A DNA stretch of 38,961 nt from Pseudomonadota bacterium (GTDB taxonomy: Bacteria; Pseudomonadota; Gammaproteobacteria; Acidiferrobacterales; Acidiferrobacteraceae). The DNA lies in NCBI GenBank assembly GCA_021841585.1, contig JAKBUS010000022.1, forward strand, positions 1 through 38,961. The letters run 5' to 3'. Both the position numbers and the translations under genes were made by a program. The notes under the pieces were generated by a model. The model ran no database searches and was not told the DNA's origin. It was given only the letters and a program-made list of their open reading frames with translations. Positions 1-38,961 of this stretch are shown here, one piece after another; within the stretch, counting starts at the first letter, position 1, and each line of letters begins with the position of its first letter.

Positions 1-125
1 TCGCCATCTCCAAGGACCCGCTCATCGCCGTGAAGCTTACCCATGCGAAGAAGGGCGATCTCGTCACCGTCGACTGGATCGATAACAAGGGCATGACCGG
101 GCACGCCCAGACCCACGTGAGTTAG
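1..125 (+). CDS. soxZ: SoxZ, thiosulfate-oxidation carrier protein (C-terminal end only)
   Basis: Only the last 40 codons are in the window; the frame begins at base 3 and ends at a TAG at 123-125. The visible tail contains ISKDPLIAVKL, then KKGDLVTVDWIDNKG and a final QTHVS. This fits the end of SoxZ, where a 'sISanPy' segment leads to a Trp-containing beta strand and a D-x-x-G turn. SoxZ is the periplasmic partner of SoxY; the SoxYZ complex carries sulfur intermediates on a SoxY cysteine during thiosulfate oxidation. The identification rests on a short segment, so it is probable rather than certain. It would imply a sox cluster to the left of the window. The stop lies only six bases from the stop of the convergent gene that follows. 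Confidence 0.68.
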   Translation, partial: AISKDPLIAVKLTHAKKGDLVTVDWIDNKGMTGHAQTHVS

Positions 126-131
126 GGTCGA

Positions 132-1400
132 TCAGGACTGGCGGGCGGCGACAACCGGCTGCCCGCTGGCCCGCCCATAGAGAAAGCCCTGTGCCCAGTC
201 GATGCCGAGATCCTTGATGATGGCGGCGGTCTCGACGGTCTCCACGCCCTCGGCAAGTGTCGTGATCTTCAGTTCCTCGGCGATCCGCTGGATGCCTTGG
301 AGGATCGCACGGACGGTCGGTTCCTGAATGCGGCTTACGAGGCTCCCTTCGAGCTTTAGAAACGAGAACGGCAGGTCGGCGAGGTACTGAAACGAGGAAT
401 AGCCACGTCCAAAGTCGTCGAGCGCGAGTTTGAGGCCGGCGTCGACGAAGGCCATGAGCAAATCACGGACGTTACGGCTGTCTGCAAACAGCTCACGCTC
501 GGTGAGCTCGAGGACCAGTGTCCCGCGGGCGCCTCCATGGCCCTGACAGGCATCGCAATATTTGCCGATGACCTCAAGGAGACCTTGAACCACCTCGGGA
601 TGGCGCAGCAGGTCGGCCGAGATGTTGACGAAGTGCACAAGCGGCGTGTTATCGCGAAGCGATGCCACGCATCGGTCCAAGGTCGCGCGCATGACGCACT
701 GATCGATCTTGTAGGTCAGCTGGAGATGCTGGGAGACTTCGATGAACTCCTCGGCGGCGAGTATCCGTCCATTGGGAAGGATCATGCGGGCGAGCGCCTC
801 CTCGGCCACGATCTCGCCGCTATGGAGATCGACTATGGGCTGATAGGCGGCGACGATGCGCTGCTCGTGAAGGGCGGCCTCGAGGGCCGCGCCCATGCCG
901 AGCAGGCGCTTTTGAACGGTGGTGGCGCGTACCGCGCGGTTGCGCCCCGAGCTTTTGGCATGATAGAGCGCGGCTTCGACCGCGTTCAGTAGGTCCGCGG
1001 GACCGCCGCCGTCCTCGGGAAAGCTCGCTACGCCGAAACTCGCGGTGATGTGGATGCGGCTCGTCTTCGACAAAATGACGAGCCGCTCGATGCGCTGGCG
1101 CAGGCGCTCGACGAGGCTGTCGACGTTGTGGGTCTCATTGATTACGCACAAGAACTCCGGGCCGCCCCAGCGGCCGACAGTGGCATCCGCCCCGAGGACT
1201 TCGCGCAGGACCTCCGCCATCTGGCGCAGCACCCGGTCAGCAAATTCACGCCCGAGGCTGTAATTTATCAGCTTGAACCGGTCGATATCGCACAAGATGA
1301 CGCCAAAGCGTTTTCCGAGCTCCATGCGCGTCGCCACCGTTTCCTGTAGCGCGGCTCGACTCGGGACGCTTATAGAATCGCCCGGATCCGACATCGACAT
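132..1400 (-). CDS. Degenerate-GGDEF / EAL domain protein (cyclic-di-GMP phosphodiesterase or sensor)
   Basis: The product is 422 residues, with no visible signal peptide or membrane segment, so it is probably cytoplasmic. An N-terminal GGDEF domain covers about residues 25-160. Its signature reads GGPEF at 79-83, with Pro replacing the Asp/Glu used in catalysis, so diguanylate cyclase activity is unlikely. The EAL domain covers about 180-420 and keeps the key residues: EAL at 201-203, Asn in FVNIS, Glu in LELTE, both Asp in DDFGRG, Lys in FLKLEG, Glu in AEGVE and Gln in AQG. It therefore looks able to hydrolyse cyclic-di-GMP, perhaps with GTP bound by the GGDEF half as an activator. The ATG is preceded by AAGAGGA at seven bases. 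A close paralogue lies at 24065-25363. Confidence 0.9.
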   Translation of the reverse strand: MSMSDPGDSISVPSRAALQETVATRMELGKRFGVILCDIDRFKLINYSLGREFADRVLRQMAEVLREVLGADATVGRWGGPEFLCVINETHNVDSLVERLRQRIERLVILSKTSRIHITASFGVASFPEDGGGPADLLNAVEAALYHAKSSGRNRAVRATTVQKRLLGMGAALEAALHEQRIVAAYQPIVDLHSGEIVAEEALARMILPNGRILAAEEFIEVSQHLQLTYKIDQCVMRATLDRCVASLRDNTPLVHFVNISADLLRHPEVVQGLLEVIGKYCDACQGHGGARGTLVLELTERELFADSRNVRDLLMAFVDAGLKLALDDFGRGYSSFQYLADLPFSFLKLEGSLVSRIQEPTVRAILQGIQRIAEELKITTLAEGVETVETAAIIKDLGIDWAQGFLYGRASGQPVVAARQS

Positions 1401-1449
1401 GACGCAGTCCTCTTCAGCACAAGAAATCCCCGACGCTTTTATGGGATTC

Positions 1450-1455
1450 AGTATA
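1450..1455 (-). promoter_or_regulatory. Candidate -10 box for the GGDEF/EAL gene
   Basis: On the minus strand this reads TATACT, five of six matches to the sigma-70/sigma-S consensus, about 50 bases upstream of the ATG at 1400. No good -35 box sits at 16-18 bases, which would suit a stationary-phase (sigma-S) or activator-dependent promoter. The support is one short motif only. Confidence 0.25.
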
Positions 1456-1507
1456 CGTTAAAGCACGAATCAGTGTCTGTCCAAAAGAAAATGCGCAAAG
1501 GTCGTTT

Positions 1508-2773
1508 CTAATGTTGTGCCATCCAGCCTAAGCGCGCTAGGCGCGCCGCGCCAAGCGCCGCCGGTCGATCGCTGATCGTGCTCACGGGGACACCCAGCAC
1601 CCGTTCCCGGATCATGCGCCACGCGGCATTGCCCGCACCGCCGCCGGTCGTCACCACGCGTTCGAGTCGCGGGGCGCCGTGCGCGGTCAAAAGCGCATAG
1701 CTCCGCGCCTCGACGGCGGCGAGGCCCTCGAAAAGGCCTTGGAGGAATAACCGGTCGTCGGACGGCCTTGGAGTGAGTCTTGGCGCAAGCTTGGGATCGT
1801 TTATCGGGAAGCGTTCGCCGGGTTTCAGGAGCGGGTAATAATGAAGCTCAGTGTCTTGGACGAGCGGCAGTTCGGCGGACAGGCGCAGGAGTGCCGCCCT
1901 GTCGAAATAATGGGCGAGCACCGCGGCGCCGCTATTCGAGGCCCCGCCCACGAGCCATGTGTGAGCGAGACGGTGGCTGTAGATGCCCGATTCCGCGACC
2001 AACACCGGTTGTGGACTCTCGATCTTCAAGACCAGGGTCGATCCAAGCGAACTAACACCAGAACCTTGAGGCAATGGCCCGAGTGCCAGGAACGCGGCGG
2101 TGCTGTCGGTGGTGCCGGCGACGATGAGCGGCGGCACGCGCAGGCCAAGACGGCGGGCAAGGTCACGGTGCAGCGGAGCAAGCGGTGTGCCCGCTGGCAC
2201 CACGCTCCCCAAGTAGGGGCTCGTGGGTGCGCGCACGAGCGCCTCGGACCAGTGGCCATCGAAGCCAAGCTTTAAGGCGTTGTGCGCATCCATGACCCGG
2301 TGGCATCGCGCCAGCATGCCGGCAAGCCACGGCCCTTGCGCGGTCAGAACCGCTGCCTGCGGATAATGTCGGATAAGCCACAAAAGTTTGGCGGGCCCCC
2401 CGTAGGGCCCCGAAGCGGGGCCTGCCCTAAGGCCCGCCGCCGCAAGGGCCGAGGCCTCGGCGCTCGCCCGGCCATCATTGTAGGCGAGCACCGGCGTAAG
2501 CGGACGCCCGTTGGATGGATGGCAGAGGAACACGGTCCCGGAGGTGCCATCGATGGCAATGGCGGCGATTTCGGCCGATGGCCGGCGACGGCTTATGTGG
2601 GTGATGAGTTGTAGGGTGTGGCGTAGCCAGGCCGCGGGGGTCAAGGATTGGCCGCGTGGCCAGGCGCGGGCGACGACCGTGCGCCGCCGCCCGGCTTCAT
2701 CGAGTGCGCCGATGCGGATCCCCGAGGTGCCAAGGTCGACACCCAGAAATAACCGTTCGCGGCCCATCCTCAC
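1508..2773 (-). CDS. FGGY-family carbohydrate kinase, possibly D-ribulose kinase
   Basis: This 421-residue protein has the two-domain FGGY kinase pattern: phosphate-1 motif GVDLGTSG at 11-18, IDGTSGTVF near 74, a likely catalytic Asp in TTDST (D224), and the adenosine motif [11 protein letters not shown] near the C-terminus. FGGY kinases phosphorylate sugars or polyols with ATP. The compact length (Escherichia XylB is about 480) and the DGTSGT motif resemble the cyanobacterial/plant D-ribulose kinase subgroup, but I cannot fix the substrate from sequence. The gene follows queF directly: a GTG start at 2773 overlaps the queF stop, and an ATG at 2767 is the alternative start; neither has a well-spaced ribosome binding site, so translational coupling is likely. 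No sugar transporter or isomerase is adjacent, so the pathway context is missing. Confidence 0.85.
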
Positions 2774-3153
2774 AGGCCGTTTTCGGGCAGTCCGGGCGGT
2801 CGTTGGCCATGGTGCGCGATGACGTTCGTGTAGAGGCCGCCACGGACGTTGAATCGAGCCGTGAGCACCATGTAGCGGGGCGCCGTGGCCGCCACCAGGT
2901 CATTTAAGATGCGGTTGGTCACGGCCTCATGGAACGCCCCCTCATTGCGGTACGACCAGACGTAGAGTTTCAGGGACTTGAGCTCGACGCACGCCTGATC
3001 GGGTACATAGACGAGATCGAGTTCGGCGAAGTCCGGTTGGCCGGTTTTGGGGCAAAGACAGGTGAATTCCGGGATCCGGATATGGATCTGATAGTCGCGT
3101 TCCGGATGGGGGTTGGGGAAGGTCTCGAGCTGCTTGGTCGGTTCGGTAGGCAT
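2770..3153 (-). CDS. queF: QueF, NADPH-dependent 7-cyano-7-deazaguanine reductase
   Basis: QueF reduces preQ0 to preQ1 in the queuosine tRNA-modification pathway. The protein is of the short unimodular (Bacillus-type) class, about 127 residues. It carries [13 protein letters not shown] with the nucleophilic Cys and the general-acid Asp (C34 and D41 from the start used here), the QueF substrate motif ELKSLKLY, then [13 protein letters not shown]. An in-frame ATG 33 bases upstream (3186) would add 11 unconserved residues. I prefer the ATG at 3153 because a TACAAT -10 box on this strand overlaps the upstream ATG. No other queuosine genes are in the window. It is transcribed divergently from smc and precedes the FGGY kinase. 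Confidence 0.93.
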
Positions 3154-3184
3154 TTCCGTCTCTAGTGTGCTAGCTTTGCAGCCC

Positions 3185-3190
3185 ATTGTA
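3185..3190 (-). promoter_or_regulatory. Candidate -10 box for queF
   Basis: The minus strand reads TACAAT (five of six). Transcription would begin near 3178, inside the longer possible queF reading frame, which favours the shorter queF start at 3153. No convincing -35 box is seen, since the upstream sequence already lies at the smc start. Confidence 0.3.
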
Positions 3191-3207
3191 GCCGATCACG
3201 ACGTCTC

Positions 3208-6200
3208 ATGCGCTTAAAGAAGATCAAGCTCGCGGGCTTCAAATCCTTTGTTGACCCGACCACGGTACCGGTGGCCGCCAATCTCGTTGGCATCGTCGGT
3301 CCAAATGGTTGCGGGAAGTCCAACATCATCGATGCCGTTCGCTGGGTGATGGGGGAAAGCTCGGCACGCCATCTGCGTGGCGATACGCTTGCGGACGTCA
3401 TCTTCAGCGGATCGACGAGCCGTAAGCCGGTCAGCCAGGCGTCGGTGGAGCTTATATTCGATAACAGCGAAGGCCGTGCCGCCGGGGAATATGCCCGTTA
3501 TGCGGAGATCGTCGTGCGCCGTGAGGCCTCGCGCGATGGGGCATCGGATTACTTCCTGAACAAGACGCGTTGCCGCCGAAAGGACATCACCGATCTGTTT
3601 CTCGGGACTGGTCTTGGCCCGCGCGCCTACTCCATCATCGAGCAAGGCATGATCTCGCGGATCGTCGAGGCGCGCCCGGAGGACCTTCGCTTGTTTCTCG
3701 AGGAGGCCGCCGGCATCTCGCGCTACAAGGAGCGGCGCCGAGAGACCGAGAACCGCCTGCGCCATGTGCGCGAAAACCTTGCGCGGCTGGACGACACACG
3801 CGGAGAGCTCGACACGCAGCTCAATCGTCTCAAGCGCCAGGCGGCCGCGGCGCAGAACTACAAGGTCTGGCGGGAACGCGAGCGCGAGCTGCGCCTGACC
3901 CTGGCGGGCGCCCAGTTCCGGCACTTCACCCACGAAATCGGGGCCGCCGACATGGCCGCCGGGCAGGCCGTAACCGCAGTGGAGGCGGCGCTCGCCCGGC
4001 AATGCGCCCTGGAGGCCGAGACCGAGGCCTTGCGCGTGGCGCGCGATGAGGGCAACGAGATGGTGCGCGCGGTGCGCGAGCGCGCCTACGCGGCGGCCAC
4101 CGAGGTCACGCGCCGCGAGCAGGAGATATCGCATGCGCGCGCCATGGGCGCCGAACGGCGCACCGAACAGCAGGGCATCCTCGCCCAATGCGAGCGCCTG
4201 GAACAAGAGGTGGCGGCGGATCAGGAGCGCGAGCAGTCGCTCTCACAAGAGCTCGCGGGGCTTGCCCCCGCCGAACAGCAGGCGGGCGCCGAAGAGCGCG
4301 CCGCGGCCGAGGCGCAACGCCAGGCCGAGGGTGTGCTCGATAAGTGGCGGCGTTCGTTCGAGGCAGCGGGCCTCGAGGCCCAGGGGCCGGTGCGGGCGAG
4401 TGCCGCGGCGCGCGGCGAGACGGTGCGCCTGACGGCGCGGAGCGAGGACCTGAAGGGGCGTGTGGCGCGTCTCGAAAGCGAGGCGCAGAGCGTCGGCGCA
4501 AGCGGCGGGAGCGGACTTGCAGCCCTGACCGAGGCCTCGGGCCTCGCGGATCGTGATTACGAGGACGCGAAAGAGCGGCTGACCGGCCTCGAGGAGCGGT
4601 TGGCCATGCAGCGGCAAGCCTTGGAGACGGCCACGCACGAGGTCGCCGAGCAAACCGGGACCGTCAAGGCCGCGGATGCGCGGCTCGCATCGCTGCGCAG
4701 CATGCAGGCGCAGGCCTTGCGGACGGGCCACGAGGCCTTGAGCCGCTGGGTACGCGAGCACGGTCTTTCGCAGGCGCCAAGGCTTGCCACTCAGCTCGAT
4801 GTGGATAGCGGATGGGAACGAGCCATCGAGCGCTGGCTCGGGACCAAGATCGCGGCGGTGTGCGTGCCCGCGGGCACCATCACGCCGGAGCGCGTGGCGC
4901 CCCTGGAGAAGACCCCGGTGGTACTGTTCGAGCCGCTCGCAGCCGACGCCGATGAGGGGCCATCGGGGCTTGCGGCTAAGGTGCGCGCGCCGTTTTCGGT
5001 GGCGGGGCTCTTTGGCGGTGTGCGCCCCGTGGAGTCGCTCGCGCAGGCTTTGGCCTTGCGCGCCGGGCTATCTGCGAACGAAACCCTGGTGACCCCGGAA
5101 GGCGTGTGCGTCGGCCGCGATGTGATCAGTTTCGCGGGCGAGAATGACGAGCGCGCCGGCGTGTTGGCGCGCGAGCGAGAGATCGCGGAATGGACGCGGC
5201 GCGAGCAGGCAAGCCGCGCGGCATTGGCGATTGCCGAGCGCGCCCGTGATGGCGCGCGCGCGGAGCTCGGGGCCCTCGAGGGGCAGCGCGCCGAGGCCCG
5301 CCGCGCCCTGGACCGGTGTGCCGATGTGCGCACCAAGGCGCATGGCGCGGTGCAGCGCGCGCACGCCGAGGAGCAGAGCCGAGCGGCGCGCCATGGCCGC
5401 TTGCTGGCCGAGCTCGGCGAGGTCAAAAAGGAACTGGAAGCGTGTCTTGTCGAGCGTGAGCGCGCGGAGGTTGAAGAGCGGCGCGCGCGCGAGGTGGCGG
5501 TGCAAAGCGAGGCGGCACTGGCGGCGCTCGCCGGTGAGCGCGAGACCCATCAGGCGGCGCTCGAGGCCGCGCGCGCGACGCTACGCGCGGCAGGCGACAA
5601 GCGCCACAAATTGGCGATGGCGCAGCAGCAGGCGCGTACCGCGCGCGATGGACTACGCGAGCGGCTCGCGCGTGCGCGCGCCGAGCTAGAAAGGCTTGCG
5701 GTGCGCCGCGAGGCGGTGGCGCGACAGATCGAGGAGGCGCTCGCCAAGGAGCATGCGCCGCAGGCGGAACTCGGGCGACTGCTCGACGAGCGCGCGGCGG
5801 CCCAGGCGGCGCTCGCCGCCGCCGAGCAGGATCTCGATGTCAGGGAACAGGCGTTGCGGCGCGCCAACGGCTTGCGCCACGACGTCGATGCCGCAACGCG
5901 CGCAGCCGAGGAGGAGGCGAACAAGAAGAAACTTCGGGTCCACGAGCTCAAGGTGCGCCGTGATGCGCTGCTGGAGGGGCTGCGCGCGCAGGGGGTGGAG
6001 GAAGACATCGCGCGCATCGCCGAGGACCTGCAGGAACATGTCGATATCGAGCCGCTGGAGCGCGAGCTCGCGGACCTCGTGGAGCGTGTTCGACGCCTCG
6101 GGGCCGTGAACCTTATGGCCATCGAGGAATTCGAGGAGCAGTCGCGCCGCAAGGAGTTTCTCGACGCGCAACACGCCGACTTGAGTGAGGCGCTGGCGCT

Positions 6201-6726
6201 TCTGGACGAGGCGATTCGCAAGATCGATCGCGAGACGCGCAGCCGCTTCAAGGAGACCTTCGAGCGCGTCAACGAGGACTTCAAGGCGTTCTTTCCGCGG
6301 CTCTTTGGCGGCGGTGAGGCGCAGCTCCTTTTGAGCAGCGAGGACCTCCTGGAGACCGGCGTCACTGTCATGGCGCGCCCGCCCGGCAAGCGCAATAGCA
6401 CGATCCAGCTTTTGTCTGGTGGCGAGAAGGCGTTGGTCGCGGTATCACTGATCTTTGCGCTATTTGCCTTGAATCCGGCGCCATTTTGCTTCCTGGACGA
6501 GGTCGATGCGCCACTCGACGAGGCCAATGTCGGGCGTTTTGCGCAGACCTTGAAGGAGCTCTCCAAGAAGAGTCAGCTGCTCTTTATCACGCATAACAAG
6601 GTGACCATGGAGGCCGCGGATGTGCTGCTTGGGGTGACCACCGCCGAGGCCGGCGTATCGCGGCTCGTGAGTGTCGACGTCGAAGAGGCGCTCGGCATGG
6701 TGGCACGGCAGACCGCGGAGGCCTAA
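3208..6726 (+). CDS. smc: SMC, chromosome segregation ATPase
   Basis: The 1172-residue protein has full SMC architecture. The N-terminal head has Walker A GPNGCGKS at 31-38. Two long coiled-coil arms rich in Ala, Arg and Glu flank a hinge at about 515-640. The C-terminal head has the ABC signature LSGGEKAL (S1070) and Walker B FCFLDEVDAPLDE (D1097, E1098). SMC dimers with ScpA and ScpB form the bacterial condensin that loads at parS sites and extrudes DNA loops. ScpA and ScpB are encoded at 15588-17080. Having SMC-ScpAB rather than MukBEF fits gammaproteobacteria outside the enteric lineages. zipA follows after a three-base gap and ligA overlaps zipA, so the three probably form one operon. 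The high-GC coiled-coil arms create long antisense open frames that are not genes. Confidence 0.97.
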   Translation: MRLKKIKLAGFKSFVDPTTVPVAANLVGIVGPNGCGKSNIIDAVRWVMGESSARHLRGDTLADVIFSGSTSRKPVSQASVELIFDNSEGRAAGEYARYAEIVVRREASRDGASDYFLNKTRCRRKDITDLFLGTGLGPRAYSIIEQGMISRIVEARPEDLRLFLEEAAGISRYKERRRETENRLRHVRENLARLDDTRGELDTQLNRLKRQAAAAQNYKVWRERERELRLTLAGAQFRHFTHEIGAADMAAGQAVTAVEAALARQCALEAETEALRVARDEGNEMVRAVRERAYAAATEVTRREQEISHARAMGAERRTEQQGILAQCERLEQEVAADQEREQSLSQELAGLAPAEQQAGAEERAAAEAQRQAEGVLDKWRRSFEAAGLEAQGPVRASAAARGETVRLTARSEDLKGRVARLESEAQSVGASGGSGLAALTEASGLADRDYEDAKERLTGLEERLAMQRQALETATHEVAEQTGTVKAADARLASLRSMQAQALRTGHEALSRWVREHGLSQAPRLATQLDVDSGWERAIERWLGTKIAAVCVPAGTITPERVAPLEKTPVVLFEPLAADADEGPSGLAAKVRAPFSVAGLFGGVRPVESLAQALALRAGLSANETLVTPEGVCVGRDVISFAGENDERAGVLAREREIAEWTRREQASRAALAIAERARDGARAELGALEGQRAEARRALDRCADVRTKAHGAVQRAHAEEQSRAARHGRLLAELGEVKKELEACLVERERAEVEERRAREVAVQSEAALAALAGERETHQAALEAARATLRAAGDKRHKLAMAQQQARTARDGLRERLARARAELERLAVRREAVARQIEEALAKEHAPQAELGRLLDERAAAQAALAAAEQDLDVREQALRRANGLRHDVDAATRAAEEEANKKKLRVHELKVRRDALLEGLRAQGVEEDIARIAEDLQEHVDIEPLERELADLVERVRRLGAVNLMAIEEFEEQSRRKEFLDAQHADLSEALALLDEAIRKIDRETRSRFKETFERVNEDFKAFFPRLFGGGEAQLLLSSEDLLETGVTVMARPPGKRNSTIQLLSGGEKALVAVSLIFALFALNPAPFCFLDEVDAPLDEANVGRFAQTLKELSKKSQLLFITHNKVTMEAADVLLGVTTAEAGVSRLVSVDVEEALGMVARQTAEA

Positions 6727-6729
6727 GGC

Positions 6730-9830
<3,101 letters not shown>

Positions 9831-9902
9831 GCGACGGGCAACGAATGCTAGCGCCGGATCAGGCGAGGGCGCCCCGGGAGGGTGGTGCGGCGTACGCGGG
9901 GG

Positions 9903-10736
9903 TCAGGAGACCGCTAGGTAATGAATGGCGGCCTTGCGGCGCATGGTGGCCATCATATTGTCGACCTCTTGCTGTTCCAGGGACCGATAAAGGCGGGTCT
10001 CGACGGCCGCGAAGGATGGCGGCGTATACGGGCGCTTGCCCAGTAATTGAATGATGTGCCAGCCGAAACGGGTCTTGATCGGGGCCGGGGAGATCTCGCC
10101 GGTATGCATGGTCTCCAGTGCGCGATAGAACGATGGCAGGACGTCGGCGGCGTTGAACCAGCCGAGCGCCCCGCCTTGATCGGCGGACGAGCTGTCTAGC
10201 GAGTAGCGGCGCGCGAGCACCGAGAAGCGTATGCCGTCATGGAGCTTTTTCAGGATCGCCAGGGCCTTGGCGCGGGTCGCGACCAGGATGTGGCGGGCCT
10301 CGTACTCCTCATGCGGGGCATGGAGCAACTCTTGCCGATAGAGGGTCTCGAGGGCCGCGTGCGTGATCCGGTGGGTGGCGAGGAAGTGCTTCAGCATGGC
10401 GCGCGCCAGGATATTCTCGCGATCCTCTTTCAGGGCCACATGAACCGCGGGTAGCCGCTGAAGGCCGGCCTTGCGCGCCGCTTGCGCGAGAATGACGCGA
10501 TTGATGAGCTCATTCAGGATGATCTTGTGGCTTTGCGCATTATGGGGCAAAGGCAGTTGCTGCAGGTCGCGGGCGCGCACATAGTCGCGGTAATCCGCCT
10601 CGGTGATGCGTTCGCCGTTGACCGTGGCAAGCGTCGGGCTTCGGTCGATCACGGGGCTCGTGTGACAGCCAACCAGAAACGCCGTGATCGCGGTGACGAT
10701 GAGCAGCCCTGCTTGCGTGAAACGAGATCGGGACAT
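9903..10736 (-). CDS. Parvulin-type peptidyl-prolyl isomerase, lipoprotein (PrsA/SurA-like)
   Basis: The 277-residue product opens with a lipoprotein signal: basic start, hydrophobic stretch, then lipobox LVGC with the modified Cys at 24. An N-terminal chaperone-like region (about 35-140) includes VNGERITEADYRDY, typical of SurA/PrsA proteins. The PpiC rotamase domain (about 143-237) includes YEARHILVATRAKA, FSVLARRYSLD, QGGALGWF and TRFGWHIIQL. It probably helps fold exported or outer-membrane proteins from the periplasmic face. The residue after Cys is His, not Asp, so outer-membrane sorting is expected. It follows bolA by eight bases on the same strand. SurA itself is longer with two rotamase domains, so this is a single-domain relative. 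Confidence 0.9.
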   Translation of the reverse strand: MSRSRFTQAGLLIVTAITAFLVGCHTSPVIDRSPTLATVNGERITEADYRDYVRARDLQQLPLPHNAQSHKIILNELINRVILAQAARKAGLQRLPAVHVALKEDRENILARAMLKHFLATHRITHAALETLYRQELLHAPHEEYEARHILVATRAKALAILKKLHDGIRFSVLARRYSLDSSSADQGGALGWFNAADVLPSFYRALETMHTGEISPAPIKTRFGWHIIQLLGKRPYTPPSFAAVETRLYRSLEQQEVDNMMATMRRKAAIHYLAVS

Positions 10737-10744
10737 AGACGTGA

Positions 10745-11005
10745 TCAGATATCCCCGGGGACGAGGGCGCGGATCGATAGCGCATGGATGTCTTTACGAA
10801 GGCCGGCGAGCGCCTCATAGACCAGACGGTGGCGCTCGAGGAGGCCGCAACCCCGGAAGCGCTCGGCGATGATCAGTACCGTATAGTGCCCCCCACTGCC
10901 TGCGCCGGCGTGTCCGACGTGCTGGAGCGAGTCGTCCGTGACTAGGATCTCGGCGGGCGCAAAGGCCTCCTTCAGGCGTTCGCCGATTGCGTCGCGTACG
11001 CTCAC
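10745..11005 (-). CDS. bolA: BolA-family protein
   Basis: The 86-residue product has the class II KH-like BolA fold. The diagnostic segment is VGHAGAGSGGHYTVLII, followed by FRGCGLLERHRLVYEAL and a final helix with KDIHALSIRA. BolA proteins act with monothiol glutaredoxins in iron-sulfur or iron handling and can affect morphology and stress responses. The conserved His in the RHR motif, a cluster ligand in the family, is present. It starts with GTG at 11005, overlapping the YciI stop (GTGA), so YciI, BolA and the parvulin lipoprotein are probably co-transcribed. I cannot separate BolA from the IbaG subfamily by eye. Confidence 0.9.
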   Translation of the reverse strand: MSVRDAIGERLKEAFAPAEILVTDDSLQHVGHAGAGSGGHYTVLIIAERFRGCGLLERHRLVYEALAGLRKDIHALSIRALVPGDI

Positions 11006-11301
11006 GGCAGCACCTGCCGGAAGGGCCGCACGGCCACATCCTCGTAGACGGCGGCACGCGTATAAGGGTCTTCGGAGGCCCAGGTGCGCGCCGCGGCAAG
11101 CGACGGAAATTCCGCGACGATGAGGCTCGCGCTATAGCCTGCCGGTCCCGGATCGGGGCTATCCACGGCCGGACACGGACCGGCCAATACCAGCCGGCCC
11201 TCATCCTGCAGCGCACGCAGCCGATCCAGGTGCTCCGGCCGCGCGGCGTCGCGCCGCGCGCCGCTGTCGGATGCGAGTGTCCCCAGGATCATGTACAGCA
11301 T
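11002..11301 (-). CDS. yciI: YciI-family protein
   Basis: The product is about 99 residues of the YciI (YCII, ferredoxin-like) family, whose members are small cytoplasmic proteins of uncertain catalytic role. Family hallmarks are MLYMILGT at the start, RPEHLDRLRALQDEGRL, AGPCPAVDSPDPGPAGY, SLIVAEF and WASEDPY near the C-terminus; these include the conserved His-Asp pair. A longer reading from a GTG at 11319 adds six residues, but GAGGGG five bases ahead of the ATG at 11301 and alignment to family starts support the shorter form. In gammaproteobacteria yciI is often placed near septation genes and bolA-like genes. No substrate can be stated. Confidence 0.9.
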   Translation of the reverse strand: MLYMILGTLASDSGARRDAARPEHLDRLRALQDEGRLVLAGPCPAVDSPDPGPAGYSASLIVAEFPSLAAARTWASEDPYTRAAVYEDVAVRPFRQVLP

Positions 11302-11463
11302 AAGGCCCCTCTGCCACACGGCGTGCTCGGCCGTATGGATCGTATAGCGCGTATCGTATGCGCCCTCTTGTCAGGAATAAAGGGCTTTGGCGGGTGTTGC
11401 GCCATTCTTTTTGCATGGAACCGTGCGTGCCCGCCCTTGGGGCATCGGCGCCTGTCGGCGGTG

Positions 11464-12195
11464 TTAGTGGAGGGAGTTCTGGGCGAGCGCCTGGAAGTAG
11501 TGGGTCATGATGGCGCGCACCCGCGCCGGGTATTGCACGACCTCCATTTGACGCATCCCTTCCCGAAAAAACTCCTTGGCGTCCCCCGGAAGGCCCTGAA
11601 TCAGGTCGTCGAAGACCCCCGACATGAGCTCGGTGTTATAGGAACGGGTGGCCACGATGGCGCGGTTCAGCTGAAGGATGCGCCACGGGCGCCGATCGTC
11701 GGACTTATCCTGGTCGGCGGCGATGTCGCTTTCGGTCGCGCGCATGAGCTTTCCCATGAAGGCGGTCATCTCCTCCAGGGCCTCCGGCTCATGAAGTTCG
11801 TTGGCCATCACCGCAAGCCCGTTTACAATGGGTTCCAGGGCTCGCACTCGTCCATGGTGGCGCATGATCCAGTCGCCGATGGTGACCGCGAGCCGTTCGA
11901 GTTCGGCCTTGGCCTTGGCAAGGCCGAGCTGCTGGCTGATTTCAGCTAGCTCCGCGAGCGTCAGCAGGCCGCTATTTCCAAGGCGCGTTGCATCGTCGTC
12001 GGGCAGCGGAGCCTCTCGTCCATGGCGGTCGTCGAGCTCGGCCAGCATGCGAAAAAACGGCTCGAGCGTGGCCACGAGGGTCGCCGGATCGTTTTCCTGG
12101 CCTGTCTTGCCTTGCGGGCGCCAAGCGGCCAGGAGCGTATCCCGTATCCGGCGAAGGTGTTCAAGGGCATGGCGGGGCGTGGGTATGGGAATCAT
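11464..12195 (-). CDS. Uncharacterised soluble helical protein
   Basis: I do not recognise this protein. It has about 243 residues, no signal peptide, membrane segment or cysteine cluster, and appears almost entirely alpha-helical, rich in Glu, Ala, Leu and Arg. Visible features are a proline-containing start (MIPIPTPRHALEHL), an acidic linker with LPDDDATRLG, and a more conserved-looking C-terminal part (ILQLNRAIVATRSYNTELM, then FFREGMRQMEVVQYPARVR). The longer frame to 12246 would overlap the divergent RNase AM gene; the ATG at 12195 with GAGG four bases upstream is preferred. Codon use matches its neighbours, so it is probably a real chromosomal gene. Its start lies 21 bases from that of the RNase AM gene, so the two may share control. 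Confidence 0.75.
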   Translation of the reverse strand: MIPIPTPRHALEHLRRIRDTLLAAWRPQGKTGQENDPATLVATLEPFFRMLAELDDRHGREAPLPDDDATRLGNSGLLTLAELAEISQQLGLAKAKAELERLAVTIGDWIMRHHGRVRALEPIVNGLAVMANELHEPEALEEMTAFMGKLMRATESDIAADQDKSDDRRPWRILQLNRAIVATRSYNTELMSGVFDDLIQGLPGDAKEFFREGMRQMEVVQYPARVRAIMTHYFQALAQNSLH

Positions 12196-12215
12196 GAGGC
12201 CTCGGCGACCGGAAG

Positions 12216-13064
12216 GTGACAAAATTGTACTACGATTTGCATACACACACAGTCTGGTCGGATGGGGAGCTCGAGCCGGCGTTGCTGGTGGCGAACGCCG
12301 CTGCCGCCGGGGTGCATGTTTTGGCCCTGACCGACCATGATACCATGGCCGGTGTCGATGAGGCCGCCAGCGCGGCGCGCAATCTCGGCATTCAGTTCAT
12401 TCCCGGCGTCGAGCTATCGGTGACCTGGCAAGGCCTTACCGTGCACGTGGTTGGGCTCGGACTCGACGCCGACAATGCGCGTTTAAGGGAGGCCCTGGAG
12501 GACCTGCGCGAGAGGCGCATCGAGCGCGGCCGGGCGATGGTAGCGGCGCTTGCGGCGGCAGGCCTCGGGGAGGCGCAATCGATCCTCGATCGGCCGGGCA
12601 TCGTCAGCCGTGTCCATGTGGCCGACTGGCTGGTGGCCCAGGGTCACGCGCCGGACCGGGCGCGGGCGTTCAAGCGTTTCCTGACGAGAGGGACGCCGGC
12701 CTATGTGGTGGCGCAATGGCCGGATCTCCCTGCGGCGGTCGACTGGATCAGGGGGGCCGGGGGGTGCGCCGTTCTCGCCCATCCCATCCGTTACCGGTTG
12801 AGCGGCGGGCGCCTGGATCAGCTGGTGCGCGCCTTTACCGAGGCCGGGGGAGCGGCGCTCGAGGTGGTCACGGCGGGGCTCGACGCAGGCGAGATCGGGC
12901 GGCTTGCGCGGCTTGCGCGCAGGCATGCGCTCCACGCCTCGGTGGGATCCGATTTCCACAAGGCCCTGCCCTGGCGCCCGCAGCCAGGGGGCTTGCCGGA
13001 GCTCCCGGGCGATTGCCAGCCGGTGTGGGACCGCTGGCCGGGAATCGCGCAGGGGATCAAGTGA
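12216..13064 (+). CDS. rnm: RNase AM, PHP-domain 5'-3' exoribonuclease (YciV/TrpH)
   Basis: The 282-residue protein is a PHP-fold metal-dependent phosphoesterase. Motifs in order are YDLHTHTVWSDG, LTDHDTMAG, PGVELS, VHVVGLG, then VLAHPIRY and a late GSDFH; their His and Asp residues would bind the trinuclear metal site. Escherichia RNase AM removes 5' mononucleotides from RNA and matures rRNA 5' ends. The GTG at 12216 is used here, but GGAAGG lies too close to it and is better spaced for a TTG at 12225, three codons later, so the start is uncertain. Its stop overlaps the ATG of yciO. The same pairing occurs in Escherichia, supporting the assignment. Confidence 0.92.
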   Translation: MTKLYYDLHTHTVWSDGELEPALLVANAAAAGVHVLALTDHDTMAGVDEAASAARNLGIQFIPGVELSVTWQGLTVHVVGLGLDADNARLREALEDLRERRIERGRAMVAALAAAGLGEAQSILDRPGIVSRVHVADWLVAQGHAPDRARAFKRFLTRGTPAYVVAQWPDLPAAVDWIRGAGGCAVLAHPIRYRLSGGRLDQLVRAFTEAGGAALEVVTAGLDAGEIGRLARLARRHALHASVGSDFHKALPWRPQPGGLPELPGDCQPVWDRWPGIAQGIK

Positions 13065-13699
13065 TGGCCCAGTACTTTGTTATGCACCCACGTAATCCGC
13101 AGACGCGGCTTGTGCGCGCCACGGTGGATATCGTGACCAAGGGCGGTGTGATCGTTTATCCGACAGACTCCTGTTATGCGCTTGGCTGCGCGCTCGAGAA
13201 CAAGGCCGGGCGGGATCGCATCTGTCGCTTGCGTGAGCTCGACACCAAGCATCCGTTCACGCTTGTCTGCCGGGACCTCTCGGACCTGGCGACCTATGCG
13301 CAGGTCGACAACAGCGCCTATCGCATCCTGCGGGCCCATACACCCGGCCCTTACACCTTTGTATTGCCAGCCACCAACGAGGTCCCGCGGCGACTGCTGG
13401 ACCCGAAGAGACGAACGATCGGCGTGCGCGTTCCCGACAACGTCGTGGCGCAGGCCTTGCTGGCGCAGCTCGGCGCCCCGCTTATGAGCGTAAGCCTGAT
13501 CCTGCCTGGTGATGACATGCCGCTCAGGGACCCGATGGAGATCCGCGAGCGCCTGGAACACGCCGTCGATGTCGTCATCGACGGCGGGCCGTGCCCAGGG
13601 GATCTGACCAGCGTGGTGGTCTGGGAAGATCGGGAGTTCCGGGTACATCGCGCCGGCATGGGCGACACGTCGATGTTCGCGCCGCGCGAAGGGGGCTGA
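13064..13699 (+). CDS. yciO: YciO, Sua5/YrdC/YwlC-family protein
   Basis: The 211-residue product is a YrdC-like fold protein of the YciO subgroup. Recognisable segments are GGVIVYPTDSCYALGC, RICRLRELDTKHPFTLVCR, HTPGPYTFVLPAT, TIGVRVPDN and a late DVVIDGGPCPGDLTSVV. The Sua5/YrdC family makes threonylcarbamoyl-adenylate for the t6A37 modification of ANN-decoding tRNAs. YciO members are weaker or of debated activity, so the true t6A enzyme may be a separate TsaC elsewhere. The ATG overlaps the RNase AM stop (TGATG). An open frame upstream of this ATG runs into the RNase AM gene but encodes nothing family-like, so there is no fusion. Confidence 0.93.
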   Translation: MAQYFVMHPRNPQTRLVRATVDIVTKGGVIVYPTDSCYALGCALENKAGRDRICRLRELDTKHPFTLVCRDLSDLATYAQVDNSAYRILRAHTPGPYTFVLPATNEVPRRLLDPKRRTIGVRVPDNVVAQALLAQLGAPLMSVSLILPGDDMPLRDPMEIRERLEHAVDVVIDGGPCPGDLTSVVVWEDREFRVHRAGMGDTSMFAPREGG

Positions 13700-13711
13700 T
13701 ATACTCCCGCC

Positions 13712-14365
13712 ATGACTGCCCTCAACCCCTTGCAAACCTTTTCGATCTGGGCGCTTCCGGTGCTGTTTGCCGTAACCTTGCACGAGGTGGCACACGGTTG
13801 GGTAGCAAAGCGCCTCGGGGACCCGACGGCCCAACGCCTCGGACGGCTGTCACTCAATCCGATCCGGCACATCGATCCCGTGGGCACGATCCTGATCCCG
13901 GGGATTTTGATCTTGATGCAAACCGGATTCATATTCGGATGGGCCAAGCCCGTGCCCATCACATGGTCGAATCTGCGCAAACCGCGGCGGGACATGGCGT
14001 TGGTGGCGCTGGCGGGCCCCGGGGCTAACCTGCTCATGGCGATCCTGTGGGGGCTTGTGGGGCGGCTTGCCACCTATCTGCCCTCGATGTGGGCGGCACG
14101 GCCCTTGTTCTACATGGGTATCGCCGGGATCACCATAAATATCGTGTTGATGGTCTTGAATCTTTTACCGCTGCCGCCGCTCGACGGGAGCCGCGTGCTC
14201 GCCGGGCTGCTGCCGGCTCGCCTGGCCGCAAGCTATAGCCGCATAGAACCCTATGGTCTGTGGATTTTATTGTTGCTCGTTGCCACCGGCGTGCTTGGCT
14301 CGATCCTGGGCCCCCCGGTGACGATATTGCGCGGCCTCGTGTTTGCCTTGAGCAGGATGGGGTAA
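13712..14365 (+). CDS. Site-2 protease family membrane metalloprotease (M50)
   Basis: The 217-residue protein has four or five hydrophobic segments. The zinc motif LHEVAHGW gives HExxH at H24, E25 and H28 inside the first membrane segment; the third ligand is probably D158 in LLPLPPLDGSRVL. This is the compact M50 form, without PDZ or CBS domains. Site-2 proteases cut substrates within the membrane, often releasing regulators, but the substrate of these compact forms is generally unknown. RLSLNPIRHIDPVGT after the first helix is typical of the subfamily. It lies 12 bases after yciO and its TAA abuts the trpS ATG, so it sits in the same transcription run. Confidence 0.92.
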   Translation: MTALNPLQTFSIWALPVLFAVTLHEVAHGWVAKRLGDPTAQRLGRLSLNPIRHIDPVGTILIPGILILMQTGFIFGWAKPVPITWSNLRKPRRDMALVALAGPGANLLMAILWGLVGRLATYLPSMWAARPLFYMGIAGITINIVLMVLNLLPLPPLDGSRVLAGLLPARLAASYSRIEPYGLWILLLLVATGVLGSILGPPVTILRGLVFALSRMG

Positions 14366-15583
14366 ATGTCGTCTGTCCTTCCGTCGGCTACGCGGGTCGT
14401 GTCCGGTATGCGCGCGACCGGACGGCTTCATCTTGGGCATTATCACGGTGTCCTCAGAAACTGGGTACGTCTCCAGAACGAGTATGACTGTTTCTTCTTC
14501 GTTGCTGATTGGCATGCCCTGACCACGCATTACGAAGACCCCGGCATCATCGCCGAGAGCGTCCGCGATATGGTCATCGACTGGCTGGCGGCGGGGGTCG
14601 ATTTTCAGAGCGCCACTTTGTTCGTGCAATCCGACGTCCCACAGCACGCCGAACTCCATCTGCTGCTGTCAATGATCACGCCGCTTGGCTGGCTCGAGCG
14701 TGTCCCCACGTTCAAGGACCAGCAGGAAAAGCTGCGTGAGCGGGACTTGGCGACCTACGGATTTCTTGGCTATCCGCTGTTGCAAAGCGCCGATATCCTC
14801 GCCTACCGCGCGGCCTTCGTGCCCGTGGGCGAGGATCAGGTGGCGCATATCGAGCTGTGCCGCGAAGTGGCGCGCCGGTTCAACTACCTTTATGGACGCG
14901 AGGCAGGCTTTCTGGAGAAGGCCGAAGAGGCCTTGCGGATCATGGGCCGCAAGGCCGCGAAGGCTTATAAGGATCTGCGCGAGGCCTATCTGGAAAGGGG
15001 TGAGAAGGAGGCCTTGGAGACGGCGCGCGCCCTTATTGAGCGACAAGCAAACATGACGCTAGGCGACAAGGAGCGGCTTTTTGGTTATCTGGAGGGTCAC
15101 GGGCGCCTGATCCTTACCGAACCGCAGGCCTTGCTCACGCCGCAGTCGCGGATGCCGGGGCTTGATGGCCAAAAGATGTCGAAGTCCTATGGAAACACCA
15201 TAGGATTACGCGAGCATCCGGACGAAGTGGCGAAAAAGCTGAAGACGATGCCCACCGATCCCGCGCGTAAGCGGCGGACAGACCCGGGCAATCCGGATCT
15301 TTGCCCGGTCTGGCCCTTCCATGAAATTTATTCCTCGGAGGATGTGAAGACCTGGGTTCGCAACGGCTGCACGACCGCCGGCATCGGCTGTCTTCAATGC
15401 AAGCAACCGGTCATAGACGCCGTCAATGCCGAGCTTGCCCCGATCCGCGAGCGCGCCCAGGAGTTGGAACGGGATGCCGCTGGGGTTCGGACGATCTTGG
15501 CCGACGGGGCGCGCCGGGCTCGAGAGGCGGCGGACGAAACACTAGAAGATGTGCGCCGCGCCATGGGTCTGGCGTGGGACTAG
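14366..15583 (+). CDS. trpS: TrpS, tryptophanyl-tRNA synthetase with a four-cysteine (iron-sulfur type) motif
   Basis: TrpS charges tRNA-Trp with tryptophan using ATP. The class I motifs are HLGHYHG near residue 22 and GQKMSKSYGN before the C-terminal domain. The protein is 405 residues against about 334 in Escherichia. The extra length includes a charged helical insertion of roughly 60 residues between FNYLYGR and LTEPQALL. The C-terminal domain has Cys at 313, 335, 342 and 345, spaced C-x21-C-x6-C-x2-C. Thermotoga maritima TrpRS binds a 4Fe-4S cluster through a nearly identical C-x22-C-x6-C-x2-C set near the anticodon-binding region. Cluster binding here is an inference from that match. The ATG follows the site-2 protease stop with no gap, and scpA starts four bases after its stop. 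Confidence 0.96.
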   Translation: MSSVLPSATRVVSGMRATGRLHLGHYHGVLRNWVRLQNEYDCFFFVADWHALTTHYEDPGIIAESVRDMVIDWLAAGVDFQSATLFVQSDVPQHAELHLLLSMITPLGWLERVPTFKDQQEKLRERDLATYGFLGYPLLQSADILAYRAAFVPVGEDQVAHIELCREVARRFNYLYGREAGFLEKAEEALRIMGRKAAKAYKDLREAYLERGEKEALETARALIERQANMTLGDKERLFGYLEGHGRLILTEPQALLTPQSRMPGLDGQKMSKSYGNTIGLREHPDEVAKKLKTMPTDPARKRRTDPGNPDLCPVWPFHEIYSSEDVKTWVRNGCTTAGIGCLQCKQPVIDAVNAELAPIRERAQELERDAAGVRTILADGARRAREAADETLEDVRRAMGLAWD

Positions 15584-15587
15584 TGCC

Positions 15588-16355
15588 ATGAGCGCGGTCC
15601 TGGTTCGCGGGGAGGAATGGACCAAGATCCCCGAAGACCTCTATATCCCCCCGGATGCCCTTGAGGTCATTCTTGAGGAGTTTGCCGGGCCCCTCGACCT
15701 GCTCTTGTACCTCATCCGTCGCGACAATATCGATGTCCTTGATATTCCGATAGCGGAAGTAACGCGCCAGTACATGACCTATGTTGAGATCATGAAGGCG
15801 ATCAAGCTTGAGCTGGCCGCGGACTACCTCGTCATGGCGGCGTTGCTGGCCGAGATCAAATCACGCATGCTGCTGCCAAGGCCCGTGACGGCGGAACCCG
15901 AAGAGGCGGATCCGCGTGCCGAGCTTGTGCGGCGGCTGTTGGAATATGAACGTTATCAGGCGGCGTGCGAGAGCCTCGAGGAGAGGCCGCGCGTTGGGCG
16001 TGAATTGTTTTTGCCGGAGATCCCCATGGACGGCCGGAATAACGAACGGCCGGCGCCGACCGTGACACTTGAGGACCTTCTGGGCGCGTTGCGCGCGGTC
16101 TTGCGGCGTGAGGACGCCTTCGCCCATCACCGCGTGATGCGCGAGCCCTTGTCGGTAAGAGAACGGATGACGCATATCCTTGAGCAGCTACGCTCGGACG
16201 GATTCACGGAATTTTCGGGGCTTTTCCAGATTGGTGAAGGAAAGCGGGGCGTTGTCGTAACCTTCCTAGCAATTTTGGAGTTGGTGAGAGAGTCTTTGGT
16301 CATGCTCGTTCAGAACGAGCCGTTTGCCCCTATCCATGTAAAGGCTGCCGCATGA
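15588..16355 (+). CDS. scpA: ScpA, kleisin subunit of the SMC condensin
   Basis: ScpA is the kleisin that bridges the SMC heads and binds ScpB. The 255-residue product has the N-terminal ScpA signature FAGPLDLLLYLIRRDNIDVL, then PIAEVTRQYMTYV and YLVMAALLAEIKSRMLLP. The C-terminal winged helix includes GLFQIGEGKRGVVVTFLAILELV. A longer reading from 15549 would start inside trpS; the ATG at 15588 gives the family-like start and a four-base gap to trpS. The stop overlaps the scpB ATG (ATGA), ensuring linked translation. SMC is at 3208-6726. Confidence 0.96.
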   Translation: MSAVLVRGEEWTKIPEDLYIPPDALEVILEEFAGPLDLLLYLIRRDNIDVLDIPIAEVTRQYMTYVEIMKAIKLELAADYLVMAALLAEIKSRMLLPRPVTAEPEEADPRAELVRRLLEYERYQAACESLEERPRVGRELFLPEIPMDGRNNERPAPTVTLEDLLGALRAVLRREDAFAHHRVMREPLSVRERMTHILEQLRSDGFTEFSGLFQIGEGKRGVVVTFLAILELVRESLVMLVQNEPFAPIHVKAAA

Positions 16356-17080
16356 GTGAGGTTCGTATTCGGGATATCGTGCAGGCGGCTCTGCTGGTGG
16401 CGGGGGAACCGTTGACCCTGGAGCGTCTTGGGTCTTTGTTCGCCGAAGGGGCGCAGCCCGAACGGGAGGGGCTCCTTCAGGCGCTCGAGGAGATCCGCAA
16501 CGCCTGCAACGATGGCCCCTTGGAGCTGCAATGTATCGATAAGGCATACAGACTACAAACCCGCGTGGAATATGCGCCATGGTTGAACCGCCTTTTCGCG
16601 GAGCGGCCAGCGCGTTACTCGCGCGCGGTTTTGGAGACGCTTGCGATCATTGCTTATCGGCAGCCGACGACGCGAGGTGAAATCGAGGCGATTCGCGGCG
16701 TGGCGGTGAGCTCAGAAATCATAAAGACGCTGTTGTCGCGGGAATGGATTCGACAGGTAGGGACGAAGGAGGTTCCCGGAAGGCCGGCCTTGTACGGTAC
16801 AACGCGGGCCTTTCTTGAGAACTTCAATTTGACGTCCTTGGGTGAGTTGCCGCCACTGAGCGAACTGCGGATGGCGGCCGATGACGAGGCGGCCCAGGTG
16901 TTTGTGCCGATCGGTGCGTCGATAGACCCTTCAGCTACCGAGTCCGAGGCTACCGAGTCCGAGGCTACCGAGTCCGAGGCTACCGAGTCCGAGGCTACCG
17001 AGTCCGAGGCTACCGAGTCCGAGGCTACCGAGTCCGAGGCTACCGAGTCCGAGGAGGGAGAGTCAGGGGAGGCCTTGTGA
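16352..17080 (+). CDS. scpB: ScpB, condensin winged-helix subunit with a repetitive acidic tail
   Basis: ScpB dimers bind ScpA and modulate the SMC ATPase. Residues 1 to about 185 form the two winged helices, with family motifs YRLQTRVEYAPWL, LETLAIIAYRQPTTRGEIE, IRGVAVS, LLSREWIRQVG and PGRPALYGTT. The last part (about 195-242) is an acidic tail with eight perfect ATESE repeats, encoded by eight identical 15-bp DNA units, and ends EEGESGEAL. Such a tail is likely disordered. Because 15 is a multiple of three, gain or loss of units keeps the frame. The ATG overlaps the scpA stop, and the TGA overlaps the rluB GTG start, so the tail runs up to the translational junction. Confidence 0.95.
   Translation: MSEVRIRDIVQAALLVAGEPLTLERLGSLFAEGAQPEREGLLQALEEIRNACNDGPLELQCIDKAYRLQTRVEYAPWLNRLFAERPARYSRAVLETLAIIAYRQPTTRGEIEAIRGVAVSSEIIKTLLSREWIRQVGTKEVPGRPALYGTTRAFLENFNLTSLGELPPLSELRMAADDEAAQVFVPIGASIDPSATESEATESEATESEATESEATESEATESEATESEATESEEGESGEAL
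16934..17053 (+). repeat. Eight perfect tandem copies of a 15-bp unit inside scpB
   Basis: The unit GCTACCGAGTCCGAG occurs eight times in a row without a single mismatch, encoding (ATESE)x8. Perfect identity, including third codon positions, points to recent expansion or ongoing slippage or unequal recombination. The copy number is probably variable between strains. Confidence 0.98.
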
Positions 17081-17826
17081 GCGAGAAACTGCAGAAAGTC
17101 TTGGCGCAGCGAGGGCTCGGGTCGCGGCGCGAGATGGAGCGGATCATCCTGGCCGGGCGCGTTAAGGTCGATGGTAAGGTGGCAACGCTCGGGGAACGGG
17201 TCGATCCCGGTGGGGACATCGTTGTTGACGGCTGGCGGCTGGGGCACCGTCCGCTGCCTAAAGGCCGTGTCCTCATATACCACAAGATGACGGGCGAGAT
17301 GTGTACGCGTAGCGACCCCGGGGGGCGGCCGCTGGTATTCGATAAGCTCCCGCCGATTCGTCAGGGGCGGTGGGTAGCCGTGGGGCGGCTCGATGTCAAC
17401 TCGTCTGGTCTTATGCTTTTTACCACTGACGGGGAATTGGCGGCGCGGCTCATGCACCCTTCCACAGGCGTGGCGCGCCGGTACGCGGTACGTGTCCTCG
17501 GACGCGCGAGCCCCGATGCCTTGGCGCAATTGACGCGAGGCATCATGCTGGAGGATGGAATTGCGCGCTTCACGGAGATGAAGGATGCGGGCGGTGACGG
17601 CGCCAATCGTTGGTATCACGTCACTATCATGGAGGGGCGCAAACGCGAGGTCCGCCGGCTGTTTGCCGCCGCGGGGCTCGTGGTGAGCCGCCTGATCCGC
17701 ATTAGCTATGGCCCGGTGGAGCTTCCGCGAACCTTGCGACCGGGCTGCAGTCGCGCGCTTGCCGCGCCAGCGGTAGCCGAGTTGTATACCGTTGCAGGCC
17801 TGGCGGCCCCACAAAAATCCCGGTGA
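17077..17826 (+). CDS. rluB: RluB, 23S rRNA pseudouridine synthase
   Basis: The 249-residue protein begins with an S4 RNA-binding domain (LQKVLAQRGLGSRREMERI, then VKVDGKVATLG). The RsuA-type catalytic domain follows, with catalytic Asp 106 in VGRLDVNSSGLMLFTTDGE and the family motifs RRYAVRVLG, YHVTIMEGRKREVRRLF and LIRISYGPVEL. In Escherichia RluB makes pseudouridine 2605 in 23S rRNA; choosing RluB over RluE/RluF rests on the S4 domain, the length and the context next to scpAB, which is common in proteobacteria. It starts with GTG overlapping the scpB stop and ends overlapping the next GTG. Escherichia RluB has a longer basic tail that is absent here. Confidence 0.93.
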   Translation: MSEKLQKVLAQRGLGSRREMERIILAGRVKVDGKVATLGERVDPGGDIVVDGWRLGHRPLPKGRVLIYHKMTGEMCTRSDPGGRPLVFDKLPPIRQGRWVAVGRLDVNSSGLMLFTTDGELAARLMHPSTGVARRYAVRVLGRASPDALAQLTRGIMLEDGIARFTEMKDAGGDGANRWYHVTIMEGRKREVRRLFAAAGLVVSRLIRISYGPVELPRTLRPGCSRALAAPAVAELYTVAGLAAPQKSR

Positions 17827-18503
17827 AGGCATCCCACCTCGTCTGTGTCTATCACGACCTCTTCGCGCATTACGGGCCACGCCATTGGTGGCCCGCGGAT
17901 TCCCCCTTTGAGGTCATGGTGGGGGCGGTGTTGACCCAGAATACGTCATGGACCAACGTGGAGCGCGCGCTCGAGCGCATGAAGGGCGTGGTGGCCCTCG
18001 AAGCCGCGCCCATGGCGGCCCTGCCCGTGGAGGTCTTGGCCGATGCCATGCGTCCGGCGGGTTATTACAACGTCAAGGCGCGGAGGCTTCAGGCGCTGTG
18101 CCGGTGGGTCGTCGACCAAGGGGGCATGGACACGCTCCACGGCATGGAGACCCAAGCGCTGCGCACCGGGCTTCTGGGCGTCCATGGGGTCGGACCGGAG
18201 ACCGCGGACGATATCGTCCTTTACGCCTTTGGCCGCCCGGTCTTTGTGATCGACGCCTATACGCGGCGGCTGTTTGCGCGCCTGGGTTTCGTGCGGGGCC
18301 ACGAGAGCTACGAGGATTTGCGCGAGCACTTCGAGCGCGCCCTGCCGCATGACCCGGCTCTCTATAATGAATACCATGCGCTGATCGTGGAGCACGCGAA
18401 GACGACGTGCCGGACACGGCCATTGTGCCAAGAATGTGTCTTGCGACCCCGGTGCCGGGCAATCTCGCACGCCGGGCGAGACAAAGGCACCGACAAACAT
18501 TGA
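17823..18503 (+). CDS. Endonuclease III-like DNA glycosylase (HhH-GPD, iron-sulfur)
   Basis: The 226-residue product is an HhH-GPD base-excision glycosylase. It has FEVMVGAVLTQNTSW at 29-43, the helix-hairpin-helix LLGVHGVGPETADDI at 117-131, the catalytic Asp 144 in VIDAYTRR, and cysteines 196, 202, 205 and 211 likely to hold a 4Fe-4S cluster (C-x5-C-x2-C-x5-C; Nth has C-x6-C-x2-C-x5-C). The Nth catalytic lysine of the hairpin (GVGRKTA) is Glu 126 here, so lyase activity is unlikely and a monofunctional glycosylase, for example for alkylated bases as in the MagIII-like group, is more plausible. It is therefore probably not the housekeeping Nth. The GTG start overlaps the rluB stop. Confidence 0.9.
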   Translation: MKASHLVCVYHDLFAHYGPRHWWPADSPFEVMVGAVLTQNTSWTNVERALERMKGVVALEAAPMAALPVEVLADAMRPAGYYNVKARRLQALCRWVVDQGGMDTLHGMETQALRTGLLGVHGVGPETADDIVLYAFGRPVFVIDAYTRRLFARLGFVRGHESYEDLREHFERALPHDPALYNEYHALIVEHAKTTCRTRPLCQECVLRPRCRAISHAGRDKGTDKH

Positions 18504-18568
18504 TTATGGCGCATCGGATGGTTTGCGGGCCGGCGGCCCGCGGCTTGCAGGGACATTAAGGAGGGGTG

Positions 18569-19270
18569 ATGGCGCAGAGATGGGCAATAGTGATCATGGC
18601 GGCATCCATGCTCTTGGGTGGGTGCGCAACCACAGGCATGCGTCCGGCACATGGTGCAGACGACCCCTTAAAGCCCCTGAACAAGAAGATCTTTGTTTTC
18701 AACCAGCACCTGGACCGCGTGCTCTTGAAGCCTACGGCCGAGGCCTATGTTGGGTTGACGCCGTTGCCGCTGCGGCGCGGGATCAGCGATTTCTTCGCCA
18801 ACCTCGATGACGTGAAGGTGATCGTTAATGAGTCGCTGGAGGGCCGCGCGGGTCCGGCATTCCAGGAGACCGCGCGCTTTCTGGTCAATTCGACCCTCGG
18901 CCTGTTCGGCCTGATCGATGTCGCAACCCCCCTTGGTTTAACCGCCCACGACGCGGGCTTTGGGGAGACATTGGCGGTCTGGGGGGTGCGTAGCGGTCCT
19001 TATGTCGTATTGCCGCTCTTTGGCCCGAGCGATGTGCGGGATGCCATAGGGTTGGGTGTCGACAGCTTCACCAATCCCCCCACCTATCTGAGTGATCCGT
19101 CGGCGATGTGGGGGGCCTACGGCGCGCAGCTGATCGATACGCGTTCGCATTATCTGCATCAAGGCCTGCTAATGCGGCTCGCCGCAGGCGGACACGAGTA
19201 TACATTTGTGCGGGATGCCTTCTGGCAAAAGCGCCGGGCGCTCATCCGCCGCCGCCGTGCCGGCCACTAG
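18569..19270 (+). CDS. mlaA: MlaA (VacJ), outer-membrane lipid asymmetry lipoprotein
   Basis: MlaA removes mislocalised phospholipids from the outer leaflet of the outer membrane and passes them to MlaC. The 233-residue product has a lipoprotein signal ending in LLGGC (Cys 19), then DPLKPLNKKIFVFNQHLDR, the MlaA start motif, VKVIVNESLEGR, ARFLVNSTLGLFGLIDVAT, FGETLAVWGV and GPYVVLPLFGPSDVRDAIG. The ATG at 18569 is preceded by AAGGAGG; a GTG directly upstream is in frame but lies within the spacer. No mlaBCDEF genes are adjacent. It sits 65 bases after the glycosylase gene and upstream of the rpsP operon. Confidence 0.95.
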   Translation: MAQRWAIVIMAASMLLGGCATTGMRPAHGADDPLKPLNKKIFVFNQHLDRVLLKPTAEAYVGLTPLPLRRGISDFFANLDDVKVIVNESLEGRAGPAFQETARFLVNSTLGLFGLIDVATPLGLTAHDAGFGETLAVWGVRSGPYVVLPLFGPSDVRDAIGLGVDSFTNPPTYLSDPSAMWGAYGAQLIDTRSHYLHQGLLMRLAAGGHEYTFVRDAFWQKRRALIRRRRAGH

Positions 19271-19272
19271 GA

Positions 19273-19301
19273 TTCCATTTTCGGCGTGGTCCAGGTAAAA
19301 T
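19273..19301 (+). promoter_or_regulatory. Candidate promoter of the rpsP-rimM-trmD-rplS operon
   Basis: A TAAAAT (19296-19301, five of six) sits 17 bases after TTCCAT (19273-19278, only two of six). It would start transcription near 19308, just upstream of the leader hairpin and 35 bases before the rpsP ATG. The -35 half is weak. Confidence 0.3.
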
Positions 19302-19313
19302 CGCTGACTTTCT

Positions 19314-19327
19314 GCGCCTTAAGGCGC
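19314..19327 (+). promoter_or_regulatory. Palindromic hairpin in the rpsP leader
   Basis: GCGCCTTAAGGCGC is a perfect palindrome that can fold as a five-base-pair GC stem with a TTAA loop, 16 bases before the rpsP ATG and just ahead of its ribosome binding site (GGGGGAA). The half-site GCGCCTT recurs at 19324-19330, allowing an alternative pairing. It could be an autoregulatory leader element; no function is shown. Confidence 0.4.
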
Positions 19328-19342
19328 CTTCATGGGGGAAAT

Positions 19343-19582
19343 ATGGTAACGATACGCTTGGCCCGTCGCGGCGCTAACAAGCGGCCTTTCTACTCGATCG
19401 TGGTCGCCGACAAGCGCCGCGCGGCGAGCGGGGCCTTCATCGAGCGCGTCGGGTTTTTCAATCCGATCGCGAGCGGTGCCGAAGAGCGTCTGCGCGTCGA
19501 TCGTGAGCGCGTACAGTATTGGATTGAGAGGGGCGCGCAGGCCTCGGAGCGCGTCGCGGGGTTGCTAAAGAGCGCTTCCTGA
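19343..19582 (+). CDS. rpsP: Ribosomal protein S16
   Basis: The 79-residue product is S16, which stabilises the 30S body. Its start [20 protein letters not shown] is the family signature, followed by [20 protein letters not shown] and [11 protein letters not shown]. The ATG at 19343 follows GGGGGAA by two bases; a longer frame from 19286 adds 19 residues never seen in S16. First gene of the classic rpsP-rimM-trmD-rplS operon. Confidence 0.98.
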
Positions 19583-19586
19583 CGTC

Positions 19587-20105
19587 ATGCCCGACCAGGC
19601 GCCCCCGGAGTGGATGGAGGTGGGCCGCGTGGCGGGCACCTACGGCGTGCGCGGGTGGTTGCGCATCCAGCCGTATACGACGAAATCCGAGACCATCCTG
19701 GATTACCAGCCATGGCGCGTGCGCCAGCGGTCTGGGGCGGTGAAGATCCCGACGGTGCTCGAGGCCCAGGTCCATGGCAAGGGCCTCATCGTGCGCATCG
19801 CCGAATGCGAGGTGCGTGAGGAGGCCGAACACTGGACGGGCGGGACCATCGAATGTCCGATCTCCGCCTTGCCGGCCCTGCCGGCCGGGGAGTATTACTG
19901 GGGCGAACTCCTGGGGCTCATGGTGGAGACGGTCGAAGGTGTGGTTTTGGGGCCCGTGCATCGGCTCCTCGAGACCGGCGCCAATGATGTGCTGGTGGTA
20001 CGGGGTGGCGATCGGGAGCGGCTCATCCCTTATATCCCAGCAGTAGTTCGCGGGATCGACAAGGATGCGCGGCGCATGATCGTGGACTGGGACCCGGACT
20101 TTTGA
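19587..20105 (+). CDS. rimM: RimM, 16S rRNA processing / 30S assembly factor
   Basis: RimM binds S19 in the 30S head and aids maturation of 16S rRNA. The 172-residue product has the N-terminal domain start MEVGRVAGTYGVRGWLRIQP, ECEVREEAEHWTG, then the PRC-barrel with YYWGELLGLMVET, LETGANDVLVV and RERLIPYIPAVV. It starts four bases after rpsP and ends one base before the trmD GTG. Confidence 0.97.
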   Translation: MPDQAPPEWMEVGRVAGTYGVRGWLRIQPYTTKSETILDYQPWRVRQRSGAVKIPTVLEAQVHGKGLIVRIAECEVREEAEHWTGGTIECPISALPALPAGEYYWGELLGLMVETVEGVVLGPVHRLLETGANDVLVVRGGDRERLIPYIPAVVRGIDKDARRMIVDWDPDF

Positions 20106-20106
20106 T

Positions 20107-20841
20107 GTGGACATCGATGTCATCGGGCTGTTCCCAGAGGCGGTGCGCGGGTTCTGCGATTGCGGCATTGTAGGGCGCGCCTCGCAGCTCGGTATCGTCA
20201 CGCTGCGATTTTGGAACCTGCGGGATTTTGCCGAGGATAAGCGCCGGACCGTAGACGACCGACCCTACGGGGGCGGTCCCGGCATGGTGCTGATGGCGGA
20301 GCCCGTGGCGCGCGCGATCGATGAGGTACGGGCCCAGCATGAGGCCCCGGTCCTGTATCTGTCGCCGGCCGGACGGGTGCTTGATCATGCCGCGGTGATG
20401 GAGTTTGCAGCGCGGCCGCGGCTTATTTTGTTGGCCGGCCGCTACGAAGGCATGGATGAACGCGTTGTGCGTGCGTGCGCGGACGAGGAGTGGTCCATAG
20501 GCGATTATGTGCTATCCGGCGGGGAGGTGGCCGCCGCGGTAGTGATCGATGCGGTTGTGCGGCAGTTGCCGGGCGCCCTGGGACATGAGGACTCGGCGCG
20601 CGAAGACTCGTTCGTGGCGGGGCTCCTGGACCATCCGCATTACACGCGTCCCGAGCTATGGCGCCAGGAGCGCGTCCCGGAGGTGTTGGTATCGGGTGAC
20701 CACGAGCGTATCCGGACGTGGCGCCTACGGGAGTCCCTGGGGCGCACTTGGCTGCGCCGCCCGGATCTCCTGGAAGGGCGGGAATTGGATGCTGAACAAA
20801 AGCGGCTGTTAGAAGAATTCAAACGGGAGTATCGAGGGTAA
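20107..20841 (+). CDS. trmD: TrmD, tRNA (guanine-37-N1) methyltransferase
   Basis: TrmD methylates G37 next to the anticodon and so prevents +1 frameshifting; it is essential in most bacteria. The 244-residue product shows the SPOUT trefoil knot: [37 protein letters not shown] and [12 protein letters not shown], then [15 protein letters not shown] with the conserved aromatic/His pair. The start is GTG at 20107, because an ATG two bases earlier is out of frame. It is followed by rplS after four bases. Confidence 0.98.
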
Positions 20842-20845
20842 GGTT

Positions 20846-21190
20846 ATGAGCAATATCATCAAGGAATTAGAGAGCGCGTTCCTGAAGCAGGACGTCCCGC
20901 AATTCGGACCGGGCGACACGGTCTCCGTCCAGGTGAAGGTCATCGAAGGGGAGCGCGAGCGCCTGCAGGCCTTCGAGGGCGTGGTCATTGCGCGCCGGAA
21001 CCGCGGCATCAACTCGTCGTTCACGGTGCGCAAGATGTCCTATGGCGAGGGGGTGGAGCGTGTGTTCCCGTTGCACAGCCCCAATATCGCGCGCATCGAG
21101 GTGAAGCGTCGCGGTGTCGTGCGGCGCGCCAAGCTCTACTTCCTGCGCGAACTGACCGGCAAGGCCGCGCGTATTCGCGAGCGCGTCTAG
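20846..21190 (+). CDS. rplS: Ribosomal protein L19
   Basis: The 114-residue L19 lies at the 30S-50S interface. Family segments are [53 protein letters not shown], and [20 protein letters not shown] at the end. It closes the rpsP operon; xerD begins ten bases later on the same strand and may be read through. Confidence 0.98.
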
Positions 21191-21199
21191 GCGGCGCCC

Positions 21200-22123
21200 A
21201 TGGGTGGCGAGCCGGGGGACGGGCAGGCCGCGGCCAGCCTGCCGGACGCCACCCTCATGGAAGATTTTCTTGATACCCTGCTGACGGAGGCCGGTCTTCG
21301 CGCGCACACCCTGGAGGGGTACGGGCGGGACCTGGAGGCCTTTGCCCGGCATCTCAGGGGACGCGGCCTTCGTGGCGCGCAGCGCGCCGATATCACGGGT
21401 TTTCTGGCGGCCGAGGTGATGGCCGGGCGGCGGCCGCGTACCGGTGCCCGCCGCCTGTCGGCCCTGCGGCGTTTCTATCGCCATCTGCTTGCCAAAGGGG
21501 ATATCTCCGAGGACCCCACTGAAGGGGTCGAAGGGCCACGCCTTGGGATCAGCCTCCCGCGGAGCTTGAGCGAGGAGGAGGTCGAGCGGCTGCTGGCGGC
21601 CCCCGGGGATCAGACACCGGAGGCGCAGCGGGATCGGGCCATGCTCGAGGTCGTGTATGCCACCGGCCTGCGCGTATCGGAACTCGTATCGTTGCGACTT
21701 TCGGAGATCGATGGCCAGGCGGGCATCGTGCGCATCGTCGGCAAGGGGGGGCGGGAGCGGCTTGTGCCCTTGGGCGAGGAGGCCCAGGTGGTGCTCGCGG
21801 CTTATCTGCGCGACGCGCGCCCCGTGTTTTTGAAGGGTGCGCCGGCTGCGGCGGTGTTTTTGACGCGCCGTGGCGGCCCCATGACGCGCCAGGCGTTTTG
21901 GGGCAACATCAAGCGCTACGCGGCCAAGGCGGGCGTGGAAACGCCCTTGTCACCCCACACCATGCGCCATGCGTTCGCTACCCACCTGATCAATCATGGG
22001 GCCGACCTGCGGGTCGTGCAGCTGCTTCTTGGGCACGCCGATCTGTCGACCACTCAGATCTACACCCATGTCGCGCGGGAACGCCTACGCACCCTGCATG
22101 CAAGGCACCACCCTCGCGGGTGA
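21200..22123 (+). CDS. xerD: XerD, tyrosine recombinase for chromosome dimer resolution
   Basis: XerC and XerD act at dif, activated by FtsK, to resolve chromosome dimers. The 307-residue product has an N-terminal SAM-like core-binding domain (about 18-105) and a catalytic domain with R158 in ATGLRVSE, K182 in VGKGGRERLVPLG, H253 and R256 in SPHTMRHAFATHL, H279 in LLGHADLSTTQ and nucleophile Y288 in IYTHV. The C-terminal LRTLHARHHPRG closely matches the end of Escherichia XerD, which favours XerD over XerC. The first 18 residues are not conserved; an ATG at residue 20 is possible, but a start before the core-binding domain is expected. It ends six bases from the convergent gene. Confidence 0.95.
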   Translation: MGGEPGDGQAAASLPDATLMEDFLDTLLTEAGLRAHTLEGYGRDLEAFARHLRGRGLRGAQRADITGFLAAEVMAGRRPRTGARRLSALRRFYRHLLAKGDISEDPTEGVEGPRLGISLPRSLSEEEVERLLAAPGDQTPEAQRDRAMLEVVYATGLRVSELVSLRLSEIDGQAGIVRIVGKGGRERLVPLGEEAQVVLAAYLRDARPVFLKGAPAAAVFLTRRGGPMTRQAFWGNIKRYAAKAGVETPLSPHTMRHAFATHLINHGADLRVVQLLLGHADLSTTQIYTHVARERLRTLHARHHPRG

Positions 22124-22129
22124 CCGCCT

Positions 22130-22852
22130 CTAACGGCCGTCGGCCTCCACAAGGCGGTCCAGGGCCTCGTGCTCCTGTTCGAGACGGAAGGCCTCGCCGC
22201 CCAGGGGTTGTGTATAACCGAGTAGGGCGCCGGTCTGGCGCACCACGGCGCGCCAATTGACCGTACGCACGCGGCGGCGAAGAACCTCCGATAGCTGCTC
22301 GTTCAGGCGGCGTTCTTCCCGGCGCAGGATGGACAGCGAATAGAAGGCATCGAGGGATAGGTAGGCGAGTAGCACCGTGAGGCCTTGCATGAGCACCGCA
22401 GGCGGGCTCAGCAGCACGGAACTGAGCGCCGTGATCAATGTGGCGACACCGCCGCCCTTGCCGTAGGATCGGGATCGCTTCTGGGCAAAACGGTTGTCGG
22501 CCAGGGCCGCGCGCAAGGTCTCCTCGGTCTCCACCGATCGTGTCTTATGGAGGCCGTGATAGTCCCTGAGCAGGAGCAAGAGCCGCGAAAGGCGTTCGCG
22601 ATGGGCCGGCTTTTGCACGCCCACATGGTCCATGTCCGCCATGCGGCCCGCCGTAAACTCCCCCCACTCATAATCGCGATCATCGCGTACGCATTCGTCG
22701 ATCGCGCGCTGGCAGAGATAGCGCATCTCCAGGATCTCGGCGACCTCTATGGGGAAGCGCAGGCCAACAAGCTTTCTGTAAAAGAATGGAAAGGCGTCCG
22801 GGGAGTCCGGGAGTCTGGCAAAATCTTCGGACAGAGGCGGCTTGGAATCCAT
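22130..22852 (-). CDS. Uncharacterised membrane protein with a helical hairpin
   Basis: I do not recognise this 240-residue protein. Residues 1-130 are soluble and charged, starting with LSEDFARLPDSPDAFPFFYRK. A glycine-rich turn (YGKGGG) leads to two adjacent hydrophobic segments (about 134-151 and 154-175), probably a membrane hairpin. A basic, coiled-coil-like stretch follows (REERRLNEQLSEVLRRR), then a soluble tail. There is no signal peptide, so both ends are probably cytoplasmic. The ATG has AAGGA four to five bases upstream, and a strong extended -10 box lies about 57 bases upstream. It is convergent with xerD and divergent from the patatin gene. Codon use is like its neighbours. A membrane-anchored regulator or scaffold is only a guess. 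Confidence 0.8.
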   Translation of the reverse strand: MDSKPPLSEDFARLPDSPDAFPFFYRKLVGLRFPIEVAEILEMRYLCQRAIDECVRDDRDYEWGEFTAGRMADMDHVGVQKPAHRERLSRLLLLLRDYHGLHKTRSVETEETLRAALADNRFAQKRSRSYGKGGGVATLITALSSVLLSPPAVLMQGLTVLLAYLSLDAFYSLSILRREERRLNEQLSEVLRRRVRTVNWRAVVRQTGALLGYTQPLGGEAFRLEQEHEALDRLVEADGR

Positions 22853-22908
22853 AGCTTCCTTGTAGGGGTCTTTGGCCGGATGGACGCGCGATCAAAAGCC
22901 TTTGGGGC

Positions 22909-22917
22909 ATTATATCA
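22909..22917 (-). promoter_or_regulatory. Extended -10 promoter of the uncharacterised membrane protein gene
   Basis: The minus strand reads TGATATAAT: a perfect TATAAT preceded by the TGn extension. An extended -10 needs no good -35 box, and none is present. Transcription would start near 22902, giving a leader of about 50 bases. Confidence 0.55.
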
Positions 22918-22996
22918 GATATTCGCGGCAACGCATGTCTGCCACGCGGGCCCACACCATGGGCTACGCTCGGCTAAAATACGGTGAGGAGGCACA

Positions 22997-23986
22997 ATGG
23001 CGGAGCCGGCAACAGAGGGGTTGGTATTGGCTTTAGGGGGAGGAGGCGCCCGCGGTCTCGCCCATATCGGTGTGTTGGAAGTGCTGGCCGAGCACGGGCT
23101 GCCGGTGCGTGCCATTGCGGGGTGCAGCATCGGGGCCGAGATCGGCGCCCTTTACGCCCGCTATGGCGATCCGGAGGTGCTCGCCAGGATCGCCCTGGGG
23201 GTCGACTGGAAGCAGACCTTGCAGCTTTTCTTGCCGGACGCCGCGGCCATGGGCGGTGTCTGCTCAGGACGCAAGATCCTCGCGTTCCTCGAGGAACACA
23301 TGCCGGGCCTTTCCATAGAAGACCTGTCCTTGCCGTTCCTGGCGATCGCCACCGATCTCCATAGCGGCGAGGAGGTGATTTTGCGTTCGGGTCCGGCCGC
23401 CGGTGCGGTGCGCGCGAGCCTGTCGCTACCGGGTCTTCTCATGCCTTATCCTTGGGAAGGCCGGCTTTTGGTCGATGGAGGCGTAGTCAATCCCGTGCCC
23501 TTCGATGTCGCGGCCGACAGCTTCGGGGTGCCAGTCGTGGCCGTGGCAGTCCATCAAGGTGCGCGAGGGCTTTCGGCGGCGCCCATCGATACCCGCCCGG
23601 CCAGCTGGCGCGTGCAGATGCGGGCCTTGCTCGACCAGCCCTGGGTATCGCGCGCCCGCCTGGTGCGCACCTGGCTCGAGGAGCAGCTCGCCGAGCCGGC
23701 CGGTCCCCGCGCCCTGCAGTGGCGGGCACGCGCGGTGCTGACCCAGGCCGTCAACATCGCGCAGGCGCAGATCGTTCAGCAACGGCTGCGCGCGAGACGC
23801 CCGGCCCTTTATCTGCTACCCGACGTCGACCGCATCGGACCATTCGAATTCTACAAGGCACGCTCAGCAATCGCCGCCGGCCGTGCCGTGGCGCGCGCGC
23901 ATTTGCCGGATCTTTATGCGTTGTTGGCGGCCACCCGCGACGGATCAGCGGCCCAGGCGCTGCCGGGACAGTCCGAGGCCGGCTAA
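22997..23986 (+). CDS. Patatin-like phospholipase (RssA-type)
   Basis: The 329-residue protein has the patatin oxyanion loop LALGGGGARGLAHIG (11-25), the nucleophile elbow GCSIG with S44, and the catalytic Asp in LLVDGGVVNPVP (D160), so the Ser-Asp dyad is complete. Patatin-family enzymes hydrolyse acyl esters of phospholipids or related lipids. It resembles the bacterial RssA group, whose substrates are mostly unknown. No signal peptide or membrane helix is visible. The ATG is preceded by GAGGAGG with a good spacer. It faces an uncharacterised membrane protein across a 144-base divergent intergenic region, and is convergent with the second GGDEF/EAL gene. Confidence 0.92.
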   Translation: MAEPATEGLVLALGGGGARGLAHIGVLEVLAEHGLPVRAIAGCSIGAEIGALYARYGDPEVLARIALGVDWKQTLQLFLPDAAAMGGVCSGRKILAFLEEHMPGLSIEDLSLPFLAIATDLHSGEEVILRSGPAAGAVRASLSLPGLLMPYPWEGRLLVDGGVVNPVPFDVAADSFGVPVVAVAVHQGARGLSAAPIDTRPASWRVQMRALLDQPWVSRARLVRTWLEEQLAEPAGPRALQWRARAVLTQAVNIAQAQIVQQRLRARRPALYLLPDVDRIGPFEFYKARSAIAAGRAVARAHLPDLYALLAATRDGSAAQALPGQSEAG

Positions 23987-24064
23987 GCGCGGCCGCGGCC
24001 GGACTTTTATCCGGTATCCGGTATGGCTTTGAAGGGGGTGAGGGGCGGGCCCCTGCGCATCGGC

Positions 24065-25363
24065 TCAGGGCTGCGGCAGGGCGAGGTCCTTACCGCCGTA
24101 GTAGCCCTCTGCCCAGTTGACGCTCATGGCGCGGCGATGGTCGGCCACTGATTGGTCGAGCAGCGCCACGCCGAAATGGTGTCCCTGCGCCCAATGGATA
24201 CCTATGCCACGCAACAGATCCACTTGCTCGGTCGTCTCCACGTACTCGGCAAGGGTCGTGATGCCTAGATCGTCTGCCACGGCATGGATGCCGCGGACGA
24301 TCGAGAGCACGCGCGGCTCTTTGATGCGGGAGATGAGCCGGCCGTCGATTTTCAGGTAGGACACGGGTAGGTCGGCAAGGTACTGGAAGGATGAGTAGCC
24401 GCTTCCAAAGTCATCGAGCGCGAGCTGCACGCCGAAATCCACGAACGGGGCCAGACGCGCGCGCGTCAGTTCCATATTTTCGAGGAGTTCGCGTTCTGTC
24501 ACCTCAATGACGAGCGGCTTGACCTCGGTGGCATCCTTGCGCGGGAAGCTCATTTTGGTCGATGTCAAAAGCTCCATGAGCAGCCGCGGATGACGCAGCA
24601 GATCACCGGATATGTTGACGAAATGCACAAGATCCTCGTCGCAACTCTGACGCCTAGTCAAAGCCGCGAGCAGGATCAGCCAATCGATCTTGTAAGTCAG
24701 GCGAAACTGTCCCGCCGCCTCCATGAATTCCTCGGCGCCCAGTACGCGGCCGTCGGTCATGACGATTCGCGCCAGGGCCTCTTCCGCCACCAGCGCCCCG
24801 GTACGCAGGTCCACGATGGGCTGATAGGCGGGAACCACGCGATCCTCGCGCAGCGCCATCTCCAGAATCGCGCCCATGCGGAATATCCGCTGTTCGAGGT
24901 CGTCTGCTGCCACGATGCGCTCGCGTCCACCGCGCTTGGCCTTGTAGAGGGCCTCGTCGGCGGCGTTCAGGATCTCTTGCGGGGTCGTTCCGTCATCCGG
25001 AGTCCAGGCAAGGCCCACGCTCACCGTGACATTGACGACATGGTTTTCAGCGGCGATCAAAAGCCCCGAGATCGCCTCGCTCAGGGCCTTGGCCTGGGTC
25101 CTTGCTTGACGCGGCCCGCAATCGCTCATGATGCACAGGAATTCGTCATTACCCCAGCGGCCCACCACTGCCGCCCGGCCCAGGGCACTAGCGGCCGTCT
25201 GACAGACACGGCGCAGGACTCGGTTCCCGAAGGTATAGCCGAAGCGATGATTGATCAGACGGAAGCGGTCTATGCTAAAGAGCATGACCGAAAGCGGCGC
25301 GCGGGTCCGTTCTGATCGCGCGCAGGCCAGTTTAAGTGCCTTGCCGAGAAGCGTCCTGCTCAT
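24065..25363 (-). CDS. Degenerate-GGDEF / EAL domain protein, paralogue of the gene at 132-1400
   Basis: The 432-residue protein has the same layout as the gene at 132-1400. The GGDEF signature reads GNDEF at 71-75, with Asn replacing the second Gly, so cyclase activity is doubtful. The EAL half retains EAL at 195-197, Asn in FVNIS, Glu in IEVTE, both Asp in DDFGSGYSS, Lys in YLKIDG, Glu in LAEYVE and Gln in AQGHH, so phosphodiesterase activity is plausible. Shared blocks such as AYQPIVDL, VAEEALAR, LVHFVNIS, LLRHP and FQYLADLP show that the two genes arose by duplication. The ATG at 25363 has GGTGGA seven bases upstream; a GTG four codons earlier is an alternative. No sensory domain is visible. 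Confidence 0.9.
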   Translation of the reverse strand: MSRTLLGKALKLACARSERTRAPLSVMLFSIDRFRLINHRFGYTFGNRVLRRVCQTAASALGRAAVVGRWGNDEFLCIMSDCGPRQARTQAKALSEAISGLLIAAENHVVNVTVSVGLAWTPDDGTTPQEILNAADEALYKAKRGGRERIVAADDLEQRIFRMGAILEMALREDRVVPAYQPIVDLRTGALVAEEALARIVMTDGRVLGAEEFMEAAGQFRLTYKIDWLILLAALTRRQSCDEDLVHFVNISGDLLRHPRLLMELLTSTKMSFPRKDATEVKPLVIEVTERELLENMELTRARLAPFVDFGVQLALDDFGSGYSSFQYLADLPVSYLKIDGRLISRIKEPRVLSIVRGIHAVADDLGITTLAEYVETTEQVDLLRGIGIHWAQGHHFGVALLDQSVADHRRAMSVNWAEGYYGGKDLALPQP

Positions 25364-25680
25364 GGGTCGTTCCACCTCGCCACGGCGAGCCTACGTGAAA
25401 ACTGCCGCTAGGGTATCGGAAAGGACACCCGGACGCTACGACTTCGGGCGCAAGTCATGGTGATGACGAGCCGGCATGTCGGGGCGCGACTAGGAGGCGG
25501 CGCGCTGCTTGATATCGAGGCATGGAAGGTCAATAGCGAACAGTCGGTCATAAGCTATTGCGCCAGCGCAGAAAATCGAGGTTTACCAGGGCATACCGAC
25601 GCGTGGTAAGGCGCAATGAGCGAGCGAGGTTGCGCGAGGCGTACGACAGGCCGGATGCGAGCGGCGCCGGCCACGCCCCG
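25364..25680. other. 317-base gap between rep and the GGDEF/EAL gene
   Basis: No credible gene is seen here. It contains a perfect 7-bp inverted repeat, CAATAGC at 25531-25537 and GCTATTG at 25554-25560, downstream of rep, with no T-tract. The part nearest 25363 must hold the promoter of the GGDEF/EAL gene, but I see no convincing sigma-70 boxes. Confidence 0.6.
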
Positions 25681-27672
25681 TCATGAATCTTGCCCAAGGA
25701 GGCCGCGCAGACCCTTCAGGTGGGATTCGCCGTGCGCGAGGCGCTCCTCGGGGGGCTTTTCCTCGCGGCCATCCCAAATCAGGTCCTCGGCGGGGATCTC
25801 GCCGAGAAAGCGGCTCGGACTGGTTTGTTGAGGGGCCCCTTGGCGACGCCGCCGCCGGGCATAGCTCATGGTCAGCGTCTGGCGCGCGCGCGTCATGCCG
25901 ACATAGGCCAGACGGCGTTCTTCCTCCACACCGCTTTCGATAAGGCTTGTGCGATGCGGAAGCAGGTCCTCCTCTAGGCCCACGAGAAAGACGTGGGGGA
26001 ATTCCAGGCCTTTGGCGGCATGCAGCGTCATAAGCCGCACGCTTTGGCCGTCTGGCTCCCGGTCCCGGTCGCCCATGCCGTTTAGGATGAGCTGCGAGAC
26101 GACCTCGTCGAGCGTGCGCCCGCTTGCCTCCTCGCCGAGCCGGTCGACCCACGCCAGGAATTCCTCGAGCAACGCAAGCCTTCGGCGCCCCGTGCGGTTG
26201 TCGCCGGCCGCCTGCAGGGCGTGCCCCTCATACCCGACCTCGCGCAAGGCCTCGCGCAACAGCGCGCCCGGGGCCATGCTGCGCGCCTTGACACTCAAAC
26301 CCTCCATGAGGACCCCGAAGCGCTGCAGGGCCGCCGTTTGCGGGGCGGCGAGGTGCTGCGCGAGCCCCAGTTCCTGGCAGCAGCGCAGCAGCGGCTGGCC
26401 GCGGCGATGGGCATAGTCACGCAGGCGCTCGACGGTCGAGGGCCCGACTTCGCGCTTAGGAATGTTGCAGACACGCAGGAATGCCGCATCGTCTGCGGGG
26501 TTGTGAATGAGACGCAGATAGGCCACCGCGTCCCGCACCTCCACGCGATCGAAAAACGAGGTGCCGCCACTCAAGAAATACGGGACGCGATGTTCGCGCA
26601 GGACCTGCTCCAGGGGCCGCGCCTGATGATTTCCCCGGTAGAGGATGGCGTAGTCCCCGAACTCCGCGCGGCGCACGAACTTGTCATGCAAGAGCGCGGT
26701 GACGACGCGGATCGCCTCATGCTCTTCATCGTCGGCCACCAGGACCTTCAGGGGATCGCCGAAGCCAAACGCGCTCCAGAGCCGCTTTGGGAACATGTGG
26801 GGATTGTTGCCGATCACCGCGTTTGCGGCCTTCAGGATACGCCCGGTCGAGCGGTAATTCTGCTCGAGTTTTATGACCTTAAGGCGCGGATTGTCGCGCG
26901 CCAGGCGTTCAAGGTTCTCGGGGCGCGCGCCGCGCCACGAGTATACCGACTGGTCATCGTCGCCGACCGCCGTGAAGGCCTCGTCGGCGAGCGCGCCCGC
27001 CAGGCGGTATTGGCCATCGTTGGTGTCCTGGTATTCATCGACCAAAAGGTAGCGCAGGCGCTCGCGCCAGCGGGCCCGCGCCGCGGCATCCTCGGTCAAT
27101 AGCCGTGCCGGGAGCAAGATGAGGTCGTCGAGATCTATGGCGTTGTAGGCGCGCAGCCGTTCCACATAGTCGGCATAGATGGCGCCGCCGTCGGGCGATT
27201 CGAGGGCCGCCGTCGCGGGGGGGATGCCGGCATCCTTCCAGGCGCGCACGCGCTGCGTGATCTCCTCGGCCGGGGTGTCGCTACGCAGCCGCTCCCGGCA
27301 CAGGTCCTTGATAAGTGCCTCGGCATCACGTGGATCCAGCAGGGTAAAACCGCGCCGCAGACCGAGGGTCTCCGTTTCCTCGCGGATGATCTTGAGTCCT
27401 AGGGCGTGAAAGGTAAGGACGCTCAGGCCTCGGCGGGCGGTCGCTGGCAGCAGGCTGCTGGCGCGTTCGCGCATCTCGCGCGCGGCCTTGTTGGTGAACG
27501 TGACCGCGGCAATGTGCGCGGGGTCATGGCCGCCGTGGGTGATCAGATAAGCGATCTTGCGGGCGATCACCGTGGTCTTGCCGCTGCCGGCACCGGCCAG
27601 GACCAGCACCGGCCCATCGATCAGCCGCACGGCCTCGCGCTGCTGGTCATTCAGTCCCTCGAGGATCTTCAC
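25681..27672 (-). CDS. rep: Rep, ATP-dependent 3'-5' DNA helicase (superfamily 1)
   Basis: Rep clears proteins ahead of replication forks. The product is about 663 residues, close to Escherichia Rep (673). Helicase motifs in order: Q motif LNDQQREAV; motif I LAGAGSGKTTV; Ia VTFTNKAAREM; motif II LLVDEYQDTN; motif III GDDDQSVYSWRGARPEN; motif IV LEQNYRSTGRIL; motif V MTLHAAKGLEFPHV; motif VI EERRLAYVGMTRAR. Rep-specific blocks include ILYRGNHQARPLEQVL and YFLSGGTSFFDR, and the end matches Rep (EERLAHGESHL). A GTG at 27672 fits the family start; a longer frame from a TTG at 27702 adds ten residues. It stands alone, with a 478-base gap upstream. Confidence 0.96.
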   Translation of the reverse strand: MKILEGLNDQQREAVRLIDGPVLVLAGAGSGKTTVIARKIAYLITHGGHDPAHIAAVTFTNKAAREMRERASSLLPATARRGLSVLTFHALGLKIIREETETLGLRRGFTLLDPRDAEALIKDLCRERLRSDTPAEEITQRVRAWKDAGIPPATAALESPDGGAIYADYVERLRAYNAIDLDDLILLPARLLTEDAAARARWRERLRYLLVDEYQDTNDGQYRLAGALADEAFTAVGDDDQSVYSWRGARPENLERLARDNPRLKVIKLEQNYRSTGRILKAANAVIGNNPHMFPKRLWSAFGFGDPLKVLVADDEEHEAIRVVTALLHDKFVRRAEFGDYAILYRGNHQARPLEQVLREHRVPYFLSGGTSFFDRVEVRDAVAYLRLIHNPADDAAFLRVCNIPKREVGPSTVERLRDYAHRRGQPLLRCCQELGLAQHLAAPQTAALQRFGVLMEGLSVKARSMAPGALLREALREVGYEGHALQAAGDNRTGRRRLALLEEFLAWVDRLGEEASGRTLDEVVSQLILNGMGDRDREPDGQSVRLMTLHAAKGLEFPHVFLVGLEEDLLPHRTSLIESGVEEERRLAYVGMTRARQTLTMSYARRRRRQGAPQQTSPSRFLGEIPAEDLIWDGREEKPPEERLAHGESHLKGLRGLLGQDS

Positions 27673-27904
27673 AAGCGCCCCGCCACACAAGGACGGCCGC
27701 AAGCCGGTGTCGAGACCAAGGGCAGCAAGGCCAAGGGCTTTAGGGGTACGATCGATACGCGCGGCACGCCCGCAGTCTAGCGAGGTCTTGGTGCACCGAC
27801 AATCTTGACAGCGCGTACCCGGACATGCGCGCTATCGCCTACGCTCGGGTGGTGCCGTTTGCCAAGCGCATCCTGCATCGTGGGCCGCGGACTACCCCTC
27901 TTGT

Positions 27905-27925
27905 GGGGATATGGCCCATATCCCC
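27905..27925. repeat. Perfect 10-bp inverted repeat
   Basis: GGGGATATGG and CCATATCCCC flank a single central base. As DNA this is a near-perfect 21-bp palindrome, more typical of a dimeric protein-binding site than of a transcript hairpin, because there is almost no loop. It lies about 230 bases upstream of the rep start. Confidence 0.75.
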
Positions 27926-27971
27926 GTCCGGGAACTCTCCGGCGTGGGAGTAGCTGGGCACGGGCCCACCC

Positions 27972-28011
27972 CCCCCATGCGGGGGGCAATGCCCCCATGC
28001 GGGGGGCAATG
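27972..28011. repeat. Two tandem 20-bp copies, each an ATGC-loop GC hairpin
   Basis: The unit CCCCCATGCGGGGGGCAATG occurs twice with no mismatch. Each copy contains CCCCC-ATGC-GGGGG, a very stable five-pair stem with a four-base loop. They lie about 140-180 bases beyond the otsA stop. They may be REP-like elements or part of a transcription end; no T-tract is present. Confidence 0.75.
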
Positions 28012-28150
28012 CCGGCTGGACTCGTCTGGCCGGCGTTGTCTTGCCGAAGCGCGGAATCAAGCGCCGCACGAGGTTTAAGCGCGGCCCCCTGGGGCATGCC
28101 CATGAGCCATGGTGCTCGACAACAAGCCTATCCGTCGTAGCGCATTGGTG

Positions 28151-29647
28151 TCACAGCGATATCGTCTCCATGTGCGGGACGTACTCCTCGGGGGCCGGAA
28201 AGTTGCTCAGGTCTTTAGCGATCGCCGCGCGCAGGAAGGAGTCCACCCACCAGAAGATGTCATACTCGCGCACGAAGCGCTTGAGCTTGTGCATGCGCGC
28301 GCGCCGCTCCCCGGGGCCCATGGTGATCGCCCGCTGGATGGCCTCGGCGACCTCTTCGACATTATAAGGATTCACGAGCAGCGCGCCCTTTTGCAGCTGC
28401 GCGGCGGCGCCGGCGAACTCAGAGAGGATCAGCACGCTGTTATTTTCGGGGGTGGCGGCACAGAATTCCTTGGCGACGAGATTCATGCCGTCTTTGAGAG
28501 GGGTGATGAGCGCGATCTCGCAGGCGCGGTAATAGGCCAAAAGCTCCGTGCGGCTCAAGCTGCGGAAGATGTAGTGGATGGGGACCCACCCCGATTGCGT
28601 GAACTGGCCATTGATCTCGCCCACCAGCCGCTCCATTTCCATCTTGAGCGCATTGTATTTGGGGATGTCCTCGCGGCTCGGCACGACCACCTGGATAAGC
28701 GTGGTGCGGTGGTGCAGCTCGGGGAAGCGCTGGAGGGCGTTGCGGAAGGCCTCGAATCGATGACAGATCCCCTTTGTGTAGTCGAGCCGGTCGACGCCCA
28801 GCAGGACCTGACGGCCGGGTAGGTCCTCGTGGAGTTCGCGGGCCTTACGCACCACCGGCTCGGTCTTGCTGCCGCGCGCGAATTCCTGATAGTCGATGCC
28901 GATGGGAAAGGTGCCTACGCGCAGCGTGCGGTTCCCGGCGCGTATGGTGATGACCTGCCCCTTGCCGCTCACCGACAGGTCCGGGGCGATCAGGCGCACG
29001 CATTGCAGGAAATTGCGCCGGTCACGCAGGGTCTGGAATCCGAGCAGATCGTATTCAAGCAGCGCGCGCAGCAGCGGAAAGCGCCATGGCAGCTTCATGT
29101 AGATGTCGGGCGACGGGAACGGGATGTGGAGGAAAAAGCCCATGCGCGCCGTGATGCCCTGCGCGCGCAGCTCCTGGCCGACGTTCATCAGATGATAGTC
29201 ATGGATCCAGATGAAATCGCCGGGACGTACGTTGTGCATGATGACGTCGGCGAATCGACGATTGACGCGGTTATAGGCATCCCAGTAGCGCGGCACAAAA
29301 GTGCAGTGCGACTGTAAGTCGTGAAAGAGCGGCCAGATGACCTCATTGGCGAAGCCGTGGTAGAAATCCTCCTTGTCGCGCTGGTCGAGCGCTACCGGTT
29401 TCAGCGTGTAGCCGGAATGGCGCGTCGCCTCGTGCAACAGTCCCGCAAGCGTCAAGGGATCGGCCTCCGACGTGCCGGGCCACCCGATCCAGACCCCGCC
29501 GCGATTGCGCAGTACCGGAGCCAGCGCGCTCACAAGCCCACCGCTGCCCGGGGTGAAGGTCCACTGGTCATCGAGCCGCTTTACGACGATCGGCAACCGA
29601 TTGGAAACGACGACGAGCCTGTCGCCACCTTGGGTCATGTCGTTCAT
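28151..29647 (-). CDS. otsA: OtsA, trehalose-6-phosphate synthase (GT20)
   Basis: OtsA joins UDP-glucose and glucose-6-phosphate to give trehalose-6-phosphate. The 498-residue product has N-terminal VVVSNRLPIVV, GGLVSALAPVL and WIGWPGT, then WIHDYHLMNVG, FFLHIPFPSPDIY, the donor-site motif VDRLDYTKGI, ITPLKDGMNLVAKEF and LILSEFAGAAAQL, all conserved in GT20. Trehalose is a compatible solute and general stress protectant. The ATG overlaps the mscS stop (ATGA), so otsA is the last gene of an otsB-mscS-otsA operon. Its downstream side ends in the repeat-bearing gap. Confidence 0.97.
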   Translation of the reverse strand: MNDMTQGGDRLVVVSNRLPIVVKRLDDQWTFTPGSGGLVSALAPVLRNRGGVWIGWPGTSEADPLTLAGLLHEATRHSGYTLKPVALDQRDKEDFYHGFANEVIWPLFHDLQSHCTFVPRYWDAYNRVNRRFADVIMHNVRPGDFIWIHDYHLMNVGQELRAQGITARMGFFLHIPFPSPDIYMKLPWRFPLLRALLEYDLLGFQTLRDRRNFLQCVRLIAPDLSVSGKGQVITIRAGNRTLRVGTFPIGIDYQEFARGSKTEPVVRKARELHEDLPGRQVLLGVDRLDYTKGICHRFEAFRNALQRFPELHHRTTLIQVVVPSREDIPKYNALKMEMERLVGEINGQFTQSGWVPIHYIFRSLSRTELLAYYRACEIALITPLKDGMNLVAKEFCAATPENNSVLILSEFAGAAAQLQKGALLVNPYNVEEVAEAIQRAITMGPGERRARMHKLKRFVREYDIFWWVDSFLRAAIAKDLSNFPAPEEYVPHMETISL

Positions 29648-30738
29648 GGCACCTCCTTTGCGATAGGTCCCGGCAAGGGCTCTGTATGGGCCACCACCTG
29701 GTGAGCGAACTCGATACCCTGCTCGTGGAAGGTATGGAAAATGGCCAGGTTGATGGCGTGCTGAACGTCCCTGTAGGCGTCCCCGTAAGTCTCCCGGACG
29801 CTGTATGCTACCTCGAAAAGCAGCCCTTGGGGCTGGTAGTCCATAAAATGCGCGCGCAGGAAGCGTGCGCGGTTGTCTTTGCGCACCACGCCCTCGATGA
29901 GGGTTGCGGCACGCGCCAAGGCCTCATGGCCACTCTCATAGGTAAGATAGAGTGTAGACACGAGCGTGCGTTCGCGCATCCGCTTGTAGTTGCGGATGCG
30001 GCTTTTGACGACATCGGAATTGCTGATGATGATCTGCTCGCCCGATGGGCTGCGCAGGCGCGTCGTCTTCAGGCCGATGCGCTCGACCGTTCCGGCATAG
30101 GCATCAATGGCAATCGGGTCATCGAGCACGAACGGCTTGTCGAACAGGATCCAAAGCGACGCCAGGAAATCAGCCAGCGTGCTTTGCACGGCAAGCGCCA
30201 ACGCGATGCCACCCACGCCAAAGCCCGCCAGCAGGGCGGTGACGTTCACGCCCAGATTGCTGAGTACCGCAAGCATGAGAAGCAGCCACAGGAGGATGGT
30301 GGCAATGAGCCCCATGGCCACTACGATCGTGCTTCGCTCCCCATCATGGCTGCGCGCTCGGTAATGATCGATGCTGGCGTTGATGAATGCGTGGCCCCAT
30401 AGCGCCGTTTGCACGAACAGCGCGGTTATGACGACGTCGCCAAGCAGTGCTTGGCTCGGACCCGGGAGTGTCAGGCGCTCGCAGGCGGCGGCCGCGGCGA
30501 GCGTCGCCAAAAACCAGGAATGGGTGTGGCGCGCGGCCTTATCGAGGAATACTGGCCAGTTCGCGCCACCGCGCGCGGTGGCCACCAGGATCCTCCGGCT
30601 TACGCGCAGGCCCGCCTTCAAGAATACGAATATCACCCCAAAGATCAGGGCGACGGTGATCCAAGCCAGGGCCGAGTGCCCGGAAAAGCGGTAGTGCGCG
30701 AGCCCCTGGCCTATGTATTGCCAGTAGTATGTGGTCAT
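29644..30738 (-). CDS. MscS-family mechanosensitive channel
   Basis: The 364-residue protein has about five hydrophobic segments in the first 190 residues. The pore helix TM3 is Gly/Ala-rich (LLAGFGVGGIALALAVQ) and is followed by STLADFLASLWILFDKPF. The beta domain includes GTVERIGLKTTRLR and GEQIIISNSDVV, typical of MscS. Extra N-terminal helices beyond the three of Escherichia MscS resemble the YbdG/YnaI-like class. Such channels release solutes on hypo-osmotic shock. The ATG at 30738 overlaps the otsB stop (ATGA); a GTG seven codons upstream is less likely. Its stop overlaps the otsA start, so this gene is inserted between the two trehalose enzymes in one operon. Confidence 0.94.
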   Translation of the reverse strand: MTTYYWQYIGQGLAHYRFSGHSALAWITVALIFGVIFVFLKAGLRVSRRILVATARGGANWPVFLDKAARHTHSWFLATLAAAAACERLTLPGPSQALLGDVVITALFVQTALWGHAFINASIDHYRARSHDGERSTIVVAMGLIATILLWLLLMLAVLSNLGVNVTALLAGFGVGGIALALAVQSTLADFLASLWILFDKPFVLDDPIAIDAYAGTVERIGLKTTRLRSPSGEQIIISNSDVVKSRIRNYKRMRERTLVSTLYLTYESGHEALARAATLIEGVVRKDNRARFLRAHFMDYQPQGLLFEVAYSVRETYGDAYRDVQHAINLAIFHTFHEQGIEFAHQVVAHTEPLPGPIAKEVP

Positions 30739-31508
30739 GGCTTTACGGCGGCCATCCACGATGCGAGAAAGGCGTGCAGCTCATCCGGCGGACGCAGCCA
30801 CAGATGGGCACGCGTGTCGCGCAGTCTATCGCGCACAAGCACCCCAAGCCCGGTTGGCGGGACCGCCATGAACGCATCCTCGTCGGTCAAATCGTCCCCG
30901 AGATAGGCCATGATCGCCTGCGGGTGGCGTGTAACGAGGTCGGCGACCGCGGTGCCCTTGTCGTGACCGCTTACGCGGAATTCATAGCCGCCATCGAAGG
31001 CGAGCGCGCAAACATCGGCAGGGAGCGTGGTGGCGATAGCGCGCGCAAGCTCCTGCAGGCGCGCGCGGCCATCGGGCTGTTCACCCCGCCAGTGGATCGC
31101 CACGGTCCCGTATTTGCGTTCAAGCGCGTGCTCGAATCCGGCATCTACGACGCGCGCGGCGCTGGCGTCGAGCCATTGCCGCGACGATTGCCTGAGCGCG
31201 GCGCGGGTAAGCCGCCCACACGGCGCGAGATGCTCCTGCCCATGCGCCCCAAATATCTCCACGTCTTGTAGGGGTATGCGCGCCGCCAGCTCCGCCGCTG
31301 GACGTCCGGTGACGAACGCGATGCGTGTGGCATGCTGCTGGATGCCGGCTAGCAACGGGGCGATGCCGGGATAAAGGACCGCGTCTTCGCGGCGGGCGGT
31401 GAACGGCGCGAGCGTGCCGTCGTAGTCGAGCACAAGCAGCCGCTCGCCGGCTGCACGCAGCCTCTCAAAGAATGGCTCGGGGGGTCTTGCCGGGTCCAGG
31501 GTCTTCAC
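30735..31508 (-). CDS. otsB: OtsB, trehalose-6-phosphate phosphatase
   Basis: OtsB removes phosphate from trehalose-6-phosphate to complete trehalose synthesis. The 257-residue HAD-family protein has the catalytic aspartates D28 and D30 in VLDYDGTLAPF, motif II in FVTGRPAAEL, IFGAHGQEHL, the cap region with HWRGEQPDG, motif III Lys in SGHDKGTAV, and motif IV YLGDDLTDEDAF. It is the first gene of the operon with mscS and otsA, and is transcribed divergently from dacB across 233 bases. The ATG at 31508 gives a family-like start. Confidence 0.97.
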   Translation of the reverse strand: MKTLDPARPPEPFFERLRAAGERLLVLDYDGTLAPFTARREDAVLYPGIAPLLAGIQQHATRIAFVTGRPAAELAARIPLQDVEIFGAHGQEHLAPCGRLTRAALRQSSRQWLDASAARVVDAGFEHALERKYGTVAIHWRGEQPDGRARLQELARAIATTLPADVCALAFDGGYEFRVSGHDKGTAVADLVTRHPQAIMAYLGDDLTDEDAFMAVPPTGLGVLVRDRLRDTRAHLWLRPPDELHAFLASWMAAVKP

Positions 31509-31658
31509 GATGGCGTGTGCGGCCCTTGGGTCGGGGCTTTAGCGCGCAGTGAAGGCGACGGTGAGGATGGCGATACATGAAAAACCCATGGCATGGCGAT
31601 CGCAAGGTGGCCTAGGGGTCTGGACACGCGACGAAGCTCCGTCCTTGTGAGGGCTGTA

Positions 31659-31688
31659 AGTATAACCTCCGGGCGGCGCGACTGCCAC
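31659..31688 (-). promoter_or_regulatory. Candidate promoter of the otsB-mscS-otsA operon
   Basis: On the minus strand a TATACT -10 box (31659-31664, five of six) lies 18 bases from GTGGCA (31683-31688, four of six to the -35 consensus). It predicts a leader of about 140 bases. TATACT would also suit sigma-S, as expected for osmotic and stationary-phase trehalose genes. Not proven. Confidence 0.35.
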
Positions 31689-31741
31689 GCATGGTCCGCT
31701 GGTGTTTGCAGGCTCAAGGGTGGACAGGTCATACTCGGCCC

Positions 31742-33160
31742 ATGAAAACACGCGTATTATTGACCCTGCTTACGTCTTTCGTGCTGACTTGCGCGCCGGC
31801 ATGGGGTGATCCGCTCCCCGCGTCCCTGCAGCGATTGTTCGCGCGCGAACATGTGCCATTGGGCGGCATCAGCATCTATCTGCGCCGCCTACACGCCCGC
31901 GAGCCGCTGCTTGCCTATCGCGCGCATACCCCCCGGGACCCGGCCTCGGTGATGAAGCTTGTCACCGCACTCGTGAGCCTGTACGCGCTCGGGCCAGCCT
32001 ACACGTGGACCACCGGCGCGTACGCGCGCGGGCCCGTGGTGCACGGGGTGTTGCACGGCAACCTCTATCTGCGTGGCGATGGCGACCCTTACCTCATCAC
32101 GAAATCGTTCTGGAACCTGCTCCATGGGTTGCGGCGCCTCGGCATACGCCGCATAACCGGCAATCTCGTGCTCGATGAACATTATCTGCAAGCCCCACGC
32201 GCAGCACGCGGCTCTTTTGATGGCCTGCGCGACCGCACATACAATGTGCGCCCGCAGGCGCTGCTGGTCAATTTTCAGGCGGTCGAGTTCCGATTTCTTC
32301 CAGGGGCATCGAAGGTACGCGTGCTGCCGGACCCGTATCCGACGACGCTACGCGTGGTCGACGACCTGCGCGCGACGGGCGGGGCGTGCGGAGATTGGCG
32401 GGCCCATGTCCATTTGCAGATTGCCCATGACAGGCGGGACAATGTGGCGGTGTTCCGCGGGCGCTATCCGCGCGCGTGCGGGACGCAACACCTATATCGC
32501 GTCACCGACAACAACCGCCGCTATGTCTCGGGGGTGTTTACCGAGCTCTGGCGCGAGCAGGGAGGGATTTTCAACGGGCGGTTTCTCACCGGGCGGCGGC
32601 CACCCGACGCGCGGCTGCTGTACGCGGTCCATTCACGGCCGCTTGCCGACATCCTGCGCAGTGTCGACAAGTACAGCAACAACGTCATGGGCCGGCTTTT
32701 GGTCATGACCCTCGGGGCGGTGAAGGAAGGGCCGCCGGGGACCACCGCGAAGGGCCTCGCGGTGATGCGTGCGTGGCTTGCCCGTCACCACCTGCGTCTG
32801 CCCCATCTCGTATTGCGTAACGGGGTCGGACTGTCGCGTTCCGAGCGCATTACCGCCGCCGAAGTGGGACGCGTCCTGCGTTATGCCTATAATGGGCGCT
32901 ACATGCCTGAGTATGTCTCGTCGTTGCCGATAGCGGGGATCGACGGGACCTTGCGCTACCGGTTCCTGGGGTCGCCGGTCGCCGGGCATCTCCATGGCAA
33001 GACCGGCACAATCGACGGTGTGGATACCTTGGCGGGCTACCTGCAGCGCGGGCGGCGTCGCTATATCGTCGTGGTGCTGGAGAATTATCCCGCGGCTGAT
33101 ACGGAATCGGGGTTCCGGGCCGAAGACGGGGTCATCAAGTGGCTATATGCCCGCAAGTGA
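31742..33160 (+). CDS. dacB: DacB-type D-alanyl-D-alanine carboxypeptidase/endopeptidase (PBP4, S13)
   Basis: The 472-residue protein has a Sec signal peptide (basic start, hydrophobic core, cut near AWG-DP). The penicillin-binding motifs are SVMK at 69-72 in [14 protein letters not shown] at 312-314 in KYSNNVMG, and KTG at 420-422 in [18 protein letters not shown]13 enzymes cut the D-Ala-D-Ala end or cross-bridges of peptidoglycan in the periplasm. [12 protein letters not shown] near residue 112 is typical of the family. The ATG at 31742 is preferred over an upstream start because it gives a clean signal peptide. Citrate synthase starts ten bases after the stop. Confidence 0.95.
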
Positions 33161-33170
33161 GGAGGGGGTT

Positions 33171-34454
<1,284 letters not shown>

Positions 34455-34470
34455 GGGGGTGTGGCGTCCC

Positions 34471-34485
34471 GCCCGGGGGCCGGGC
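34471..34485. terminator. GC hairpin between convergent gltA and DAHP synthase
   Basis: GCCCGG and CCGGGC flank GGG, a six-pair stem just after the gltA stop and between convergent genes. No T-tract follows, so it is at most a weak or bidirectional structure. Confidence 0.25.
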
Positions 34486-34578
34486 TCCGGGGGTGCAAGG
34501 CGCCCGCATGAGGCCGGGCGGCACGACCATTCAAGGCGAGGGCAGGGCGCCCAGGCGCCCGGACCTGGCTTTGAAGCC

Positions 34579-35706
34579 TTAGCCCTTCTGTTCCGCCAGG
34601 AATCGCTCCCCGGCCTTGACCCGGCGCAGGTAGGCGTCACGGGCGATGGCGATATCCTCCAGGAAGTAGGGGAGTTCGCGCAGCAGCAAGGCCTGCGGTC
34701 CATCCACCAGGGCCTTCTTGGGTTCCGGGTGGAAATCGACCAGCACCATGTTAGCGCCGGCGATGATCCCTTGGGCCGTGACCTGCTGGACATCGAGGAG
34801 TCCGTCGGGCCCGCGGTCCCGCGATCCGACGGAATGCGAGGGGTCTATGCAGACCGGCATGCGCGTGAGGCGCTTGACCACCGGGACGTGCGCGAAGTCG
34901 ACGAAATTGCGATGCGGGTCGCCCATATTGGTCTTCATGCCGCGCAGCCCGAATATCACGTTCCGGTTGCCTTCGCTCGCGATGTACTCGGCGGCGTTCA
35001 GGGACTCTTCGAGGGTGATGCCGAACCCGCGCTTCAGGAGCACCGGGAACTCGCTTTGGCGGCCGACGATCTTCAGGAGCTCGAAATTCTGCGTGTTGCG
35101 CGTGCCGATCTGGACCATCACCCCGGTCGGCGAGCCGGTCTGCTCGAGGGCGCGGCGGATCTCCTCTAGGTGCGAGTCGTGGGTGATCTCCATCGCGATC
35201 ACCCGGATGCCGTACTTGCCGGCGATATCGAAGACCCACGGTAGACACGACGCCCCATGCCCCTGGAAGGAGTACGGATTGGTGCGCGGCTTATAGGCCC
35301 CCATGCGCGTGCACACCTGGCCGTTGTCGGCCAGGGCCTTCATCATCTGCTCGACGTGGGCGGGGTTGTCGACCGCGCACAGGCCCGCAAAGACATTCAG
35401 GGTGTCCTGGCCGAAGCGCACGCCCTTGTACTCAAAGCCCGTCGGACGCTTGTCATCGTGATGACGTCCCAGTATCCGATATTCCTCTTCGATGCTGACC
35501 ACGCGCTCGACGCCCGGGAGGGTCTCGATCTCGTGGGCGTCGAAGGCGCTGGTATCGCCGATCAGATAGACCTCGGTCAGGGTCACGAGGGCCCCGACCT
35601 CTTCATGCACACGCAGGCTGATGCCGGGTTTTTGCGCGAGGAATGCCATCAGCTCCTGGAACTCAGGGCTGTCTTTGGTGATGTGGGATTTCAAAACGAC
35701 GATCAT
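34579..35706 (-). CDS. DAHP synthase-like enzyme (AroA I-beta type, divergent)
   Basis: DAHP synthase condenses PEP and erythrose-4-phosphate to start the shikimate pathway. The 375-residue protein has an N-terminal ferredoxin-like regulatory domain (about 1-80, MIVVLKSHIT), as in Thermotoga DAHP synthase, then the TIM barrel. Retained motifs are GAYKPRTNPYSFQG (K139), QIGTRNTQNF, PVLLKRGFG, DPSHSVGSRD (H291), HPEP and LVDGPQAL (D335). Some are altered: the metal Cys motif is AGLCAVD (C110), not GPCSVE; ERG reads LRG; and VEVHPEP reads VDFHPEP. It may be a functional DAHP synthase or a relative with a shifted substrate. The ATG has AAGGA upstream. It stands alone. Confidence 0.85.
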   Translation of the reverse strand: MIVVLKSHITKDSPEFQELMAFLAQKPGISLRVHEEVGALVTLTEVYLIGDTSAFDAHEIETLPGVERVVSIEEEYRILGRHHDDKRPTGFEYKGVRFGQDTLNVFAGLCAVDNPAHVEQMMKALADNGQVCTRMGAYKPRTNPYSFQGHGASCLPWVFDIAGKYGIRVIAMEITHDSHLEEIRRALEQTGSPTGVMVQIGTRNTQNFELLKIVGRQSEFPVLLKRGFGITLEESLNAAEYIASEGNRNVIFGLRGMKTNMGDPHRNFVDFAHVPVVKRLTRMPVCIDPSHSVGSRDRGPDGLLDVQQVTAQGIIAGANMVLVDFHPEPKKALVDGPQALLLRELPYFLEDIAIARDAYLRRVKAGERFLAEQKG

Positions 35707-35843
35707 GAATAGTCCTTGAAGGCGGCGTCACGGGCCGGCCGCCATTCTAACAAGTCTGCCGCCGTGAGCCTATCTTACCGGCCTCCAGACAGGATTTTAG
35801 GGTTCCAGGCGGGGAGATGTTGACAGGACAGCTAAGGATTGTT

Positions 35844-35889
35844 TTGCGGGCGCGGTTGACGTAGCATAAATTTTGCGTTCCTTGGAACG
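35844..35889 (+). promoter_or_regulatory. Candidate cspA promoter with an adjoining palindrome
   Basis: TTGCGG (35844-35849) and TAAATT (35867-35872) are 17 bases apart and partly match sigma-70 boxes (three and four of six). Directly after lies CGTTCC-TT-GGAACG (35876-35889), a perfect six-base inverted repeat. It would give a cspA leader of about 110 bases, long as in known cold-shock genes. The remaining 35707-35843 shows no gene. Confidence 0.3.
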
Positions 35890-35986
35890 TGGCGTGGGGC
35901 ACCACCGCGAGCATGATCAGTGGCGGTACCGGCGCGGACACTGGATCAACCCGCAATTCGGGAAGGTAATCGAAGAAGAGGTTTCT

Positions 35987-36190
35987 ATGCAGACCGGTAC
36001 CGTGAAGTGGTTTAATGAAGCGAAGGGTTTTGGTTTTATAACGCCGAGCGATGGCAGCGCTGATGTGTTCGTCCATTTCTCGACCATAGAGGGGGAGGGG
36101 TTTCGGACGCTCGCCGAAGGCCAAAAGGTCGAGTTCGAATCGACCCGTGGGCCCAAGGGGATGCAGGCGGCTCGCGTGGTACCGCGCTAA
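35987..36190 (+). CDS. Cold-shock protein (CspA family)
   Basis: The 67-residue product is a single cold-shock domain. It starts with [18 protein letters not shown], containing RNP1 (KGFGFI), followed by DVFVHFSTI (RNP2), EGQKVEFES and [10 protein letters not shown]. Csp proteins bind single-stranded RNA and DNA and loosen RNA structure. The ATG has GAGG six bases upstream. Longer upstream frames are just open leader sequence. Whether it is cold-induced cannot be told. Confidence 0.95.
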
Positions 36191-36214
36191 GATCTGGATA
36201 GCGTGTGAGTGGCG

Positions 36215-36238
36215 CGGGGCCGGTCGTGGCCGGTCCCG
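36215..36238 (+). terminator. Strong GC hairpin after cspA, no T-tract
   Basis: CGGGGCCGG and CCGGTCCCG pair in a nine-base stem (one G-U pair) with a six-base loop, 25 bases after the cspA stop. It may end or protect the short transcript. The lack of a T-tract lowers confidence in intrinsic termination. The rest of 36191-36419 shows no gene. Confidence 0.4.
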
Positions 36239-36419
36239 TGCGCCGCCAGGATGGGCGCCGATGGGGTGCATGCCCCACGGGCGGTTTTTGGTGGTCGCCG
36301 ACAGGCCGATGATGGTCTCGCTCGGACCTGTTGCGCGCATCGTGGTCTCAAAACGGCGTGCCGATGCCTGGCGCCGCCGTGGCGATTATTATATATGAGT
36401 ACCCCATCCCCGGGATCTT

Positions 36420-36968
36420 ATGTCGCTGACCCACCTCATCCACGTCTATGGCTACATCGCGATCCTGGTTGGTTGTTTTCTTGAAGGCGAGACGGTGCTT
36501 GTGTTGGGCGGCGTGGCGGCCGCGCAGGGCTACCTCGTGCTCCCGGGCGTCATGGCCGCGGCCTTCATCGGCAGCCTGAGCGGCGATCAGTTGTTCTTTC
36601 ATCTGGGGCGGCGCTATGGGCCGGATGTCGTGGCCCGCAAGCCGCGGCTAAGAAAGGCCAATGCTCGCCTTCAGGACTGGATCGGGCGCCATGAGAACCT
36701 GCTCGTGCTGAGTTTTCGTTTCCTCTACGGCCTGCGTAGCGCCGCACCCTTTGTGTTCGGGGCGAGCCCCATCCGGCGCGCGCGTTTTACCCTCTTGAAC
36801 GCCGCGGGGGCCGCCGTATGGGCGGTGACCGTGGGTTATGGGGGTTATGTGGCGGGCCACGTCCTGGCCACCATTCTCAGCCGTTTCGCGCATTACGAAT
36901 GGCTCTTTCTGCTTGTCATTGCGGCCGCTGCCGCCGGCATCTGGCTGCTCACGCGCTATCGTTCCTGA
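36420..36968 (+). CDS. DedA-family membrane protein
   Basis: The 182-residue product has four or five hydrophobic segments and the DedA/VTT pattern: FLEGETVLVLGGVAAAQG, then GSLSGDQLFFHLGRRYG, the arginine-bearing FRFLYGLRSAAPFVFG, and AAGAAVWAVTVGYGGYVAG. DedA proteins are inner-membrane transporters or lipid scramblases/flippases linked to undecaprenyl phosphate or phospholipid recycling and proton-motive-force maintenance. The conserved acidic residues (E23, D56) and the Arg residues of the VTT domain are present. The ATG begins MSLTHLIHVYGYIAILVG, a usual start. It appears to be a single-gene unit. Confidence 0.93.
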   Translation: MSLTHLIHVYGYIAILVGCFLEGETVLVLGGVAAAQGYLVLPGVMAAAFIGSLSGDQLFFHLGRRYGPDVVARKPRLRKANARLQDWIGRHENLLVLSFRFLYGLRSAAPFVFGASPIRRARFTLLNAAGAAVWAVTVGYGGYVAGHVLATILSRFAHYEWLFLLVIAAAAAGIWLLTRYRS

Positions 36969-37118
36969 CCTCGATTGACGGGGATCCCCGGTACTCGCCC
37001 TCCCGTGTGAGGCCGAGGGCTTCGCGGGGTAGACAAGCCGTTCAAAACCCGCTGTACGGGACATCTTGGCGCTTTGTCGGGTTCATTTTGCGGGCATGGT
37101 GGGGCTGCCGATACGGCA

Positions 37119-37151
37119 TTGACGATCGAGTCGCCTTACCATAAAGTAAGG
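37119..37151 (+). promoter_or_regulatory. Promoter and operator-like palindrome of the toxin-antitoxin pair
   Basis: TTGACG (37119-37124, five of six) and TAAAGT (37142-37147, four of six) are 17 bases apart. A perfect inverted repeat, CCTTAC (37134-37139) and GTAAGG (37146-37151), spans the -10 box. AbrB-type antitoxins commonly repress their own promoter through such a site, so this is a good operator candidate. Transcription would start near 37155, 20 bases before the antitoxin ATG. Confidence 0.55.
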
Positions 37152-37174
37152 AATGCATAAAACTGTAGGAAGCG

Positions 37175-37435
37175 ATGACCATGTCGAGCGCCACCGTTAC
37201 CAGCAAGGGGCAAATTACGATTCCGAAAAGCGTGCGGGAGGCCCTGCGTCTTGGGCCCGGCGATCGGCTTGATTTTTTCATACAGGAGGATGGGCGAGTG
37301 CTTGTTCAGCCGGCCACGCTGAGGGTGACCGACCTCAAAGGGATTCTCTACCGCAAGGGGGCGCGGCCGGTGTCGGTCGAGGAGATGCGCGCCGCCGTGA
37401 TCCGGCGCGTGTCTGACAAAGCGACACAGCGATAG
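37175..37435 (+). CDS. AbrB/SpoVT-fold antitoxin (VapB-like)
   Basis: The 86-residue product has the swapped-hairpin AbrB DNA-binding domain: SSATVTSKGQITIPKSVREA, then GDRLDFFIQEDGRVLVQP. The C-terminal part (about 50-86, EEMRAAVIRRV) would wrap the toxin. AGGA lies four bases before the ATG, which follows a promoter overlapped by an inverted repeat. The PIN-domain gene 36 bases downstream completes a type II pair. It is expected to neutralise the toxin and repress the operon. Confidence 0.92.
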   Translation: MTMSSATVTSKGQITIPKSVREALRLGPGDRLDFFIQEDGRVLVQPATLRVTDLKGILYRKGARPVSVEEMRAAVIRRVSDKATQR

Positions 37436-37471
37436 CCGGCCCTCGCAAGAGATGCGAAAGACAAATCGGCG

Positions 37472-37867
37472 ATGATCGGACTCGACACTAATATATTGGT
37501 GCGCTATCTCGTCCAGGATGACCCTGTTCAATCGCTCCGAGCCAGCCATTTCATGGACCGACACTGCACGGTGGACGACCCCTGCCTCGTCAATGACATC
37601 GTTTTGTGTGAAATGGCGTGGGTCTTGGAGTCTGCTTATGACTACCCAAAGGGCGCCATTGTCGAGGTGCTGGAAAAACTGCTAATGACGAACGGCCTCG
37701 AGGTGGCCGATAAAAATACCGTGTGGGTAGCGCTCAAGGACTATCGCGCCACGAAGGCGGATTTCGCCGACTGCCTGATTGGCCGCATAAACAGCACTCT
37801 GGGTTGCGCGCAGACGGCGACATTCGACAAGGCCCTGAAATCGCTTTCCGGATTCAAGCCGCTCTAG
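37472..37867 (+). CDS. vapC: PIN-domain toxin (VapC-like ribonuclease)
   Basis: The 131-residue PIN protein keeps the acidic active site: D5 in IGLDTNILVRYL, E47 in VLCEMAWVLES, and D97 and D100 in KADFADCLIG, with a further Asp in ATFDKAL (D119). VapC toxins are Mg-dependent RNases that cut tRNA or rRNA to stop growth. All four core acidic residues are intact, so it looks active. It has no strong ribosome binding site, which would keep toxin below antitoxin. It is the only accessory-type gene pair in the window. Confidence 0.92.
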   Translation: MIGLDTNILVRYLVQDDPVQSLRASHFMDRHCTVDDPCLVNDIVLCEMAWVLESAYDYPKGAIVEVLEKLLMTNGLEVADKNTVWVALKDYRATKADFADCLIGRINSTLGCAQTATFDKALKSLSGFKPL

Positions 37868-37973
37868 GGCGTGACTACGGCTTTGAGAGGCGTTGTCTCT
37901 TTCAGGCCGGATTTCCTATGCGCGCGCCATGGTCTGGGCGGTATGCCTGCGCCCGCCGGCCGCGGACGGCGGG

Positions 37974-38961
37974 CTAGTCCCGCTGCAAGACCTGAGCGAA
38001 GAAGCCATCGGTACCGTGGCGATGGGGCCATAGGCGCAGGGCGGGACCCGCGTCCGCGGCCTCGGCCGGAAGCAAAATGCCGCGGCGGGTGAGGATCCCG
38101 TGCGCGTCGATCGGTGTGTAGTCGCCGTGTTCGGCCAGAAAGTCCGCGATCACGTCCTCGTTTTCCTCGCGCAACAGGCTGCAGGTGACGTACAGCAGGC
38201 GCCCACCGGGACGCACGAGGCGCGAGGCCTGGGCGAGGATCGCGCGCGCCTGTCCGGCCAGGTGCGCGACACGGTCATAGGCGAGCCGCCACTTGATGTC
38301 GGGGCTTCTACGCACGGTGCCGGTCCCGCTGCACGGGGCGTCGACGAGCACGCGGTCGATCTTGCCATAGAGCCGCTTCAGGCGACTGTCAGCGCCGGCC
38401 TCCAGGGTCTGGATGCGGATATTGTCGCAGCCGGCGCGCGTAGCGCGCTCGCGCAGCCGATCCAGGCGTTTTTGCGAGGTATCGAAGGCGTAGAGCATGC
38501 CGCTGTTGGCGAGCAGCGCCGAGAGATGCAGGGTCTTGCCGCCCGCGCCCGCGCAGTAGTCGACGATGCGCTCCCCGCGCCGGGGTTCGAGCAGCGGGGC
38601 GATGAGCTGGCTGCCTTCATCCTGGACCTCGAAATGGCCGGCGGCGAACTCCGGGGTGCGAAACAGGCTGGCGCGCGAGGCCCGGCGCAGGCCCCAGGGC
38701 GACAGAGGCGTGGGATCGAGCTCATGGCCGGCGCTGGCGAAGGCCTGCTGGAGCGTCGCCCGGTCGGTCTTCAGGGTATTGGCGCGGACATCGAGCGGGG
38801 CTGGCGCGAGCAGTGCCGCGGCCGCCGCCGAAAGCTCGGAGGCGGGGAGCTGCGCGGCCAGGCGCGCGGCCAGCCAGTCGGGGAGGCTTGCGCTCACCGC
38901 AAAGGGGTGGGTATCGCGATCGGCGCGCGCGGCGGCCACGAGCGCCTCGGCATGGGCGACG
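37974..38961 (-). CDS. RsmB/NOP2-family RNA cytosine-C5 methyltransferase (start beyond window)
   Basis: The reading frame stays open to the right edge, so the N-terminus is outside the window; a GTG at 38939 is not a natural start because the frame continues upstream. The visible 329 residues show the RsmB-type catalytic part: LPDWLAARLAAQLP, VQDEGSQLIAPLLEP, the SAM motif YCAGAGGKTLHLSALL, DAPCSGTGTVRRSPDIKW with the first Cys, and LLYVTCSLLREENEDVI with the catalytic Cys, ending DGFFAQVLQRD. RsmB makes m5C967 in 16S rRNA. The CAGAGG form of the SAM motif differs from the CAAPGG of Escherichia RsmB, so the exact target base is uncertain. Confidence 0.9.
   Translation of the reverse strand, partial: VAHAEALVAAARADRDTHPFAVSASLPDWLAARLAAQLPASELSAAAAALLAPAPLDVRANTLKTDRATLQQAFASAGHELDPTPLSPWGLRRASRASLFRTPEFAAGHFEVQDEGSQLIAPLLEPRRGERIVDYCAGAGGKTLHLSALLANSGMLYAFDTSQKRLDRLRERATRAGCDNIRIQTLEAGADSRLKRLYGKIDRVLVDAPCSGTGTVRRSPDIKWRLAYDRVAHLAGQARAILAQASRLVRPGGRLLYVTCSLLREENEDVIADFLAEHGDYTPIDAHGILTRRGILLPAEAADAGPALRLWPHRHGTDGFFAQVLQRD

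Follow-up and report, generated by a model that had tools for sequence, protein, structure and literature searches.

The otsB-mscS-otsA locus

The window (the whole stretch of 38,961 nucleotides analysed here) carries on its minus strand a gene for an MscS-family channel between otsB and otsA, and these three genes probably form an osmotic-stress operon that co-expresses trehalose synthesis with a tension-gated safety valve. A sequence-only reading had proposed this gene order with an ATGA overlap at each junction, which the sequence and the Pfam matches bear out; the span it gave (29644-31508) takes in otsB and mscS but leaves out otsA, which reaches to 28151. The parts of the locus are:

30735..31508, minus strand: otsB, trehalose-6-phosphate phosphatase (T6PP) of the HAD type (PF02358, TIGR00685, matches to T6PP structures in the PDB)
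29644..30738, minus strand: mscS-family channel gene, 364 amino acids from the ATG at 30738 (PF00924 and PF21088 above cut-off, PDB profile matches)
28151..29647, minus strand: otsA, GT20 trehalose-6-phosphate synthase, 498 amino acids (PF00982, TIGR02400, PDB trehalose-6-phosphate synthases)
30735..30738, minus strand: ATGA overlap of otsB stop and mscS start (from the sequence; a small overlap is retained in relatives)
29644..29647, minus strand: ATGA overlap of mscS stop and otsA start (from the sequence; retained in nine genus members)
31659..31688, minus strand: weak sigma-70-like site upstream of otsB (promoter scan, the only minus-strand match in the region)

The 3′ end of otsB reads ...AAGCC-ATGA, its TGA being overlapped by the mscS ATG at 30738, and that of mscS reads ...GTGCC-ATGA, its TGA being overlapped by the otsA ATG at 29647. 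Within the 3′ end of mscS, a strong Shine-Dalgarno-like sequence (AAAGGAGG) precedes the otsA start, and nine genus members have a closely matching version of it; the mscS start has no obvious Shine-Dalgarno-like sequence of its own, and for these reasons the first junction (otsB/mscS) would be the most plausible place for translational coupling. The earlier suggestion that the channel is translated jointly with both enzymes may thus hold for mscS and otsB, which are plausibly coupled, but would fit otsA less well, given its own AAAGGAGG. The promoter scan of both strands of the region gave two matches against 0.9 expected, which is not significant. The operon is flanked downstream by a Rep-type helicase gene (25681-27702, minus strand) and upstream by a PBP4/dacB gene (31691-33160, plus strand); look-alikes of both lie at the same places in genome G053 (locus L080), so this neighbourhood is old.

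Identity of the three proteins

OtsB scores 55.9 bits against Pfam Trehalose_PPase (PF02358; cut-off 27) and 74.3 bits against the TIGR00685 T6PP model, which exceeds its cut-off of 68.05; it has the HAD motifs DYDGT and GDDLTDED and matches T6PP structures in the PDB. OtsA scores 482 bits against Glyco_transf_20 (PF00982; cut-off 32.5) and 539.7 bits against TIGR02400, slightly below the cut-off of 564.85, and it aligns along its whole length with PDB trehalose-6-phosphate synthases at 3e-112, with VDRLDYTKG and KDGMNLVAKEF in positions corresponding to those of the solved enzymes. Thus, save for the inserted channel gene, a GT20 gene and a HAD-type T6PP gene lie adjacent on the same strand, as in an otsBA operon. 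OtsA was rejected as a glucosylglycerol-phosphate synthase, since its 324.6 bits for that model (cut-off 569) lie far below its score for TIGR02400, and another gene of the genome passes that model.

The channel protein exceeds the cut-offs for both the MscS beta domain (MS_channel_2nd, 63.8 bits, cut-off 20.2) and the TM2/3 domain (MS_channel_1st, 30.3 bits, cut-off 23.1), which places it in the MscS family. Its single sequence matches that same family in the PDB, and a profile of 12 relatives strongly matches the solved heptamers of the family: an MscS/YnaI chimera (5e-31), YnaI itself (2e-30) and E. coli MscS (2e-26). The best solved relative by profile is YnaI, which is named a low-conductance channel. 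A pore helix (ALLAGFGVGGIALALAVQSTLADF) accompanies the MscS beta domain, and residues 169-190 of the window protein (LLAGFGVGGIALALAVQSTLAD) make up a glycine/alanine-rich helix with a hydrophobic gate; G174, G176, G177, L182 and Q185 are invariant in the channel alignment (A1). By hand alignment, I178 and L182 stand at what we take to be the hydrophobic gate positions of E. coli MscS, where YnaI has L and M; such MscS-like rather than YnaI-like gate residues are suggestive only. The chain of 364 amino acids (343 in YnaI) ends shortly past the MscS core. It shares the MscS beta domain, pore helix and, as predicted from the family, the vestibule with E. coli YnaI and MscS, but its identity to them is weak, so that their gating and selectivity are not transferable to it. 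An AlphaFold2 model from two sequences was too poor (pLDDT 45.6); it was discarded and carries no structural claim.

Distribution of the arrangement

MscS and OtsA were searched for in 60 relatives and the gene neighbourhoods were then read; the order sample comprises 57 genomes, the window genome and 56 others. In 22 of these 57, mscS lies directly before otsA, and they belong to four families (f1, f5, f6 and f7): nine are in the genus, eight in f7, three in f5 and two in f6. The cultivated Sulfuricaulis limicola (G023) is among the genomes with the arrangement, and a further genome, additional to the 22, has otsB-mscS at a contig end (G012). Conservation of this extent excludes chance. Searching other genomes for the gene order had been set as a check on the first reading, and the order is thus found in the 22 as well as in other families (below); a contig scan with the single channel protein had returned one close relative only. 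In genomes whose OtsA belongs to the same type as that of the window, the spacing between mscS and otsA is -8 to +44 nt.

Some linked genomes carry mscS-otsA alone, with no otsB upstream. This is so in f6, where G031 has a fused beta-phosphoglucomutase/T6PP gene after otsA; a further gene after the fused one resembles a GH65 phosphorylase and is a candidate for that function. Two f7 genomes, one of them G023, have a longer OtsA type with an N-terminal membrane segment. In G023 (L067: 3419-5710) and G039, the OtsA domain is fused to an N-terminal part of ∼280 residues that starts with a membrane-helix-like stretch, the gene lying directly after otsB-mscS.

The MscS subfamily was found at E ≤ 1e-60 in 31 of 370 class genomes. 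Beyond the order, its gene is linked to ots genes in two genomes of f103, two of f139 and one of f122, and mscS is adjacent in four of the eight class genomes outside the order that have the window's OtsA type. In the wider phylum the subfamily lies mostly away from ots genes, and none of the further loci read in a phylum-wide sample was ots-linked. A TreT-like glycosyltransferase gene precedes otsB in f139, in one f103 genome and in G053 (called in G053 by best match to the TreT model, below its cut-off, and in the others by sequence resemblance), which marks these clusters as trehalose units. It lies directly upstream of otsB-mscS-otsA in L080 (6773-8685), L165 (5936-7839) and L167 (3503-4744); in L080 and L165 a conserved gene of ∼220 codons precedes it in turn. 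The trehalose cluster is larger at these loci.

Loss, selection and other channels

Four genus members (G001, G007, G010 and G013) have kept otsB and otsA with mscS missing and a gap of 210-472 bp between them, so the channel is dispensable for trehalose synthesis. The gap of G013 holds mscS codons 5-127 split over two frames (E 3e-22), and those of G001 and G010 hold a short stretch matching codons ∼250-265 (DNA E 7e-7 and 3e-5); no mscS remnant is detectable in the gap of G007. The remnants in the other three genus members, flanked by intact otsB and otsA genes, lie at L048: 2995-3466, L046: 1055-1500 and L047: 1072-1500. The sister genera (G014-G017) have no mscS at the ots locus.

Comparisons among genus members gave dN/dS values of 0.13-0.27 for mscS, 0.14-0.20 for otsB and 0.04-0.07 for otsA. 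Like otsB, mscS is under purifying selection; it is a working gene, but its rate of evolution exceeds that of otsA. On a tree of 71 proteins, the linkage label changes six times (21.7 times in shuffles), and at least four of these changes are forced by well-supported branches. A single clade of all linked channels was rejected (p-AU 6e-7), on a quickly built tree in which the genus sits on a long branch. Linkage of mscS to otsA is clustered on the tree, yet it was gained or lost more than once.

No MscL gene was found in the window genome, which has three genes with an MscS domain, or in any of the 14 genus genomes, and all four sampled sister-genus genomes have MscL and no ots-linked mscS. 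This pattern fits valve replacement, in genomes that are few and related; in the Sulfuricaulis-type genus g9, three genomes (G023, G039 and G043) have MscL and the linked channel together. Of the four genus members without the operon mscS, three retain just one MscS-type gene and lack MscL, so these genomes can do without the channel.

Proposed function and alternatives

Co-regulation of mscS with otsB and otsA is well supported by the gene anatomy and its conservation, and the original proposal that synthesis and channel stand under one control is upheld by the many genomes in which the genes overlap or abut. The osmotic-stress reading sets out from what is observed here: the identity of the three genes, their overlaps, the conservation of this arrangement, purifying selection and the absence of MscL. 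A single transcript would be induced by osmotic upshift; OtsA would make trehalose-6-phosphate and OtsB would dephosphorylate it to trehalose, and the cell would produce trehalose while loading its inner membrane with channels. On a sudden downshift, membrane tension would open the channel, and small solutes including trehalose would leave, averting lysis. MscS channels are largely unselective. In Halomonas elongata, survival of downshock depends on MscS, and export of 80% of the ectoine continued in a strain lacking all mscS genes (PMC7174268); because of that low selectivity and this export, venting of trehalose by the channel, or specificity for it, is something that we infer. It is unlikely that the locus goes further and is a self-contained upshift/downshift module, its channel dose-matched and tuned to trehalose, to which some families add TreT and a membrane-anchored OtsA; if it were, synthesis of the solute and a valve reserved for trehalose would evolve and be regulated together.

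The channel might instead be a general stress membrane protein, such as a YnaI-like low-conductance ion pathway with negligible trehalose flow. We regard this as doubtful. In its favour, YnaI is the nearest solved relative by profile, and 80% of solute export in H. elongata is independent of MscS (PMC7174268); the gate residues I178 and L182 hint at the contrary. Steady export of trehalose into the periplasm, comparable to the handling of glutamate by MscCG in Corynebacterium, would suit the tight coupling of mscS to both biosynthetic genes, and a metabolite-secreting channel of MscS type does exist (MscCG for L-glutamate, PMC7835871); the 364 amino acid chain has no MscCG-like C-terminal extension and shows no sign of selectivity, however, and such a role is quite improbable. 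Little probability attaches, too, to a passenger gene inserted by chance and retained through inheritance and convenience of expression only. The repeated losses of mscS with otsBA intact, the faster evolution of its protein than of OtsA and the long genus stem branch are what a passenger might show, whereas the purifying selection and the linkage in several families, with six label changes against about 22 in shuffles, speak against one.

Comparison with known systems

E. coli otsB and otsA likewise form one osmotically induced operon for the trehalose-6-phosphate route (PMC5818414), but with no channel gene between them; its mechanosensitive channels have genes of their own that are induced in salt and in stationary phase, in the case of MscL via RpoS (PMC3302805). 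Osmolyte synthesis and safety valves thus lie in separate E. coli genes with overlapping inducing stresses, whereas here they would share one operon. That otsBA is usually just two genes, as first stated, is true of E. coli but not of Spiribacter salinus, in which one additional gene also lies between otsB and otsA (PMC5818414), there for a glycoside hydrolase 15 and here for a channel. Operons of otsBA, MscS channels and a gene between otsB and otsA are therefore already known; an MscS gene in that place is apparently new, no report of otsB-mscS-otsA having been found in the literature searched (openly licensed papers only).

To our knowledge, E. coli YnaI and MscS are not encoded with osmolyte synthesis. 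MscCG of Corynebacterium glutamicum, which carries an extra C-terminal part, resembles the present channel as an MscS-type protein with a role in releasing one specific small metabolite (trehalose release being a proposal here), and we know of no biosynthetic operon that contains it. Recurrence of the operon join across families makes it testable whether a mechanosensitive channel can serve one compatible solute, and the natural mscS deletion variants within one genus are ready comparisons.

A further cluster, on contig C85 of genome G000 (L074: 4789-8143, minus strand), consists of gpsA, a HAD phosphatase gene and a gene whose GT20 product scores 633 bits against the glucosylglycerol-phosphate synthase model, above the cut-off of 569. 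This cluster contains no channel gene and is likely a second compatible-solute operon.
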